From Anaerohalosphaeraceae bacterium (GTDB lineage: Bacteria; Planctomycetota; Phycisphaerae; Sedimentisphaerales; Anaerohalosphaeraceae), in NCBI GenBank assembly GCA_037479115.1, contig JBBFLK010000001.1, positions 164,455 to 228,454 of the forward strand: a stretch of DNA of 64,000 nt, given 5' to 3'. The notes beneath the pieces are model-generated. The model did no database searches. It was not told where the DNA came from and saw only the letters and a list, made by a program, of their open reading frames with translations. Shown here piece by piece: positions 1-64,000 of this stretch. The translations under genes and the position numbers were made by a program. Within the stretch, counting starts at the first letter, position 1. Each line of letters starts with the position of its first letter.

Positions 1-1197
1 CTGCCGATTATGGCGGCAATGATTCTGCCCGGCGGGGTGAGCACAATCCCCAATGCGCCGTATCTGGCGGATATCGCCTCGTTCGAGACGCTGCTGGAGA
101 GCATGGGAGCCCGGGTCGAACGGACGGCCGACGGGGCCCTGCAGATTGACAGCGGGCCCCTGGATCGCCCCGTGGGGGAGTACGACATCGTGCGCAAGAT
201 TCGCGCCAGCATCTGCATTCTGGGGCCGCTTTTGGCTCGTTTCGGCAAGGCGCGGGTGTCGATGCCGGGCGGATGTGCCATTGGGGACCGGCCTGTGGAT
301 ATTCATTTGCGCGGGCTTCGGGCCCTCGGGGCCAAGATTCATCTGGAGCAGGGCTATATCGTGGCCGAGGCCCCGGCGGGCGGCCTGGTGGGGACGCAGA
401 TTTTTCTGGGCGGGCCGTTCGGAACGACCGTGCTGGGCACGGACAACGTGATGATGGCGGCGGTGCTGGCCAAAGGCACGACGGTGATTGAGTCGGCTGC
501 CTGCGAGCCGGAGGTGGCGGACCTGGCCAATTGCCTGAATGCAATGGGGGCAAAAATCAGCGGCATCGGCTCGCCGCGGCTGGTGATTGAAGGGGTCAGG
601 CATCTGAATCCCGTTTCCTATTCCGTAATCGGGGACCGGATCGAGGCGGGCACATTTATGGCGGCGGCGGCCATTACCCGCGGGTGTCTGCGAATTCGAA
701 ACTGCCCCATTCACCAGATGCTGGCGGTGACGGACCGGCTTCGCCATATCGGCCTGACGGTAGAGGAGGGGCCCGGAGAGTGCACAGTGCGCTACGAAGG
801 GCAGCTGCTTCCGGCCGATATTACCACGCAGCCGTATCCGGGATTTCCGACGGACCTGCAGGCGCAGTTTATGGCTCTGCTGGCGTTGGCCAGGGGAAAC
901 AGTGTGATTACGGAAAAAATCTTTCCGGACCGCTTTATGCATGTGGCGGAACTGAACCGGATGGCGGCGCATCTGCGCAAAGAGGGCTCCAGCGTGATTG
1001 TCGAGGGGGTGGAAAAGTTGATTGGCGCGCCGGTAATGGCCTCGGACCTGCGGGCCTCGGCGGCCCTGGTGCTGGCGGGCATGGCCGCCCACGGGCTGAC
1101 CACGGTGCAGCGGGTCTATCACATTGACCGGGGCTATGAAAAAATCGAGGAAAAGCTCAACCGAGTCGGGGCCAAAATCCGCCGACTTGCAGTGTAG
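1..1197 (+). CDS. murA: UDP-N-acetylglucosamine 1-carboxyvinyltransferase (5' end missing)
   Basis: This enzyme makes the first committed step of peptidoglycan synthesis, moving enolpyruvate from PEP to UDP-GlcNAc in the cytoplasm. The frame is open from base 1 (L-P-I-M-A-A, part of the family's N-terminal A-L-P-I-M-A-A stretch), so the true start lies roughly 20 codons upstream and the ATG at 10 is internal. The motif PGGCAIGDRPVD near 265-300 holds the catalytic cysteine that fosfomycin alkylates, so this is the Cys-type enzyme. The frame then runs without break to a TAG at 1195-1197, with the usual two-domain EPSP-synthase-like fold expected from length. murF and mraY follow within 4 kb, which fits a loosened cell-wall cluster. 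Confidence 0.96.
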   Translation: MPIMAAMILPGGVSTIPNAPYLADIASFETLLESMGARVERTADGALQIDSGPLDRPVGEYDIVRKIRASICILGPLLARFGKARVSMPGGCAIGDRPVDIHLRGLRALGAKIHLEQGYIVAEAPAGGLVGTQIFLGGPFGTTVLGTDNVMMAAVLAKGTTVIESAACEPEVADLANCLNAMGAKISGIGSPRLVIEGVRHLNPVSYSVIGDRIEAGTFMAAAAITRGCLRIRNCPIHQMLAVTDRLRHIGLTVEEGPGECTVRYEGQLLPADITTQPYPGFPTDLQAQFMALLALARGNSVITEKIFPDRFMHVAELNRMAAHLRKEGSSVIVEGVEKLIGAPVMASDLRASAALVLAGMAAHGLTTVQRVYHIDRGYEKIEEKLNRVGAKIRRLAV

Positions 1198-1232
1198 AAA
1201 TATTTCATGCCTTGTCTGATTGAGAGGGTGCT

Positions 1233-1427
1233 ATGGAGTGCAAGCAGGAAAAGAATCTGAAATTCTGCAGCTGTTCGTATCCCGGATGCAGCCGAAAAGG
1301 CATCTGCTGCGACTGCCTTCAATACCATTTAAAAAACCGCCAGTTGCCGGGCTGCTGTTTTCCACCGTCAGCGGAAAAGACCTATGACCGCAGTTTTGCG
1401 GCGTTTGCGAAGGCCTGGAATCTGTAA
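1233..1427 (+). CDS. small cysteine-rich DUF6485-like protein
   Basis: A 64-residue protein with seven cysteines in a CSCSYPGCSRKGICCDC core, followed by a Phe-Pro-Pro and a Tyr-Asp-Arg segment. I recognise this pattern as the DUF6485 type of small cytosolic proteins found in many anaerobes; the cysteines suggest a metal or Fe-S site, but the function is unknown. The start at 1233 has a GAGAGGG ribosome-binding site about 4-10 bases upstream. It lies 35 bases after murA on the same strand and may be cotranscribed with it. No signal peptide or membrane segment is visible. Confidence 0.8.
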   Translation: MECKQEKNLKFCSCSYPGCSRKGICCDCLQYHLKNRQLPGCCFPPSAEKTYDRSFAAFAKAWNL

Positions 1428-1451
1428 GAATTGTCTGCCGCTCCCTGCCCT

Positions 1452-2279
1452 TTAGTCAGGAAGGCCCTGCATCCATTCGGGCCAGGCGGGTTCAGGAGCG
1501 TTGGTGTCGCTTCCGCGGTGCCATTTCATCTTCCAGAGCTTCTTCAGCCCGTTCTGGTGAACTCCCAAATCCAGAAACAGGATATTGGTGCGCCCATCGT
1601 GACGGGCGATGGCGAAATGACGCATCTGGCGGCTTCCCCCGCCGGTCAGGTCGCAGTTGCTGAAATCCCCGTTTTTTTCAGGAGGCAGATTGTTGTTGTC
1701 CGGAAAGGCCCGAATCCACATGCTGTCCAGCACCAGCGGGATTTTGGAAGCACTTTCACCGACATCGAAGCGTCTCCAGTTCTTCGAGGTGGAGATGCCG
1801 TAAATTTCTTTTTCTGATGAAGAGACATGGCAGACCCAGCCGTTGATGCCGTAGCTGCCGAGGGCGATTGGTTCGGAGGAGTGAGGATACTGAATCGGGA
1901 AAGCGGCGAACGGCTGACCGAAATCGCTGGGAGGAATGGTGCCGGGCTGGGCGGCTGTCGGGCAGCAGCTTATGCTTTTGTTGGGGCCGGCGCTGACGGA
2001 GGAGGGGGAACCGGAAGGGCCTCGAGCGGTCTCGGAATAGGGCAGAAGCGAAATCATCCAGTCGCGGCTGTCTGCGGGCAGATAACCGTCATTGTCATTG
2101 GAATAGATAACCAGATAAATCCCCCACTGTTTGAGGTTGGATTGACAGGTGATGGTCTGAACCCTTCCCTGGGCCTTGAACAGAGAGGGGATAACGATTG
2201 CCAGCAGCAGTGCAATCAGAAACACTACTACGAGCAGTTCAAGGACTGTAAACCCGGTTTTGGAATACCGGCTGTTCAT
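1452..2279 (-). CDS. prepilin-type pseudopilin with H-x9-DG-like C-terminus
   Basis: A 275-residue secreted pseudopilin of the kind multiplied in Planctomycetota. Near the N-terminus, G-F-T-V-L-E-L-L is the prepilin peptidase site (cleavage after Gly, Glu at mature position 5), followed by one hydrophobic helix. The C-terminal half has R-H-x-A-I-A-R-H-D-G-R-T-N-I-L-F-L-D, which resembles the H-x9-DG region of the DUF1559 group. I place the start at 2279 rather than at the upstream in-frame ATG at 2330, because GGAGGATT sits directly before 2279 and the shorter form gives a normal prepilin leader. It stands alone, convergent with the DUF6485-like gene; no secretion ATPase or peptidase gene is nearby. 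Confidence 0.88.
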   Translation of the reverse strand: MNSRYSKTGFTVLELLVVVFLIALLLAIVIPSLFKAQGRVQTITCQSNLKQWGIYLVIYSNDNDGYLPADSRDWMISLLPYSETARGPSGSPSSVSAGPNKSISCCPTAAQPGTIPPSDFGQPFAAFPIQYPHSSEPIALGSYGINGWVCHVSSSEKEIYGISTSKNWRRFDVGESASKIPLVLDSMWIRAFPDNNNLPPEKNGDFSNCDLTGGGSRQMRHFAIARHDGRTNILFLDLGVHQNGLKKLWKMKWHRGSDTNAPEPAWPEWMQGLPD

Positions 2280-2545
2280 AATCCTCCGGCGCGATTCCGT
2301 CCTTTTTTTATCGCCCCTCTGCTGATTCATCGTATCGCAGGGTCAGGAGAAAATCAATAAGAAAATAAGGACTTTATATTATTATCATATATAGACAATA
2401 GTATATCTCCTATTAAGGTCTTATAATAACATGATTTTTTATCTATTTTAAAAGGGTTTCCTGATTTATTATATGCTTATTGACAGTATATATCGTCTAT
2501 AATAAGGAAAATTTAAAAAAAATTAGAAAATTTTGAAAAAGAGAC

Positions 2546-2575
2546 TTGAACTGCATAGGGAATATTCCGTAGAAT
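2546..2575 (+). promoter_or_regulatory. sigma70-type promoter of candidate small RNA
   Basis: TTGAAC at 2546-2551 and TAGAAT at 2570-2575 are separated by 18 bases, predicting a start near 2582. The only element downstream before the terminator at 2631-2670 is the candidate small RNA. Confidence 0.45.
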
Positions 2576-2581
2576 ATGTTA

Positions 2582-2670
2582 ACAAGATTACCCTCCTCCT
2601 CCTAATGCCAGGTTCTTCAACCTGGGAAAAAAGCAGCGGTTGCCTCCTTGCCGCTGCTTTTCTTTTTTTT
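2582..2670 (+). ncRNA. candidate orphan sRNA with C-rich anti-Shine-Dalgarno loops
   Basis: A transcript of about 85-89 bases would run from the predicted start near 2582 to the U-run of the terminator. It would have an open 5' part carrying four CCT repeats (2592-2603), a 7-bp hairpin (2608-2614 with 2619-2625, loop CTTC), and a terminal 9-bp hairpin whose loop contains CCTCCTT (2643-2649), the exact anti-Shine-Dalgarno sequence. Exposed CCUCC motifs in loops are the hallmark of many trans-acting regulatory RNAs that pair with ribosome-binding sites. No plus-strand gene lies upstream, so the terminator has no other obvious owner. Whether it is expressed is inference. Confidence 0.5.
2631..2670 (+). 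terminator. Rho-independent terminator
   Basis: AAGCAGCGG (2631-2639) pairs with CCGCTGCTT (2651-2659) around an 11-base loop, followed by a run of about 11 T interrupted by one C. It is an intrinsic terminator by every visible criterion. Confidence 0.85.
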
Positions 2671-2864
2671 AAAGTGTTTCAAAAAACATTTTTCTTTCAC
2701 TTATATAGGGAATAATACGGATGTTCTTGTCATCCCATTTCTGGTATGGTTCTTGCTGCCGTTCGAGGAAGAAGTCCATAGCACAGTGACAAATCTTTTG
2801 GTAGATTATGGGGTGTTCGAGCGGGCCAGGAATGATAGCGTATTTGGGAAAGCTGGGCAGTTGA

Positions 2865-4265
2865 ATGGAATCTCTGCGTTTATCGGAAATGTGCGAAGTC
2901 TTGCAGCATCCGTTTCCTGCGCAGGCGGAACGGATGATAACAGGGGTCAGCATTGATTCTCGTACCATTCAGCCGGGGGAGTGTTTTTTTGCTGTTCCGG
3001 GCGAGCGTTTTGACGGCCACGACTTTCTTCATCAGGCAGAGCAGAAAGGGGCGGCTTGTGCCGTCGTTCACAAAGAACTGCCGGCGGATTTAAAGATTCC
3101 GGTCATTCGCGTGGAGGATACGGTTCGTTCGCTGGGGCAGCTGGCGGCCTGGTATCGAAGACGGCTGAAGGCCCGGGTGATTGCAATTACCGGTTCCGTC
3201 GGCAAAACCACTACACGCCATCTGCTATTCGGCGTGCTGGGCCGTCATTTTCGGGCTCGGCAGGCCCCGAAAAGCTTTAACAATCAAATCGGTGTGCCGC
3301 TGACGCTTTTGTCCGCTCAGCCGGAGGATGAGATTCTTCTGGTGGAAATCGGGATGAATCATCCCGGCGAGATTGCCCCCTTGAGCCGGATGGCTGGTCC
3401 GGATATTGCCGTGATTACCCATATTGCGCCGGCCCATTTGGAGGGGATGGGTTCCATAGCGGCCATTATTCAGGAAAAAGCATCGATTCTGGAGGGACTT
3501 TCTTCTGAAGGAAGGGCCTACATCAACGGCGATATTCCCGAGTTGGTAAGTTATGTTCGACAAAATTATTCCCATCCGGTCATTACCGTCGGCGAAGGGC
3601 CTGATTGTATGGTTCGAGCGGAACGGCTGCACAGCTGCGGGACCAACGGCTGGCTGCAGCTGGAAGGGCAGACCATTCGGGTCCCGCTGGCCGGTATCGG
3701 TTCGCTTCGCAACAGTTTGATGGTATGGGCGGTTTGTCGGGATTTGGGCGTCCGTTTATCGGACTTTGCAGAGGCGATGAAGACGGTCACACCGGCGGAT
3801 ATGCGGATGCAGCTGGAGCATATCGGGCCGCTGACGGTGCTCAATGACTGCTACAATGCCAATCCGGCCTCGATGGAAAATGCCGTGGATTGTCTGGTGC
3901 GGATGGCTCAGTCGCAGGGACGGCGGAGCGTGTTTATCGCGGGGGATATGCTCGAACTGGGCAGTGAGAGCGACCCCCTGCACCGTCAATTGGGAAAGTT
4001 TGCCGCCGAACGCGGGGTCGGGGTAATTTTGGCGGCAGGCCGTTTCGCTCAGGCTTTGGCGGAAGGAGCGGCTCAAGCCGATAATCTTTCGGGCAGTACC
4101 GGTGTGCGTATTGCTTTTGGAACGGTGGAAGCCCTGTGCAATAATCTGCACTTTTATGTTCAGCCGGACGATATAATACTCATCAAGGCGTCCCGCTCCG
4201 TCCGTCTGGAACGAGTTGCGGAACGGCTGCGGGAGCTGTTCGCCGGACGACAGAGTGCCTCTTAG
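2865..4265 (+). CDS. murF: UDP-MurNAc-tripeptide--D-alanyl-D-alanine ligase
   Basis: This Mur ligase adds D-Ala-D-Ala to the UDP-MurNAc-tripeptide in the cytoplasm, using ATP. At 466 residues it has family length. The N-terminal domain carries S-I-D-S-R and an F-D-G-H-D-F segment. The central ATPase domain has the P-loop ITGSVGKTTTRH near residues 108-118, then S-F-N-N-Q-I-G-V-P-L and G-M-N-H-P-G-E-I, which distinguish MurF from MurE. The C-terminal domain begins with L-N-D-C-Y-N-A-N-P-A-S-M. The start at 2865 has only a weak upstream purine stretch, but it gives a normal MurF N-terminus. mraY begins 15 bases downstream, the classic murF-mraY order. Confidence 0.96.
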   Translation: MESLRLSEMCEVLQHPFPAQAERMITGVSIDSRTIQPGECFFAVPGERFDGHDFLHQAEQKGAACAVVHKELPADLKIPVIRVEDTVRSLGQLAAWYRRRLKARVIAITGSVGKTTTRHLLFGVLGRHFRARQAPKSFNNQIGVPLTLLSAQPEDEILLVEIGMNHPGEIAPLSRMAGPDIAVITHIAPAHLEGMGSIAAIIQEKASILEGLSSEGRAYINGDIPELVSYVRQNYSHPVITVGEGPDCMVRAERLHSCGTNGWLQLEGQTIRVPLAGIGSLRNSLMVWAVCRDLGVRLSDFAEAMKTVTPADMRMQLEHIGPLTVLNDCYNANPASMENAVDCLVRMAQSQGRRSVFIAGDMLELGSESDPLHRQLGKFAAERGVGVILAAGRFAQALAEGAAQADNLSGSTGVRIAFGTVEALCNNLHFYVQPDDIILIKASRSVRLERVAERLRELFAGRQSAS

Positions 4266-4280
4266 AAAACGAGGAAGAAA

Positions 4281-5426
4281 TTGATTTATCATCTTTGCGA
4301 ACTTTTACAGATTTACCGCATCGGTTTTTATGCCTATGAGGATGTTCTTTTTCGGGCGGTCATAGCGGCCCTGACCAGCTGGGGGCTGACATTCTGGATG
4401 GGGCCGAAGGTGATTCGCTGGCTGATGCGCAAGAAAATCGGCGACCGGCCTGAGTTTCATCATGCTGCTCTCAATGAACTGATGAAAGACCGCGCCAATA
4501 CCCCGACGATGGGCGGCATTATCATTCTGACCGGAATTTTAACCAGTACACTTCTGTGGTCCAAACTGACCAATCCGTTTATGCACAAGGCGGTGATTCT
4601 GGTGCTCTTCTTCGGCTGGATTGGGGGGCTGGATGATTACTGGAAGCTGACCGGAAAAATCGCCGGACAAAGCCGGGACGGTCTGCTGGCCTGGCAGAAA
4701 CTGGTTTATCAGCTGGGCGGCTCCTTCCTGGTAGCGTGGTTTTTGTATTCGGATATGAGGGAGCTGGAGGATGCGCGGCTTTTGTGGCTTCCGTTTTATA
4801 AGCACGGCATCCCGCTGGCGGGCTGGATGTTTGTGATCCTGTCGATGCTGTACATTACCGCCACGAGCAATGCGGTGAATCTGACGGACGGGATGGACGG
4901 ACTGGCCTCGGGCTGCATCGGGATTGTTTCGACGGTGCTGGTGATTCTCTGCTATATTGCCTCAGAGGCGATGGGACGGGCCACCACGATGACCTGGGCG
5001 GGATACCTGCTGCTGCCGCGGGTGCCCGGGGCGGGGGAGCTGTGCATTTTCTTTGCAGCGATTACCGGCTCCATTCTGGGTTTCTTGTGGTACAACTGTC
5101 ATCCGGCGCAGGTGTTTATGGGCGATATCGGGTCGCTGCCGCTGGGGGCGGCGATGGGCTATGGGGCGATTGTGACCCGTAATGAAATCCTGCTGCTGCT
5201 GATTGGAGGGGTCTTTGTCATGGAACTGGGCAGCGTGATTCTGCAAGTCGGCTATTTCAAATATACCAAATATAAATACTCGGCCGGACGCAAACTGTTT
5301 AAATGTGCACCGATTCATCACCATTTCCATTTGAGCGGCTGGTCGGAACCCCAGGTGGTAGTGCGGTTCTGGCTTCTGTCGATTGCGTTTGCGATTCTGG
5401 CGCTGGCGACTCTGAAACTGCGGTAA
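4281..5426 (+). CDS. mraY: phospho-N-acetylmuramoyl-pentapeptide transferase
   Basis: MraY transfers phospho-MurNAc-pentapeptide to undecaprenyl phosphate, giving lipid I at the inner face of the membrane. The protein (381 residues, about ten membrane helices) has T-P-T-M-G-G-I-I near residue 75, the Asp-Asp pair of DDYWK near 117, NLTDGMDGLASG near 200, the G-D-I-G-S-L motif, and the HHHFHLSGW metal and substrate loop near 346. Translation starts at a TTG at 4281 preceded by GAGGAAG; no in-frame ATG would keep the first helix. It sits between murF and a glycosyltransferase and is probably cotranscribed with both. Confidence 0.96.
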   Translation: MIYHLCELLQIYRIGFYAYEDVLFRAVIAALTSWGLTFWMGPKVIRWLMRKKIGDRPEFHHAALNELMKDRANTPTMGGIIILTGILTSTLLWSKLTNPFMHKAVILVLFFGWIGGLDDYWKLTGKIAGQSRDGLLAWQKLVYQLGGSFLVAWFLYSDMRELEDARLLWLPFYKHGIPLAGWMFVILSMLYITATSNAVNLTDGMDGLASGCIGIVSTVLVILCYIASEAMGRATTMTWAGYLLLPRVPGAGELCIFFAAITGSILGFLWYNCHPAQVFMGDIGSLPLGAAMGYGAIVTRNEILLLLIGGVFVMELGSVILQVGYFKYTKYKYSAGRKLFKCAPIHHHFHLSGWSEPQVVVRFWLLSIAFAILALATLKLR

Positions 5427-5430
5427 GACG

Positions 5431-7005
5431 ATGCAATCCAAAACACTCTTCTGGTCAGCAGGGGCGGTTCTTTTGGTTTTATCCTTCGGGTTTCAGGGGG
5501 TTCGCGGCATTTGGCAGCCCGACGAAGGATATTATATCGGAACGGCCGTCAATATGGATTTGAACCGGGATTATCTGGTTCCTCGACTCGGAGAAGAAAT
5601 CTTTCTGGACAAACCGCCTCTGCTGTATTGGGGTATTTTGGCCGGTCTGAAACTCTTCGGATACAGCGAATTTTCTGCACGGTTTTTCCTCGGACTGTGC
5701 TATGCACTCACCTGTTTGACAGTCTTTGAGCTCGGTCGGTCGTTCACGGGCCGTCTGCAGGATGGTTTTTCGGCTGCGATGGTTTATGCCACGATGATTC
5801 TTCCGTTTTCGGCGGCCAATTTTCTCACAATGGACACACCGCTGACGCTGTTTACAACCCTGTCGATGGCGGCTTTTTGGAAAAGCACCCGTCCGAAAGA
5901 GCCCCGAAAGACCCTTTGGAAAATCCTGTTGTGTGCGGCGGTCGGGCTGGGATTTCTGACCAAAGGGCCGGCGGTTCTGATTCCGTGCGGGGCGATGTTT
6001 GTTTATCTGCTCGTCCGCCGAGAAGTGATGGCCTATCTGCGGGGATGGTGGCTGCCCGCGGGGATATTGGTTTTCGCTCTTCTTGGTTTCAGCTGGTATC
6101 TTTTTGTGAGTTTGCGGATTCCCGGCGCAGCAAAGTATCTGTTTATCAGTCAGGTCTGGGGCCGGCTGGTTTCGGATGCGTATCAGAGAAATCCGGGTCT
6201 GAAGGGGGCTTTGATTTATCTGCCGGTTTTGCTGCTGGGGACCCTGCCGTGGAGTGTGGAGTGGTTCCGTCATCCCGATGGAATTCGGCGATTTTTCCGC
6301 TGGGAGGGGTGGAAGCGTCTGACCGCAAACCCTTCTTCTTTGTTTTTGGCCTGCTGGATTTGTGTTCCGATGACGGTGTTAACCTTGGCCAGTTCCAAAT
6401 TGGGACTTTATGCTCTGCCGGTGTTTCCGGCCCTGGCGTTGGCTTCGGCGCGGCTGATTCCGGCCTGGTTTGAAAAATCAACATGGATTCTTTCACCGGA
6501 GGGGCGGAAAGGGCTTGCTTTTGCTGCGATTTGGTGTGTTCTGCTTTTGGGTGTGCGGGCGGGAATGGGGTTTGTGCCGATTCGTAATGACTGCCGGGCT
6601 CTTTGGGAGGAGCTGAAGCCGTATTTGCCGAGCGGACAATATGAAATTGCAGCCGTCGGGGAACGGGTGGACGGTCTTTGGTTTTACGGGGCAATGGAAG
6701 TCGAAAATATCTCCCGGGACGATACACCTTATCCTGCTTTTATGTTGTCGGAAACGATGGAAGAGGAAGTTCAGGAGATGCGGGAGGATGTTTTTCCTCA
6801 TTTGTTTCTGCTTCCGAATTCCAAATCCCTGCCGAAAATAAAAACGGCTTTGGAACGAAGCGGCTGGAGGATAGAGGAGATTCCCCTCCTGCACGGCCGC
6901 CGGCTGCTGATCTGCACTCCGCCTGAGAATCGGCTGGAAGTTGTGCAGCCGGTTGATTCATCTTCAGCGAGTTCTTTTTCAAAGCCGGCCGCCTCTGCGG
7001 AATAA
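5431..7005 (+). CDS. family-39-type membrane glycosyltransferase
   Basis: A 524-residue polytopic membrane protein of the ArnT/PMT superfamily, which moves a sugar from a polyprenyl-phosphate donor to a protein or lipid on the outer face of the membrane. W-Q-P-D-E-G-Y-Y at residues 28-35 is the first-loop Asp-Glu motif of these enzymes, and L-D-K-P-P-L-L-Y-W follows near residue 70. About ten to twelve hydrophobic segments extend to residue 380, with a soluble C-terminal tail. It starts four bases after mraY and ends convergent with the GH2 gene. The acceptor cannot be told from sequence; lipid A, a glycoprotein or an envelope glycan are all possible. Confidence 0.85.
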   Translation: MQSKTLFWSAGAVLLVLSFGFQGVRGIWQPDEGYYIGTAVNMDLNRDYLVPRLGEEIFLDKPPLLYWGILAGLKLFGYSEFSARFFLGLCYALTCLTVFELGRSFTGRLQDGFSAAMVYATMILPFSAANFLTMDTPLTLFTTLSMAAFWKSTRPKEPRKTLWKILLCAAVGLGFLTKGPAVLIPCGAMFVYLLVRREVMAYLRGWWLPAGILVFALLGFSWYLFVSLRIPGAAKYLFISQVWGRLVSDAYQRNPGLKGALIYLPVLLLGTLPWSVEWFRHPDGIRRFFRWEGWKRLTANPSSLFLACWICVPMTVLTLASSKLGLYALPVFPALALASARLIPAWFEKSTWILSPEGRKGLAFAAIWCVLLLGVRAGMGFVPIRNDCRALWEELKPYLPSGQYEIAAVGERVDGLWFYGAMEVENISRDDTPYPAFMLSETMEEEVQEMREDVFPHLFLLPNSKSLPKIKTALERSGWRIEEIPLLHGRRLLICTPPENRLEVVQPVDSSSASSFSKPAASAE

Positions 7006-7070
7006 TCGGAAGGCACAATGTCCGTCTGTGCAATGAACCTGCCCGGCGGACCTAAAGAGTTTGGCCGTTT

Positions 7071-9503
7071 CTATTTTTCCTGGGACTTCAGCGTCAGCAC
7101 AGCCGGTTTCAACTCCCCGCCGGCGGCTTTGATTTCGATGGTTCCCGGCTGTCTTTCCGACTGAACAATCAGCAGGCCGCGTCCGCGGTAGGCGGGATAT
7201 GTCTTTCCTTTGTGATTTTCGTGGCAGGCGGGGTCGCCGTTGCCAACCGCCAGAATTCGCCCCGGGCCGCGGATGTCAAAGGATACGGAATCTGAAGCGG
7301 ACGGCACAACGGTTCCGTTTGCGTCTGTAATGAAAAACTCCACCAGAGCGATGTCTCTTCCATCGGCCCGCAGCATGGTGCAGTCGGGAATCAGACGGAT
7401 TTGCTCGGCGGCACCGGCGGTGGTGAGGGTGTACCGGCAGACCTCTTTTCCCCCGTTTCTGCCGACGGCGGTCAGCGTGCCGCTTTCAAAGGGCACCGGC
7501 CGACGGATGGTTCGCTCGGGCACACTCAAGGGGGCGGAAACACCCAGCGATTTGCCGTTGAGAATCAGCTCCACTTCCTGACAGTTTGAGTAAATCAGCA
7601 CCGTAACGGTTGAGCCGGCCGGCCAGTTCCAATGGCTTTGCGGCTCCGCTCCCCGCCGAAAACCGTCTGCGCCGGATATGGCAGCCAGATAGACCATCGG
7701 CTTGTCGGACCACCAGGCCTGCCGCTGCCAGGCGATGGGTTTTTTCAGATTGCACAGGTCAAAGAGCCCCCGCGTCCAGCTGCGGACGGGCCAGCCGGCG
7801 GCCTCGCCCAGATAATCATAACCAATCCAGAGAAATTGCCCGGAGACATAAGGATTTTCCAGCACGGCTTTCCAGGCGGCAAACGACATACTGTTTTCGC
7901 TTCCGAGGATGCAGCGGCTGGGGTACTGCTGGTGGTCCTGGGCGTACCGCTGTTCCTGATAATTGTAGCCGACGACATCCAGCAGGTCGGCAAACCCGAC
8001 GAGGTTGGAGACGGCGGCGTTGGCCAGGGCGGCCGTGATGGGCCGGGTGCTGTCGAGGGCACGGACGGCTTCGGCCAGCGGGCGGGCCAGCTTGGTCAGG
8101 TTTTCCGCCGGCGGCTGGTCGGGCTTATATTCCGCCCCCATTGACGGATGCGAGAACGGGTCGTTGGCAAAGTCAATCTCGTTGCCGATGCTCCAGAGGA
8201 TAATCGAAGGGTGATTGCGGTCGCGGCGAACCATATCCTGAATATCGCGGACGGCCCATTCTTCGAAGACCTTGCCGTAGCCGTCAAAGCCGGGCGTGCC
8301 TTTGTTCCAGCCCTCAATCCATTTCTTCTTGGGCGGGGTATATTCATCAAAGGCCTCATCCATCACCAGAAATCCCATCCGGTCGCACAGGTCCAGCAGC
8401 TCCGGCGCCGGCGGGTTGTGGCTGGTGCGGATGGCGTTGCAGCCGATTTCCTTCAGCTGGGTCAGGCGGAACTGCCAGAGTTTCTCCGGCACAGCCGCCC
8501 CGAGCGGGCCGCCGTCGTGGTGAAGGCAAACCCCCTTGATTTTCAGGTTTTGACCGTTCAGGAAGAATCCTTCGTTGGGGTCAAAACGAATCGAACGAAT
8601 GCCGAAGGGGGTGTCGATTTGGTCAACGGGTTTTCCGTCCTCGACAATAGCGGTTTCCAGCCGATAGAGAACCGGGTTGTCCGGCGACCAGAGCCGGATG
8701 TTTTCGAGGGTGAAATGCCGGCGGTGGATGATTTGTTTGCCGGGCTGGATGGTTTGTGAATCCTGCTGCCGACTGATGCACCGATTTTGGGCGTCAAAGA
8801 TGGAGGAAACGATTTGGATGCGGGCGGCCTGCGTTCGGCCGTTCAGCAGGGCGGTCTCGATAGACACGGCGGCCTTTTCGCCCTCCAGCGGTTTGGATTG
8901 GATAAAAACGCCCCAGGGCAGGATGCGGAGCTTGTCGGTAATAATCAGCCGCACATGCCGGTAGATGCCGGAGCCGGTGTACCAGCGCGAGTCGGCAAAA
9001 TCGGAATGATCGACGCGGACGGCCAGCACATTGGGGCTGTCAAAGAGCAGATGGTCCGTCAGGTCGTACTGAAAGCCGATATAGCCGAAGGGGCGTTTGC
9101 CGAGAAACTGTCCGTTCAGCCAGACCTCCGAGTTCTTATAGACGCCGTCAAATTCAATCAGAACAGTCTTGTTTTTCCAGTCCGACGGGGCGGTGAAGGT
9201 CTTGCGGTACCAGCCGATGCCGCCGGGCAGATAGCCGGTGCCGCTGGCCCATTGCCGGCTGTAGGGGCCCTCAATGCTCCAGTCGTGCGGCAGGTTGACC
9301 ATCCGCCAGGCGCTGTCTTCAAAATCGGTCTGCTGTGCACCGGCAGCGTCTTCTTTGAGAAACTTCCAGTCCCAGTCGAAATCCAGGACGATTCGGGGCG
9401 ATGCGTCTGCTTTCGCCTTTTCAGGACCGAATGAAATGAGCAGCAGAAGAAAAAGAAATACCCGTTGGGCAGCGGTTTTTGTTTTGGATTGGTTTGTGTT
9501 CAT
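7071..9503 (-). CDS. exported GH2 glycosidase (beta-galactosidase-like)
   Basis: A secreted or periplasmic family-2 glycoside hydrolase of about 810 residues. A signal peptide with hydrophobic core F-L-F-L-L-L-L-I-S-F precedes an A-K-A-D-A cleavage region. The sugar-binding domain has L-P-H-D-W-S-I and G-G-I-G-W-Y-R-K. The catalytic barrel holds S-I-G-N-E-I (acid/base Glu, near residue 438) and G-S-E-N-S (nucleophile region, near 535). A DUF4982-like domain and a C-terminal Ig-like domain follow, an arrangement common in beta-galactosidases acting on plant or algal glycans. I chose the ATG at 9503, with GAGGAG upstream; the frame stays open to 9587, but that start would run into secA and hide the signal peptide. 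Exact substrate is uncertain. Confidence 0.9.
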   Translation of the reverse strand: MNTNQSKTKTAAQRVFLFLLLLISFGPEKAKADASPRIVLDFDWDWKFLKEDAAGAQQTDFEDSAWRMVNLPHDWSIEGPYSRQWASGTGYLPGGIGWYRKTFTAPSDWKNKTVLIEFDGVYKNSEVWLNGQFLGKRPFGYIGFQYDLTDHLLFDSPNVLAVRVDHSDFADSRWYTGSGIYRHVRLIITDKLRILPWGVFIQSKPLEGEKAAVSIETALLNGRTQAARIQIVSSIFDAQNRCISRQQDSQTIQPGKQIIHRRHFTLENIRLWSPDNPVLYRLETAIVEDGKPVDQIDTPFGIRSIRFDPNEGFFLNGQNLKIKGVCLHHDGGPLGAAVPEKLWQFRLTQLKEIGCNAIRTSHNPPAPELLDLCDRMGFLVMDEAFDEYTPPKKKWIEGWNKGTPGFDGYGKVFEEWAVRDIQDMVRRDRNHPSIILWSIGNEIDFANDPFSHPSMGAEYKPDQPPAENLTKLARPLAEAVRALDSTRPITAALANAAVSNLVGFADLLDVVGYNYQEQRYAQDHQQYPSRCILGSENSMSFAAWKAVLENPYVSGQFLWIGYDYLGEAAGWPVRSWTRGLFDLCNLKKPIAWQRQAWWSDKPMVYLAAISGADGFRRGAEPQSHWNWPAGSTVTVLIYSNCQEVELILNGKSLGVSAPLSVPERTIRRPVPFESGTLTAVGRNGGKEVCRYTLTTAGAAEQIRLIPDCTMLRADGRDIALVEFFITDANGTVVPSASDSVSFDIRGPGRILAVGNGDPACHENHKGKTYPAYRGRGLLIVQSERQPGTIEIKAAGGELKPAVLTLKSQEK

Positions 9504-9538
9504 TGGGCTCCTCAGATCAAAGAGTTTCCCGAAATGCG

Positions 9539-12500
9539 TCAGGCATTTTGTCCGCAGCATTTTTTGTATTTTTTTCCGCTGCCGCACGGGCAGGGGTCGT
9601 TGCGTCCGACTTTGGGCTGTTCGAGACGGATGGTTTTGACCTTGACTTCACCCTGCGGGGCCTGGGCGGCGGCCTGCTGACGCTGGGCCATCTCGAACTG
9701 GCCGACCTGGTCATGCTGGGCCTGGCTGATGGTCCAGACGCTGCGCCGCTGGGCCGCCGGTTCAACCAGCCGCACCCGGAAAATCACATCCGTCACCTTG
9801 TCGTCAATCGATTCGAGCATCTGCTCGAACATCTGATACCCCTCGTGTTTGTACTCAATCTTGGGGTCTTTCTCCGCGTACGCCCGCAGCATGATGCTTT
9901 CTTTGAGCCGGTCCATCGCGTACAGGTGGTCTTTCCAGGCCGCATCGTGAATCTGCAGCAGCACATATTTTTCCAGCTCGCTCAGTTCCCGGCGGAGGAA
10001 GGCCCGCGCAGCCGTCAGGATGTCCGCCTGGGCCTGTTGTTTGTCAGACCACTGATTCGGGTCAAAGCGAGCTGCAAACCGCTCGGCGGCCTGCTGCGCC
10101 AGCTGTTCGAGGGAGGCGGCCTGTTCCGTCATCCGGGCGATGTCCTCCTCCAGACCGCCCCGATAATACCGCTCGCTGCAGGCCAGCAGTTTCTGGTAAA
10201 GGTCCTGCGGTTTGGCCGTCTGAACCTCTTCGAGGGTCAGGCCGATTTGGTAGCGGCGGTTGGCCCATTCGACAAGGGCTTCCATTCCGTACACATTCGG
10301 CCCCTGCGGACCAAAGGCCATATTCATGGCAAACTCGACCGGGTATTCGATTTGCCGTCGGATATATTTTTCCCGCACCTTTTCCAGCAGGATCGAACGA
10401 ATCTGCTCTTTTTTCTTCTCTCCGAGCACATCGGCCGGCAGGTCAATGTCAAACTTGTTTCGCGTCCAGGTCCGCAGGCTCTGCCGGGCAAAATCCTCCC
10501 GGAGGAAATCGGCTAAACGGGCGGCGTCTTTCTTACGCACCAGCTGGCAGGCCGAGTCAATCAGCGTTTCCTCGATTTCTTCGGCGGACATCTGCCGCAG
10601 TTTGGAGACCGACAGATTGACCTTAAAGGCGCTCATGGCCCAGCGGGTCAGGGCATCCAGTTTCCAGGTGGCGGGGTCTGTGTAATCTTCGAGATATTCC
10701 CCCAAGGCGATTGAGATTTCACTGGACAGGTTCTTGCAGGCGGCTTCTTTGATGCGTTCCTCGATTTCCTCCGCCTCCATCCCTTCGATTTGACGGGCGT
10801 CCAGCTCCACGGAGAATTCATTTTTGGCCCATTCTGCGATGCATCGGTACGGATACAGCGGGTCGAGCATAATATGCAGGGCCTTGTCGATGACGGCCTC
10901 GAGCATCGACTCTATAATGCCCTGAAGGTCTTCGCCTTTGAGCAGACTGCGGCGCCGGGCATAAAAAATCTTTCGCTGATAATCCATCACCTCATCGTAT
11001 TCGAGCAGGTTTTTGCGGATTTCAAAGTTGCGTTCCTCGACCTTCTTTTGCGCCTTTTCAATGCCTTTGCTGATGCGCCGGTGCTGAATCGGCATTCCCT
11101 CCTCCCAGCCCATAATCGGCATCGAGAGGGCCTTGATGACCCATTCCGGAGAAAAAATCCGCAGCAGGTCGTCATCAAAACTCAGGAAAAAGACGCTCGA
11201 GCCCGGGTCGCCCTGACGTCCGGCACGTCCCCGCAGCTGGTTGTCGATGCGGCGGGCCTCGTGGCGTTCGGTGCCGATGATATGCAGTCCGCCGACCCAC
11301 CGATCGCCGCGGCGCAGCTGGAAGACCTCCGCCAGCGGCTCGTTCGATTTGACGGTGAGCGTTTTGCCGGTTCCGTTCTGGCGGAGGGTATAAATCTGAA
11401 CGCCTTTTTCTTCGGGACTCGGCTCGGATTGAATAACCTCCCAAAGGACTTCGGGGGCCAGTTTGATGTCGGTGCCGCGTCCGGCCATGTTGGTGGCGAT
11501 GGTGATGTTGCCGCGTTTGGAGCCGTCCGGGGCGGTATGCTGCTGGCCGGCTTTTTCGACGATAGCCGCTTCGCGGGCGTGCTGCTTGGCATTGAGGACC
11601 TCGTGCTCCAGACCGTGCCGTCGGGACAGCGCCGCCGAAAGGGCCTCGCTTTTTTCAATGCTGACTGTGCCGACCAGAACCGGACGGCCCGCCGTGCTCG
11701 TGCGGTAAATCTCCTCCACGATGGCGTTGAATTTCTCGCGTTCGGTCTTGTAAATCAGGTCATCGCGGTCTTCGCGGATGCAGGGACGGTTGGTGGGAAT
11801 GACGACTACTTCCAGTTTGTAAATCTTCAGAAACTCCTCCGCTTCTGTGGCGGCGGTGCCGGTCATTCCGGCGATTTTTTCATACAATTTAAAAAAGTTC
11901 TGCAGGGTGATGGTGGCCAGCGTTTGGGTTTCTTCCTTAATCTGGACGTTTTCTTTGGCCTCCACGGCCTGATGAAGCCCGTCCGACCACTGCCGGCCGT
12001 GCATCAGACGCCCTGTGAACTCATCGACGATAATGACCTTGCCGTCCAGGACCACGTAGTCCTTTTCCCTCTCAAAAACCACGTGAGCCCGCAGGGCCTG
12101 CTCGAGCATGTGGGGCCAGTCCATATTGGAGCCGGTAAAGAATGAGCCGACACCGGCCAGCTCCTGTGCGGTCCCGATGCCTTCATGGGTCAGATGAACG
12201 GACTTGGAATCCTTCTTGACGACAAACAATTGCGGAATACCCAGCAGTTCCGCTTCTTCCTCGTCGAGGTCAAACGGGTCATAGCGGAACTTGGCGAGCA
12301 TTTCGGACAGGTCTTTTTCGGATTTTCCGGCCGATGCCGCCCGCTGCCGCAGATAGTCCTGCTCTCCGAGCCGGCTGAGCATGGAGGAATAAATCTGTTT
12401 TTGTCTGCTGACCAGCTGGCGGGCGACCGAATCGGCTTTTTTATAACGCGATACATCGTCAAAGGCCGGGCCGGAGATAATCAGAGGGGTTCGGGCTTCG

Positions 12501-13168
12501 TCAATCAGAATGGAGTCAACTTCGTCGATGACAGCATATTCGAGCGGCCCCTGCACCATCTGCTCCAGCGACAGCTTCATATTGTCGCGAAGGTAGTCAA
12601 AGCCGAATTCATTGTTGGTGCCGTACGTAATATCGCAGGCGTACTGGTTCCGCCGTTCGGGGCCGACGGTGTCCATATCCGCCTGAATGGCGCCGACCGT
12701 CAGGCCCAGGGCCCGATAGATAGGGCCCATCCATTCCGCATCGCGTTTGGCCAGATAGTCGTTGACCGTAACAATGTGAACGTGTTTTCCGGTCAGGTGA
12801 ACCAGATAGGCCGCCAGCGTGGCCACCAGCGTTTTTCCTTCACCGGTAGCCATTTCCGCGATTTTCCCTTCATAAAGGACATTTCCGCCGACCAGCTGGA
12901 CATCAAAGTGCCGCATCTTGACGGTCCGTCGTGCGGCCTCCCGCACCACCGCAAAGGCCTCCGGCAGAATCTCTTCCGGACGGGCCCCGTTTTGAAGCCG
13001 TTGCTTGAACTCTGCGGTTTTGTTTTTTAATTCTTCATCCGTCAGGGCTGCAACGGCCTGTTCATATTCCCCGGCGGCTTTGGCCGTCTGCATATAAGCG
13101 CGTACCAGACGTTCGTTGCGGGAGCCGAAGAGTTTCAGAAGCCATCGATTCAGACTGGTGATTGCCAT
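9539..13168 (-). CDS. secA: preprotein translocase ATPase SecA, long form
   Basis: SecA drives export of unfolded proteins through SecYEG. Walker A MATGEGKT lies near residues 105-112, Walker B and the V-I-D-E-V-D-S box follow, and the C-terminus ends in the zinc motif [13 protein letters not shown] that binds SecB or the ribosome. At 1209 residues it exceeds the usual 800-950. The extra length is mostly an expansion of the helical wing region, roughly residues 775-1005, where a unit of about 35 residues (W-x6-F-x-I/V-x-L, then an acidic helix) occurs four times. The start is typical ([16 protein letters not shown]). The gene is monocistronic or leads into the GH2 gene 35 bases downstream, and has its own promoter. 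Confidence 0.97.
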
Positions 13169-13219
13169 ACCATTTATCCTGATATTGTCGGTTCACTTTC
13201 TCAGTAATATTTCGATTCC

Positions 13220-13248
13220 TTTATAATGGATTCCGGCGAACACGGCAA
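13220..13248 (-). promoter_or_regulatory. sigma70-type promoter of secA
   Basis: Read on the minus strand, TTGCCG (13248-13243) and TATAAA (13225-13220) are 17 bases apart, predicting a start near 13213 and a leader of about 45 bases. Confidence 0.55.
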
Positions 13249-13282
13249 CTTCAATCCGATTTGTTCCCCTTGAGAATCTTGC

Positions 13283-13311
13283 TTGCATTGCAAACATTGA
13301 AACGGTAAATT
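13283..13311 (+). promoter_or_regulatory. sigma70-type promoter of LysM gene
   Basis: TTGCAT (13283-13288) and TAAATT (13306-13311) are 17 bases apart, about 32 bases before the chosen start of the LysM gene. The match is moderate. Confidence 0.4.
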
Positions 13312-13342
13312 ATTCGCGTTTTATTTTTGTAAGGAAATGAAA

Positions 13343-13975
13343 ATGCGTCAATTAGCGATAATGGGTGTCCTGTTATTGGCAGCTGCTGCAGTGGGGTTTG
13401 GCCTCGGTTTTCTGGCCTCCAAACCCAAAATCAATGCGGCTCGGGCGGAAACGGAAGAAGTCAGAATCCAGCTGCAGAATCTGGAGCTGCAGTCGCAGCA
13501 AAAACAGCGGGCGGCGGACGATGAAATCGCCAAATTGAGGGCGGAATTAATGCGGACCCGCAATGACCTCACGCGGGCCAATACCGATTTAATCAAGGCC
13601 AGGACCGATTTGGCTCAGATGAAGACGGCTCTCGAACAAATAGCGGCTTCCGGCTCGGCTTCCCAGCCCGCTGCAGAACCGGACAAAGCCGTTGTCTCCG
13701 TTTCCTCTCCGACAGCACCCTCGACTTCGGCTCCTGCGGCCGCTTCCCCTGCTGCGGCGGCGCCGAGCTCCTCTTCTCCCTCGCCCGCTTCCTCTTCAGC
13801 GGCACCGGCGGGGACCCGTGAATATGTGATCAAAGAAGGGGACAGTCTCTGGAAGATTGCCGCCACCCAGTTGGGCAACGGGACCCGATATAAGGAAATT
13901 CTCCAGTTGAACCCGCATCTTTCTTCCAATAAACCCCTGGAGGTTGGCTCCAAAATTCGAATTCCGGCCAAATAG
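13343..13975 (+). CDS. membrane-anchored coiled-coil LysM protein
   Basis: A 210-residue envelope protein. An N-terminal hydrophobic segment (residues 4-25, alanine and glycine rich) anchors it or serves as signal. A coiled coil of about 80 residues follows, including D-L-T-R-A-N-T-D-L-I-K-A-R-T-D-L repeats, then a low-complexity Pro/Ala/Ser linker, and one C-terminal LysM domain (E-Y-V-I-K-E-G-D-S-L-W-K-I-A to I-R-I-P-A-K), which binds peptidoglycan glycan strands. The architecture recalls spacer proteins joining membrane and wall. I prefer the ATG at 13343 over 13337, because AAGGA at 13331-13335 is better placed for it. It precedes the redox cluster by 145 bases, but membership is unproven. 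Confidence 0.82.
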   Translation: MRQLAIMGVLLLAAAAVGFGLGFLASKPKINAARAETEEVRIQLQNLELQSQQKQRAADDEIAKLRAELMRTRNDLTRANTDLIKARTDLAQMKTALEQIAASGSASQPAAEPDKAVVSVSSPTAPSTSAPAAASPAAAAPSSSSPSPASSSAAPAGTREYVIKEGDSLWKIAATQLGNGTRYKEILQLNPHLSSNKPLEVGSKIRIPAK

Positions 13976-14119
13976 CGGTCCGGTGTAACGGTCGGGGGCT
14001 TGCAAAAAGGGCTTTCGCAGAAGGGGGGTATGTTCTGTCGAATGGGATAAGAAACGGCCTGAGGAGGAGATGTCACAGACCGCCGCAGCCGTTCGGAAAT
14101 CAACAGGAACAGGCGACCG

Positions 14120-15523
14120 ATGAGCAAATATTATCTGCCTTGGTTAGTGCCCCTGATGCTGACAGCCGCCGGAGCGGGTCTGCTGAGCGGCTGGATTTAT
14201 TCTTATTATCATCTGTCGGTCCCGATGCGTCTGCCCGGAGAGGATGGGCGGCCGGATGTTTCCGTGCCGCAAGCAGATGCCGGCAAAACCAAACAGGGGC
14301 ACCTGGAGACATTCGACGGGATTCCCTCCAAGTCTGCCGGGATGTGGCCGACTTTTCGCGGCTTCAATTACGATGCCGTCAGCACCGAATCAGTTCCTCT
14401 GATCCGTTCATTTCCTTCCGGCGGTCCGAAAGAGCTGTGGCGTGTTTCTTTGGGGGAAGGATATGCAGGACCTGCTGTACGGAATGGGCGGGTCTATCTG
14501 ATTGATTATGACATGGACCGTCAGGCCGATGCGATTCGCTGTTTTTCTCTGGAGGATGGGCGGGAAATCTGGCGGTACAGCTATCCGGTTGCGGTGAAGC
14601 GCAATCATGGAATGAGCCGAACGATTCCGGCGGTGGATGACCGATTTGTTGTGACGATGGGGCCGCGCTGTGATGTAACCTGTCTGGATGCGGATACGGG
14701 GCGGTTTCGCTGGGCAATTGACCTGGTCAGGGAATACGGGACCCAGGAGCCGCTCTGGTATGCCGGGCAGTGCCCGCGGATTGAAGAGGGGAAAGCTATC
14801 CTGGCTCCGGCGGGAAAAGACGTCCTGATGATGGCGGTGGATTGTGAAAGCGGGCAGGTTGTCTGGAAAACCCCCAATCCGCGCCGCTGGCAGATGACGC
14901 ATTCGTCCATTCTTCCAATTACGCTGGAGGGGCGCCGAATGTATGTCTATTGTGCCGTCGGCGGTGTTGCCGGAATTGCTGCTGATGATGGAACGCTCCT
15001 GTGGGAAACGGATGCCTGGACGCTCCGCATCCATGTTCCTACACCCGTCTGGCTCGGGGACGGCCGGTTATTTTTTTCCGCCGGCTACAATAAAGGCAGT
15101 ATGATGATGCGTCTTATCAGGCAGCAGGATGTTTTCGTCCCGGAGATTTTGTTTTCTCTCCGGCCGGAGGTGTTCGGCTCGGACCAGCAGACGCCTATCT
15201 TCTATCAGGGATTTTTGTATGGTGTCAGGCCGAATAAAGAGATGGTTTGTTTGGATACAGACGGCAAAATCCGTTGGTCCAGCGGACCGCAGAACAAATT
15301 CGGACTGGGGCCCTATATCATAGCAGACGGTCTAATTATTGTCCTGAATGATGACGGCGTTTTGTCTTTAATTGAGGCCCGCCCCGATGAGTTTGTTTTG
15401 CTGGCCAGGGCCAAGGTGCTGGAGGGGCACGAAAGCTGGGCCCCGCCTGCTTTGGTTGAAGGACGTTTGATTGTGCGAGATTTCACAACTATGAAATGCC
15501 TGGACTTGCGAAGGCAGGAATAA
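14120..15523 (+). CDS. membrane-anchored PQQ-type beta-propeller protein
   Basis: A 467-residue protein with one N-terminal membrane helix (residues 5-28) and an exported propeller. The propeller opens with W-P-T-F-R-G-F-N-Y-D, a variant of the W-x-x-x-R-G-P opening common in planctomycete PQQ_2/BamB-like proteins, and contains repeated blade motifs such as L-D-A-D-T-G-R-F-R-W and V-D-C-E-S-G-Q-V-V-W. I see none of the catalytic residues or the vicinal disulfide of quinoprotein dehydrogenases, so a structural or ligand-binding role is more likely than PQQ enzymology. It is the first of a run of same-strand genes with tiny gaps leading into iron-sulfur redox proteins. Confidence 0.83.
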   Translation: MSKYYLPWLVPLMLTAAGAGLLSGWIYSYYHLSVPMRLPGEDGRPDVSVPQADAGKTKQGHLETFDGIPSKSAGMWPTFRGFNYDAVSTESVPLIRSFPSGGPKELWRVSLGEGYAGPAVRNGRVYLIDYDMDRQADAIRCFSLEDGREIWRYSYPVAVKRNHGMSRTIPAVDDRFVVTMGPRCDVTCLDADTGRFRWAIDLVREYGTQEPLWYAGQCPRIEEGKAILAPAGKDVLMMAVDCESGQVVWKTPNPRRWQMTHSSILPITLEGRRMYVYCAVGGVAGIAADDGTLLWETDAWTLRIHVPTPVWLGDGRLFFSAGYNKGSMMMRLIRQQDVFVPEILFSLRPEVFGSDQQTPIFYQGFLYGVRPNKEMVCLDTDGKIRWSSGPQNKFGLGPYIIADGLIIVLNDDGVLSLIEARPDEFVLLARAKVLEGHESWAPPALVEGRLIVRDFTTMKCLDLRRQE

Positions 15524-15579
15524 TTAAGCGGACTTGTTCTTTGGGGCACAATTAGCTGCTGTTAAAACAGCGAGGTTGA

Positions 15580-16617
15580 ATGAAACAGCGTTTACACAAG
15601 CAGAGGGCAAAAGCGGATGGGGGGGGGGTCGCGGTGCTTTTGGCCCTGACCGCCTTTGGGGCCGGGTTTTTGGCGTACTGGTTTGTGGACCGCCGGTTTG
15701 TCCGGCAGCAGGTCCCGCAGGCCTATCGCTATTCCATCGAGGAATTGACGGCAATCGAACCATCCTGGCTGGTTTATCGGCAAAGCAGGCCGCCTATCGA
15801 AACGGCTCTTCTTGAGGCCGTTGCTATAGACGTGGATTCAGAGGGAGCCATTTGGGCCGCAGGGGACCGGAAGCTATTGCGGTTTAATTCGGACGGTCGA
15901 AAAGACACAGAGATTTCCCTGTCCGCCAAACCAACCGCTTTCAAAACCGTCGATGGAGTACTTTATGTCGCGATGACAGACCGCATTGAAACCTATTCAC
16001 CAACCGGCGAGAGATTATCCGCCTGGGCACCGGTCCGGACGGCATTGTTTACTTCCATTGCGGTTGGGCCGGAGGATGTGTTTGCGGCGGATGCCGTCGG
16101 CAAGGTGATTCATCGTTTTGACAAACAGGGGAATGCTCTCGGACGCCTGGGGGAAAAGAATCCCTCACGAGGCATCGAGGGGTTTGTGATTCCCAGTCCG
16201 TATTTTGATGTCCTGATTGCTCACGACGGCCTTTTGCGGGTCAACAATCCCGGACGTCAGCGCATCGAGGCCTACACCTTCGACGGCCATCTCGAATGGC
16301 ACTGGGGAATCCCGTCCGTGAAACTGGAGGGCTTCAGCGGCTGCTGCAATCCGATTGCCCTGGCCCAGCTGCCGGACGGAACCTTTGTGACCGGCGAAAA
16401 AGGGCTGGTTCGTGTCAAGGTGCATGATGACCACGGCCGTCTGGTCGGCGTCGTGGCCGGGCCGCAGCAGCTGGGCTGGAAGGGCCCCATTCGGGTTTGC
16501 CAGACCCCCGAGGAGTGCGGCAGCCGGGGACTGGATGTCGCCGCAGACGGGCAGGGGCGGATTTACGTGCTGGAACAGGTTCGAAATACCATTCTGATTT
16601 TCGAGAAAAACGAATGA
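15580..16617 (+). CDS. membrane-anchored NHL-type beta-propeller protein
   Basis: A 345-residue protein with a single N-terminal membrane helix (about residues 15-35) after a basic head, then a six-blade NHL/SMP-30-like propeller with blade signatures such as V-D-S-E-G-A-I-W-A-A-G-D and V-A-A-D-G-Q-G-R-I-Y-V-L-E-Q. The segment G-C-C-N-P near residue 257 is notable as a possible vicinal disulfide, usually a redox or structural feature. The start has GAGG five bases upstream. The stop overlaps the next gene's start by ATGA, so the two are translationally coupled. Function is unknown; it is likely a periplasmic partner of the redox module. Confidence 0.8.
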   Translation: MKQRLHKQRAKADGGGVAVLLALTAFGAGFLAYWFVDRRFVRQQVPQAYRYSIEELTAIEPSWLVYRQSRPPIETALLEAVAIDVDSEGAIWAAGDRKLLRFNSDGRKDTEISLSAKPTAFKTVDGVLYVAMTDRIETYSPTGERLSAWAPVRTALFTSIAVGPEDVFAADAVGKVIHRFDKQGNALGRLGEKNPSRGIEGFVIPSPYFDVLIAHDGLLRVNNPGRQRIEAYTFDGHLEWHWGIPSVKLEGFSGCCNPIALAQLPDGTFVTGEKGLVRVKVHDDHGRLVGVVAGPQQLGWKGPIRVCQTPEECGSRGLDVAADGQGRIYVLEQVRNTILIFEKNE

Positions 16618-16874
16618 ATGATTGCAGAATTTCCGACGACGGTGCGGACATTTCGCGGCGTCTTTTTTTGAAGCAGGCGGCTCGGGCAGGTGTGTGGGCG
16701 GCTTTGGGGGCGCTGTCTGCTTTCTGGGTTCGAAGCCGGCGGACCGAGACCGGCTGCGCTCATCCGGCGATTGCGGATTGCCGCCGGTGCTCTTCGTTCC
16801 GGACCTGCTCACGGTCCGGGGCTGCTGAAAGAAAACTCTCTTCGGAGAAATTCGATGAATCATCCGCCCTCTGA
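16614..16874 (+). CDS. Tat-signal cysteine-rich miniprotein
   Basis: An 86-residue protein starting in the ATGA overlap with the propeller gene. Residues 15-20 are R-R-L-F-L-K, a twin-arginine-like motif before a hydrophobic alanine-rich stretch. After it comes a C-x7-C-x2-C-x5-C cluster that could hold a metal or an Fe-S cluster. The next gene starts inside it (16855). I do not recognise a family. Its place directly before a second Tat-type protein with 4Fe-4S clusters suggests a small exported electron carrier or assembly factor. Low intrinsic recognisability and short length limit confidence, but coupling on both sides supports a real gene. Confidence 0.6.
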   Translation: MNDCRISDDGADISRRLFLKQAARAGVWAALGALSAFWVRSRRTETGCAHPAIADCRRCSSFRTCSRSGAAERKLSSEKFDESSAL

Positions 16875-17421
16875 ACTTCTCAGCCGGCGCCGTTTTCTCA
16901 AAGACGGCCTCTGGACGGTTTCGCTGGGCGCTGCCGGGGCCGCTGCAGCGGCTTTGGCTTCGCGAAGCCGGGCGAAAGAATGGGTCTGGCAGATTGACCC
17001 CTACAAATGCATCGGCTGCGGCCGCTGTGCCACGCATTGTGTCTTAAGCGAGTCTGCGGTCAAATGTGTGCATGCGTTCGAGATGTGCGGCTATTGCGAT
17101 TTGTGCACGGGCTATTTCAGTCCGGACCCCAAAGCCCTTCAGACCGGCGCCGAACATCAGTTGTGCCCGACCGGGGCAATCCGGCGGCGGTTCATCGAAG
17201 AGCCGTATTTTGAGTTTACGATTGATGAAAGCCGCTGCATCGGCTGCGGCAAGTGTGTGGTCGGCTGTGCCGCCTTCGGCAACGGGTCGCTGTTTTTGCA
17301 GATTCGCCATGACCGATGCCTGAACTGCAACGAGTGTGCCATCGGGCGGGTTTGTCCGTCCGGTGCGATTGTTCGGGTTCCGGCCTCGGCCCCCTATTTA
17401 TTGAAGGTTCGCAATCCATGA
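16855..17421 (+). CDS. Tat-exported multi-cluster ferredoxin
   Basis: A 188-residue iron-sulfur protein. S-R-R-R-F-L-K at residues 10-16 followed by an alanine-rich hydrophobic stretch is a twin-arginine signal, so the protein is probably folded with its clusters and exported. The mature part has CIGCGRCATHC, then C-x8-C-x2-C-x2-C, then CIGCGKCVVGC, then C-x2-C-x2-C with a late C-P, enough for up to four 4Fe-4S clusters. It resembles the ferredoxin subunits that partner NapH/NosR-like membrane proteins. The start lies within the preceding miniprotein gene and the stop overlaps the NapH-like gene by ATGA. It probably collects or delivers electrons on the outer face of the inner membrane. Confidence 0.85.
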   Translation: MNHPPSELLSRRRFLKDGLWTVSLGAAGAAAAALASRSRAKEWVWQIDPYKCIGCGRCATHCVLSESAVKCVHAFEMCGYCDLCTGYFSPDPKALQTGAEHQLCPTGAIRRRFIEEPYFEFTIDESRCIGCGKCVVGCAAFGNGSLFLQIRHDRCLNCNECAIGRVCPSGAIVRVPASAPYLLKVRNP

Positions 17422-18719
17422 GTCGTTTGGGACGGGCTGGAGTTTGGATGGGGCTGATTCTGTCGGCTGCGGCGGTGCAGGCGGCCGAGCGGTTTCCGCC
17501 GCCGCAGTTTGAGACTGATTACCAGATGCCGACGCTGACCACGCCGCTGCCGCGCGCCGCCGTGTGGGAGCTTGCGGATGTTGCGGTATTGGCTGCGGCC
17601 CTCGGGCTGGCTTCCTGGCTGACGTTGCGAAAGCGAAGTCGGCGCGGAATTGCGGTCTTGTCTGTGTTCAGTCTGCTGTATTTCGGCTTTTGGCGCAAGG
17701 GCTGCATTTGTTCGGTCGGTTCGCTGGGCAATGTTGTGCTGTCTCTGTTCGATTCTTCCTATGTGCTGCCGCTGACTGTTGCGGCCTTTTTCCTGCTGCC
17801 GATTCTGTTTACCCTGTTTTTCGGGCGGGTTTTCTGCGGGTCGGTTTGTCCGCTGGGGGCCATTCAGGACTGGGTGGTCTTTCGGCCGCTGGCTGTTCCG
17901 GCCTGGCTGGAAACGACTCTTCGGCTCGGGGCCTGGCTGTATCTGGCGGCGGCGGTGCTGTTTGCGGCAGTCGGGGCCGGGCTGCTCATTTGTCGATACG
18001 ATCCCTTTATTGCGTTTTTCCGGCTGGGGTTCAATACTCCGCTGTGGCTTTTGGGACTTTTGTTTTTGGCAGTAGGGGTGTTTATCGCCCGTCCGTACTG
18101 CCGGTTTGTTTGTCCGTACGGGCTGCTGCTGCGGCAGGCGGGCCGTTTGGCTTTTTGGCAGGTGCGGATTACGCCGGACGAGTGCATTCAGTGCCGCTTG
18201 TGTGAGGATGCCTGCCCCTTTGGGGCCATCCAGCCGCCGACGGCGCCTTGGCCGGAGTCCATGCGTCCAGTCGAGCGGCGCCGTCTGGTGTTTTTGTTTG
18301 GGCTGCTGTTTGTTCTGATGGGTCTGGGCGGTTGGCTGGGCTACCGCGTACACACCGGACTGGCCGCCGGCCATCCGACGGTGGAACTGGCCCGGCAGGT
18401 CCGTCTTCGGCAGGCCGGACTGATGACGGAACCGACCGATACGGTCCGGGCCTTTGAAGTGTCCGGCAGAACCCTCCGGAGTCTCTGGGCTCAGGAAGCC
18501 GATGTCTTCCAGCGGTTTGCCTGGGGCGGGCTTTGGGCGGGAGCTTTTGTCGGCTTCGTCGCCGGCATTAAACTGATTCAGATAAGCATCCATTTCAAAC
18601 GGACGGATTATGAGGCCGACCGGGCGGGCTGTCTGGCCTGCGGACGATGTTTTGCGTTCTGTCCGAGACATCGGATTTGGGAAACCGGCAAGCCGACCGA
18701 CAGCGGAGAGACATCATGA
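17418..18719 (+). CDS. NapH/NosR-like membrane 4Fe-4S protein
   Basis: A 433-residue polytopic membrane protein. The N-terminus has a cleavable-looking signal (ending A-V-Q-A-A-E). About seven membrane helices carry the paired C-x3-C-P motifs of the NapH/NosR/MauN group: CGSVCPLGA near residue 140 and CRFVCPYG near 228, preceded by a G-C-I-C-S-V-G motif near 97. A cytoplasmic-type 4Fe-4S site, CIQCRLCEDACPFGA, lies near 256, and a second one, CLACGRCFAFCP, near 405 at the C-terminus. Such proteins pass electrons across the membrane between quinol or cytoplasmic donors and periplasmic carriers. It is coupled by ATGA to the exported ferredoxin before it and to the propeller protein after it. 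Confidence 0.88.
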   Translation: MSRLGRAGVWMGLILSAAAVQAAERFPPPQFETDYQMPTLTTPLPRAAVWELADVAVLAAALGLASWLTLRKRSRRGIAVLSVFSLLYFGFWRKGCICSVGSLGNVVLSLFDSSYVLPLTVAAFFLLPILFTLFFGRVFCGSVCPLGAIQDWVVFRPLAVPAWLETTLRLGAWLYLAAAVLFAAVGAGLLICRYDPFIAFFRLGFNTPLWLLGLLFLAVGVFIARPYCRFVCPYGLLLRQAGRLAFWQVRITPDECIQCRLCEDACPFGAIQPPTAPWPESMRPVERRRLVFLFGLLFVLMGLGGWLGYRVHTGLAAGHPTVELARQVRLRQAGLMTEPTDTVRAFEVSGRTLRSLWAQEADVFQRFAWGGLWAGAFVGFVAGIKLIQISIHFKRTDYEADRAGCLACGRCFAFCPRHRIWETGKPTDSGETS

Positions 18720-20461
18720 ACAATCACGATGAGTCCAAGTATCTTCTTCCGCAGAATCCGCAGTATCAGGCGGCGGTCAGTTCGCTGATTGTCTCGGCGG
18801 TTTTTTGGGCGGTTACGGCTCTTCTGCTGGTGATTCAGTTTTACCATTTGAAGGTGACGGACGAACGGCGCAGCCGGAAACTGGAGGCCCTTCGACATGT
18901 GTACCAGGCCGGAGGGGCGGATGAATCGCTGGCGGAGGAAATTCGGCAGCTCGACGTCCGCTATCGTCGGGACCATCTGGCGCGCCTTCAGTTCCTATAT
19001 CGGGGCAGCGGGTTGTTTGTTTTGTTTGGTGCCGTTTTTGTCGGGACGGTTCTCTGGGTGCGGTCTTTCCATCAGAAGCCCCCGCATCCGGAGCCGCTCG
19101 AAGACCGAACGGCCGCACAGATTCAGGCCGCCCGCCGGGCACGCTGGGCGGTTTCCGCCGGAACAGCTGTTCTGGCTTCGGCGGCTCTTTTCTGGTCGTT
19201 TCAGGGGTCTCAAACCCCGCAGGAGTCTGCGGGTGCGGAGGAGTCCTCCGAGAGCCGTCCGGCATTTGCCTCCTGGGAGCAGATGAACCAAAACTGGCCG
19301 GTCTTCCGGGGTCCGCAGGGAGCCGGCATTTGTCGGTTTGACAATATCCCGACGGAATGGGACGGGGCCTCGGGGAAAAATATTCGCTGGAAGGTGCCGG
19401 TGGAGCTGCCCGGACACAATTCGCCGGTCGTCTGGGAAAATCGGATTTTTCTGACCGGTGCCGATGCAAAGCGGCAGGAGGTGTACTGCTTCAATGCCGA
19501 GGACGGCACACTGCTGTGGACCGGGCAGGTGCCCCTGGCGCCGGCAGACCAGCGGGAGGAAATGACCATTATGGAGGACACCGGCTATGCGGCCTCGACG
19601 GCGGCCGTAAACGGGGTATTTGTGGCGGCCATTTTTGCCGACGGCCAGGTTGCCTGTTTTGATTTGAACGGGCGAAGACAATGGGTTCGTTCGCTCGGTG
19701 TGCCCGCCAGCGCCTACGGGTACGCTTCTTCCCTGACGGTGTTTGAAAACCGCCTGATTATTCAGCTCGATCAGGATTACGAGCCCGGACGGAGCAAACT
19801 GATTGCACTGGATATCACCACCGGTCAAACACTGTGGGAGCGGGAGCGGCCGGTGCCCAATTCCTGGACATCCCCCACGGTGGTGGACTGGAACGGGCAG
19901 ATGCAGATTTTAACCAGCGGCTCACCCTGGCTGATTGCCTATGATGCGGCGGACGGCCGGGAATTGTGGCGGCTGGATTGTCTGGGCGGCGATGTGGCGC
20001 CCACGCAGATTGCCGCCGCCGGACGAATTTTTGCGGTTTATCCTTATACCTATCTGGCGGCCGTCCGTCCGCCGCAGGCCGCTTCGGAGCAGGCACAGGC
20101 CGAACTTCTTTGGAAAGCCGAGGGCAGCATTCCGGATATCTGCAGCCCGGTCAGCGACGGCCGTCTGGTCTGGACGGTTGATTCGGAAGGCGTGCTGGAA
20201 TGTTTCGACGTTCAGGACGGCAGCCGGCTGTACAGTCAGGACCTTCAGGCCATGTTCCAGGCCTCTCCGGTTCTGGTCGGCGATACCCTCTATCTGCTCA
20301 GCACCAAAGGGCGGATGATTCTGGTCAGGGCCGCCCGCACATTTGAACAAATCGGACAAAATGAGCTGCCGGAATCCTTTACCGCCTCGCCGGCCTTTGC
20401 ACCCGGACGCATCTACCTGCGGGGCAGCCGGCACCTGTACTGCATTGAGAACCGGCAATGA
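18716..20461 (+). CDS. three-helix membrane protein with PQQ-type propeller
   Basis: A 581-residue protein with membrane segments near residues 22-44, 95-118 and 140-160, separated by a helical charged region, then a PQQ_2/BamB-like propeller from about residue 190 to the end. The propeller opens with N-W-P-V-F-R-G-P-Q-G-A-G and repeats blade motifs such as F-N-A-E-D-G-T-L-L-W and Y-D-A-A-D-G-R-E-L-W. Three helices before a propeller is an unusual layout; the helices may dock onto the NapH-like subunit encoded just upstream. Start and stop both overlap neighbours by ATGA. I see no quinoprotein catalytic residues. Confidence 0.82.
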   Translation: MNNHDESKYLLPQNPQYQAAVSSLIVSAVFWAVTALLLVIQFYHLKVTDERRSRKLEALRHVYQAGGADESLAEEIRQLDVRYRRDHLARLQFLYRGSGLFVLFGAVFVGTVLWVRSFHQKPPHPEPLEDRTAAQIQAARRARWAVSAGTAVLASAALFWSFQGSQTPQESAGAEESSESRPAFASWEQMNQNWPVFRGPQGAGICRFDNIPTEWDGASGKNIRWKVPVELPGHNSPVVWENRIFLTGADAKRQEVYCFNAEDGTLLWTGQVPLAPADQREEMTIMEDTGYAASTAAVNGVFVAAIFADGQVACFDLNGRRQWVRSLGVPASAYGYASSLTVFENRLIIQLDQDYEPGRSKLIALDITTGQTLWERERPVPNSWTSPTVVDWNGQMQILTSGSPWLIAYDAADGRELWRLDCLGGDVAPTQIAAAGRIFAVYPYTYLAAVRPPQAASEQAQAELLWKAEGSIPDICSPVSDGRLVWTVDSEGVLECFDVQDGSRLYSQDLQAMFQASPVLVGDTLYLLSTKGRMILVRAARTFEQIGQNELPESFTASPAFAPGRIYLRGSRHLYCIENRQ

Positions 20462-22818
20462 ATGCTTTGACGGAATCCTCTGTCCAGGAGTTTGTGGACC
20501 GGTGTGTCGAGCAAATCGGCAGCAGCCCGGACAAGACGCTGCCGCTGCTTCAGGCCGTTCAGAAGCAGTACGGCTATCTGCCCCCCGAGGCCCTGCAGCA
20601 TCTCAGCCGACGGCTGGGGCGTTCGCCGGCCGAGCTGTGGGGGGTTGCAACGTTTTATGACCAATTTCGATTCAAACCCGCCGGTCGGCACCGCATTCGG
20701 GTTTGTGTCGGGACGGCCTGCCACGTCAAGGGAGCCGGAGAGGTGTTTGAGGCCTTTCGGCGGCATCTGCAGATTCCGCGGGAGGAGGACACCGATTCCC
20801 AGCGGCTGTTTACCGTGGAACAGGTGGCCTGTCTGGGCTGCTGTATGCTGGCGCCGGCCGTGCAGATTGATGATGTGATTTACGGCTACTTGTCGCCGGA
20901 GAAGGTGCCTTCTGTTCTGCGGGATTTCTTAAGCCAGACCCAGACGGGCGCAGGCGCGTCTGGACAAAAAGCGGTTTCCGGCGGAGACGGTGAAATACGA
21001 ATTTGTCTGGATACGAGCTGCCGGGCGGTGGGAAGTCATCGGGTTTATCAGGCATTTGAGGACGTGATTCGCCGGGACCGTCTGGGGGTGCGGCTGCGTG
21101 ACGTGTCCTGCCATGGGGCCTCCTATCTGGCTCCGCTGGTGGAGGTGGAGACTGGAGGGCGGATTTATCGCTACGGATGTGTGAAGCCCTCCGATGCCGA
21201 AGCGATTCTGCATCGGCATTTTCGCCCGCAGACCCTCACAGCTCGCATCGGCTCGGCAGTCCGCCGGTTTCTGGATACGCTGATTGAAGACCGGTTCGGC
21301 GAACCGCCCGTTCGATTTGAAACCACGATTCGGAATGAGGACTTGAGCGGCTATCTAAAGCCGCAGGTGCCGTTGGCAACGGATGGTGCCGGGCGGTCCG
21401 GCCCGCTGGATTGGGAGGATTTTCAAAAACAGGGCGGCCTGGAGGCCCTGCGAAAATGCCTGTTCGAAAAGAGCCCGCAGGAGGTTTTAAAAGATATTGA
21501 ACAAAGCGGTTTGCGCGGGCGGGGCGGGGGCGGCTATCCGGCCTTTCGCAAATGGCAGGCCGTGCGGGACAATCCTGATACCCCCAAATATATTATCTGC
21601 AACGGTGACGAAGGCGACCCGGGCGCTTTCATGGACCGCATGCTGATGGAATCGTACCCGTTTCGGATTTTAGAAGGGATGGTCATTGCCGCCTGGACCG
21701 TCGGAGCCTCGCAGGGGTATCTGTATATCCGGGATGAATACCCGCTGGCGGTGGAGCGGATGAAAGAGGCCCTGAAGATCTTTTCGCAGCACGGCTGGCT
21801 GGGCGAGCACATCGGCGGCACGGATTTTTCCCTGCAGCTGGAGATTTGTACCGGCGCCGGGGCGTTTGTCTGCGGCGAGGAAACGGCGCTGATTGCCAGC
21901 ATTGAAGGGCGGCGTCCGATGCCGCGGCTGCGCCCGCCGTACCCGTCTGAAAAAGGCCTGTGGGGCAAACCGACGCTGATTCACAATGCCGAAACCCTTT
22001 CCCTGGTGCCGGCGATTGTTCGGCAGGGGGCCGCCTCGATGGCCTCCATCGGAACAGCCGGCAGCCGCGGCACGAAGGTCTTTGCGCTGGCCGGAAAGGT
22101 CAGACGGGGCGGACTGGTGGAAGTCCCGATGGGGGTGACCATTCGGCGGATTGTCGAGGAAATCGGCGGCGGAACGGCCTCCGGAAAACCTTTCAAGGCC
22201 GTGCAAATCGGAGGTCCCTCCGGCGGCTGTATTCCGGCGTCGATGGCGGATATTCCCATCGATTATGATTCGCTTACGCAGGCCGGAGCGATGATGGGCT
22301 CCGGCGGGCTGGTCGTGCTCGATGAAAGCGACTGTATGGTGGAAATCGCCCGGTATTTTCTTGAGTTCACCCAGCGGCAGTCCTGCGGACGCTGTACGTT
22401 CTGTCGGGTGGGAACCAAACGGATGCTCGAGATTCTCGAGCGGATTTGCCGCGGCGAGGGAACAGCAGCCGACTTGGGCAAGCTGGAAACGCTGGGGCAT
22501 CTGATTCAGGCCGGCAGTCTGTGCGGACTGGGTTCAACCGCCCCCAACCCGGTGCTTTCGACCCTTCGGTATTTTCGGGAGGAGTATGAAGCGCATCTGC
22601 AGGGCCGCTGTCCGGCCGGGCGATGTCGGGCGTTGATTCATTATACGATTACAGACCGCTGCATCGGCTGCACGCGCTGCGCCCAGCATTGTCCGGCGGG
22701 GGCCATTGAAATGCAGCCCTATCAGCCGCATCAGATTAATCAGGACAGATGCATCCGCTGCGGGACCTGCAGGGCGGTTTGTCCGGCGGATGCCGTGTGT
22801 GTGGAATCAGGACGATGA
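20458..22818 (+). CDS. NuoE-NuoF fusion flavoprotein with C-terminal ferredoxin
   Basis: A 786-residue NADH-type flavoprotein. Residues 1-165 are NuoE/HydC-like with a 2Fe-2S site (CVGTAC near 83, CLGCC near 125). Residues 175-265 are a second thioredoxin-like domain (CLDTSC near 183) whose second pair reads C-H-G-A-S, with Ser where the fourth Cys is expected. Residues 270-660 are NuoF/HydB-like: GRGGGGYP near 353 (FMN/NADH), G-D-E-G-D-P-G-A-F, G-E-E-T-A-L, an SLBB region, and the N3-type 4Fe-4S motif CGRCTFC near 643. Two 4Fe-4S ferredoxin motifs finish the chain (CIGCTRCAQHC, CIRCGTCRAVC). Similar modules occur in Hox and bifurcating Hyd/Stn complexes. It is ATGA-coupled on both sides. No hydrogenase subunit is adjacent. 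Confidence 0.93.
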   Translation: MNALTESSVQEFVDRCVEQIGSSPDKTLPLLQAVQKQYGYLPPEALQHLSRRLGRSPAELWGVATFYDQFRFKPAGRHRIRVCVGTACHVKGAGEVFEAFRRHLQIPREEDTDSQRLFTVEQVACLGCCMLAPAVQIDDVIYGYLSPEKVPSVLRDFLSQTQTGAGASGQKAVSGGDGEIRICLDTSCRAVGSHRVYQAFEDVIRRDRLGVRLRDVSCHGASYLAPLVEVETGGRIYRYGCVKPSDAEAILHRHFRPQTLTARIGSAVRRFLDTLIEDRFGEPPVRFETTIRNEDLSGYLKPQVPLATDGAGRSGPLDWEDFQKQGGLEALRKCLFEKSPQEVLKDIEQSGLRGRGGGGYPAFRKWQAVRDNPDTPKYIICNGDEGDPGAFMDRMLMESYPFRILEGMVIAAWTVGASQGYLYIRDEYPLAVERMKEALKIFSQHGWLGEHIGGTDFSLQLEICTGAGAFVCGEETALIASIEGRRPMPRLRPPYPSEKGLWGKPTLIHNAETLSLVPAIVRQGAASMASIGTAGSRGTKVFALAGKVRRGGLVEVPMGVTIRRIVEEIGGGTASGKPFKAVQIGGPSGGCIPASMADIPIDYDSLTQAGAMMGSGGLVVLDESDCMVEIARYFLEFTQRQSCGRCTFCRVGTKRMLEILERICRGEGTAADLGKLETLGHLIQAGSLCGLGSTAPNPVLSTLRYFREEYEAHLQGRCPAGRCRALIHYTITDRCIGCTRCAQHCPAGAIEMQPYQPHQINQDRCIRCGTCRAVCPADAVCVESGR

Positions 22819-24377
22819 TTACACTGACCATTGACAATCGAACGGTTCAGGTGCCGCCGGGAGCGACAGTTTTGCAGGCCGCCCAGTCCCTCGGCATTCC
22901 TATTCCCACCCTTTGTTATCGTCGGGATTTTGAGCCGTCCGCCAGCTGTATGGTGTGTGTGGTGGAGGTGGAGGGCTTCAGCGGCCTGATGCCTTCCTGT
23001 GCTTTGGCCGCAGAGGAGGGGATGCGGGTGCGAACGGATACGCCGCAGGTTCTGGCGGCTCGCCGGGCTGCACTCGAATTGCTCTTGAGCGACCATATCG
23101 GCGATTGTGAGGGGCCGTGCCGTTCGGGCTGTCCGGCGGGGATGGATATCCCGCGGATGATTCGCTATCTGGCTGCCGGAGAATGGACAAAAGCGATAGA
23201 GATTGTCAAAAGAGACCTTGCTCTGCCTGCGGTCTTGGGCCGCATTTGTCCGGCCCCGTGCGAAAGGGTTTGCCGACGCGCCCGTCAGGACCAAGCCGTT
23301 TCCATCTGCCTGCTCAAGCGGTTTGCCGCCGACAGGGATTTACAGTCCCCGACACCATATCGACCTATTTGCAGGCCCTCCAGCGGAAAGAAAGCTGCCG
23401 TTGTCGGGGCCGGGCCCTGCGGACTTTCCGCGGCGTATTATCTGGCTCGGCATGGGCATGAATGTGTGATTTTTGAACAAAAAGACGCGGCCGGCGGGAT
23501 GCTTCGATGCCGCGATTTCCGGGAGAAACTGCCTGAAGAGATTCTCGAGCGGGAAATCGGGCTGATTTTTGACTTGGGGGTTTCTTTCCGCCCGAATCAG
23601 AAACTGGGGCGTGACATTTCTTTGGAGAATCTGCGTCGGGATTTTGATGCGGTTTTTCTGGCTCTCGGTGAAGGGGCGGCGGATGAGCATTTGGCATCCC
23701 GGCTTCGGATGAAGGATAGACACATCGAGGTGGACCATTCGACCCTTCAAACCTCGATGGAGGGGGTCTTTGCAGGCGGGGGGCTTATCGGAAGCCGACG
23801 TCTCTGTGTCAGGGCTGCTGCAGATGGCAAGCTTGCGGCCCTCTCTATTCACCAATATCTTACGGAAGGCAAAGCGGCGGGGGAACCCTCGGAGTTTCAC
23901 AGCCGTTTGGGAACCTTAACGGAGGAAGAATGGCGGAAATTTGTCTCTTCAGCCGACTTGATACCTCGAGTCGAACCGGCTGACCCTCAAACGGGTTTTT
24001 CCGAACAGGAAGCGGCAAAAGAGACCCGTCGGTGCCTTCACTGCGACTGCCGAAAAAAGAAAAACTGCAAATTACGTCAACTTTCTACTGAACTGAAGCC
24101 CGTTGTCGGGACGTATAAGGGGCAGCGCAGACAATATGCGCGTGCAGATTCTCATTGGGAGGTTGTGTTTGAATCCGGCAAATGTATTCAATGCGGACTT
24201 TGTGTACAGGTTTTAAACAGAAACAAGGTTTCAGAAGGCCTGACCTTCCGCGGCCGGGGGTTTGGGATGCAGGTTTCCGCCGCTCTGGATGAGGCCCCTG
24301 ATAAAGCGGCGGGGCAGGCGGCTCGTCTGTGTGTGCAGGTTTGTCCGACCGGTGCGTGGGCCTTGAAAAATCGATAG
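22815..24377 (+). CDS. 2Fe-2S / GltD-like FAD / ferredoxin protein lacking the NAD(P)H domain
   Basis: A 520-residue soluble electron-transfer protein. Residues 1-90 are a NuoG-type 2Fe-2S domain (C-x10-C-x2-C-x13-C). Residues 95-165 are the GltD-type Fe-S helical domain (C-E-G-P-C-R-S-G-C-P, I-C-P-A-P-C-E-R-V-C). The FAD Rossmann motif V-V-G-A-G-P-C-G-L is near 196. The chain then goes directly from the A-V-F-L-A-L-G-E-G strand to V-F-A-G-G-G near 319, so the second, NAD(P)H-binding Rossmann domain of GltD is absent. The C-terminus (from about 410) has C-L-H-C-x-C and a NuoG/HydA-like CIQCGLC ... C-V-Q-V-C-P-T-G ferredoxin. It is probably the electron acceptor of the NuoEF fusion, to which it is ATGA-coupled. 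Confidence 0.9.
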   Translation: MITLTIDNRTVQVPPGATVLQAAQSLGIPIPTLCYRRDFEPSASCMVCVVEVEGFSGLMPSCALAAEEGMRVRTDTPQVLAARRAALELLLSDHIGDCEGPCRSGCPAGMDIPRMIRYLAAGEWTKAIEIVKRDLALPAVLGRICPAPCERVCRRARQDQAVSICLLKRFAADRDLQSPTPYRPICRPSSGKKAAVVGAGPCGLSAAYYLARHGHECVIFEQKDAAGGMLRCRDFREKLPEEILEREIGLIFDLGVSFRPNQKLGRDISLENLRRDFDAVFLALGEGAADEHLASRLRMKDRHIEVDHSTLQTSMEGVFAGGGLIGSRRLCVRAAADGKLAALSIHQYLTEGKAAGEPSEFHSRLGTLTEEEWRKFVSSADLIPRVEPADPQTGFSEQEAAKETRRCLHCDCRKKKNCKLRQLSTELKPVVGTYKGQRRQYARADSHWEVVFESGKCIQCGLCVQVLNRNKVSEGLTFRGRGFGMQVSAALDEAPDKAAGQAARLCVQVCPTGAWALKNR

Positions 24378-24397
24378 AACATATGGAGTGCAGCATT

Positions 24398-26875
24398 ATG
24401 ATGCAGAGTAAGCGAACGAGTTTTTTTGCGGCGGTCTGTTTTTTCCTTGGATTCATTTCGATAACACTTGCGGCGGACTGGCCGTGCTGGAGGGGCCCGA
24501 ATCACGACGGCATTTCTTCCGAGACGGATTGGGACCCGATGGTTCTGTCTGATTCCACCAAGCCCCTTTGGACGGCTTCTGTGGGGACGGGGTTTTCCGC
24601 GGTTTCCGTTGCAGACGGCAAAGCCGTGACCATGGGTAATATCGGCAAAGATACCGATGTCGTCTGGTGTTTTGATGCTCAAACCGGCACACTCCTTTGG
24701 AAGCATACGTATGACGAACCCCTGACTCCTAATTTGTATGAGGGGGGACCCAATGCGACGCCGACCATTCATCAGGGAAAGGTCTATACCATCAGCAAGA
24801 CCGGCAAGGTTTTCTGTCTGGACCTTAACAGCGGGGCGGTGATTTGGCAGCAGAATGCCGACCTCAAAAAGCCGGAGTGGGGCTATGCGGGTTCTCCGCT
24901 GATTGCGGGCGAACGCATTTTTCTGAATGCCGGTTCAACGGGTGTGGCCCTGCACAAAGAAACCGGTGCCGTCCTTTGGCAAAGCGAGAAGGAACCCTGC
25001 GGATATGCAACCGCCGTGCTTTTTCCCCGGCAAGACCGGTTTGAAGTCCTTCTGTTCAGCAAAGACCATTTGTACAGTGTTGCGCCGGAGGACGGACGCG
25101 TTTTGTGGGCGTATCCGTGGAAGACCAGCTGGGATGTTAATGCCTCCGACCCGGTTGTTTGGGGCGATGAAATCCTCATTACCTCCGGCTACAATCGGGG
25201 AGCTTCGGTTCTGAAGGTCACGCCGGAAGGGCCGAAAAAGGTCTGGGAAAACAAAAATCTCCGCTCGCAGCTTTCCGGTCCGATTCTGCTGGACGGCTGG
25301 GTGTACGGGATTGATGACAATCAGCTGGTTTGTCTGGACTGGAAGACCGGCCAGGTGCAGTGGACGGAAAAAAGCGTCGGCAAAGGCACGCTGACGGCGG
25401 CGGCGGGCAAACTAATTGTTTTGAGCGAAAACGGCCGCCTGATGATTGCTCCGGCTTCTCCGAAAGAGTTCTCCGTGATTGCCTCAGCCCCGATTCTTAA
25501 GGGCCGCTGCTGGACGATGCCGGTGTTGTCCAACGGTCTGATTTATGCCCGCAATGCCAAGGGTGATCTGGTCTGCATCGATGTTCGCCGCAAACCGGCT
25601 GCCTCGCTGCTGGATTCGCCGCCGGTCATTGCCGCTGTCGAGATGGCCGAGTCGTCTGCAGGGTCGGATTGGGCCTGCTGGCGGGGCCCGAATCGAGACA
25701 ATCGAAGTCCCGAAACCGGCTTGCTGAAGGAATGGCCTGCAGAAGGTCCGGAATTGCTCTGGAAAGCCGACGATTTGGGCGACGGGTATTCATCGGTTTG
25801 CGTGGCTCAGCAAAAAATTTTTGTTACGGGGCTGAAAAACAGACGCGGCGTCCTCACCTGTCTGGATTGGGACGGCAATCGGCTCTGGACTGCCGATTAC
25901 GGTCCGGAATGGACCGGCTCATTCCCGGGGGTGCGCGGGATGCCGGTTTGGGCCGATGACCTGCTCTATGTTCTCAGCGGCCAGGGTCGGCTTGTGTGTT
26001 TTTCACCCGAGAGCGGCCGGGAAAAATGGGCGGCGGAGCTGTACACCGACTTTCAGGGGCCTATGCCTCGCTGGGGGGTATCGATGTCTCCGGTTGTGGC
26101 GGAAGGGAAAGTCTTTGTGACCATCGGCGGCCCGAAAACCACCATGGCGGCGGTCGATGCCCAAAAGGGGCATGTGGTCTGGACAACGGACAGTTTGAAT
26201 GATACGGCCTCGTACTGCACGCCGGCGATTTTTCGCTGGGCCGGACGAACCATTCTGGCCGGGATGACGGAAAATTACCTTTTTGCCGTCGATGCCGCTT
26301 CCGGTCAGCTCTTTTGGAAATATCCGATGAAAGACTATATCAAAGGCCGCAACTGGGGGGTGCATCCCAATACCCCGATTTTTTATGAAGGGGGGCTGCT
26401 GTTTGTCAGCGGCTATGATATGGGCTCGATTAAGTTTACATTTACCCAGGACGGCTGGTCGCTTCAGCGGGAATGGACTAACCAGGAGTTCGACTGCCAT
26501 CACGGCGGTGTCGTTTTTCATGATGGGTATGTGTACGGTTCAACATGGAAAGGAAATGAAGACGGCCTTTGGGCCTGTGTTGATTGGAAGACCGGTGAGC
26601 TGATGTACACCCAGCGATGGCACAACAAGGGCTCGATTCTCTGGGCGGATGGGCTTTTTTATGCCTATGCGGAAAAACCCGGCGTCATCGGTCTGATTAA
26701 GGCCGACCCGAAAGAATTTGCGCCCGTCAGCGAAATGACCATTACGCTGGGCGACAAGCAGCACTGGACGCATCCGGTCATCAGTCATGGGCGGCTTTTT
26801 GTGCGGCGGGGCAATACGCTGATGGTGTATTCTATCCGTCAGGATTCTCAAAAAAGAGCGTTGGTTATGGGGTAA
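24398..26875 (+). CDS. exported double PQQ-type beta-propeller protein
   Basis: An 825-residue protein with a signal peptide (F-F-A-A-V-C-F-F-L-G-F-I-S-I-T-L-A-A), then two complete propellers in tandem. Each opens with the same motif, D-W-P-C-W-R-G-P-N-H-D near the mature N-terminus and D-W-A-C-W-R-G-P-N-R-D near residue 425, pointing to an internal duplication. Blade motifs such as F-D-A-Q-T-G-T-L-L-W recur throughout. Three ATGs lie close together (24383, 24398, 24401); GGAG at 24385-24388 fits 24398 best. It follows the FAD protein by 20 bases and probably ends the redox operon. Extracytoplasmic location is inferred; ligand is unknown, and no quinoprotein active-site residues are visible. 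Confidence 0.83.
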   Translation: MMQSKRTSFFAAVCFFLGFISITLAADWPCWRGPNHDGISSETDWDPMVLSDSTKPLWTASVGTGFSAVSVADGKAVTMGNIGKDTDVVWCFDAQTGTLLWKHTYDEPLTPNLYEGGPNATPTIHQGKVYTISKTGKVFCLDLNSGAVIWQQNADLKKPEWGYAGSPLIAGERIFLNAGSTGVALHKETGAVLWQSEKEPCGYATAVLFPRQDRFEVLLFSKDHLYSVAPEDGRVLWAYPWKTSWDVNASDPVVWGDEILITSGYNRGASVLKVTPEGPKKVWENKNLRSQLSGPILLDGWVYGIDDNQLVCLDWKTGQVQWTEKSVGKGTLTAAAGKLIVLSENGRLMIAPASPKEFSVIASAPILKGRCWTMPVLSNGLIYARNAKGDLVCIDVRRKPAASLLDSPPVIAAVEMAESSAGSDWACWRGPNRDNRSPETGLLKEWPAEGPELLWKADDLGDGYSSVCVAQQKIFVTGLKNRRGVLTCLDWDGNRLWTADYGPEWTGSFPGVRGMPVWADDLLYVLSGQGRLVCFSPESGREKWAAELYTDFQGPMPRWGVSMSPVVAEGKVFVTIGGPKTTMAAVDAQKGHVVWTTDSLNDTASYCTPAIFRWAGRTILAGMTENYLFAVDAASGQLFWKYPMKDYIKGRNWGVHPNTPIFYEGGLLFVSGYDMGSIKFTFTQDGWSLQREWTNQEFDCHHGGVVFHDGYVYGSTWKGNEDGLWACVDWKTGELMYTQRWHNKGSILWADGLFYAYAEKPGVIGLIKADPKEFAPVSEMTITLGDKQHWTHPVISHGRLFVRRGNTLMVYSIRQDSQKRALVMG

Positions 26876-26929
26876 TTCCCAAGGATTCGGATTCATGAGA
26901 AAAGGATAGGTTTGGGAGGACATGGTGAA

Positions 26930-27739
26930 ATGACTTCGCTTCGTTGTTTGACAGGGTTGGGGGTTCTTGCTGTGCTGGCGGCTGCTGCCCATGGGGCGTC
27001 TCTTTTTGTGGCCAATCATTCGTTTGAAATCCCGACAATCGACCCGGAGCAAAACCCTTTCTATGCTATCCCGGTGGCCCCATTTTGGGTGGAACTGGAT
27101 TTGGACCCGCTTTATAGTTCCAATACGGGAACCTTCCTCAATCCTCCTCCCAACAGTCCGGCCGGAGACCATATTGTCAATGCACACGGGGCTCAGCTGG
27201 CCTTTCTGAACACGGCCTCCGGCAATGCCTTTCTTCAGACGCTTTCTTCGGTTTTTCAGGTCGGCCGGTCCTATCGGCTCCTGGTGGATGTCTGTCCTTC
27301 TATGCGGTTTCCGCCGCGTGCTGAAGAGCCGATGGATTATCTGAGCATCGGTTTTTATGCCGGTGCCGATGCCAATGATTTTCATACGGTGCTGGTTCCG
27401 GGCTCTGCGATTGTCCCCAACTATCTGCGGACATTTACGCTGTATCTGCCGACGGTTCAGGAAAGCGACCCCTGGGCCGGCAAGGCCGTCGGCATCGCCT
27501 TTCGCGCGGTCGGACAGGCCGGGGGATACTGGGATTTGGACAACGTGCGGGTCTATGAATATCCTCACCATCCGGACCTGAACGGGGACGGACTTGTGAA
27601 TCTGGAAGACTTTGCCGTTCTCTCGGCCGACTGGCTCAAACAAACCTGGTCGATGTCCGACTTGACCGGCGACGGATTTGTGGATTTAGACGATTTCATT
27701 CTTTTGACGGACCTGTGGCTGCAGCAGGATGCAGAATGA
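26930..27739 (+). CDS. secreted protein with C-terminal dockerin-like repeats
   Basis: A 269-residue exported protein. A signal peptide ends near A-A-H-G-A. The body is a beta-rich domain beginning N-H-S-F-E-I-P that I do not assign to a family but that resembles carbohydrate-binding jelly rolls. The C-terminus carries two calcium-loop repeats, D-L-N-G-D-G-L-V-N-L-E-D-F and D-L-T-G-D-G-F-V-D-L-D-D-F, spaced as in dockerin type I domains; planctomycetes use such tails widely without classical cellulosomes. The ATG at 26930 has GGGAGGA nine bases upstream and is preferred to the in-frame TTG at 26912. The stop overlaps the following pseudopilin gene by ATGA. Confidence 0.82.
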   Translation: MTSLRCLTGLGVLAVLAAAAHGASLFVANHSFEIPTIDPEQNPFYAIPVAPFWVELDLDPLYSSNTGTFLNPPPNSPAGDHIVNAHGAQLAFLNTASGNAFLQTLSSVFQVGRSYRLLVDVCPSMRFPPRAEEPMDYLSIGFYAGADANDFHTVLVPGSAIVPNYLRTFTLYLPTVQESDPWAGKAVGIAFRAVGQAGGYWDLDNVRVYEYPHHPDLNGDGLVNLEDFAVLSADWLKQTWSMSDLTGDGFVDLDDFILLTDLWLQQDAE

Positions 27740-28518
27740 AAAAAGAGCGGCTTCAACGGGGCAGGTGCGGTTTTACGCTGCTGGAACTGCTGACCGTGCT
27801 GGGGGTCGTGGTTCTGCTGGTTTCTATCTTGCTGCCTTCACTTCGCGCCGCTCGTCAGAGAGCCAAAAAGACGGTGTGTTTGTCCAATCTGCGCCAGGTG
27901 GGGCTGGCGATACGGGCCTATGCCTACGATTACAATGACACAATTCCCTTCGGCCCGGAAGGGCTGCCGATTATGGGGCATAATTTCTATACGGCCACCG
28001 GCAATGTTACCAGTCTTCTGTCGCTGCTGGACGGCCGCCCCGTCGGGTTGGGGCTTTTGCTGAACGGCTATTTGTCCGAGCAGCCCAAGGTCCTGTTCTG
28101 TCCGGGGGCCGACCAGCCCTCCGAGGCCGACAGGCAGCTGGCCAATGTCGGGCGCCGCCAGGCCCAGAGCGATTATTATTACCGCCACGCCTCGGTTGCC
28201 CTGCTGAGCGGCAAACCGGATACGTTTCACATCCGGCTCAGCGATTTGGGAAAAAACCGAAACGGCCGCCGCATTCGGGCGCTGGTGATGGATGTGCAGT
28301 TCCTGGTGCATCCGTCGCTGGAGGCCTTTGGGGTGTTTACCCGAACCAGTCATCTGCGGAAAACCGTCAATCTGCTGTATGCAGACGGGGCCGTCCGCTC
28401 CGCCGACAATTCCGACGACCGCTTTACGGTGGATGTCGGCGCTCGACCGTATGATGCCCTCGAGGAAATCCTCAAGCGGTTCGAACTGGCCGATGAATTC
28501 GACCTGTCCGGCAACTGA
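27736..28518 (+). CDS. prepilin-type pseudopilin
   Basis: A 260-residue pseudopilin with R-C-G-F-T-L-L-E-L-L as prepilin peptidase site and one N-terminal hydrophobic helix, followed by a soluble domain with S-N-L-R-Q-V-G-L-A-I-R-A-Y and a late L-L-Y-A-D-G-A-V-R motif typical of the planctomycete H-x9-DG group. It is translationally coupled (ATGA) to the dockerin-like gene, so the two products may act together at the cell surface. No general secretion genes are nearby. A second start seven codons upstream is in frame but has no better ribosome-binding site. Confidence 0.87.
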   Translation: MKKERLQRGRCGFTLLELLTVLGVVVLLVSILLPSLRAARQRAKKTVCLSNLRQVGLAIRAYAYDYNDTIPFGPEGLPIMGHNFYTATGNVTSLLSLLDGRPVGLGLLLNGYLSEQPKVLFCPGADQPSEADRQLANVGRRQAQSDYYYRHASVALLSGKPDTFHIRLSDLGKNRNGRRIRALVMDVQFLVHPSLEAFGVFTRTSHLRKTVNLLYADGAVRSADNSDDRFTVDVGARPYDALEEILKRFELADEFDLSGN

Positions 28519-28564
28519 GATTCTCGGATTGAATTGTCCGGCTGCGTCTGCTACAATCTTCGGA

Positions 28565-29581
28565 ATGGATGAAACGGCAACCATTCTGCTGGCGCACGGC
28601 GGCGGCGGTCGTCTGATGGAGGACCTCATCCGGCGGGTGATTGTGCCCCATTTCGGACAGCCGAACAAGCCGCTTCTGGATGCGGCTCGGGTCTTGGCCG
28701 GCACACAGCCGCTTTGTTTTACGACCGACAGTTTTGTCGTGCGGCCCCTGTTTTTTCCCGGCGGCGACATCGGCAAGCTGGCCGTCTGCGGCACCGTCAA
28801 CGATTTGGCTGTATCCGGGGCTCGCCCGCTGGTTCTCAGTCTGGCCCTGATTATCGAAGAAGGGTTTCCTGTGGCCGATTTACAGGCCGTTCTGGCCGGG
28901 GCGGCTCAGGCGGCGCAGCAGGCGGGTGTGTCCATTGTGACCGGTGATACCAAAGTGGTTGAAAAAGGAGCGGCCGACGGTCTGTTCATCAATACCGCCG
29001 GCATCGGGCTGCCCTTAGAGAAGGCCCGGCTGGGGTTTGAGCGGATAGCCCGGGGCGATCGGATTTTGATTAACGGCACGCTCGGCGACCATGGAATGAC
29101 CATTCTGTCCAAGCGCGGCGATATCCCGTTTGACGGAAATCTTGTGAGCGATTGCGCCTGCCTGAACGGTCTGATTGAAGAGCTGATTGAAGCCTGCGGG
29201 GACGGGATTAAGTTTCTGCGCGACCCGACGCGCGGCGGGCTGGCGGCTGTTTTGAACGAAATCGCCTCCGGGGCCGGCGTGTCAATCGAAATTGAGGAAG
29301 CGGCGCTGCCGGTTGAGCCGGCGGTTCGTGCTGCTGCGGAAATGCTCGGGCTGGACATCCTCCATATTGCCAACGAGGGCAAGGCGGCGGTTGTTGTTTC
29401 GGAAGAGGCAGCCGGCAAGGCCCTCGAGGTTTGCCGAAAGCATCCGCTGGGCAAACGGGCGGCCCTGATTGGACGAGTCTGCAAATCCGACGGGGTTCCG
29501 ATGGTGGAGCTGTGTACCCGCATCGGCGGACGACGGATTGTGCCGATGCCCTATGGACGCGATTTGCCGAGGATTTGCTGA
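28565..29581 (+). CDS. hypE: hydrogenase maturation protein HypE
   Basis: HypE dehydrates the carbamoyl group delivered by HypF to make the cyanide ligands of the [NiFe] centre. The 338-residue protein has the ATP-binding G-G-G-G-R-L near the N-terminus, F-T-T-D-S-F-V-V, N-D-L-A-V-S-G-A, the G-D-T-K-V-V segment and D-P-T-R-G-G-L, and it ends in R-I-C, the obligatory C-terminal cysteine that carries the thiocyanate. The start M-D-E-T-A is 46 bases after the pseudopilin stop. The stop TGA shares its last base with the start of hypA. hypC, hypD and hypF are not in this window, so the set is split. Confidence 0.95.
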   Translation: MDETATILLAHGGGGRLMEDLIRRVIVPHFGQPNKPLLDAARVLAGTQPLCFTTDSFVVRPLFFPGGDIGKLAVCGTVNDLAVSGARPLVLSLALIIEEGFPVADLQAVLAGAAQAAQQAGVSIVTGDTKVVEKGAADGLFINTAGIGLPLEKARLGFERIARGDRILINGTLGDHGMTILSKRGDIPFDGNLVSDCACLNGLIEELIEACGDGIKFLRDPTRGGLAAVLNEIASGAGVSIEIEEAALPVEPAVRAAAEMLGLDILHIANEGKAAVVVSEEAAGKALEVCRKHPLGKRAALIGRVCKSDGVPMVELCTRIGGRRIVPMPYGRDLPRIC

Positions 29582-29928
29582 TGCACGAAACGGTTGTCGC
29601 CGAAAGTGTTCTTCGCACCATTCTGGAGCATGCCGAGAAGCTGAAGGCCAGACCGGTTCGGGCGGTTGTTTCCTGCGGACAGTTTAATGCCCTTAATGAA
29701 GAGGCAATGAAATTTGCTTTCGAAACGGCGGCGGCAGGCACAGTGTGTGAGGGAATGCTCCTGCAAATCCGTCAGATTCCGCTTCGGGCGGTCTGTCGGG
29801 CGTGTCGAACGGTTTTTGAGCTGAACCTGATGACCCCGCTTTGTCCGCAGTGCCGCAGTGAAGATTTTGAGATACAGCCGGATGCCCCGCTTTTGCTGGA
29901 AGAAATCGAGTTTGAGGACAAATCATGA
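29581..29928 (+). CDS. hypA: nickel metallochaperone HypA
   Basis: HypA binds nickel and hands it to the large subunit of [NiFe] hydrogenase together with HypB. The 115-residue protein begins M-H-E, giving the N-terminal His and Glu that ligate nickel. The zinc-ribbon cysteines appear as C-R-A-C and C-P-Q-C about 18 residues apart. It is overlapped by one base with hypE and by ATGA with hypB. An upstream extension of the frame to 29431 lies inside hypE and is not used. Confidence 0.95.
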   Translation: MHETVVAESVLRTILEHAEKLKARPVRAVVSCGQFNALNEEAMKFAFETAAAGTVCEGMLLQIRQIPLRAVCRACRTVFELNLMTPLCPQCRSEDFEIQPDAPLLLEEIEFEDKS

Positions 29929-30581
29929 AGGTTTCGCTGAATCAGAAAATCTTAAGCCGCAACGAAGAAGCGGCCGCCAAAAACAGACAGTTTTTTGCCG
30001 AACATAAGGTTTTTTGTCTGAATGTCATCTCTTCCCCCGGCGCCGGCAAGACCGCACTGCTCGAGAGAACCATCCGGGATTTGAAAGGGCAGTACGCCAT
30101 CGGCGTTATCGAAGGGGATATAGAGACGGATAACGATGCCCGACGGATTCAGGCCGCCGGTGCCCGCGCCTTTCAAATCGAGACCAAAGGGGCCTGTCAT
30201 TTGTCCGCCGAACAGGTCCAGAATGCCCTCAAAATGATTGATGCCCAAACGCTGGACCTTGTCTTTATCGAAAATGTCGGCAATCTGGTCTGTCCGTCCG
30301 CTTTTGATTTGGGCGAAAGCGGCCGTGTCGTCATTTTGTCTGTCCCGGAAGGGGATGACAAACCCGCCAAATACCCCGGAACATTTGCCGGTGCATCCGT
30401 CATTGTCCTTAACAAGATTGATTTGCTTCCCTATGTTCCCTTCGACCTTTCGCGTGTCCTGGCGGATATTCACACCGTCAATCCCCAGGCGCCGGTTCTG
30501 CAGCTGTCGGCCGCTACCGGCGAAGGGATAGACGCCTGGTACGACTGGCTCCGGCGGCATCTTGAAAAAAAGCAGCCGTAG
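29925..30581 (+). CDS. hypB: hydrogenase/urease nickel GTPase HypB
   Basis: HypB is the GTPase that powers nickel insertion with HypA. The 218-residue protein has the P-loop S-S-P-G-A-G-K-T near residue 36, the G-D-I-E-T-D-N-D switch, G-A-C-H (metal site at the dimer interface), I-E-N-V-G-N-L-V and N-K-I-D. The N-terminal CXXCGC nickel motif and His-rich stretch seen in some HypB are absent, so it is the short form. It is ATGA-coupled to hypA. Its presence implies a [NiFe] hydrogenase elsewhere in the genome. Confidence 0.95.
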   Translation: MKVSLNQKILSRNEEAAAKNRQFFAEHKVFCLNVISSPGAGKTALLERTIRDLKGQYAIGVIEGDIETDNDARRIQAAGARAFQIETKGACHLSAEQVQNALKMIDAQTLDLVFIENVGNLVCPSAFDLGESGRVVILSVPEGDDKPAKYPGTFAGASVIVLNKIDLLPYVPFDLSRVLADIHTVNPQAPVLQLSAATGEGIDAWYDWLRRHLEKKQP

Positions 30582-30643
30582 GGCTATAGTACCCCGTCCG
30601 AAATTTCATTCAGACGAAAGCAGAATCCTTCGAAAGGTTTTTT

Positions 30644-31957
30644 ATGGACAGTTTTCAATATAAAAAAGGTCGTTTATTCGCGGAAGATGTGCCCGTAGAG
30701 ACCGTCGCACAGGCCGTCGGCACGCCGGTCTATATCTACAGCAAAGCGACGATTCTGGACCATTTTACCAAGATACAGAAGGCCTATGCGGGGCTGGAGA
30801 CCCTGATTTGCTACTCGATTAAGGCCTGCGGGAATATTCATATCCTCCGCCTGCTGGCCCAGGCCGGCAGCGGCTTTGATATTGTCTCCGGCGGGGAACT
30901 GTACCGCGCCCGTCAGGCCGGGGCCGACCCGTCCAAAATCGTTTTTGCCGGCGTCGGCAAGACCGACAGGGAGATTCTGGATGCCCTCGAGGCGGGCATT
31001 GCCTATTTTAATATTGAATCGGAAGCGGAGCTGCAGAACCTGATTGACCTGTGCAAAAAGCACGGCAAAAAGGCCAAAGGAGCCCTGCGGGTCAATCCCG
31101 ATATTCAGTATGACTCGCACAAGCACATTACAACCGGCGTGAAGGAAACCAAATTCGGCGTTGATATGGAACGGGCCAAGAAGGTTTTCTCCGAGTACGG
31201 ACGCAATGGTGCGGTGGAATTGTCGGCCATTCATGTTCATTTGGGTTCCGGCGGCAAAACTATTGACCCATATGTGAATGCGGTTCAGAAGATTCTGCCG
31301 CTGATTGAGCAGCTTCGCCAAGAGGGGTTTCGGATTGACACGCTCGATTTGGGCGGCGGCTACGGGGCCGATTATGAAAGCGATACGGTACCTTCAGCGG
31401 CGGATTATGCCGCCGGTCTGGTGCCGCTGCTGAAAAAAGCAAACCTGAAGCTGATTCTGGAACCGGGCAAGAGCATCATTGCCAATGCGGCGATTCTGCT
31501 GACGAAGGTGCTGTACAAAAAGGTCGGCGGACAGAAAACCTTTGTGATTGTCGATGCGGGAATGAATGACCTGATTCGTCCCTGTCTGTATGAGGCGTTT
31601 CATTTTATCTGGCCGACTTCGGTGCCGGAACGTCTGATGCCGCCCGCCCGCGTCAAAGAACCCGCCATGCCCGGAATGGAAAAGGTCGATGTCGTCGGCC
31701 CCATCTGCGAAAGCACGGATTATTTCGCCAAAGACCGGCTTCTGCCGCCGGTGGAGCGGGGGGAGTATTTGGCGATTTTTACCGCCGGGGCCTACGGCTT
31801 TACCATGGCCGGCAATTACAACGCCCGTCCCCTCTGTGCCGAAGTGCTGGTGGACGGCAGCCGATTCGCCGTCATCCGCCGCCGCCAGACCTATGAAGAC
31901 CTCATTGCACCGGAGAAAATAGACTTGTCCTGGCTGCCCGGTCAGCCCGCAAAATAA
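30644..31957 (+). CDS. lysA: diaminopimelate decarboxylase
   Basis: LysA is a PLP enzyme that decarboxylates meso-diaminopimelate to lysine, the last step of lysine synthesis. The 437-residue protein has the family's fold-III barrel with the PLP lysine in C-Y-S-I-K-A-C near residue 61, H-V-H-L-G-S-G near 199, the G-G-G-Y-G phosphate loop, E-P-G-K-S near 272, and C-E-S-T-D-Y-F, which supplies the active-site cysteine from the partner subunit. The start has GAAAGG six bases upstream. It is 62 bases downstream of hypB. Confidence 0.95.
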   Translation: MDSFQYKKGRLFAEDVPVETVAQAVGTPVYIYSKATILDHFTKIQKAYAGLETLICYSIKACGNIHILRLLAQAGSGFDIVSGGELYRARQAGADPSKIVFAGVGKTDREILDALEAGIAYFNIESEAELQNLIDLCKKHGKKAKGALRVNPDIQYDSHKHITTGVKETKFGVDMERAKKVFSEYGRNGAVELSAIHVHLGSGGKTIDPYVNAVQKILPLIEQLRQEGFRIDTLDLGGGYGADYESDTVPSAADYAAGLVPLLKKANLKLILEPGKSIIANAAILLTKVLYKKVGGQKTFVIVDAGMNDLIRPCLYEAFHFIWPTSVPERLMPPARVKEPAMPGMEKVDVVGPICESTDYFAKDRLLPPVERGEYLAIFTAGAYGFTMAGNYNARPLCAEVLVDGSRFAVIRRRQTYEDLIAPEKIDLSWLPGQPAK

Positions 31958-31960
31958 TTT

Positions 31961-31989
31961 TTGCTTTCTTTTTCTCCCGCGGCTATACT
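31961..31989 (+). promoter_or_regulatory. sigma70-type promoter of comM
   Basis: TTGCTT (31961-31966) and TATACT (31984-31989) are separated by 17 bases, predicting a start near 31996, just after lysA ends. Confidence 0.6.
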
Positions 31990-32037
31990 CGCTCTCGCGT
32001 CCCAGGGAAGAGTCGGGGCATGGAGAGGAGTTTGCCT

Positions 32038-33564
32038 ATGTTATCACGTTTGTATTCGGTGACGGTCGAGGGAATTGAAGGGGTGCTCTGTGAGGTGGAG
32101 GTGGATGTCTCCCGCGGCGGTTTTGAACGGCCGGTTATTGTGGGGCTGCCCGATACAGCTGTCAAGGAGAGCATCGAACGAGTCCGCAGCGCTGTCATCA
32201 ACTCCGGTTTTCGCTATCCGGACACCCAATCTCTGATTAATCTGGCGCCGGCGGATGTCAAAAAGGTCGGTCCGGCTTTTGATTTGCCGATTGCCCTGGG
32301 GATTCTGGCCTGCAGCGGAGCCCTTTCGCCGGAAGCGCTGCGGGACTATGTCGTCATCGGGGAACTGGCCCTCGACGGGCGGGTACGTCCGGTAACCGGG
32401 GTGTTGAGTATGGCGATGACGGCGGCCGCCGGCGGCTTTTCCAAAATGATTGTGCCGCTGGACAATGCCCGCGAGGCCGCTGTAGTCAAGGATATCGAGG
32501 TCTTTCCGGTCGGCTCGCTGGCCCAGACGGCGGCCCTGCTGAGCGGTCAGCTTCCGATTGAGCCGACGACCGTGGATTTGGAGGCCCTTTTTGAAGAATG
32601 CGGAACCTACGAGGTGGATTTTGCGGATGTCAAAGGGCAGGAGTCGGTCAAACGGGCCCTGACGATTGCCGCGGCGGGCGGGCACAATCTGATGATGATT
32701 GGACCGCCCGGAACCGGCAAAACCATGCTGGCCCAGCGAATGGCCACCATTCTGCCGCCGATGACCCTGCCGGAGTCGCTGGAAACCACGCAGATTTATT
32801 CAGCGGTGGGGCTCCTGCCCAAAGATAAGGCGCTGATTGCCGCTCGGCCTGTGCGGGCTCCGCATCATACCGCCTCCGGGCCTTCACTGGTAGGCGGCGG
32901 GACTCATCCGCGGCCGGGCGAACTGTCGCTGGCCCATCACGGCATTTTGTTCCTCGACGAGTTTGCTGAATTTCCCCGCCACGTGCTCGAAATGATTCGC
33001 CAGCCCCTCGAAGAAGGGCAGGTAACGGTTTCGCGTGCCAAGGGGACGCTCCGTTTTCCGGCCCGTTTTATTCTGATTGCCGCGATGAATCCCTGTCCGT
33101 GCGGCTATTTCGGCACGGCAATGCGGCGGTGTCGCTGCACCCCGACGCAGATTGAACGGTATATGGCGAAAATTTCCGGTCCTCTGATGGACCGAATGGA
33201 TATCCATATTGATGTGCCGCCGGTGGAGTTTCGAAAGCTTCGCTCCCGGCGCAGCGGCGACGGCTCCGCCCAAATCCGTCTTCAGGTTCAGCAGGCCCGG
33301 CAGATTCAGCGGCAGCGCTTTGATCATCCCTTTATGACCAATGCGGCGATGGGCCATAAGCAGGTCGAGCAGTTCTGCACGCTCGATTCGACCTCCGAGA
33401 TGATGCTTCGTCAGGCGATGACGGAGTTTGCCCTTTCGGCCCGAGCCCACGATAAAATCTGCAAGGTTGCCCGAACGATTGCGGATTTGGAGGGGGCGGA
33501 AAACATTCAGCCGGCCCATATTGCTGAGGCCGTCGGCTATCGGAAACTGGATCGGAAGTTATAG
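32038..33564 (+). CDS. comM: YifB/ComM-family Mg-chelatase-like AAA ATPase
   Basis: ComM is a hexameric helicase that promotes branch migration during integration of transformed DNA. The 508-residue protein has the N-terminal ChlI-like domain (V-Y/L-Y-S-V-T-V-E-G-I-E-G, G-L-P-D-T-A-V-K-E-S), Walker A GPPGTGKT near residue 222, H-H-T-A-S-G-P-S-L-V-G-G-G, Walker B F-L-D-E-F-A-E-F, and the zinc-like cysteines M-N-P-C-P-C-G-Y-F-G ... C-R-C. I use the ATG at 32038, since GGAGAGGAG precedes it and the family starts M-L-S/A; the ATG at 32020 is in frame. Confidence 0.93.
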   Translation: MLSRLYSVTVEGIEGVLCEVEVDVSRGGFERPVIVGLPDTAVKESIERVRSAVINSGFRYPDTQSLINLAPADVKKVGPAFDLPIALGILACSGALSPEALRDYVVIGELALDGRVRPVTGVLSMAMTAAAGGFSKMIVPLDNAREAAVVKDIEVFPVGSLAQTAALLSGQLPIEPTTVDLEALFEECGTYEVDFADVKGQESVKRALTIAAAGGHNLMMIGPPGTGKTMLAQRMATILPPMTLPESLETTQIYSAVGLLPKDKALIAARPVRAPHHTASGPSLVGGGTHPRPGELSLAHHGILFLDEFAEFPRHVLEMIRQPLEEGQVTVSRAKGTLRFPARFILIAAMNPCPCGYFGTAMRRCRCTPTQIERYMAKISGPLMDRMDIHIDVPPVEFRKLRSRRSGDGSAQIRLQVQQARQIQRQRFDHPFMTNAAMGHKQVEQFCTLDSTSEMMLRQAMTEFALSARAHDKICKVARTIADLEGAENIQPAHIAEAVGYRKLDRKL

Positions 33565-33599
33565 ACGGAGATTGAACCCTGACGGATGAACCGGACTTG

Positions 33600-35282
33600 A
33601 TGGAGGCGCAGACAGACAATCCGGTACAGCCCCGACATTCCGTTTCGCCGGCGTTTCTTTTGATGGTGGTTCTGCCGCCTCTGGCGGCGGTTTGGCTGGT
33701 CAACCGCTTTGTGCCGGAGCCGCCGGATGATGCGTCTCGACTGGCCGCGGCAGTCAAGATGCGCAATCCGGAAGCCGTCCGGACGGCTGTTGAACGCCTG
33801 CGCACCGAACATCCGGCGTCGCTGCCGTACCATATCCTTTATGCGGAGACGTTTTTTCAGAAGGACGGCGGAGCTTCCTCCGTTTCGGCTCTTTTCGAAG
33901 AATATGCCGGCTGGCTGAATGATTCGGAGCCGAACCGCCGCGACATCGGACGGCTGGTTTATGCTCTGATTCATATCAAAACCGGTCAGCTCATTCAGGC
34001 ATCCGCGTATCTGCAGCAGATTGAAAATCCGCATTGGCCGTATGTGCATCTTTTTCTGGGACAGGCCCTGGCCGGACAGGGAAACTATTCACAAGCCCGG
34101 GCGGCATTTGAAGCGGAAATTCAGAACAGAGGACATACCGCCGCGGCCGTCAAAGAACTGGCTGACTTATTTGAGAAAACCCAGGATTCGCAGTCTTTGC
34201 GTCGGCTTTGCGAGAATCCGCATTTCCGGGCTTTTCTGCCCGCCCCCACCGTCCGCCGTCTGGCCCTCCGGAACAGACAGCCCCTTGTGTATGCCGCCGC
34301 CGTTTTTCGGCCGTTTCGGCAGGCGGCTCATCCGACCGGGATTGCCGCCGCATTTTTCATTCTGCTTCTTTGGGTTGGGTTTCTGCGGCGTCTGGATTTG
34401 TTTGAGCCGGAAAAAGCCCGCTGGGTCTGGTTGACCGTTCTGATGGGAATGGCCGCCTTGCTGCTGGTCTTTCCTCTGGGGGATTTGCTTGCCGTTTCCT
34501 TTTCGCTCCGACTGAATGTCAGTGCCGGCAGAGATTTGCTGTATTGTATCGTGGCAATCGGTCTGGCGGAGGAGGCTGTCAAACTGCTGCCGGTGCTGGT
34601 CATCCTGCGCTTTACGAAAGAAATCAATGAATCGATTGATTATTTGATTTATGCCTCGCTGGGAGCCCTTGGGTTTGCCTTTCTGGAGAATATTCTTTAT
34701 TTTGACCGTTCCGGGCTGTCCCTTGTGAAAACCAGAGCGATGATGTGCTGTGTGGGCCACATGTTCTATACTTCTTTGGTGATGTATGGAGTCATTTTGG
34801 CCCGCTATGGACGTACGGGCACCGTCCGGCGCAATGTTCTGTTCTGTTTTCTGCTGGCATCTTTCCTCCACGGATTTTATGATTTCTTTCTGATAAGTCG
34901 GTTTGTCTGGAAAGAGGCGCGGCTGATTTCGGTCGGGCTGGTTTTTCTGGAAGTGCTTTTGTATGTTCGGATGCTGAATAATGCGCTCAATCAGTCCAAG
35001 TATTTTGATGCGGCGCAGGCATCTCGGCTTTTTCGTCTGCGAGAGCGGCTCGGTGCCGGACTGGTTGGGGTGGTGATGTTGGAGTATCTGGCGGCGGCTC
35101 TTGCAGTCGGGCCGTCGCTGGCGTATGAGCAGTTTCGCGGGACTATTTCGTTTACGTGGGTACTGGTTTTCTTCTTTGCCTCAGCGCTGGGGACCTACAA
35201 TCTGCGACGGGGTTTCTGGCTTCCGTGGCTGCGAAAACCGAAGCTGCCCACCCAAAATCTTGTTGCAGGAGAGCAGTTATGA
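33600..35282 (+). CDS. PrsW-family intramembrane protease with N-terminal repeat domain
   Basis: A 560-residue membrane protein of the PrsW/CAAX-like protease clan. An N-terminal helix (residues 17-37) anchors an exported TPR-like helical domain (about 45-215). Eight or so membrane helices follow with the clan's motifs: E-E-A-V-K near residue 324, F-L-E-N near 363, a helix with H-M-F-Y near 387, and F-L-H-G-F-Y-D near 422. These residues form the presumed metal site. PrsW cleaves anti-sigma factors in Bacillus; the target here is unknown and the TPR domain may recognise it. hisF overlaps by ATGA. Confidence 0.85.
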   Translation: MEAQTDNPVQPRHSVSPAFLLMVVLPPLAAVWLVNRFVPEPPDDASRLAAAVKMRNPEAVRTAVERLRTEHPASLPYHILYAETFFQKDGGASSVSALFEEYAGWLNDSEPNRRDIGRLVYALIHIKTGQLIQASAYLQQIENPHWPYVHLFLGQALAGQGNYSQARAAFEAEIQNRGHTAAAVKELADLFEKTQDSQSLRRLCENPHFRAFLPAPTVRRLALRNRQPLVYAAAVFRPFRQAAHPTGIAAAFFILLLWVGFLRRLDLFEPEKARWVWLTVLMGMAALLLVFPLGDLLAVSFSLRLNVSAGRDLLYCIVAIGLAEEAVKLLPVLVILRFTKEINESIDYLIYASLGALGFAFLENILYFDRSGLSLVKTRAMMCCVGHMFYTSLVMYGVILARYGRTGTVRRNVLFCFLLASFLHGFYDFFLISRFVWKEARLISVGLVFLEVLLYVRMLNNALNQSKYFDAAQASRLFRLRERLGAGLVGVVMLEYLAAALAVGPSLAYEQFRGTISFTWVLVFFFASALGTYNLRRGFWLPWLRKPKLPTQNLVAGEQL

Positions 35283-36052
35283 AAAAGTCGGTTCGGATTA
35301 TGCCTTGTCTGGACATGCAGAACGGACGCGTCGTGAAAGGCGTGCATTTTGTGGATATCCGGGACGCCGGCGATCCGGTCGCCTGTGCGCAGGCCTACTG
35401 TGAGGCCGGGGCCGATGAGCTGGCTATGCTCGATATTACCGCCACGGTGGAAAACCGCCCGACACTGCTGGAGGTGGTCCGCCGCACGGCAGAGGCGGTT
35501 ACAGTTCCTTTTACGGTCGGCGGCGGCATTACGGATGCCGCTTCAGCGGAAGCGGTTCTGGAGGCGGGAGCGGATAAAATCTCCGTCAGCAGTGCGGCCT
35601 TCCGAAGACCGTCCGTCATCGGAGAAATGGTCAAAGAGTTCGGTCCCGAGCGCATCACTGTAGCCATCGACGTGGACCGCAATCCGGCTCTGCCTTCCGG
35701 CTATGAGGTCTATATTGACGGCGGCCGCACTGCCACCGGAACGGATGCCCTCGAATGGGCCAAACGTGTGGATGGGTTCGGCGTGTCCGTCATCCTGCCG
35801 ACCAGCAAGGCCGCCGACGGGGCCAAAACCGGATATGATTTGCCGCTTATCGAAGCGATTGCACGAAATTGTTCCGCGGAAGTCGTCGCCTCCGGCGGAG
35901 CGGGTACGATGGAGCATTTCTATCAGGCCGTTCAGGCCGGGGCCTCTATCCTTCTGGCGGCCTCCGTTTTCCATTTTCACCTGATCGATATTCCCCAGTT
36001 AAAACGCTATTTAAAAAGCAAGGGAGTTCCGGTCAGTCTGTCGGAAAAATAG
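35279..36052 (+). CDS. hisF: imidazole glycerol phosphate synthase cyclase subunit
   Basis: HisF cyclises PRFAR with ammonia from HisH, giving IGP and AICAR in histidine synthesis. The 257-residue beta-alpha barrel has M-P-C-L-D near residues 8-12 with the catalytic Asp, G-R-V-V-K-G-V-H-F, R-D-A-G-D-P-V, the phosphate loop V-G-G-G-I, A-I-D-V-D-R-N with the second catalytic Asp near 131, D-G-A-K-T-G-Y-D, and S-G-G-A-G-T. The start overlaps the PrsW gene stop by ATGA. No other his genes are in the window. The sequence is somewhat divergent (L-P-T-S-K where the family has L-L-T-S-M) but all key residues remain. Confidence 0.94.
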   Translation: MKKSVRIMPCLDMQNGRVVKGVHFVDIRDAGDPVACAQAYCEAGADELAMLDITATVENRPTLLEVVRRTAEAVTVPFTVGGGITDAASAEAVLEAGADKISVSSAAFRRPSVIGEMVKEFGPERITVAIDVDRNPALPSGYEVYIDGGRTATGTDALEWAKRVDGFGVSVILPTSKAADGAKTGYDLPLIEAIARNCSAEVVASGGAGTMEHFYQAVQAGASILLAASVFHFHLIDIPQLKRYLKSKGVPVSLSEK

Positions 36053-36205
36053 AGTTTTATCGGACAGAAATTTCCGACAGCGGCTTTTCAGGGGGGCTCT
36101 GGAAAAGAGGTTATCCGAAGGTCTTTTCCTGCCGATGGATGGATAGAGACTTCGAAGTCGAAGACTTTATCGGAGCATTGTTTCGAGGAGTAAGATATTT
36201 CGGAT

Positions 36206-37249
36206 ATGGCCGCCGTAAGCCGTTCATCTCGAACAGGGCCGATTCTGATTCCGGAGCTGGAACTGGAACACTTTCAGCCGCCGGTTTCGGAGCCCGGTCC
36301 GGTCCGCCATCCGGTCGGTTCCGTTCGGTTTGGCTGGGTAGGGGCCGGGGCGGCCGGCTGCTGTCTGGCCGAATGGTTTTCTCGTCTCGGCTATGAAAAG
36401 GTCATTGCTGTCAGTTCCGATGCGGCACATCTCAAATCGCTCAATCTGCCGGAAAACCAAAAATGTCTCTGGCCCGCGGCTCTTCCAAAACGTCTCCGTT
36501 TCGGCAGTCCGAAAGAATCTCCCCGTGCCATCGGACGGGATTTATTCGGGAGAATGGAAGAGGTCTTTGGGGAAGATGCAGATTTTCTGATGCTGTGCCT
36601 GTCAGAGGACGAATCGGAAAAGGGCGGTTTGGTTTGTTCCCTGATGGATGTGGTGAACAGCTATGCCCGTCTGCTCAGTTTTCGACGTCCGGGACGCACC
36701 GCAGGCATTTTTTTATTCGAATTGCCGCATCTTCTCAACAGGTTTCACGGCCTTATCCGGCCTATGGTAGCGGCCGGTTCGCAGGTCGGCGGCGGACGCA
36801 GACAGGCGAATGAGGATTTCCTCCGCCGCCGTGCGGAATTGTTTGCTTTGTTTAATCGGTTCAGCGCTCAGCCGACGCCCTATTTGACATTTGATTCCAT
36901 GGATTATCTGGATGTCCTGACGGCGGGCGGCTGGACGGTGATGGGAGAAAGCCGGCTGTCTGAACCGCCCGACCGAAGCAGCATTTCCCGAGCGGTCCGG
37001 CAGGCACTCGAACAATGCACGCTCGGCGGCCGATTCTCCCTGAAGCAGACACAGGCGGCGGCCTGCCTGATGGTCGGCGGACAGGAGATGATGGCCGATA
37101 TTCCGGGGCTGCCGGATGTGCTGCTGTATGGTTTCGATGTCCTGACAGCCCTGCTCGGACGAGCCCGCGTTCATCGGGGCATTTACGAGGACCAGGACCC
37201 CTCCCTTCGCATTTATGTCCTCCTGAGCGGTCTGCAGCCGCAGTCCTGA
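36206..37249 (+). CDS. highly divergent FtsZ/tubulin-like protein
   Basis: A 347-residue protein that aligns along its length with FtsZ by eye. Residues 40-51 read V-R-F-G-W-V-G-A-G-A-A-G, matching the first glycine-rich GTP loop; I-A-V-S-S-D-A-A-H-L matches I-A-V-N-T-D-A-Q-A-L; A-D-F-L-M-L-C-L-S at 125-133 matches the strand before the tubulin signature. There the GGGTGTG motif is replaced by S-E-D-E-S-E-K-G-G. A T7-loop-like T-F-D-S-M-D (228-233) and A-G-G-W-T-V-M-G-E-S follow, as in the FtsZ C-terminal domain. Nucleotide binding is therefore probably altered or lost. The start at 36206 has GGAG some 15 bases upstream, so it is not certain. Confidence 0.7.
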   Translation: MAAVSRSSRTGPILIPELELEHFQPPVSEPGPVRHPVGSVRFGWVGAGAAGCCLAEWFSRLGYEKVIAVSSDAAHLKSLNLPENQKCLWPAALPKRLRFGSPKESPRAIGRDLFGRMEEVFGEDADFLMLCLSEDESEKGGLVCSLMDVVNSYARLLSFRRPGRTAGIFLFELPHLLNRFHGLIRPMVAAGSQVGGGRRQANEDFLRRRAELFALFNRFSAQPTPYLTFDSMDYLDVLTAGGWTVMGESRLSEPPDRSSISRAVRQALEQCTLGGRFSLKQTQAAACLMVGGQEMMADIPGLPDVLLYGFDVLTALLGRARVHRGIYEDQDPSLRIYVLLSGLQPQS

Positions 37250-37321
37250 TGGGTTTTTCTCCTCTTGTTTCTTTTCTTAAAAGCGGATAATCTGTCCAGT
37301 CGTTCTTTTCAGGAGAAGACG

Positions 37322-37771
37322 ATGCGTGCGGTTGTTCAGCGGGTCAAAAAAGCCGTCTGCCGAGTGGACGGGCAGATCACCGGACAGATTCAGCAGGGGC
37401 TTTTGGTCTTTGTCGGCATCGGTGCGGAGGATGCCGATGCGGATGCCGTTTATCTGGCCGACAAGATAGCTCATCTTCGTGTGTTTGAAGACGCCGACGG
37501 ACGGATGAATCGGAATGTGCAGCAGGTCGGCGGCGGCGTGCTTCTAATCAGTCAGTTTACGCTCTACGGCGATTGTCGCAAAGGCCGCCGGCCGGATTTT
37601 ACCGCCGCCGCGGGCCCGGAGAAGGCCCGGAAGATGTATGAAGAATTCATTGAACTGCTTCGGGCGAAAGGCCTGACGGTTCAGACCGGCATCTTTGCGG
37701 CGATGATGGAAATCGACTGCCTTCAGGATGGGCCGGTGACAATTCTGCTGGACAGCCGGCGGCTTTTTTAA
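37322..37771 (+). CDS. dtd: D-aminoacyl-tRNA deacylase
   Basis: Dtd removes D-amino acids, and glycine mischarged on tRNA-Ala, from tRNA. The 149-residue protein begins M-R-A-V-V-Q-R-V and has the diagnostic S-Q-F-T-L-Y-G-D motif followed by R-K-G-R-R-P, and the C-terminal G-P-V-T-I-L-L-D-S (the Gly-cisPro equivalent is G-P-V-T). TTGTTT (37265) and TAATCT (37288) form a weak promoter-like pair upstream. Its end converges with the acylphosphatase gene with only one base between them. Confidence 0.95.
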   Translation: MRAVVQRVKKAVCRVDGQITGQIQQGLLVFVGIGAEDADADAVYLADKIAHLRVFEDADGRMNRNVQQVGGGVLLISQFTLYGDCRKGRRPDFTAAAGPEKARKMYEEFIELLRAKGLTVQTGIFAAMMEIDCLQDGPVTILLDSRRLF

Positions 37772-37772
37772 T

Positions 37773-38048
37773 TCAGTATGTGATTCGAAAATCTTTCCAG
37801 TTCGGATTATAGACCATTGGGCTGATTTGCTTGTCCCGCAGATACCCCACGAAATGCTCGCTGATTTCATTCAGACAGCCCTGCACGGCTTCGGGGGAGC
37901 CCTGAAAGACCGCTTCCACCGTCCCGTCGGGAAGGTTTCTCACCCAGCCGGTCAGGTTGTACCGCTCGGCAATCCGACGCGTTGTATAGCGAAACCCGAC
38001 TCCCTGCACCCGTCCGGAAAAGATAACATGTTCGGCAATCGGTTCCAT
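37773..38048 (-). CDS. acyP: acylphosphatase
   Basis: A 91-residue enzyme that hydrolyses acyl phosphates. The signature [13 protein letters not shown] holds the catalytic arginine, and [12 protein letters not shown] gives the catalytic asparagine; both are present. It starts one base after the stop of the AAA ATPase gene and is therefore coupled to it on the minus strand. Confidence 0.95.
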
Positions 38049-38049
38049 C

Positions 38050-39558
38050 TCAATCCGCCCAAATCACACGCCCCTGTGCCCATTGGTAAAGGGCTTCCAC
38101 CCGCTCCCGCATCGTAACTGACAGCGGGACCGTATTGCGCACCGATTCGAGGAGAAGATCTGTATCCACCTCTTTTTTCTGGTGGAAGGCCTTGTACAGA
38201 GCCGAGAGAACGGCCTGCTCAATCTCCGAACCGCTGAATCCTTCGGCCGCCTCCGCCAGGGCCTCCAAATCAAACTCTTCCGGCTTCCGCTTGCGTTTTT
38301 TCAGATGAATCGCAAAAATTTCCCGCCGTACCTCTTTGCCGGGCAGGCCGACAAAAAAGATTTCATCAAACCGGCCCTTTCGCAGCAGTTCCGGCGGCAG
38401 GGCCTCAATGTCGTTGGCCGTGGCCACCAGAAACACCGGCTGCTTGTGTTCCTGCATCCAGGTCAGCAGCGTCGCAAACATCCGTTTGCTCAGCCCGCCG
38501 TCCGTGCTTTGGCTGGCGGCGGAGGCAAACGCCTTTTCAATCTCATCAATCCACAAAATCGCCGGCGACATCGCCTCAATCTGGCGCAGCGCCTTTCGCA
38601 GGTTGTTTTCCGATTCGCCGATATACTTGTTGTAAAGGGTTCCGCAGTCGAGCCGAAAGAGCGGCTGACGCCACGCCGCCGCAATCGCTTTGGCACACAA
38701 ACTCTTCCCCGCTCCCTGCACGCCGAGGATGAGAATCCCCCGCGGCGGGGTCAGTCCGAATTCAGCCGCCTGAGGACTGAAGGCCTTTTCGCGGGTTGCC
38801 AGCCATTCTTTTAAGTTTTTCATCCCGCCGATTTCGTCCAGCGTCAGGGGGGCCTCGACATATTCCAGCAGAGCATCGGCCTCCAGAAGGCGGCGTTTGC
38901 CGGCGATAATCCGGTTGACGTCCTCATCATCCAGCCGGTGGTCGCCCGCCACGGCCTCCTCCACCACCCGGCGGGCCTGGCGAATCGAAAGCCCCCGCAG
39001 ATTCCGAATGATGGCCTTCAGGCCCTGTTTGCTTAAGCCGATTTCCAGCGGGGTTTTGTTGTGGATTTGACGCAGGGTATTTCGAAAAACGTTTTCCAGT
39101 TCTTCTTCACTCGGCAGCGACAGCTCAAACCGCCGGCTGTAGCTGCGGATGCACTCCGGCAGACAATCCTCCCCGTCAATCAGAATCAGAACATTCTGGT
39201 TAAGTTCAACCCGATGGATGGTGTCCCGCAGCATCCGCAGAATCAGATGAGACTGAAGATACCTGCCCAAATCCAGCGCAACGCAGAACGTGCGGGAAGG
39301 CAGGTTGCAGAACTCCTTGAGTCCCTCTTCCGGAGACGGGTTTTCCGTTTTGCCGCCCAGCACCGGGTGGAGGCCGTCTCGGCTGCCGCGTCCGACGGAC
39401 CAAATCCGCATCTTCCAGTCCAGGATTTGAGCGGCCTTGCGAATGAGCTCGAGGGCCTGATGCTCCTCATAGGTGACAATCGAAAGGCAGCTGACCCCGC
39501 CTTCCACCAGCCGGAGCAGTTCCTGAACATCATTCATCGCTGTTTCTGACTTGGCCAT
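38050..39558 (-). CDS. Ycf46-like AAA ATPase
   Basis: A 502-residue cytoplasmic AAA+ protein. The N-terminal 200 residues form the divergent RecA-like domain of Ycf46 proteins. The AAA module has Walker [14 protein letters not shown] near residue 278, Walker [10 protein letters not shown] near 336, a sensor A-T-A-N-D, and [10 protein letters not shown]. Ycf46 homologues are conserved in cyanobacteria and many bacteria with poorly defined roles. The frame is open to 39759; I take the ATG at 39558 because the upstream extension is not family-like and would run into the divergent msrA. The ATG at 39537 is an alternative. Confidence 0.86.
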
Positions 39559-39667
39559 CCTGATTGGTATGGTACCGGCGGACCGCAAAATTTCAAGTTT
39601 TTTCATCGGCGGCTTCGGGCGGCTTTTTCCGAGAACTGCGGCCGGACAGGGACCGTAAGAATATATT

Positions 39668-40381
39668 GTGAAACATGCGAAAACAAAACGATGGTTTCTG
39701 TGGTTGTGCTGTGTTTGGCCGATGATTTCGTCGGCACACGCTCGCAGGGAGGCCGCCATGATTCCCTATTCGCTGACAAAGTACGCACAAACAGTCCTGA
39801 AAATCCAGGACCCCAATCAGCTCCTATCGCTGCCGGCGGCGACCTTTGGGGCCGGCTGCTACTGGGGTGTTGAACAGGCCTTCCGTGAGGTTCCCGGTGT
39901 GGCCGCGACGGCCGTTGGGTTTATGGGCGGACGAATCGAAAATCCGACGTATGAGCGGGTCTGCCGCGGCGATACCGGCCATGCGGAGGTTGTTCAGCTG
40001 CGATATGACCCCAATGCGGTTTCTTATATTCAGCTGCTGACGGTCTTTTTTGAAATCCACAATCCCACCCTGAAGAACCGCCAGGGCAACGACATCGGCA
40101 CACAGTATCGCTCGGTCATTTTTATCCATAATCCGGAACAGGAAAAAGCCGTCCGGACAGCTATAGCCGATTTAAACAAAAGCGGCCGGTATCGTCGGCC
40201 GATTGTTACGGAAATTGTTCCGGCCGGCACATTTTGGCCCGGTCCCGAATCCCACCAGCGCTATTTGGAAAAGAATCCGGCGGGCTATTGTCATATTCAC
40301 TTTCCGGTCCCTGTTATCGAAGAGCTGAAGAAATCTGTCCCCGCCGAGCCCAATCAGGTTCCTTCAAAAAAGGAAGATTGA
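39668..40381 (+). CDS. msrA: exported peptide methionine-S-sulfoxide reductase
   Basis: MsrA reduces the S-epimer of methionine sulfoxide in proteins. The 237-residue protein has the catalytic G-A-G-C-Y-W-G-V-E motif near residue 64, G-F-M-G-G-R, Y-E-x-V-C-R-G-D-T-G-H-A-E and G-T-Q-Y-R-S. An N-terminal stretch with a hydrophobic core (W-F-L-W-L-C-C-V-W-P-M) and A-H-A cleavage site suggests export, so it would repair envelope proteins. Translation starts at GTG 39668; an ATG at 39758 would give a cytoplasmic form. Confidence 0.92.
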   Translation: MKHAKTKRWFLWLCCVWPMISSAHARREAAMIPYSLTKYAQTVLKIQDPNQLLSLPAATFGAGCYWGVEQAFREVPGVAATAVGFMGGRIENPTYERVCRGDTGHAEVVQLRYDPNAVSYIQLLTVFFEIHNPTLKNRQGNDIGTQYRSVIFIHNPEQEKAVRTAIADLNKSGRYRRPIVTEIVPAGTFWPGPESHQRYLEKNPAGYCHIHFPVPVIEELKKSVPAEPNQVPSKKED

Positions 40382-40414
40382 CTTTTTGACAGCAGTGCCG
40401 TTCAATCTGCGGCC

Positions 40415-41059
40415 ATGAAATACAAAGGAATCCTATTTGATTTGGACGGTACGCTGGTCGATACGCTCGAGGATTTGACCGATGCAATGAATTGGGGCCT
40501 TCAGCAGCTCGGTTTTCCGACGCATTCGCCCCAGGCCTGCCGAGAGATGATTGGCTACGGCACCCGCGAATTTGCCCGCAGGGCCTTGCCGGCCGGTCAG
40601 GAGCATTTGACCGAACGGCTCCAGTCTTTGATGCTGAACTATTATCACCATCATTGTCTTGAGAAGACCCGTCCCTATGACGGTCTGCAGGAGGTTTTGC
40701 CTCGTTTGAAACAGCTGGGGGTGCAGCTGGCGGTCATCTCCAATAAAAACCATCCCCAAACGGTCAAGATTGTCGAGTATTATTTCGGTCCGCGTACCTT
40801 TGATTTTATTTGCGGAATGTCGGACTCTTTCCGTCCCAAACCCGCCCCTGATATGGCTCTGGCGGCTCTAAATGCCCTTTCGCTAACCCCGTCACAAGTC
40901 CTTCTTGTAGGCGATAGTGATATGGATATCCTCACGGCTCGTGCCGCCGGCATAGAGCCCGTCGGCGTCAGCTGGGGATTTCGTCCTGTCGAACGGCTCA
41001 AAGAAGCCGGGGCGGCGAAGATTTTAAATCATCCTCAGGAAATTCTCACCCTGTTGTAA
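40415..41059 (+). CDS. HAD-family phosphoglycolate phosphatase-like protein
   Basis: A 214-residue HAD hydrolase of the Gph/PGP group. Motif I is D-L-D-G-T-L-V-D-T at residues 9-17, motif II is V-I-S-N-K near 108, motif III has K-P-A-P-D, and motif IV is V-G-D-S-D-M-D. A helical cap of the class-I type lies between motifs I and II. Phosphoglycolate is the likely substrate, since motifs match Gph closely, but the family includes other sugar phosphatases and pyrophosphatases. It follows msrA by 33 bases. Confidence 0.88.
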   Translation: MKYKGILFDLDGTLVDTLEDLTDAMNWGLQQLGFPTHSPQACREMIGYGTREFARRALPAGQEHLTERLQSLMLNYYHHHCLEKTRPYDGLQEVLPRLKQLGVQLAVISNKNHPQTVKIVEYYFGPRTFDFICGMSDSFRPKPAPDMALAALNALSLTPSQVLLVGDSDMDILTARAAGIEPVGVSWGFRPVERLKEAGAAKILNHPQEILTLL

Positions 41060-41065
41060 TTGGGG

Positions 41066-41094
41066 TTGACGTTTAAGGTTTGGTTTTTTACAAT
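41066..41094 (+). promoter_or_regulatory. sigma70-type promoter of PAS-LuxR gene
   Basis: TTGACG (41066-41071) and TACAAT (41089-41094) are separated by 17 bases. The start would be near 41101, 84 bases before the coding region of the PAS-LuxR regulator. Confidence 0.6.
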
Positions 41095-41184
41095 AATGAA
41101 AGAAGGATGCTCCCGCGAGAAATTCACCGCTAAAGGGTTCTTTTTTGCAGAAAGTGAAACCACAGGGGTCGGCGGGGAGAAACT

Positions 41185-42231
41185 ATGCGCGACCCATGTC
41201 AATTTTGTCATTGGCGGGCCCGGAAGGAGAAGTTTCCGAAGACGAAAACCCCTCATTCAGGCGAAAATCACATTTTGAATCCAGTTGAGGAGGAACCGCC
41301 AAACCGGTCTTTTGTTTTTGGGGGATGGACGGAGGTCATCGAGAGTCACTCGGATGCCCTGTTTCTTTTTGACGAACAATTTTCCTGTCTTTATGCCAAT
41401 CGGTCGGCTGTCTCTTTTCTGCGGCAATGCGGACAGGGTCGAAAATCCTGGAATCTTTGCGACAGGGCTCAGAACCAGCCGGAGCCGTTTGCTCTCTGGC
41501 TTCAGAAAGTTCAGCAGATTTTCCGCACAGGCAGACGAGCCCAATTCCTTTCTGAATTGAGGCATCAGGAGCCAATGAAAATCCTGCAGACGGAATGCAT
41601 TCCCGTTCGAGATTCCACCCAAAAGGTTCACGCGGTTATCCTTTTGTGCCGAGACATTACGGAATACAAAAAGATGCAGGAACAGCTGGCGGAGCAGGAA
41701 AACAAATACAAAGAACTGTATAATCAATCCCCGATCGGTCTGTACCGAACGCGGGTCAGCGACGGCAAGCTGCTTGAATGCAACAGAGCCCTGGCGGATT
41801 TATTGGGCTACAGCAGCGTCGAAGAGTGTACGGCGGAGCATTATTCGGTTCATCATTATGTCCAGCCGCAGCAAAGGCAAATCTTGTTAGAGCGTCTGAA
41901 GAAAGAGAAAAAAATCACGGGCTTTGAAATCCAGGTTCGCCGGGAGGATGGAAAAATTATTTGGGTGGAAATAACAGCAGAGCTCTATCCGAACGAGGGG
42001 TATATTGAAGGGGCGATGAGGGAGATTACCGCGGCCAAGATTCTTACGGAGACAGAGAAGAGGATTCTCGAACTTGTCATGCAGGGCAAAAGCAGCCGAC
42101 AGATTGCCAGAGAGATGTTTCGCTCTGTACGAACCATTGAAGACCATCGTGCGCACATTATGCACAAACTGAATGCCCATAATCTGGTGGAATTGGCGGC
42201 AGCAGCCCGATCATTGTCAAAACAAAAATAG
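41185..42231 (+). CDS. PAS-PAS-LuxR-type transcriptional regulator
   Basis: A 348-residue soluble regulator. The N-terminus has a C-Q-F-C-H-W segment of unknown role. Two PAS domains follow: residues about 50-155 (ending D-I-T-E-Y-K-K) and 165-285 (Y-N-Q-S-P-I-G-L-Y, ending M-R-E-I-T). A short linker leads to a GerE/LuxR helix-turn-helix (L-T-E-T-E-K-R-I-L-E-L-V-M-Q-G-K-S-S-R-Q-I-A split by its recognition helix R-T-I-E-D-H-R). No receiver, kinase or membrane domain is present, so it senses a small ligand or redox state directly. It has its own promoter. The neighbour downstream, a PEP-CTERM protein, is a plausible target. Confidence 0.87.
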   Translation: MRDPCQFCHWRARKEKFPKTKTPHSGENHILNPVEEEPPNRSFVFGGWTEVIESHSDALFLFDEQFSCLYANRSAVSFLRQCGQGRKSWNLCDRAQNQPEPFALWLQKVQQIFRTGRRAQFLSELRHQEPMKILQTECIPVRDSTQKVHAVILLCRDITEYKKMQEQLAEQENKYKELYNQSPIGLYRTRVSDGKLLECNRALADLLGYSSVEECTAEHYSVHHYVQPQQRQILLERLKKEKKITGFEIQVRREDGKIIWVEITAELYPNEGYIEGAMREITAAKILTETEKRILELVMQGKSSRQIAREMFRSVRTIEDHRAHIMHKLNAHNLVELAAAARSLSKQK

Positions 42232-42414
42232 ACAAAAAAGAGGTATGATGGTTTTTATAGAAAATCCCGTAGTTTCCACGATTGTTAGGTCGGCGGAGTT
42301 CGGTTAATCTTAAACATAATAGGTTATTATGGAGAGGAGAGGGTGAGGGAAGATATTCCCCAATTATCTCCTCGTAAGTGGAAAAGCGGCTTTGTTTTGG
42401 AAAGGAGTGAGGAA

Positions 42415-43071
42415 ATGAAGAATGGGATTGTATGTCTGGCAGCGGCTCTAATCCTTTTAGGGTCGCTGGGGGCGGAAGGGGCACTGTATTTTAGCCCCGA
42501 TCTGTCCACAATCGCGGGGATGAGCAAAACATGGGATGCGGCAAACACCACGTCTTCAGACCTGACAGTTCAGAACGTAGGCATGGCAATCCGATTTTCC
42601 TGCCTGCTTCAATCTGGAGACGGGACGGCGGACGGCTGGGCCTCGATGGGGGTCGGATATGATTGGCCGCCGCCGGCAGGATTGCAGGACTTAAGCGGCT
42701 ATGATGGGTATGCCCTTAACTTCCTGAATACCAACAACAGTGCCCGGTTTGTCAATCTCTATCTGAACACCGGCTGGACCGACCCGCCCTACAATGAACC
42801 GGATAATTTTTATCAAAGCGACTGGGTTGAGCTGCTGCCGGGTCAGATGACAACAATCATCCTCGATTTTTCCGCTGTAGGGGCTGTGAATCTCCATCAT
42901 GTAACCAATATCGGATTCCAGGTTGGAGCTAATATGGATGAGTATCCCTATTGGGCCCCGACGAATCCCTCGAATCCGGACTGGTATCACATTGATGTGT
43001 CCCCGATTCCCGAACCGGCTAGTCTCGGCTTGATAGGACTGGGACTTTGGCTGGTCGGGCGTAAAAAATAA
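42415..43071 (+). CDS. PEP-CTERM exported surface protein
   Basis: A 218-residue protein with an N-terminal signal peptide (I-V-C-L-A-A-A-L-I-L-L-G-S-L-G-A-E-G-A) and a C-terminal sorting tail made of I-P-E-P-A-S, a hydrophobic helix, and a G-R-K-K end. PEP-CTERM tails are processed by exosortase and mark proteins for the outer surface or extracellular polymer. The mature domain is beta-rich with acidic and aromatic residues and may bind carbohydrate, but I cannot assign it. GGAG and GAGG lie before the start. A strong terminator follows, so the gene ends its own unit. Confidence 0.85.
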   Translation: MKNGIVCLAAALILLGSLGAEGALYFSPDLSTIAGMSKTWDAANTTSSDLTVQNVGMAIRFSCLLQSGDGTADGWASMGVGYDWPPPAGLQDLSGYDGYALNFLNTNNSARFVNLYLNTGWTDPPYNEPDNFYQSDWVELLPGQMTTIILDFSAVGAVNLHHVTNIGFQVGANMDEYPYWAPTNPSNPDWYHIDVSPIPEPASLGLIGLGLWLVGRKK

Positions 43072-43096
43072 ACGTTTCAGGCAGGGATTCGCCTGG

Positions 43097-43132
43097 AAAA
43101 GAGGTTCCTTTCAGCAAGGAACCTCTTTTTTT
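43097..43132 (+). terminator. Rho-independent terminator after PEP-CTERM gene
   Basis: GAGGTTCCTT (43101-43110) pairs with AAGGAACCTC (43116-43125) around TCAGC, extended by an A-run before and a T-run after. It is a textbook intrinsic terminator and also works with flanking A/T on the other strand. Confidence 0.9.
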
Positions 43133-43151
43133 GTATCTGTGCTGGAAAACC

Positions 43152-43180
43152 TTGTCGAAAAAGGTCTTTTTTGGTAGATT
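43152..43180 (+). promoter_or_regulatory. sigma70-type promoter of purD
   Basis: TTGTCG (43152-43157) and TAGATT (43175-43180) are 17 bases apart, directly after the PEP-CTERM terminator. The predicted start near 43187 leaves a leader of about 43 bases. Confidence 0.5.
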
Positions 43181-43229
43181 GCCGGCTGGCGGATTACAGA
43201 AAAAACAAGGTCCGGAATCGAGGTATTTT

Positions 43230-44498
43230 ATGAAAGTTTTGCTGGTCGGCAGCGGGGGGCGGGAACACGCAATCGCCTGGAAATTAAGTCAATCCAAACA
43301 GCTCAAGCAGCTGTATATTGCCCCGGGCAATCCCGGTACAGCGGAAGTCGGCACCAATGTAGAGATTGCCGACACCAATCTTGACGGTTTGGTTTCCTTT
43401 GCCAAGGACAAGCGGATAGACCTGGTGGTGGTCGGACCGGAGGACCCGCTGGCCGCCGGGCTTGTCAACCGGCTGGAAGCGGAAGGAATTTTGGCATTTG
43501 GGCCGACACAGGAAGCTGCACGGCTGGAGGCCGACAAGGCCTTTGCCAAGCATATCATGCGGGCCAACAGCATTCCGACTGCCGAAGCCAGAATCTTTAC
43601 CCATTATGAAGACGCCAAAATGTATATCGCCAGCCGGGATGAACCCGTCGTCGTCAAGGCCGCCGGTCTGGCCAAAGGCAAGGGAGTTTTTGTCTGCGAT
43701 GACCCCGCGGACGGCATCCTGGCTGCCGAGAAGATTATGGTCAATAAAATCTTCGGCGATGCGGGCAATACCATTGTGGTGGAAGATAAGCTGCTCGGGC
43801 AGGAGGCCTCGGTTCTGGCTTTCGTGGACGGGCGGACGATTTATGTGATGGAAAGCGCGCAGGACCACAAACCCATCGGAGAACAGGATACCGGGCCGAA
43901 TACCGGCGGGATGGGGGCCTACAGTCCGGCCCCGATTGTCACGGATGCCCTGATGGACCAGATTATCCGGGAAATTCTTGTGCCCCTCGTCGATGGAATG
44001 AACCGCAACGAAACGCCTTACAAAGGGGTGCTGTATGCGGGGCTGATGATTACGCCGGGCGGGCCGCGTGTGCTCGAATTCAATGCCCGATTCGGTGACC
44101 CGGAAACCCAACCCATCCTGATGCGGATGAAAAGCGACCTTTTGGAAGTGATGGAGGCCGTCTGCCGAGGCCGTCTGTCCGATGTTACGATAGAGTGGGA
44201 CCCCCGGCCTGCTGTGTGTGTCGTGATGGCCTCTCAAGGCTATCCGGATGCCTACGAGAAGGGCAAGGTGATTACCGGTCTGGAGGAGGCATCTCGGCTG
44301 AAAGATGTCAAAGTCTTCCATGCGGGCACGGCCAAACGCGATGGACAAATCGTCACGGCCGGCGGGCGGGTGCTGGGGGTGACAGCGATGGGACAGACGA
44401 TTGCCGACGCCAAAAAACGCGCCTATGAGGCCGTTTCATTGATTCATTTTGAGGGGGCTTATTACCGCAGAGATATTGCCGATAAGGCCCTGCGGTAG
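43230..44498 (+). CDS. purD: phosphoribosylamine--glycine ligase
   Basis: PurD joins phosphoribosylamine and glycine with ATP in purine synthesis. The 422-residue ATP-grasp enzyme begins M-K-V-L-L-V-G-S-G-G-R-E-H-A, has V-V-G-P-E-D-P-L, K-A-A-G-L-A-K-G-K-G-V, the signature G-P-N-T-G-G-M-G-A-Y-S-P-A-P, and F-N-A-R-F-G-D-P-E-T-Q with the metal ligands. The start is set by the family N-terminus; an in-frame extension to 43131 overlaps the terminator and promoter and is not used. Confidence 0.97.
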   Translation: MKVLLVGSGGREHAIAWKLSQSKQLKQLYIAPGNPGTAEVGTNVEIADTNLDGLVSFAKDKRIDLVVVGPEDPLAAGLVNRLEAEGILAFGPTQEAARLEADKAFAKHIMRANSIPTAEARIFTHYEDAKMYIASRDEPVVVKAAGLAKGKGVFVCDDPADGILAAEKIMVNKIFGDAGNTIVVEDKLLGQEASVLAFVDGRTIYVMESAQDHKPIGEQDTGPNTGGMGAYSPAPIVTDALMDQIIREILVPLVDGMNRNETPYKGVLYAGLMITPGGPRVLEFNARFGDPETQPILMRMKSDLLEVMEAVCRGRLSDVTIEWDPRPAVCVVMASQGYPDAYEKGKVITGLEEASRLKDVKVFHAGTAKRDGQIVTAGGRVLGVTAMGQTIADAKKRAYEAVSLIHFEGAYYRRDIADKALR

Positions 44499-44532
44499 TC
44501 TGGACTGCGGCAAAGCAGAGAGCCGGTTTCCG

Positions 44533-47500
44533 ATGAAGGTCAAGACCTATATCCGATGGCTTCACCCGCGGCGGGTCAGCCGATTGGCCGAGCGGGTTGC
44601 ATGGATAGGCGGACTGGCAATCGGATTCCTTTTTTTGTTTTATTTGGCATCTGATTGGTTCCTCACTCCGAAACTGAAGCGGATTTTGGAATCCGGGACC
44701 GGTGCGGCGGTCTGTCTGGAGCATGTTCGTTGGCGAAGCCCCTTTACCCTGCGGCTGACCGGATTGATTCTGGCGGAAGATGCCGCCTGTCCTCAGGAAA
44801 CGCTGCTTTTCTGGGCGGAACAGGCGGATTGCGTTTTGTCGTGGAAGCAGCTGCTGCGGCTGGATGTTCAGCCCCAGCGGATTCGAATCAAAAGGGCGGC
44901 GGCGGAACTGCGGTACGACGCCGATTCCAAACAGTGGAATCTGAACCTTTTCAAATCGGCCGGAAAGGGAAAACGGCCCGTCCGAATACCTGACATCATT
45001 ATAGAAGCAGGCCGACTGACCGTTCAGAGAATCGAAGACGGAAAACGGCAGACACTGGCGGTTGTCGATTTCCAGGGGCGGATGAAACAAGATGCAGGAG
45101 AGTATCGGGTGCGTCTGGATGCCTTGCCGACCGGACCGTTTGCCGGCAGCTGTCTTGAGGGAATTTGGAGGCCCGAAGGCCGCCGCGGCCGTTTGGAAGG
45201 GGGCGGGCAGATTCGAATGCCGCTGATTTATATCTGGGGAAACGCCTGGAACCTGAAGGATATTCGGTTTGCATGCAACTATGATCGGGAGCAGTTTCGG
45301 GTGGAACAATTTTCCTGCGGACTTGGGGACGGCCGCATTCTTCTTCGCGGTCAGCTCGGCGGACAGGCAGGCCGCCGGAATCTGTCTTTGGAGACGGAGC
45401 TGGAAAATTTGTATTTATCTGCAGCATCTCATCCGGACCGAATCGTTTATTCTGAACCGGTTCTTCGGATGATGACCGGCGGGCTGGAGCGGTTTCTGCG
45501 GCGCTATCAGCCCGAAGGGACGGCGGATGCGTTTGTCCGAATCACCGGGCCGCTTTCGGATTTAGCTCAAAGCCGGCTCGAGGGGAAGATTGTCTGCCGG
45601 GATATTGCGATTCTGGACCGGCAGTTTCCCTATCGGCTTGAGCATATCCGCGGCGATATTGAATTCACGGGCCGGAATCTGCATCTGAAGGATTTGCAGG
45701 CACAGAATGGTGCTTCACAATTTACCATCCGCGGGCAAATCACAAATTTCGGTCCGAATGCCGAAATTCAGCTTCAAGTTACCTCGGAGAAGGTATTTCT
45801 GACGGAGGAAATCAAGCGGGCTCTGCCGGAGGCCCTGCAGAAGAAGTGGTTTGAGTTTGCCCCCGCCGGAACCTGCGGATTCGATTATCAGTTTACGCGA
45901 TATCCGAATGCAGAGCGTTTCTATAAGTCGGTAATCCGGCTGGAGGGACTCAGCTGCCTGTATGACCGCTTCCCGTATCCGCTGAACAACCTGACCGGAA
46001 CGGCCGTGATTGAGCCCGACATGCTGGCTTTGCAGGACATTACGGCTCATTCGGGCCGAGGGGAGGAAATTCGAATCGACGGCACAATCAGAAACCTGCG
46101 GTCTGCGGCTCCGGTGTGCGATTTGAGCATCCGGGCGAGGAACCTTCCTCTGGATGCGGCATTTCGAAGTATTTTTCCCGCTCGAACTCAGCATGTTTTA
46201 TCTGACTTTGACACAGACGGCGCTGTGGATTTGCAGATTCAGGTGCAGGGAACCTATGAAGAAGAGAAACCGCTGCCGTATCGCGCATCGTTTGCCGCCA
46301 AAGCAGGGCGTTTGCGATGGAAGCCGTTTCCGCTTGATTTTCAACGCGTTTCGGTTCAGGGCACGGCGGAAAATGGAAACGCCGAATGGCAGGCGGCAGC
46401 TCTTTTTCCGGACGGCGGAAGCGGTCAGCTTCAAGGCCGCTTTTGGGGGAGCGGCAGAGAACCCCATCAGCCAGGGCTTCAAATCGCCTTTACGGCGGAC
46501 GATGTTGCACTCTCTGCGGCGGTTTGGAAGGCGATGGAGCAGACAGGACTGTACCGGGAACTGCTTTCGGAAGTGCACGCGGAGGGAATTGCCCAGGCAG
46601 ACGGGCATTTTTCCTTCAATGTTCCGGAGCCGAATCACCCGTCCGAAATGTCCGAATACAGTTTTTTGACCCTGCGTCTGAAGGAAGGGGTGCTGTGCCC
46701 ACCCGACGGCCGATGGCGAAGCGGCTCGGCTTCGGGCACTCTGATTTTTGAGAACGGTCATTTGACCTTCGACGATTGGCGCATTTCGGCTGTACCGATT
46801 CACGAAGTCTTGTCCGCTCTGAATCGGCAGGTATCCAAGACGCCGACCGACCTGAAACCGATGGGACGGGCGGATGTGCATATCGCTTCGCTTCGGTGGA
46901 ATCCGCATCTGTCGCCTCCACTGCAGCAGATTGCATGGCGAGCGCAATTTCATCAGAGCGGAATAACCGGTCTGGCTGTTTCGGAGGCGGGCGGCTTTTT
47001 GGAAGGGGTGCTGAACTGGCCGCCGCAGGGCGGACTGCCGCAGGGCGGGGGGCGTTTTCGGCTCGATTCGGCCGATGTGCTCAGCCGCTCTTTTTCTGAC
47101 ATAGAGGGTCTCTGGACGGCGGACCCCAACAGCGGCTTTCTGCAGATTCGGGAGGTTCGGGGACGATGCGGTCAGGAGGGCCGTTTTGCAGGCGGTCTGC
47201 GTCTGAATCTGCTGGATTCCCGGCTGCCGTTTGAGACAGAGGCGGCCTTTGAGGATATCCCTCTGTCCTGGCTTCTGAAGTCGCCCTCAGAAAGCCGGCA
47301 GGGAACCTCCGGACGGATTCGCGGGGCGGCCGGCATCCGGGGAAAAATCGGCGCCCTCCAGGAAAGTGAGGGGCGAATCACACTGGAAGCCGACCAGATG
47401 AAGATTGGACGGGAGTCGCTGCTGGGAAAGGCGCTGATGGTGATGCAGCTGCGCCAGGCCGATGAGTATCTTTTTAATCAGCTGTTTGCCGAAGCTGCCC

Positions 47501-47766
47501 TGAAGGGGCGTACGGTCCTTTGTGAACGGATTCTTCTGGCCGGGAGAAATGATGTCTATCAGGGGCAGGGACGCCTGAATTTAGCCGATGGAACGGTTCA
47601 GTTGGCTCTGACGGCATTTGGAAGACGCCGAAACCAGGACCCCGGTCTTTTGACGGGACTGGCGGAAAATCTCGGAGCGGCCCTGGCCCGAGTCGAAATC
47701 AGCGGCACACTTGCTCAGCCGGTGATTACTCAAATCCCGCTTCCGCTGCTGCCCCGACCCTTTTAG
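44533..47766 (+). CDS. giant AsmA/YhdP-like envelope protein
   Basis: A 1077-residue protein with a single N-terminal membrane helix (about residues 24-45) and a very long exported beta-rich body. The C-terminal region has the AsmA-like pattern (I-R-G-A-A-G-I-R-G-K-I-G ... L-N-L-A-D-G-T-V-Q-L-A-L-T-A-F-G) of the AsmA/TamB/YhdP clan, which form hydrophobic grooves moving phospholipids between inner and outer membrane. Such a protein supports a diderm envelope. It starts 34 bases after purD. Family membership is clear in outline; the exact subgroup is not. Confidence 0.75.
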   Translation: MKVKTYIRWLHPRRVSRLAERVAWIGGLAIGFLFLFYLASDWFLTPKLKRILESGTGAAVCLEHVRWRSPFTLRLTGLILAEDAACPQETLLFWAEQADCVLSWKQLLRLDVQPQRIRIKRAAAELRYDADSKQWNLNLFKSAGKGKRPVRIPDIIIEAGRLTVQRIEDGKRQTLAVVDFQGRMKQDAGEYRVRLDALPTGPFAGSCLEGIWRPEGRRGRLEGGGQIRMPLIYIWGNAWNLKDIRFACNYDREQFRVEQFSCGLGDGRILLRGQLGGQAGRRNLSLETELENLYLSAASHPDRIVYSEPVLRMMTGGLERFLRRYQPEGTADAFVRITGPLSDLAQSRLEGKIVCRDIAILDRQFPYRLEHIRGDIEFTGRNLHLKDLQAQNGASQFTIRGQITNFGPNAEIQLQVTSEKVFLTEEIKRALPEALQKKWFEFAPAGTCGFDYQFTRYPNAERFYKSVIRLEGLSCLYDRFPYPLNNLTGTAVIEPDMLALQDITAHSGRGEEIRIDGTIRNLRSAAPVCDLSIRARNLPLDAAFRSIFPARTQHVLSDFDTDGAVDLQIQVQGTYEEEKPLPYRASFAAKAGRLRWKPFPLDFQRVSVQGTAENGNAEWQAAALFPDGGSGQLQGRFWGSGREPHQPGLQIAFTADDVALSAAVWKAMEQTGLYRELLSEVHAEGIAQADGHFSFNVPEPNHPSEMSEYSFLTLRLKEGVLCPPDGRWRSGSASGTLIFENGHLTFDDWRISAVPIHEVLSALNRQVSKTPTDLKPMGRADVHIASLRWNPHLSPPLQQIAWRAQFHQSGITGLAVSEAGGFLEGVLNWPPQGGLPQGGGRFRLDSADVLSRSFSDIEGLWTADPNSGFLQIREVRGRCGQEGRFAGGLRLNLLDSRLPFETEAAFEDIPLSWLLKSPSESRQGTSGRIRGAAGIRGKIGALQESEGRITLEADQMKIGRESLLGKALMVMQLRQADEYLFNQLFAEAALKGRTVLCERILLAGRNDVYQGQGRLNLADGTVQLALTAFGRRRNQDPGLLTGLAENLGAALARVEISGTLAQPVITQIPLPLLPRPF

Positions 47767-47805
47767 CAGACACGGCCCTTTGAGCCCTGCCGTTCTCTTG
47801 CCTTA

Positions 47806-47844
47806 TCCTCCGAAGCTTTAGCGAAGGAGGTAGGCGGGAATCCA
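47806..47844 (+). repeat. REP-like dispersed repeat, copy A
   Basis: TCCTCCGAAGCTTTAGCG followed by AAGGAGGTAGGCGGGAATCCA forms an imperfect palindrome (CCTCC with GGAGG) plus a GGCGGGAATCCA tail. Two related copies lie at 54497-54535 and 54558-54586. It sits in the 114-base convergent gap between the AsmA-like and SH3 genes, a typical place for REP elements. Confidence 0.7.
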
Positions 47845-47880
47845 AATTTTTCAGCAGCAGTTTCCTGCTTGTTCCGACGG

Positions 47881-49194
47881 CTATTGCTGTTCAAAAATCC
47901 CCACGACCTCATCAACCATAACCACCGGAATCAGGGCATTCGGAGCGTCCAGAATGGTGCCCCTGACGCCGACGATTTTGTCCGTCAGGACTTCCATTTT
48001 TGACTGCTGAGCGGGATCTCTGGTCATCAGGTAGCAGAGAATACGGGTATTCTGGTCCATAATGACAAACCGCCGGGGTCCCACTCGTCCAGTGTAGATG
48101 TACGAGGGTTTCAGGACTCCCACAAACAGATATTTGGCCTCCGCCGGGATGGCCTGCTGAAGCTGGGCCTGATGGGCGGCGGCAATTTTGGCTCTGGTTT
48201 CTTCCAGCATCTTGTCCTGAAGCTGGAGCTGTCTGTGGACTTCCACAGCCAATTCATAGCTGGCTACCTGTTTCAGAAGCGATTCTGCATAAATTTTCGC
48301 CCGGTCAACATCCGGGGACTGAAGGATTTTGTTTAGTTCATCTTTGATGGCTCTGTAATCCTGCTCCGGAAGCGGTTTTTTCAGCTGTTCTTCTATTTCT
48401 GTTCGCAGTTGGGAACATCTCTGCAGGGCCAGACTGTCCGCAGACGGAGCCGCCGGAGCCGGAGGAGTCGGCTGCGGCTGTGCCGCCTCTGCGGCAGGGG
48501 CCGCGGGCTGCTCTGCGGCAGGAGCGGCCGGGGCACTCGGTGGTACAGTCGGAGGAGTCACAGCCGCAGGGCTGGGCTGCGGTGCTGCCGGGGCTTGCGG
48601 AGCCGCCGGAGTCGGCTGAGCGGGTTTCAGGGCGGAAACCGGGCCCAGCAGTTTCAGATAATCCATGCTTACCCACAAATAGGCATCCGCCGGCGGTTTA
48701 ATCTTATAATAGTCTGCATCCAGGTCCGCCGGTCCCACCAATTCTACAATATCTCCTTTGTACAGCTTCGTCTGTTGAGAATGGGAATGAAGAGGCTCGA
48801 CAAAATCGGACCCCGCCCAGACGCGCACATCGTCGCCCGTCAGAACACCGACTTTGGGGTTGTTCGGATTCAGCTGCACATAGGTTTTGGAAATCCACGA
48901 GTAACTTCCCTCCGGCGGAACAATCTTGGCCCACGTGTTGTGCAGAATATCCACCACCGTGACCTTATCGCCGGGGTTCAATTTTCCGCATCGATAATAG
49001 CTGGTTCCCGGGCCGGAGCGAATATTCACATCGGTGCCTGTTACCTCCGCAATTTGCGGAAATTCCATTTGGGCCAGTTTTTCCAGCAGATTTCCGCCGG
49101 ACGGCTGAGCTGCCGGTTCCGTTGCGGCCGCGGCGGCCGACAAACTCCACAAAAGCCCAACCATATAAACAATCGAATTTGTTCCGATGACCAT
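47881..49194 (-). CDS. exported tandem SH3-domain protein
   Basis: A 437-residue envelope protein. A signal peptide (V-Y-M-V-G-L-L-W-S-L-S-A-A-A-A-A) leads to two bacterial SH3-like domains, residues about 45-105 (V-N-I-R-S-G-P-G-T-S-Y-Y) and 115-180 (D-V-R-V-W-A-G-S), often used to bind peptidoglycan. A Pro/Ala/Gln-rich linker, a coiled coil, and a C-terminal OB-like domain with V-G-V-R-G-T-I follow. I take the ATG at 49194, preceded by GGAG eight bases upstream, over a TTG at 49218. Function is unknown; a wall-binding or envelope-spanning role is likely. Confidence 0.8.
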   Translation of the reverse strand: MVIGTNSIVYMVGLLWSLSAAAAATEPAAQPSGGNLLEKLAQMEFPQIAEVTGTDVNIRSGPGTSYYRCGKLNPGDKVTVVDILHNTWAKIVPPEGSYSWISKTYVQLNPNNPKVGVLTGDDVRVWAGSDFVEPLHSHSQQTKLYKGDIVELVGPADLDADYYKIKPPADAYLWVSMDYLKLLGPVSALKPAQPTPAAPQAPAAPQPSPAAVTPPTVPPSAPAAPAAEQPAAPAAEAAQPQPTPPAPAAPSADSLALQRCSQLRTEIEEQLKKPLPEQDYRAIKDELNKILQSPDVDRAKIYAESLLKQVASYELAVEVHRQLQLQDKMLEETRAKIAAAHQAQLQQAIPAEAKYLFVGVLKPSYIYTGRVGPRRFVIMDQNTRILCYLMTRDPAQQSKMEVLTDKIVGVRGTILDAPNALIPVVMVDEVVGIFEQQ

Positions 49195-49267
49195 AGTTTT
49201 GTCTCCGTCCAAAACCAATCCTTCGTCTCCGAAAACCGGAGGTTTTTATTCCATTATCTTGTTTTTC

Positions 49268-49296
49268 ACCTTATCACTATAGATACGGCCTGTCAA
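49268..49296 (-). promoter_or_regulatory. promoter of SH3-domain gene
   Basis: On the minus strand a perfect TTGACA (49296-49291) lies 17 bases before TAAGGT (49273-49268). The -10 is weak. The start would be near 49261, about 67 bases before the gene. The rest of the 49195-49460 gap shows nothing else that I can assign. Confidence 0.42.
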
Positions 49297-49460
49297 AGGC
49301 TTTTTGACTTGATTCAGGACAAACAAGGGATATTTTGAGCCCCTGCTCATTCTCTTATTATCGGCAATTTCCTCAAAAGTTCACAAATCAAACTGGACCA
49401 AAAATTAAGATGGGCAAAACAATGGCTTAAAAAACGGTATTATCGGGCCTTATAACAAGA

Positions 49461-50708
49461 CTATTGTTGTCTGTTTTTCTGGGCGGCTGACAGGCCGGCC
49501 AGGGCACCTGTGGACCACGCTATTTGCAGATTATATCCGCCGCAGGGGCCGTCGGCATCAATCACTTCTCCGGCAAAGAACAGATTCGAGTGCAGGCGTG
49601 ATTCCATTGTCGAAGGGTCGATTTCATTGCGGCTCACCCCGCCCCGCGTAATCGTAGCCTGTTCCAATGGGGCTGTTTTCGCCACAGTTAAAGCACAGGA
49701 TTTGAGGAGATTCAGGAGGTCTTTTCGCTGGGAACGGCTGATATGAGAAGCCGGAATCTTTTCGTTTCCCCACAGCAGGGACTGTATCTGCTGGGCCAGC
49801 TGGCGCGGCAGGAAGGCGGACAGAATTCCGGCCGGCTCTTTCTTGGGGTGAGCCGCCATTTCCGCCAGCAGTCGATTTTCGAGCGTCTGAAGGTCCAGGT
49901 CCGGCAGCCAGTCTATATGAGCCGGAACCGGTTTTTCATTATGAGAGAGGATATCCGTCAGATGGCGGCTCAGGTCGAAGACGGCCGGACCGCCGATTCC
50001 GTCTGCAGTGAACATTAAAGGGCCTTCCGATTCCCACCGGCGTCCTTCGGCACAGGCCCGAATCCGAACAGTTGGGATGCCCACCCCCTGTAAGCAGCCG
50101 GGCCACTTTTCCTCCGTAACCAGCGGACAGAGGGCCGGTTTGGGGGCAATAATGGAATGGCCGAAGTCCGCCGCCAGACGGTATCCGTCGCCGGTGGAGC
50201 CGGTCATAGGCCAGCTGGCTCCCCCTGTAGCCAAAATGACCGCCCGGCTGACAATCGTCTCTTTGTCGGTGCGAATCTCAAATTCCTGATGGTTGGCGGT
50301 GATATGTTCGGCACGCCGCCCGTACAGAAACCAGACCCCCAGTTCGCGGGCCGTTTCCAGCAGACATTGAGAGATATCCGAAGCTTTGCTGCTGACCGGA
50401 AATACGCAGCCGTCTTTTTCTTCCTGCGTCGGCACATTTCGGCTGTGAAAAAACTCTCGAACCTGCTGCGGCGAAAAGGCATACAGAGCCGGTTTCAGGA
50501 AGCGGCCGCAGGGGCCGTAAGCCCGCACAAACTCCTCGATGCTTCCCGTATGCGTCAGATTGCACCGGCCCCGTCCGGTTTTCAGCAGTTTCCGTCCGGC
50601 CGTGGTGTTGCGCTCGACCAGGAGGACTTGCGCGCCTTGCCGGGCGGCAAAAATCGCCGCTGTCAGGCCCGCCGGCCCGGCTCCAATGATGCACAGTTTC
50701 GTTTTCAT
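49461..50708 (-). CDS. HI0933/BaiN-family FAD-dependent oxidoreductase
   Basis: A 415-residue soluble flavoprotein. The N-terminus has the FAD motif I-I-G-A-G-P-A-G-L-T-A-A, then G-R-K-L-L-K-T-G-R-G-R-C-N-L-T, the hallmark of the HI0933 family, A-T-G-G-A-S-W-P in the middle, and F-F-A-G-E-V-I-D-A-D-G-P-C-G-G-Y-N-L-Q at the C-terminus. Members include BaiN, linked to bile-acid reduction, but most have no proven substrate. Its start overlaps the GH95 stop by ATGA, so the two are cotranscribed, which is unexpected for a housekeeping flavoprotein. Confidence 0.9.
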   Translation of the reverse strand: MKTKLCIIGAGPAGLTAAIFAARQGAQVLLVERNTTAGRKLLKTGRGRCNLTHTGSIEEFVRAYGPCGRFLKPALYAFSPQQVREFFHSRNVPTQEEKDGCVFPVSSKASDISQCLLETARELGVWFLYGRRAEHITANHQEFEIRTDKETIVSRAVILATGGASWPMTGSTGDGYRLAADFGHSIIAPKPALCPLVTEEKWPGCLQGVGIPTVRIRACAEGRRWESEGPLMFTADGIGGPAVFDLSRHLTDILSHNEKPVPAHIDWLPDLDLQTLENRLLAEMAAHPKKEPAGILSAFLPRQLAQQIQSLLWGNEKIPASHISRSQRKDLLNLLKSCALTVAKTAPLEQATITRGGVSRNEIDPSTMESRLHSNLFFAGEVIDADGPCGGYNLQIAWSTGALAGLSAAQKNRQQ

Positions 50709-53449
50709 CTTTTATTAAACTCGTCGGCGGTCAAAGTCAGAGTGTCACCGGATTTGAATGTTCTGTTCAGTGTTTGATTGCGGTATCGAATCCGGCAGGC
50801 ATTGTCCGCCCCCGCCCGAATGACGGCCTTTTCGAGACCATGCTCTTCCCAGGCAAGGTCGATTTCAAAACCGCCCCGTGCCCGCAGCCCTTGAATACGC
50901 CCCCGCGGCCATTCAGCGGGCAAGGCCGGCAGCAGTTCAATCAGAACCGTCCCATCCGGTGTACGGACATGAGACTGCAGCAGCATCTCCGCGATGGCCG
51001 CCGTTCCTCCGAAGTTGCCGTCGATCTGAAACGGCGGATGTGTGTCAAACAGATTCGCCAGCGTGCTTTTGGCCAGCAGGGCCTGCAGGTTTTCATAGGC
51101 CTTTTGCGGTTCGTGAAGGCGCGCCCAGAAAAGAATCATCCAGGCCCGCGACCAGCCCGTGTGTCCGCCGCCGTGTGCCAGACGGTATTCAATCGTTTTT
51201 TTGGCCGCCTGCGTAAAGTCCGGATGGTCATAGACATTGTACTGGCGGCCCGGATGCAGCGCAAACAAATGCGACATATGCCGATGGCCCGGCTCGGCCT
51301 CTTCAAACGGCTGCGCCCATTCCATCAGGCGGCCGTCCGGCCCGATTTGTGTCGGAGCCAGTTTTTCCAGTGCCGTCCGCACCCGCTGGGTGAAGTCATC
51401 CCGAATGCCGAGAATCTCCGCCGCCTCGAGCGTATTGCTAAAGACGTCCCAGATAATCTGCTGACTCATCGCAGCGCCCATCGAAACAGCGATTTTCTGT
51501 TTGTCGGGGCTCAGGTACAGATTTTCCGGAGAGGTATCCGGCCCGGCTGTCAAAAGGCCTGTTTGCGGATGCGGCGTCAGATAGTCCAGATAAAACAGGG
51601 CCGCTTCCTTCAAAAGCGGATAGGCGCGTTTCCGCAGAAAATCCTTATCCTGCGTGAATCGGTAATGTTCCATGAAATGCTGAGCGGCCCAGCCGCCCCC
51701 GTGCGGCCACAGGCCGTACTGGACGTTCCCGAACGGGTCAGTGTACAGCCAGGCATCCGTTGTAAACGATGCACAGAAACCGCGGGCCCCATAAAGCCGC
51801 TGCGCTGTCCGGCGGCCGTTGGGCACCAGCCGCTCAATGAAATCCAAAAAAGGAATATGGCACTCCGACAGGTTCGTCACCTCTGCAGGCCAGTAATTCA
51901 TCTGGATATTGATGTTGATGTGATAATCGCTGTTCCACGGGGCTCGAATGTTGTCGTTCCAGATTCCCTGCAGATTGGCGGGCAGACAGCCCGGCCGTGA
52001 CGAGCTGATTAACAAATACCTGCCGAAATGAAAATACAGGGCCGCCAGACCGGGGTCATCCGCCCCGTCTCGGACTGCCTGAAGCCGCACATCCGTCGGT
52101 TTGTTGGAAGAATCCGGCCCGGCCAAATCAAGAAGACACCGTCGGAAAAGCCGCTGGTGTTCGGCGATATGCTCGGCCTTGAGCTGTTCATAGGGTTTCC
52201 TGCAGGCGGCCTCAATCTGCTGTCGGCAGACCTGCCGGCGGTCTCGTGTCAGCGGTTTGGCGGGGTCTTTCAGATTGTAATCCGTGGCGGCCGCAAGATA
52301 CAAGGTCGCCGCATCCGCCTCTTCAATCACCAGCTGATTGTTTTCCGTGCGGAGGCGTCCTCCTTGCGTCTGTCCTTTCAGCAGACAATGCCACTTGACC
52401 CCCAACTGCCGGCCTCCGTGCTGGGCCCGGCCGTACATTTCGATGGCGTCCGGTCCTGCGGCGGCGGTGGTAAAATCGGCGGGCCGTTCCAGGGCTGCTT
52501 TCAGATTCAGTCGCCCGGGCTGTTCAGCCGTAATTCGAATAACCAGTACATCGGCGGCAGGCGATGAAAAGACCTCTCGCGTGTAGGACACTCCTTCATA
52601 TGTAAAGCGAGTTGTCACGGCGGCGGTGTCCAGGCACAGTTGACGGCGGTAGTTCTCCACCGGCACTCGCTGCTGCTGGGCCAGACGAACCTCCCCGGCC
52701 ATCTGTCCGGGGCCGGAATAGTTGGTCACGGCTGCCGCCAGAACATTCTCTCCTGCCCGAAGCAGAGGACCCGCATCAAACGCATATGGTTTGTTCCATT
52801 GACTGGTACGGCCCAGCTCTTTGCCGTTCAGGGAAAGGATGCCTCGGTCGTCAATCGGCTCCAGCTCCAGACGGGTCAGCCCTTTTTCGATTTGCTCAGC
52901 CGTCAGAGAAAAGCGGGTGCGAAAGACAACGGTTTTTCCCTCCGGCACGTCCAGCGACGAAGCCGCCGGCCAGCCGCTGTCGTCAAACGTTTCAGCCAGT
53001 TGAGATGCATCAACTCCGTCCAGCACCGGTCCCCGCTTCCAGCCCTGGATAGGCAAAGGAGGCACTGTCGGCTGCGGCGCACCGTCCATTCGCAGATAGA
53101 GGTCTCCGAGCGTCTGATAGCTTCGCGGTTCAATCGGGTCACCCATCACAGCCTGAACGACGCGCTGGGCTTCGGCGTATCGTCCTTCGAACCAGAGAGC
53201 CCGGGCCTTTTCAACCGCTTCCCGAAAGCCCTCTTTGGCCTGCGGTACCGGAGGACCCGCCCAAATTGTTTCTTCATTGAGCTGAAGCCGTTCCTCCACC
53301 GTGCCCCCGAAGACCATCGCCCCCAGCCGGCCGTTGCCCACCGGCAGGGCCTCCGTCCATTCCTCTGCGGGCTGGGAATACCACAGCGTCAATTCCTCGG
53401 CCCCCAGCGGCAGGCCGACGGACAGCAGCAACACCAGCACGGTTTTCAT
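50705..53449 (-). CDS. exported GH95 alpha-L-fucosidase with inserted domain
   Basis: A 914-residue family-95 glycoside hydrolase, which removes alpha-1,2-linked L-fucose (some members act on L-galactose). A signal peptide (V-L-V-L-L-L-S-V-G-L-P-L-G-A) precedes W-Y-x-Q-P-A-E-E-W-T-E-A-L-P-V-G-N-G-R-L-G, the family start. The (alpha/alpha)6 barrel has N-L-Q-G-I-W-N-D-N-I-R-A-P-W-N-S-D-Y-H and L-M-E-W-A-Q-P-F, the catalytic Asn and Glu regions. Between L-Y-L-R-M-D-G and N-Y-R-R-Q-L (residues about 124-263) lies an extra galactose-binding-like jelly roll with R-G-I-L-S-L-N-G-K-E-L-G-R-T. GAGGAGG precedes the start. Confidence 0.94.
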   Translation of the reverse strand: MKTVLVLLLSVGLPLGAEELTLWYSQPAEEWTEALPVGNGRLGAMVFGGTVEERLQLNEETIWAGPPVPQAKEGFREAVEKARALWFEGRYAEAQRVVQAVMGDPIEPRSYQTLGDLYLRMDGAPQPTVPPLPIQGWKRGPVLDGVDASQLAETFDDSGWPAASSLDVPEGKTVVFRTRFSLTAEQIEKGLTRLELEPIDDRGILSLNGKELGRTSQWNKPYAFDAGPLLRAGENVLAAAVTNYSGPGQMAGEVRLAQQQRVPVENYRRQLCLDTAAVTTRFTYEGVSYTREVFSSPAADVLVIRITAEQPGRLNLKAALERPADFTTAAAGPDAIEMYGRAQHGGRQLGVKWHCLLKGQTQGGRLRTENNQLVIEEADAATLYLAAATDYNLKDPAKPLTRDRRQVCRQQIEAACRKPYEQLKAEHIAEHQRLFRRCLLDLAGPDSSNKPTDVRLQAVRDGADDPGLAALYFHFGRYLLISSSRPGCLPANLQGIWNDNIRAPWNSDYHININIQMNYWPAEVTNLSECHIPFLDFIERLVPNGRRTAQRLYGARGFCASFTTDAWLYTDPFGNVQYGLWPHGGGWAAQHFMEHYRFTQDKDFLRKRAYPLLKEAALFYLDYLTPHPQTGLLTAGPDTSPENLYLSPDKQKIAVSMGAAMSQQIIWDVFSNTLEAAEILGIRDDFTQRVRTALEKLAPTQIGPDGRLMEWAQPFEEAEPGHRHMSHLFALHPGRQYNVYDHPDFTQAAKKTIEYRLAHGGGHTGWSRAWMILFWARLHEPQKAYENLQALLAKSTLANLFDTHPPFQIDGNFGGTAAIAEMLLQSHVRTPDGTVLIELLPALPAEWPRGRIQGLRARGGFEIDLAWEEHGLEKAVIRAGADNACRIRYRNQTLNRTFKSGDTLTLTADEFNKR

Positions 53450-53487
53450 TCGAAGACCTCCTCGAGATTTTTACTGAAAGTCAATCT

Positions 53488-53516
53488 ATCCTACCCGACC
53501 GTCTGTGGGCTTTCAA
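53488..53516 (-). promoter_or_regulatory. sigma70-type promoter of GH95-flavoprotein operon
   Basis: On the minus strand TTGAAA (53516-53511) and TAGGAT (53493-53488) are 17 bases apart, about 39 bases before the GH95 start. For the divergent aldolase gene a perfect TATAAT lies at 53548-53553 but without a good -35, which suggests activator dependence. Confidence 0.55.
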
Positions 53517-53605
53517 GAAAACATCTTTTCAAACCGGCCTGTGCCGCTATAATAACCGAATCAGGACAGACAAACGAGAGACTTTTACAGATAAAGGGGA
53601 TTTCG

Positions 53606-54292
53606 ATGGCTCGGCATTCGCGGCTTGAAGTGCTTTGTGCAATGAAGGAAATCGGTCTGATACCCGTTTTTTATCAGGGCGATGTCGAAACGGCGGTTCA
53701 GATTGCGCAGGCCTGTGCGGAGGGCGGGGCTCGCTGTATTGAGTTTACCAATCGCGGCGACCGGGCTGTGAGGGTTTTTGAGGAATTGACGCGCTGGCGG
53801 GATAAGCAGAAACCGGAAATCATTCTCGGCGTCGGTTCCATTGTTGATGCGCCTACCGCTGCCCTGTACATTGCGGCTGGAGCGGATTTTGTTGTCGGAC
53901 CGCTGCTCGATGAGGACACAGCCAGACTGTGCAACAGCCGCAAAATTCCCTATCTGCCCGGCTGCGGTTCCGTCACGGAGATTCATCGGGCCCATCAGCT
54001 GGGCGTGGAAATCTGCAAAATCTTCCCGGGCGGCCAGGTCGGCGGGCCTGAATTTGTCAAAGCCGTTCGCGGGCCTTGTCCGTGGGCCGAACTGATGCCT
54101 ACCGGCGGGGTGTCGCCGACGCAGGAGAGTCTGTCCGCCTGGTTCAATGCCGGAACCGTCTGCGTCGGAATGGGCTCCAACCTCATCACCAAGGCCCTGG
54201 TAGAGGCCAAAGATTTTGCGGGCATCACGAAGGCCGTCCGCCAGACCCTCGAGCTCGTCCGGGAAATCCGCCGGCAAATCCGAGTCAAGTAA
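53606..54292 (+). CDS. eda: KDPG/KHG-type 2-keto-3-deoxy-sugar-phosphate aldolase
   Basis: A 228-residue class-I aldolase that cleaves 2-keto-3-deoxy-6-phosphogluconate or related keto-deoxy acids to pyruvate and an aldehyde. C-I-E-F-T-N-R near residue 45 gives the catalytic Glu, G-S-I-V-D-A-P-T-A follows, and the Schiff-base lysine is in E-I-C-K-I-F-P-G-G near 143; M-P-T-G-G-V closes the site. The start at 53606 has AAGGGGA upstream. Divergent to the GH95 gene, it may act on uronate- or deoxysugar-derived intermediates; the true substrate is not fixed by sequence. Confidence 0.9.
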   Translation: MARHSRLEVLCAMKEIGLIPVFYQGDVETAVQIAQACAEGGARCIEFTNRGDRAVRVFEELTRWRDKQKPEIILGVGSIVDAPTAALYIAAGADFVVGPLLDEDTARLCNSRKIPYLPGCGSVTEIHRAHQLGVEICKIFPGGQVGGPEFVKAVRGPCPWAELMPTGGVSPTQESLSAWFNAGTVCVGMGSNLITKALVEAKDFAGITKAVRQTLELVREIRRQIRVK

Positions 54293-54310
54293 GGCCAAGC
54301 AGGACGATAC

Positions 54311-54330
54311 AAACCCCGGCAGGGTTTTTT
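54311..54330 (+). terminator. Rho-independent terminator after aldolase gene
   Basis: AAACCC (54311-54316) pairs with GGGTTT (54322-54327) around CGGCA, followed by three more T. The stem is short but well placed, 18 bases after the stop. Confidence 0.55.
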
Positions 54331-54415
54331 GTGAGCCGGTTGGATCGTCCGTCAGATGGGCGGAACGTTTTTTGAGTCATCAGAGAGGGTTGAAGAGGAG
54401 GTCGAGCATTGCCTC

Positions 54416-54616
54416 CCCCGGGCTTGCGCCCGGGGCTATTTCCCGCGCCCAAGCCCCCGTCGTTCCCGCGCAGACCCGTGTCATTCCTGCGACTTGTTCT
54501 CCGAATCTTCAGCGAAGGAGAAAGGCGGGAATCCAGCCCTCTCCTTCCCGCGTCCTGTCTTTCGAAGCTTTAGCGGAGGAGGACGGCATAAGATAGCCCC
54601 GCCCGCAAGGGCGGGG
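54416..54616. repeat. hairpin-bounded cassette with REP-like repeat copies B and C
   Basis: This gene-free stretch (the gap is 54293-54627) begins with a perfect 8-bp hairpin, CCCCGGGC (54416-54423) with GCCCGGGG (54428-54435), and ends with another, CCCCGCCC (54597-54604) with GGGCGGGG (54609-54616). Read on opposite strands, both hairpins have a TTGC loop and a following GCTAT, so they are inverted relatives. Between them lie REP-like copy B (54497-54535) with the GGCGGGAATCCA tail, and copy C (54558-54586), which lacks it. The region looks like a small non-autonomous mobile cassette or a REP cluster (BIME-like). No transposase is present. Confidence 0.65.
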
Positions 54617-54627
54617 AATAGAAGGAC

Positions 54628-55710
54628 TCAATTCGCTCGTGATGTTTGTTCTGTCCCTGCCGCTGAGCGGGTCTTTGTTGATTCCGGGGCTGACGTATCT
54701 GGAGACGCTTCTATCCAGGTCAGCTCAAACAGCTGGTCCGGCTCCGAACGATATTGCTTCAAAAGGGGACTGTAGGACCAGCAGGTAATCTTTTTCAAAT
54801 CGCGGCGAAACGTCATCACCCGCAGCCAGGCCTGACCGCCGATATCATGAATCGGAGTTTGGTAGTTAACCAGCATTTGAATGACGGCTCGCCCGCCGTC
54901 GGTTTGGGAAATCAAAAGCCCCGTCCCGTCGCCTATGACATGTCCGCTGACAACCAGAAAGACGTTGTCGTGTTTGCGGACCAGTTTGTCCCAGATTTCC
55001 TGCCCGTCATTGCCCGCCGGTTCAGTCGGGTAAACGTGGGGATTCCAGTCCTGTTTGTCGCCTTTGGTTTTCCAGTCATACCGGCTGTCATCGTGGTATA
55101 AATAGGCGTGAACCAAAAGAATTGCGTTTCGCTCCGGATAACGTGCGAGAATTTCTGAGGCCCACTGCAGGGTTTCATCCGTCGGGGCCCATTCGAGGGT
55201 CACAATCAGCCAGCGGCTGGGGCCGGGCGCTTCAAAAAGGTGATAGGAATTGGCCGTTTGACCGGCGGTTTTTACGCCTGCCAGTCCGGTCCAGCCGGAC
55301 AGCCGTTCATACGGAAAGGAGGTATCCAGCCCGGTGCTTCGCTCGGCCGCATTGCCGCCGGGGCCGCAGTCGTGATTGCCTGTACACATTGCATACGGGA
55401 CGTGTCCATCCAGGATTTTTAGTGCGCTGGAGGCATTTTCCCATTCCTTTTGGCTGTTGGTATTCGTAATATCGCCCGGCAGCAGCACATATTGAATCCG
55501 AAGCGAACGGGCCTGATTGCGGACCCACTGGGTCTGAAGCTCAAAAAGCCCCGGATATGTTTCGTTGTAATACTGCACGTCCGGCAGGATAACCAGCGAC
55601 CAGCAGTCTTCAAAAGAAGGTGGAATTGCGACGTTTTCCGTCCGAATAGTCCACTGGGCTGAAAGCATAGTTCCAAGCACTCCCAACCAGCACAATACAC
55701 TGTGTCCCAT
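54628..55710 (-). CDS. exported calcineurin-like metallophosphoesterase
   Basis: A 360-residue secreted phosphoesterase. A short hydrophobic signal (V-L-C-W-L-G-V-L-G-T-M-L-S-A) is followed by the metallophosphatase motifs in order: I-L-P-D-V-Q-Y-Y near residue 44, L-P-G-D-I-T-N, C-T-G-N-H-D, V-H-A-Y-L-Y-H, and S-G-H-V-I-G-D-G. Substrates of such planctomycete and Bacteroidetes enzymes are mostly unknown. AAGGAG lies before the start. Its 3' end touches the repeat cassette, which may serve as its terminator. Confidence 0.88.
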   Translation of the reverse strand: MGHSVLCWLGVLGTMLSAQWTIRTENVAIPPSFEDCWSLVILPDVQYYNETYPGLFELQTQWVRNQARSLRIQYVLLPGDITNTNSQKEWENASSALKILDGHVPYAMCTGNHDCGPGGNAAERSTGLDTSFPYERLSGWTGLAGVKTAGQTANSYHLFEAPGPSRWLIVTLEWAPTDETLQWASEILARYPERNAILLVHAYLYHDDSRYDWKTKGDKQDWNPHVYPTEPAGNDGQEIWDKLVRKHDNVFLVVSGHVIGDGTGLLISQTDGGRAVIQMLVNYQTPIHDIGGQAWLRVMTFRRDLKKITCWSYSPLLKQYRSEPDQLFELTWIEASPDTSAPESTKTRSAAGTEQTSRAN

Positions 55711-55747
55711 TCTCTTTTGTCTCCTTATGTGTTTTTCTTTGCTCGGC

Positions 55748-55777
55748 AGTATAGACCGACGAAGGGAAGTTTATCAA
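55748..55777 (-). promoter_or_regulatory. promoter of phosphoesterase gene
   Basis: On the minus strand TTGATA (55777-55772) and TATACT (55753-55748) are 18 bases apart, about 38 bases before the start. The remaining divergent gap to 55946 shows no further element that I can support. Confidence 0.5.
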
Positions 55778-55946
55778 TCTCAAAGGCCGCTACAGTGCTG
55801 ATTTTATTGGATAGCAGAGCAGAAAAAAAACTCTGGACGGGCCGCTGCTCGTCGCAGAAAATAGCCTCCAGTCCGGCAGCACCTCCGCAAAGGAGGGGCA
55901 CAAGGCCTTCTGTACAAAAATTGATAGAAGCAGAAAGGAAGCGGCG

Positions 55947-57458
55947 ATGAAAAAGGTAGTGGATATCTACATTCCTCTGGATGCACGGGAAAAACCCAAC
56001 GAAGTCGTCATGGCGGTGGCCAAACCGCAGCTGGAGCATCTGAAAAAGGTCATTCGCAGTCTGGGCTGGCAGCCCAACGTCCTCAACCCTGACAAGCCGG
56101 TTTCGAGTGTAGCCGAAGGGCTGCGGGTGATTCGAAAGGCCAAAGGCAGCCGCTTTATCAACTTTATGGCCGGCTGGGCCTATCCGGATTTTTCCGTCAG
56201 CCCGATGTGGCAGCTCCCCAAAGACACGCCCAAGCTCCTTTTGGGCAGTGCCATTCCGGATTTTCCCGGTGCCGTAGGGCTTTTGGCGGCCGCAAGCGGC
56301 ACCGAGCATGTCGGCATCAAAACCAGCCGGCTGTTTGTGGAGAAGTTTGAGGAGTACGATACTTATCGGGATGCACTCGAAACCTTCCTGACCAAGGGCC
56401 GCTATGCCCCGAAGTATCCAAAGCCCATCGAAATCAGGGTTTCCGAGGCCAACCGCAAAAAGGCCCAGAAGGTTAAAAAACAGCTGTCCGGTATGGTGTA
56501 CGGAACCATCGGCCCCCGCTCGATGGAGATGTGGAACAAGATATCCGAGGCCGATTTCCTCCGCTATTTCGGCATTGCCAAACTCGGCTTTGACGGCCTG
56601 CGCCTGCTGAAGATGGCCGAACGCATCCCTGATGAGCGGGCGCAGCAGGCCTTCGATTTTCTTGTGCAGAATAAAATGCGTTTTGTCCTCGGCACCAACC
56701 CCGAAACCGAATTGACCAAGGACATGGTCCTGTTCCAGATGAAGGTGTATTGTGCTCTGCTGGAACTCCAAAAGCAGTTTGGGCTGGATTTTGTCGGTGT
56801 GCAGGACCAGCTGGACTGGATTGAGCACTATCCGACGACTGACTTAACGCTGGGCATTCTGAACAATCGCCTCCGTCCGGAAGGGGACGGCACGACCTTC
56901 GTCGCCGCCACGGAGGCCGATGACGGAGCCGCTCTGACGATGCAGGTGCTCAAACTGCTCACCGGCGGGAAACCCGTCGGCTTTAACGACCTGCGGTACT
57001 GGCAGCCCGACACAATGCTCTACTGGTTCGTTAACTCCGGCGCCCTGGCTCCGTATTTCGCTTACGGACGCGACGATTCGCTCGAAGGCGCCTGGTCGGA
57101 ACGCCAGACCCCGATGTACTTCAAGGCCGGCGGCGGCACCTGTTCTGTTGTAGTCCGCAAGCCCGGCGTCGTCACCTGGGCCCGCTTCAGCTATCGCAAT
57201 CATCAGCTGTATCTGTGCGCCGGACGCGGCAAGACGGATGTTCCGTCGGAGGAAGAATGGCTCCGGCGCACCGAGCGGTGCAGCCGCGACTGGCCCCAGT
57301 GGTATCTCAAGTTGTGCGGACGAATCGAATGGAAAGTCAACACGAACCATCCGATGACCGTCTTCGGCGATTATCTGGCGGATTTGAAGGCCCTGGCGGA
57401 AGAGCTGAATATCCCGTTTGAGTGCTACGACTTCATGACGCCGGCGGAGATTGATTAG
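55947..57458 (+). CDS. L-fucose/L-arabinose isomerase-family protein
   Basis: A 503-residue cytoplasmic protein of the FucI/AraA superfamily, which interconverts aldoses and ketoses with a divalent metal. The N-terminal domain begins V-D-I-Y-I-P-L-D-A-R; the middle has L-L-L-G-S-A-I-P-D-F-P-G; and the C-terminal half carries Q-D-Q-L-D-W-I-E near 294 and A-T-E-A-D-D-G-A-A-L-T-M-Q-V-L near 325 followed by F-N-D-L-R-Y-W, the family's metal-site neighbourhood. A fucose-isomerase role fits the GH95 gene nearby, but many uncharacterised members share this profile. AAGGAAG precedes the start. It converges with the AraC-type gene. Confidence 0.82.
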   Translation: MKKVVDIYIPLDAREKPNEVVMAVAKPQLEHLKKVIRSLGWQPNVLNPDKPVSSVAEGLRVIRKAKGSRFINFMAGWAYPDFSVSPMWQLPKDTPKLLLGSAIPDFPGAVGLLAAASGTEHVGIKTSRLFVEKFEEYDTYRDALETFLTKGRYAPKYPKPIEIRVSEANRKKAQKVKKQLSGMVYGTIGPRSMEMWNKISEADFLRYFGIAKLGFDGLRLLKMAERIPDERAQQAFDFLVQNKMRFVLGTNPETELTKDMVLFQMKVYCALLELQKQFGLDFVGVQDQLDWIEHYPTTDLTLGILNNRLRPEGDGTTFVAATEADDGAALTMQVLKLLTGGKPVGFNDLRYWQPDTMLYWFVNSGALAPYFAYGRDDSLEGAWSERQTPMYFKAGGGTCSVVVRKPGVVTWARFSYRNHQLYLCAGRGKTDVPSEEEWLRRTERCSRDWPQWYLKLCGRIEWKVNTNHPMTVFGDYLADLKALAEELNIPFECYDFMTPAEID

Positions 57459-57467
57459 GACGGCACT

Positions 57468-58781
57468 TTATCCCCGCATCGGCATTGAGGCGGCGGAACG
57501 ATGTTGTTTGCGAAACCGGCTGGGCGTAAGCCCAGTCAGTTTTTTAAAGGTTCGGTTAAAATAACTCAGATTCTCGAACCCCGATTCGTAACAAATCTCC
57601 AGACAGGTTTTCTCTGTCGTTAAAAGCAGCCGTTTGGCCCAGCGGATGCGAAGTTCATTCAGATAGGCGACGGCGGTTGTCTGCATCCGCTCCTGAAACA
57701 GATGACACAGTCGGGATACACTCAAATGCGCCGAGCGGGCAATCTGCTCGAGCGTGATTCGTTCCCGAAAATGCTGCTGGAGAAAATGCAGAGCCTGCTG
57801 AAGCCGTTCCGGCCGGTTCATTCTTCCGGCGGCTCGAACACAGTCAATCAGCTCCCGAACCGCTACGCTCAGCCAAAGACAAATTTCCTCCTGGCTTTGC
57901 AGAGCAATGACTTTGCTGATATAGGAAGCGTTCTTCTCCAGCAGCGTTTCCGGGTCAGCTCCGGCCTCCGTCGCCGCTCGGCTTAAAATCCCCAGCAGCT
58001 CCGTCAGACGAATCTTCAAAGTATTGACCTGCCCGGGATAATGGTACAGGATGTTTGCCAAAAGCGTATTCAGCAGGTCGTCGGCGGCGGATTTGTCGGC
58101 AAGTTGAACCTTGGCAATCAGCCGTTTTTCCAGTTCAAAAGGGTATCCACGCTCCAGGCCGGCTTGTTTGTGTTCCTGAATGAGTTCCCCGATGTGGGCC
58201 TGCTGAGCGGTCTGCCGCCGTCTCCATTCGATTACATGCGGGTCCAGTTTTGCCGTTTCATAGACCAGGATAAAAAGAAACTCGACCGCTTCATGGAGAA
58301 GCCGTCCGCTGGTAATCGGCAGAGAGCGGGCCTCTTCAAAGAGCCGTTCGGCAGGAAGGCGAAGTCCAGCCAGCCGTTTGAGCATATCCTGCCCGATGGT
58401 TTCATTGAACGGCTCGGAAAGGCATTTGCCCGTCAGCATCCCGCCCAATGGGGTTTCTCGATGCATAATCGGGATGCAGCTGAATAAAATGCCGGCATGG
58501 CACAGCGCTGTATAGGGTTGACCGGTTTCAAAGGCCATGTGCAGACTGCGCAGCCGCTCCTGCAGGCAGCGTTTCCGTGCCGCGGGATTTTTCCGGATAA
58601 AAGAGCAAAAAGTCGGCTCGCAGGAGTCCGAACACAATCCCCGGATTCGTCTGCCGTCTGTCCCGATTGTTTCGATGCCCAGACCGTAATGCCTCCGATA
58701 CCGTTCGTGAATAGCATCAAAGACGTCCCGTCGAATGAAGGAAGATATTTTACAGACATTTTTTGTCTTGTTGTTGGACAT
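57468..58781 (-). CDS. AraC-family regulator with PocR sensory domain
   Basis: A 437-residue regulator. The N-terminal PocR domain (residues about 12-180) has C-S-D-S-C-E-P-T-F-C-S-F-I-R, R-K-R-C-L-Q-E-R, and C-H-A-G-I-L-F-S-C-I-P-I, the cysteine and histidine pattern of ligand-binding PocR domains, first seen in the propanediol regulator and common near corrinoid methyltransferases. The C-terminal AraC double helix-turn-helix (about 335-430) ends F-E-N-L-S-Y-F-N-R-T-F-K-K-L-T-G-L-T-P. It is divergent to the methyltransferase genes and probably activates them in response to a methylated or C1-related ligand. No Shine-Dalgarno is visible at the start. Confidence 0.9.
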   Translation of the reverse strand: MSNNKTKNVCKISSFIRRDVFDAIHERYRRHYGLGIETIGTDGRRIRGLCSDSCEPTFCSFIRKNPAARKRCLQERLRSLHMAFETGQPYTALCHAGILFSCIPIMHRETPLGGMLTGKCLSEPFNETIGQDMLKRLAGLRLPAERLFEEARSLPITSGRLLHEAVEFLFILVYETAKLDPHVIEWRRRQTAQQAHIGELIQEHKQAGLERGYPFELEKRLIAKVQLADKSAADDLLNTLLANILYHYPGQVNTLKIRLTELLGILSRAATEAGADPETLLEKNASYISKVIALQSQEEICLWLSVAVRELIDCVRAAGRMNRPERLQQALHFLQQHFRERITLEQIARSAHLSVSRLCHLFQERMQTTAVAYLNELRIRWAKRLLLTTEKTCLEICYESGFENLSYFNRTFKKLTGLTPSRFRKQHRSAASMPMRG

Positions 58782-58802
58782 AGCAAGATAATGTAATGAA
58801 GA

Positions 58803-58869
58803 ATCTAATATCTATTTTTCAGGATTATATCTAATGTTCTTTGAATGAAAAACAGCAAAATAGTACAAA
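58803..58869 (+). promoter_or_regulatory. promoter of methyltransferase gene with ATCTAAT direct repeats
   Basis: TTGAAT (58841-58846) and TACAAA (58864-58869) are 17 bases apart, predicting a start near 58876. Just upstream, ATCTAAT occurs twice as direct repeats (58803-58809 and 58829-58835), 26 bases apart and centred about 44 and 70 bases before the start. That is where AraC-type activators commonly bind, and the AraC/PocR gene is the divergent neighbour. The operator role is inference. Confidence 0.45.
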
Positions 58870-58965
58870 TAATTAAGAAAATTAGCGAAGAAACATCTCT
58901 TCCGAACTGCTCCAATTAAAAGAACTTTTAAACCGAGAGCGACTGTCCGTTATTCTGGAGGTTCG

Positions 58966-60051
58966 ATGACGACATCTGTTTTGTTGAAAGAGCCGCAGCG
59001 GGCACCTTCGGCGGAAGGAAAACTGCTCCAGCTTGTCCGGCAGGCCTACCGGCAGGGCAGGCGTCTGGCCGCTCCCCTGGTGGGCTTCCCGGCCTGCAGC
59101 TGGATGGGCGTGTCCATCAAAGTAGCCCAGCAGAATTACGGCATTCATTACAAATGCATTGCCGCCATGGTTGAAAAACTTCGTCCTGATGCCGCCTTTA
59201 TGATGATGGACCTGTCCGTAGAGGCCAACGCCCTCGGCCTTCCGGTTCGGTTTCCCGTTCACGATTCGAGCACCGTCGAATATCATCCCGTTCGAACCCT
59301 CGAAGACCTCCGCCCCTTCCGTCCAATCAATATCCTGCAGGACTCCCGCATCTGTTCCTATATCAAAACCGTAGAGATGCTCCGTACAGGTCTGCCGGAG
59401 GAGGTTTTGGTCGGGGCTTATGTCATCGGCCCCTTTACGCTGTCGGGATTGCTGGCCGGGGCCGAACAGATTGCCGCCGATACCATTCTGGACCCGGAGA
59501 AAGTTGACGCCCTGTGCCGGTTTTCAACCGGTGTCATCCAGCCCTACGCCCGAGCGCTGGTTCATGCCGGGGCCGACCTCTTGTGCATCCTCGAACCGAC
59601 AGCGGCGATTGTCGGCCCCGCGGAGTTCGAGCGGTTCAGTGCCGCTTATGTCCGGCAAATCATTGATTCGGTGCGTCATACCGGTGCAGACACGATTTAT
59701 CATATCTGCGGCAATTCCATGCACCTGATTGAGGCCATGGCCCGTTCCGGCGTATCTGCCCTCAGTCTTGATTCCCCGCAAATCGGCGTCAATCTACCGC
59801 TGGCGGCCCAAAAAGCCGGCCCGGACGTGCTGGTCATCGGCAATATCAATCCGGTCGCCGTGATGCAGGATGGAACCCCGGACCAGGTGCGTACGGCTTG
59901 TCTGGAACTGCTCGAACAGATGCAGGATTATCCGAATTTTATTCTGAGTACCGGCTGCGATTTACCGCCGACGGTTTCCCTCGAAAACCTCCGGGCTTTT
60001 ATGGAAACGGCACGCTCCTGGCGGCTCAATCCGTCAAAAAACACAAAATGA
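58966..60051 (+). CDS. MtaA/CmuA-family methylcobamide methyltransferase (HemE-like)
   Basis: A 361-residue TIM-barrel protein of the uroporphyrinogen-decarboxylase-like methyltransferases, which move a methyl group from a corrinoid protein to coenzyme M, tetrahydrofolate or another thiol or pterin. The zinc site is visible as Y-H-I-C near residue 245 and S-T-G-C-D-L-P-P near 331, the H-x-C-x(n)-C pattern of MtaA, which decarboxylases lack. TGGAGG precedes the start. The corrinoid protein gene is directly downstream. A substrate-specific methyltransferase (MtaB, MttB or MtgB type) is not in the window, so the methyl donor is unknown. Confidence 0.88.
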   Translation: MTTSVLLKEPQRAPSAEGKLLQLVRQAYRQGRRLAAPLVGFPACSWMGVSIKVAQQNYGIHYKCIAAMVEKLRPDAAFMMMDLSVEANALGLPVRFPVHDSSTVEYHPVRTLEDLRPFRPINILQDSRICSYIKTVEMLRTGLPEEVLVGAYVIGPFTLSGLLAGAEQIAADTILDPEKVDALCRFSTGVIQPYARALVHAGADLLCILEPTAAIVGPAEFERFSAAYVRQIIDSVRHTGADTIYHICGNSMHLIEAMARSGVSALSLDSPQIGVNLPLAAQKAGPDVLVIGNINPVAVMQDGTPDQVRTACLELLEQMQDYPNFILSTGCDLPPTVSLENLRAFMETARSWRLNPSKNTK

Positions 60052-60055
60052 TACG

Positions 60056-60084
60056 TTGAAAAGCAGACCTGCAGGAGATATAAT
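60056..60084 (+). promoter_or_regulatory. strong sigma70-type promoter of corrinoid protein gene
   Basis: TTGAAA (60056-60061) and a perfect TATAAT (60079-60084) are 17 bases apart in the 66-base gap before the corrinoid gene. The -10 lies inside an inverted repeat, AGGAG with CTCCT (60073-60091), which could be an operator. This would allow more corrinoid protein than methyltransferase. Confidence 0.6.
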
Positions 60085-60117
60085 ACCTCCTTTACAGCGT
60101 TCTTTCAGGAGTCAGCT

Positions 60118-60744
60118 ATGGCAGATTTGAAAGCATTGGCGCAGGCCGTCATTGACGGCAATCCGACCGAAGCGGTTCGTCTGACAAAACAAGCCCTCGA
60201 GGAGGGCCTTTCTCCGAAGACCATCCTGAATGAAGGACTGATTGCCGGAATGGATGTGGTCGGAGTCCGCTTCAAAGCCAACGAAATCTACATCCCCCAG
60301 GTGGTGATTGCCGGACGGGCGATGAAAATGGCGATGGAGCTGCTCGAGCCCAAACTGGCCGCCGCCGGCGTGGACCCTATCGGCAAGGCCGTGATCGGCA
60401 CGGTACAGGGCGACCTGCATGACATCGGCAAGAATCTGGTAGCTATGATGCTCAAAGGCGCTGGGTTCAAGGTGGAGGACCTCGGTGTGGATGTGGACCC
60501 GGAAACCTTTGTCGAAAAGGCCAAAAGCACCAATGCCCAGATTGTCGGCCTCAGCGCCCTTTTAACCACAACAATGACCGCCATGGACAAAACCATTCAG
60601 GCCATTCGCGAGGCCGGTTTATCCTGCAAGGTGATGGTCGGCGGAGCACCGGTCACCCAAAACTTCGCTGACAAAATCGGCGCTGACGGCTATGCACCCG
60701 ACGCCGCCTCCGCCGTCGATTTGGCCAAAAGCCTGCTTAATTAA
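60118..60744 (+). CDS. corrinoid (B12-binding) methyl-carrier protein
   Basis: A 208-residue MtaC/MtbC-like protein that carries the methyl group on cobalt. The N-terminal four-helix cap domain (residues 1-88) is followed by the Rossmann-like B12 domain with G-D-L-H-D-I-G-K-N at 98-106, whose His101 replaces the lower cobalt ligand, then G-L-S-A-L-L-T-T-T and V-G-G-A-P-V. AGGAG precedes the start. It pairs with the MtaA-like protein upstream. A reductive activase (RamA or RACo type) must be encoded elsewhere. Confidence 0.95.
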   Translation: MADLKALAQAVIDGNPTEAVRLTKQALEEGLSPKTILNEGLIAGMDVVGVRFKANEIYIPQVVIAGRAMKMAMELLEPKLAAAGVDPIGKAVIGTVQGDLHDIGKNLVAMMLKGAGFKVEDLGVDVDPETFVEKAKSTNAQIVGLSALLTTTMTAMDKTIQAIREAGLSCKVMVGGAPVTQNFADKIGADGYAPDAASAVDLAKSLLN

Positions 60745-60756
60745 GCAGACAGAGAC

Positions 60757-61326
60757 TCATTTTTGACTGGACGAAGCCGCGGTGGGCGGTGATGTTCGGC
60801 CTGTCCGCAGAACCAAAAGCAGCAGGAGAATAGAGGGCAAAACGAGCACAACCAGCAGAAAACCTCCTGCTGCGGCAAAGAACCCCCACGGGACCTTTAT
60901 GGAGTTGAGCGGCGGCAGAGCGGCTTGCAGATTCTGCCGGGTCTGTTCAATCACTTTTGTGCTCTGTTCGACGGCTTGCCGATTGGCTTGGATGGCCCGT
61001 GTGCTGTCTTCAATCGTCTTTTGATTGGCCAGGATGGCCTCATTGGCCGCGCGCAGGGCCTCAGCGCTTTGACGCAGGGCCCGGGTTATCTCCTCCATCG
61101 CCTCCGATGCTTCTCGAAGGGCCGATGTGGTTTCTTCAATGACCGCCCGATTCTTTTCCACCGCCTGGGTACTGGCCTGTACGGCTTGAATATTTTCCTG
61201 GACGGCTTGACTGTTCTCCAGGATGGCGGCCGAACTGTCGGCAATCTGCTGCCGCATATCTTTGACGAGCCCGCATCCGGCGGCACAAAAACAGAAACAG
61301 AAAAAACCGATACGAACAGAAGTCAT
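60757..61326 (-). CDS. double-anchored coiled-coil lipoprotein
   Basis: A 189-residue protein with three parts. A short hydrophobic signal ends in C-A-A-G-C, a plausible lipobox with Cys18. Residues about 24-135 form sixteen uninterrupted heptads of the type x-N/S-x-x-A-V/I/L-x, a continuous coiled-coil rod of around 16-17 nm if fully helical. A hydrophobic segment (about 148-173, G-F-F-A-A-A-G-G-F-L-L-V-V-L) ends the chain before a short polar tail. Lipid and membrane helix at opposite ends suggest tethering of two membranes or a hairpin in one. I do not recognise a named family. Confidence 0.78.
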   Translation of the reverse strand: MTSVRIGFFCFCFCAAGCGLVKDMRQQIADSSAAILENSQAVQENIQAVQASTQAVEKNRAVIEETTSALREASEAMEEITRALRQSAEALRAANEAILANQKTIEDSTRAIQANRQAVEQSTKVIEQTRQNLQAALPPLNSIKVPWGFFAAAGGFLLVVLVLPSILLLLLVLRTGRTSPPTAASSSQK

Positions 61327-61412
61327 AATTGCTCCTTTTTCTCTTTTTTGGATTCATCGTTATTATGCGACAAAACACATCGCTTTCAAGCAGAAAAAAT
61401 TGAAAATTCTTC

Positions 61413-61441
61413 TTGCAAATCATTTGCAAAAAGGATATCTT
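61413..61441 (+). promoter_or_regulatory. Fur-family operator overlapping a promoter
   Basis: TTGCAAATCATTTGCAA (61413-61429) is a perfect inverted repeat that can be read as 7-1-7, TGCAAAT-C-ATTTGCA, with the AAT-n-ATT core shared by Fur, Zur and PerR boxes. Its left half supplies a -35 (TTGCAA, 61413-61418) that lies 17 bases before TATCTT (61436-61441). A bound repressor would block this promoter. The operon downstream encodes a Fur-family protein, so autoregulation is likely. Confidence 0.65.
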
Positions 61442-61491
61442 TTTATTTAACTTTTGTCTGTTTCAGAAAGACTTTTCAAGGAGAACGTTCT

Positions 61492-62256
61492 ATGAGGTAC
61501 GAAAAGCTGCGTTTAATCGTCCGGGAACTCAGGGAGCATTCTCCTTTTACCATTTTTGGTGCCCTTACCGGGATTGTCTTTATGCTCCTGTTTCGCCGGT
61601 TTGGAGTGGAGGGCGGGCATGTCCTTTTCTCGATTTTTCATCCGCTGCATGTGTTCCTGAGTGCAATGGTCACGGCGGCCCTTTTCCAGCTGCATCGAAA
61701 AGCCAAAAATTTCCTTCTGATTCTGGCCATCGGCTATTTCGGGTCCATCGGAGTGGCCACCATCAGCGACAGTGTGATTCCGTTCTTCGGGGAAAGCATT
61801 CTCGGGGCTGCGGTCCCGACGGAAGCCGCTGTTCATGCACACGTTCACGAGGACGGTATTTGTTCAGGCGAGCACGACCATGACCACAAACCCCGGCTTC
61901 ATCTGGGCTTTATCGAGGAGTGGTGGCTGGTCAATCCCGCCGCCATTCTGGGGATTGTGATTGCCTATTTTGTTCCCAAAACAAAATATCCGCATGCCCT
62001 TCATGTTCTGGTCAGCACCTGGGCCTCGTCCAGTCATATGCTGATGAATACACACGCCGACTGGAGTATCACGCTGCTGGTCGGAATGTTTCTGGCCCTC
62101 TTTATTGCCGTTTGGCTTCCCTGCTGCATCAGCGACATTGTCTTTCCGCTTTTGTTTGTTCGTGCAGATGGGGCTCATATTGGTCATCAGTGTATTCTTT
62201 GCGGCCGCAAAGAAAATCCGACTCCCTCTGATTCGTCCCCGCAGAGCCATTTATGA
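61492..62256 (+). CDS. polytopic membrane protein with His-rich loop, candidate metal transporter
   Basis: A 254-residue protein with about six membrane helices. Between helices three and four lies an exposed histidine cluster, H-A-H-V-H-E-D-G and G-E-H-D-H-D-H-K, typical of metal-handling proteins. The C-terminus has H-Q-C-I-L-C-G, another possible metal site. The motif A-T-I-S-D-S-V-I-P in helix three and C-C-I-S-D-I-V-F-P in helix six recur as S-D-x-x-x-P, pointing to an internal repeat with polar residues in the membrane. I do not recognise the family. AAGGAG precedes the start. The gene is ATGA-coupled to a Fur-family regulator. Confidence 0.78.
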   Translation: MRYEKLRLIVRELREHSPFTIFGALTGIVFMLLFRRFGVEGGHVLFSIFHPLHVFLSAMVTAALFQLHRKAKNFLLILAIGYFGSIGVATISDSVIPFFGESILGAAVPTEAAVHAHVHEDGICSGEHDHDHKPRLHLGFIEEWWLVNPAAILGIVIAYFVPKTKYPHALHVLVSTWASSSHMLMNTHADWSITLLVGMFLALFIAVWLPCCISDIVFPLLFVRADGAHIGHQCILCGRKENPTPSDSSPQSHL

Positions 62257-62696
62257 TGGGAGAACACCTCCAAAAAGCTGCACAACTGCTGGAGGAAAGC
62301 GGGCTGCGGAAGACCCGGCCGCGTCTGGAGATTCTCTGTGTTCTGTTGGAAGCGGACAGTCCGCTGACCGGTGAGCAGATTTTTGAGCGGCTGTCGACGG
62401 CATCTGTGGATAAGGCCACGGTCTATCGGACTTTGCTGCTTTTGCTTGAGCACGATATTGTTCACAATGCCTATTTGCGTGACCGCATCCGGCATTTTGA
62501 ACTCGCCCATCACTGCAAACCCGATCATTGCCATCCTCATTTTACCTGTCGGGATTGCGGCCGGACGGTCTGCCTTTATCAGGCTGTTGTGCCTGCTGTC
62601 CAGAATCTGCCGGACGGATATCTTGTGCTGCATCGGCAGACTCGTTTGGAGGGCATTTGTCCGGACTGCCGAACGGAGGGATTCGGGGATGAATAG
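62253..62696 (+). CDS. Fur-family metal-responsive repressor (Zur-like)
   Basis: A 147-residue Fur-superfamily protein. The winged helix spans residues about 12-85 (R-K-T-R-P-R-L-E-I-L, D-K-A-T-V-Y-R-T-L). The dimer and metal domain has H-F-E-L-A-H-H, C-K-P-D-H-C-H-P-H-F-T-C, C-R-D-C and C-terminal C-P-D-C, the last two forming the structural Cys4 zinc site. The extra histidines and cysteines and the His-rich partner suggest zinc rather than iron, but sequence alone does not settle the metal. The gene overlaps both neighbours, so the operon probably regulates itself through the box at 61413-61429. Confidence 0.9.
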   Translation: MMGEHLQKAAQLLEESGLRKTRPRLEILCVLLEADSPLTGEQIFERLSTASVDKATVYRTLLLLLEHDIVHNAYLRDRIRHFELAHHCKPDHCHPHFTCRDCGRTVCLYQAVVPAVQNLPDGYLVLHRQTRLEGICPDCRTEGFGDE

Positions 62697-63009
62697 CACC
62701 CGCCTGGCCTGGCTTTGCCTGGTGATTCATATCGGTCTTGTGTCCTGCGGACTGATGGCCCTTCATCGCTGGCAGTGCTCCCACGATGTCTGTTCGGCCG
62801 GGCCGTCCGACCCTTCCCATCAGAAACATGAAAGCCGCTCCTGCCGGACCTGTCAGATTTTCTTCTGCAATCTGGCTTCCTGTCTGGCGGGAAGCGGCCC
62901 GGCTTTCTCCGGAATCCGATTCCTGCAGAATGTTTTCTCCCTTGCAAACGACGGGTTCCTTCTTCAAACGGTTCCGTCCTGTCTGAGCCGGCGCGGTCCG
63001 CCGGCCTGA
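62689..63009 (+). CDS. small Cys/His-rich exported or membrane protein
   Basis: A 106-residue protein that overlaps the regulator gene by 8 bases. An N-terminal hydrophobic segment (L-C-L-V-I-H-I-G-L-V-S-C-G-L-M-A) acts as signal or anchor. The next 50 residues hold seven cysteines and several histidines, including C-S-H-D-V-C, H-Q-K-H and S-C-R-T-C-Q-I-F-F-C. This resembles small DUF2946-like proteins near metal genes, but I cannot make a firm assignment. Its place as third gene of the metal operon suggests a periplasmic metal-binding or trafficking role. Confidence 0.62.
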   Translation: MNSTRLAWLCLVIHIGLVSCGLMALHRWQCSHDVCSAGPSDPSHQKHESRSCRTCQIFFCNLASCLAGSGPAFSGIRFLQNVFSLANDGFLLQTVPSCLSRRGPPA

Positions 63010-63172
63010 TTCCTTCATTTCGCAGGCCTTTTCACAAAACCTGCCGACAGTTCTCACCCCGGCCTTGCCCTCTTTTCGGCGGTCGTCAGTCTGGGACTTT
63101 TCGGCAGGGGATTTACAGGTCTTTCTTTTTTATCGGTTTCAAAACGAATCTGGTTCGGCGGATGAGTTACGT

Positions 63173-63886
63173 ATGCGCAAACGAAGCCGGAGCGCCTTTT
63201 CGCTGCTTGAACTGCTGGCGGTAATGGCGGTGTTGGCCTTGCTGATTTCTCTGCTTTTACCGGGGCTGCGTGCCGCCCGGATGCTGGCGGGGCGATTGTC
63301 CTGCGCTTCGAATCTGCACCAGATTGGAACGGCCGTCATTCTTTACGCGCAGGCCAATCGGGGACGTTTCCCGGAAACGACGCATGGTCAGACGGCGGAC
63401 AAAAGCTGGATTTACACGCTGGCCGGTTTTCTTCAGGAGGTCGATGCCGTGCGGATTTGTCCGGCGGATGCCAAACGGACGGAGCGTCTGCGTGAGCATC
63501 TCAGTTCCTACGTCCTCAATGAGTACGTAGCTGTGGACTATGCGGACCCTTTCGGACGTCCGCTGAAGTCCTACACCAATCTGTATCAGCTCAAACTGGC
63601 CTCCAAAACCATGACGGTCTTTGAAATCTCTGACCAGGCCGCCGTCAGCATCACCTCCGATCATACGCACAGTCGGCAGTGGTTTTCAGTACAGGACGGG
63701 CGGGCGTGGGACCGCATCTGTCGGGATATTCAGCCCGACCGTCATCGGACCGGCTCTTCATTGCCCGACTATACACGGGGTTCGGCCAATTTTCTGTTTG
63801 CAGATGCGCATGTGGAGACGATTTCAGCCGCACAGCTTCATCAAATGGCGCAGGCCGGCATCGATTTTGCCAAACCGCCGGAATAG
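63173..63886 (+). CDS. prepilin-type pseudopilin
   Basis: A 237-residue pseudopilin. R-S-A-F-S-L-L-E-L-L is a prepilin-type N-terminus in which Ala takes the place of the usual Gly before Phe, so peptidase cleavage may still occur but is less usual. One hydrophobic helix is followed by C-A-S-N-L-H-Q-I-G, and a late N-F-L-F-A-D-A-H-V-E matches the H-x9-DG group in degenerate form. It lies 163 bases after the small Cys-rich gene; that gap shows nothing else I can support. The start at 63173 has only a weak ribosome-binding site. Confidence 0.85.
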   Translation: MRKRSRSAFSLLELLAVMAVLALLISLLLPGLRAARMLAGRLSCASNLHQIGTAVILYAQANRGRFPETTHGQTADKSWIYTLAGFLQEVDAVRICPADAKRTERLREHLSSYVLNEYVAVDYADPFGRPLKSYTNLYQLKLASKTMTVFEISDQAAVSITSDHTHSRQWFSVQDGRAWDRICRDIQPDRHRTGSSLPDYTRGSANFLFADAHVETISAAQLHQMAQAGIDFAKPPE

Positions 63887-63925
63887 CGCGTCAGGTTGTT
63901 CTGGAATCAGGAAAGGACGGTACAT

Positions 63926-64000
63926 ATGAACAGTTATACAGGTCTGATGATTGCCGGATGGCTGAGTCTGGCGGTCCAGGCGGCCGGGACGCACTGTGTG
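63926..64000 (+). CDS. start of an exported protein (3' end missing)
   Basis: Twenty-five codons are visible before the window ends. GGAAAGGACGG lies 6-16 bases before the ATG. The residues M-N-S-Y-T-G-L-M-I-A-G-W-L-S-L-A-V-Q-A-A form a signal peptide with an A-x-A-like end, followed by G-T-H-C-V. It lies 39 bases after the pseudopilin gene and may share its transcript. Identity cannot be told. Confidence 0.6.
   Translation, partial: MNSYTGLMIAGWLSLAVQAAGTHCV

Follow-up and report, generated by a model that had tools for sequence, protein, structure and literature searches.

TubZ/RepX, the tubulin of type III plasmid partition, which contains the Pfam domains PF00091 and PF22453, is the described system closest to the proteins reported here, and tubulin folds are also encoded by phages, as PhuZ of the phiKZ-like jumbo phages and TubZ of phage c-st. 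In FtsZ and tubulin, the aspartates of the T7 loop act in trans, on the GTP bound in the pocket of the adjoining subunit. Plant ARC3 and eukaryotic Misato/DML1 are GTPase-degenerate FtsZ/tubulin paralogues, and ARC3 inhibits FtsZ assembly in plastids. Planctomycetes are textbook FtsZ-less bacteria (PMC5147048), and divergent superfamily members in this phylum, some of them fused to kinases, have been described by Makarova and Koonin as FtsZl1/Tubulin_2 (PMC2875224).

The window, by which we mean the whole 64,000-nucleotide stretch of DNA analysed, encodes a protein of 347 amino acids (gene B), which an earlier note on this DNA had described as FtsZ-like with a destroyed GTP signature. A paralogue with an intact signature, G-A-G-G-G-T-G-G-G-S, is encoded on another contig of the same genome (gene A; G000:C8, 439 amino acids, L085:8210-9526). 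TubZ/RepX is both the best structural match of gene B (Z 27) and the best solved relative of gene A, but the A/B family is chromosomal, gene A possesses a Lys-rich N-terminal tail and gene B lacks the GTP signature. With PhuZ and c-st TubZ, the family shares a phage-borne tubulin fold; however, its phage members are found on T4-like contigs next to genes for terminase and portal and match no PHROG, and c-st TubZ is a distant match only. Gene B resembles FtsZ in its fold, T1, T7 and the order of the C-terminal domain, whereas it has lost T4, T5, T6 and H5, and the intact gene A falls far below the FtsZ cut-off. Like ARC3 and Misato/DML1, gene B has no working GTP signature and coexists with an intact tubulin-fold protein; unlike them, it is bacterial, belongs to a phage-related family and has no extra regulatory domain. 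ARC3 is the nearest working parallel to the capping or regulatory role proposed for gene B. The architecture of FtsZl1/Tubulin_2 differs from that of the A/B family, and its profile (PF13809) gave a sub-threshold score with gene A (20.4 bits, cut-off 27) and no match with gene B.

Gene B and its surroundings

The features of gene B and its neighbourhood, in window coordinates, are as follows.

36206..37249, + strand: gene B, GTPase-dead tubulin-fold protein of 347 amino acids (ORF, orthologues and predicted structure)
36341..36358, + strand: T1 glycine loop G-A-G-A-A-G, residues 46-51, with G-x-G-x-x-G retained (alignment)
36602..36622, + strand: T4 signature site, S-E-D-E-S-E-K (residues 133-139) replacing G-A-G-G-G-T-G (alignment)
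36719..36763, + strand: residues 172-186, a short loop compared with T5 and helix H5 of intact homologues (deletion)
36764..36799, + strand: S6/T6 region, residues 187-198, with the guanine-contact D-N changed to G-S
36800..36862, + strand: central helix H7, residues 199-219 (predicted structure)
36863..37246, + strand: C-terminal domain, residues 220-347, comprising H8-S7-H9-S8-H10-S9-S10 and under the strongest constraint
36884..36913, + strand: T7 (synergy) loop L-T-F-D-S-M-D-Y (alignment)
37172..37192, + strand: H-R-G-I-Y-E-D strand, residues 323-329, near-invariant in cellular and phage members and retained in gene B
37322..37771, + strand: dtd, D-aminoacyl-tRNA deacylase, syntenic with gene B at several orthologous loci
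38050..39759, - strand: AAA+ ATPase (CDC48/Ycf46-like), occurring near family tubulin genes at other loci too

The motifs that had been listed for this reading frame were located as W-V-G-A-G-A-A-G (residues 44-51), I-A-V-S-S-D-A (67-73) and T-F-D-S-M-D (228-233), and D230 and D233 of the last are retained in all orthologues. The M-G motif is present as V-M-G at 245-247, but it forms strand S7 and is not the C-terminal motif that it had been taken for. In the alignment with intact homologues, S-E-D-E-S-E-K occupied the exact columns of G-A-G-G-G-T-G with unaltered length, in agreement with the replacement originally reported, and helix H5 and the T5/T6 loops, which had been missing from that list, were found to be lost as well. 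Orthologues from the same genus showed 91, 88 and 62% identity and start at or near the same position.

Gene B is flanked by a HisF-like gene on one side and by dtd on the other, followed by an acylphosphatase gene and, on the opposite strand, the AAA+ ATPase gene. The same ATPase family was observed near tubulin genes in G210 (at the gene A locus), G609, G607 and G241, and CDC48/Ycf46-like members lie near family tubulin genes in varied contexts at the loci L086, L078, L080 and L127. The genes murA, murF and mraY, which had been regarded as within reach, are indeed present, but at window positions 1-5423, 31-35 kb from gene B; a functional link was rejected on account of this distance, and their presence was given no weight.

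Homology and predicted structure

Searches with the gene B protein alone against Pfam, NCBIfam, PHROGs and PDB sequences gave nothing significant, and neither TIGR00065 (FtsZ) nor PF22453 (TubZ-like C-terminal domain) matched it, so that its assignment to the superfamily depends on its relatives. The best direct matches, ThiF, GMC oxidoreductase and dihydrolipoyl dehydrogenase, lay mostly in the first glycine loop and were rejected as chance. Relatives were sought with phmmer in 248 genomes of the class. The intact family matched residues 210-344 of gene B with an E value of about 4e-34 and the N-terminal half with 2e-16 to 2e-21; the former match takes in the paralogue of the same genome (L016) and its relatives, which pass PF00091. 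On sequence grounds, the resemblance of gene B to the intact tubulin family is not a matter of chance. Two weak matches within the class (L013 and L014) spanned the first glycine loop only, and L013 appears to be ThiF-like and unrelated.

An AlphaFold2 model of gene B, built on a 41-row alignment including intact paralogues, reached a pLDDT of 80 and a pTM of 0.79, and showed the order S1-H1-S2-H2-S3-H3-S4-H4-S5-(no H5)-S6-H7-H8-S7-H9-S8-H10-S9-S10, in which H5 is the sole missing element of the superfamily. A Foldseek search of the PDB placed TubZ at the top, followed by CetZ and FtsZ, and VIA-align gave Z 27.3 for TubZ (295 residues, 3.0 A), 25.7 for CetZ and 21-23 for FtsZ. These structural matches cover residues 35-347, the C-terminal domain included, with 264-298 residues in the FtsZ/TubZ alignments. 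A control model with the five gene B orthologues alone in the alignment was uninformative (pLDDT 45), indicating that the confident model leans on the intact relatives, which the sequence homology does not. Taken together, it is near certain that gene B encodes a tubulin/FtsZ-superfamily protein. The earlier note's claim of a tubulin fold complete with its C-terminal domain is thus borne out, and a placement in another Rossmann family without that domain, which it had named as the contrary outcome, does not hold.

Gene A, the sole intact superfamily match in this genome, is a divergent tubulin. It passed the Pfam Tubulin profile (PF00091; 37-38 bits, cut-off 33) and failed the FtsZ profile TIGR00065 (49 bits, cut-off 295), and its match to PF22453, which is weak in cellular members, reached 20.8 bits against a cut-off of 26. 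Among solved structures, the profile of the intact family detected RepX/TubZ first (7e-13), then 4b46 (4e-11), which is deposited as FtsZ and described as CetZ1, and then phage TubZ and FtsZ. In most genomes, gene A carries a Lys/Arg-rich N-terminal tail of highly variable length (47 to 270 residues; typically 32-46% Lys plus Arg and 1-2% acidic residues) that resembles histone H1-like tails, and gene B is devoid of it. No TubR-like gene, TubR being small and fast-evolving, was recognised beside the family genes on clustering of their neighbours, among which no candidate common to the loci was conspicuous.

Duplication, decay and distribution

Gene B arose by duplication of gene A, a phage-related tubulin of TubZ-like type. 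In the phylogenetic tree it is a paralogue inside the phage/planctomycete tubulin family and a genus-specific second copy, and the gene B sequences of the genus form one clade (100/99) with long branches, whose exact sister is unsure. The state of T4 is graded among the orthologues, from GAGGRTGG (G210) through PGAKNAQD (G689) and LSEEEPEG (G035) to LSE(D/E)ESEK in the source species, which has LSEDESEK, and its two nearest relatives; the acidic replacement is conserved in four genomes. In the source species, the change consists of substitutions, with no net length change and no visible frameshift. The idea that SEDESEK arose by a compensated frameshift was rejected, because reading the other frames does not bring the signature back and conservation is seen for the residues in frame.

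The loss is concentrated in the nucleotide-binding half. Gene B has lost the T2-T6 loops, helix H5 and the Asn at the beginning of H7 that contacts guanine, with T5, H5 and T6 deleted or rewritten, and has retained G-x-G-x-x-G of T1, D-x-x-D of T7 and the C-terminal domain. When near-invariant positions were defined on 45 intact homologues, gene B retained 22 of the 33 from H7 on, as against 20 of the 55 before H7 (Fisher p 0.008); the nucleotide-contact positions of T2-T6 and early H7 were almost all lost, and those of T7 and the HRGIYED strand almost all retained. The dN/dS of gene B was 0.16-0.33 (about 0.2), with values as low as 0.04 for its C-terminal domain, as compared with 0.055-0.147 for gene A; gene B evolves faster than gene A, and its frame is open in six genomes. 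These dN/dS values indicate that gene B is a maintained gene under purifying selection, in line with the earlier suggestion of a repurposed protein.

Independent damage to T4 of a second copy, with the T7 D-x-x-D retained, is seen in at least two other lineages of the order; the altered sequences are GGGAG (G609 and G626), GGAAG (G607) and SAEDIAASG (G682). Among the genomes of the order, a damaged second copy always coexists with an intact gene A, and gene A occurs without a second copy in about eleven genomes. This pattern suggests that genomes can do without the second copy and that it readily loses the GTP signature, with an intact gene A wherever a damaged copy occurs. In several relatives the second copy stands in tandem with gene A; gene B is not adjacent to gene A in this genus. 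Four second copies, those of G609, G626 and G607 and an incomplete one of G241, are fused to a C-terminal AAA lid of NtrC type (L119:9233-11026, L117:7785-9485, L118:6708-8285 and L132:1-864), and a Fis-type HTH was recognised in two of the four; lid and HTH correspond to the tail of an NtrC-type regulator. T4 is readable in three of these fusions and shows Thr changed to Ala (GGGAG/GGAAG). A truncated second copy of 187 amino acids beside an intact gene A (L100:9375-9935) is possibly a decayed duplicate.

Of 161 genomes from the order, 28 carry the gene A family, 14 of them among the 66 good ones. A Tubulin-profile search of the same 161 genomes detected nothing above 51 bits and no canonical FtsZ in the order, and its matches were confined to genomes with the gene A family, apart from a single weak, sub-threshold match in G622. 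The phylum sample outside the order contained two distant members only, and a scan of GTDB contigs placed the family in Planctomycetota and on one contig labelled Omnitrophota. A gene-family search of plasmid and named-phage collections returned only distant TubZ-like matches, from Lysinibacillus/Paenibacillus plasmids and Bacillus phage G, and no close one. Relatives are encoded on at least 166 phage contigs of IMG/VR; among these, the 80 that were kept show 47-53% core identity, and some of their contigs are 170-190 kb long. At about 50 of these 80 loci the tubulin gene has the same set of genes downstream of it, which in L188 encode the terminase large subunit (E 2e-53) and the portal protein (E 6e-77). 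Of three phage tubulins tested, all matched PF00091 and two exceeded the cut-off of PF22453. The phage tubulins (L133-L212, e.g., L188:4992-6122) are encoded on T4-like contigs, in many cases immediately before the terminase and portal genes, carry the signatures GAGGGSGSGS, GVAGGSGGGS or GAAGGTGGGS, and have no PHROG. In a quick unrooted tree, which does not give the direction of transfer, one branch parts phage from cellular members. Searches of open-licence papers on TubZ in Planctomycetota, FtsZ in Sedimentisphaerales, tubulins of marine phages and degenerate paralogues of FtsZ brought up no description of the A/B family, and a tubulin family common to this order and phages is apparently undescribed.

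Possible roles of gene A and gene B

The resemblance to TubZ, the phage setting, the tail of gene A and the fusions of second copies together point to DNA positioning or partition rather than a division ring, and the absence of the gene A family from most genomes of the order also counts against the latter. Gene A may form a DNA-linked filament for partition or positioning, a proposal for which we see about as much reason to accept as to doubt. The overall explanation that we put forward for gene B, which we hold with a confidence poised midway, is that it encodes a GTP-dead tubulin that would dock via T7 on gene A filaments and cap or regulate them. Judging from the residues lost, the gene B protein very probably cannot bind or hydrolyse GTP, and it is plausibly non-polymerising. 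Because the T7 aspartates need the GTP pocket of a next subunit and gene B has no such pocket, the gene A protein is its somewhat probable partner. The T7/C-domain face of gene B would dock on the GTP-exposing end of a gene A filament and would offer no pocket to the next subunit; that it would act there by capping or shortening the filament or by setting off hydrolysis is conceivable, though we lean slightly against it. The HRGIYED strand is as well retained as T7, and the T7 residues could be kept for folding reasons; both points count against the explanation put forward, as do the separation of the two genes in this genus and the dependence of the confident model on intact paralogues.

Gene B might instead be an obligate co-subunit, alternating with gene A in a heteropolymer like alpha/beta-tubulin or BtubA/B, to which it would supply the T7 face and a nucleotide-free, still usable top face. 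Its constant company with gene A, the retained T1 loop and the tandem pairs of gene A and a second copy in several genomes are consistent with this, but the top face (T2-T6, H5) is deleted or rewritten, and the roughly eleven genomes with gene A alone show that gene A needs no gene B there; we consider such a heteropolymer unlikely. We likewise think it improbable that gene B was repurposed away from filaments, as a scaffold or for binding a ligand or DNA, with the C-terminal domain retained for that purpose. The conserved acidic T4 replacement, the strong constraint on the C-terminal domain and the recurrence of the AAA+ ATPase, which is possibly linked in function to the tubulin genes of this family, would fit this, but it would not explain why every orthologue, and the independently decayed copies too, have kept the T7 Asp pair.

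As for the two forms of relic, long branches, evolution faster than that of gene A and graded signature loss are what a functionless, decaying gene would show, but this is already disfavoured by dN/dS of 0.16-0.33 over large dS, and the open frames in six genomes and conserved synteny with dtd make it very unlikely. That gene B is what remains of a canonical FtsZ passed down vertically, as the earlier note had suggested, would account for the tubulin/FtsZ fold; however, the nearest relatives of gene B are TubZ-like and phage tubulins, the FtsZ score of its intact parent is 49 bits where the cut-off is 295, and the tree places gene B within the phage/planctomycete family, so that this origin is almost certainly wrong. 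This also cautions against taking FtsZ-like fragments in planctomycetes for remnants of a lost division ring.

Under the docking and capping explanation, this order repeatedly converts a second tubulin copy into a GTP-less protein with one polymer face. Such copies would be a natural experiment in which evolution removes half of a filament interface, so that capping and co-assembly can be distinguished by direct test. A far-reaching version, which we regard as highly improbable, is that gene A is a domesticated, DNA-bound chromosomal filament from, or common to, T4-like phages, and that the GTP-dead gene B protein is a dominant-negative cap poisoning incoming phage tubulins; if true, gene B would be a tubulin-based antiphage factor.

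Elsewhere in the phylum, two fusions of FHA-like and tubulin-like regions, read by eye, were observed in another planctomycete lineage (L035:550-2280 and L036:40-1932), beside an ADP-ribosylglycohydrolase-like gene; one of the two, the more distant relative in G396 (L036), is also without the GTP signature.
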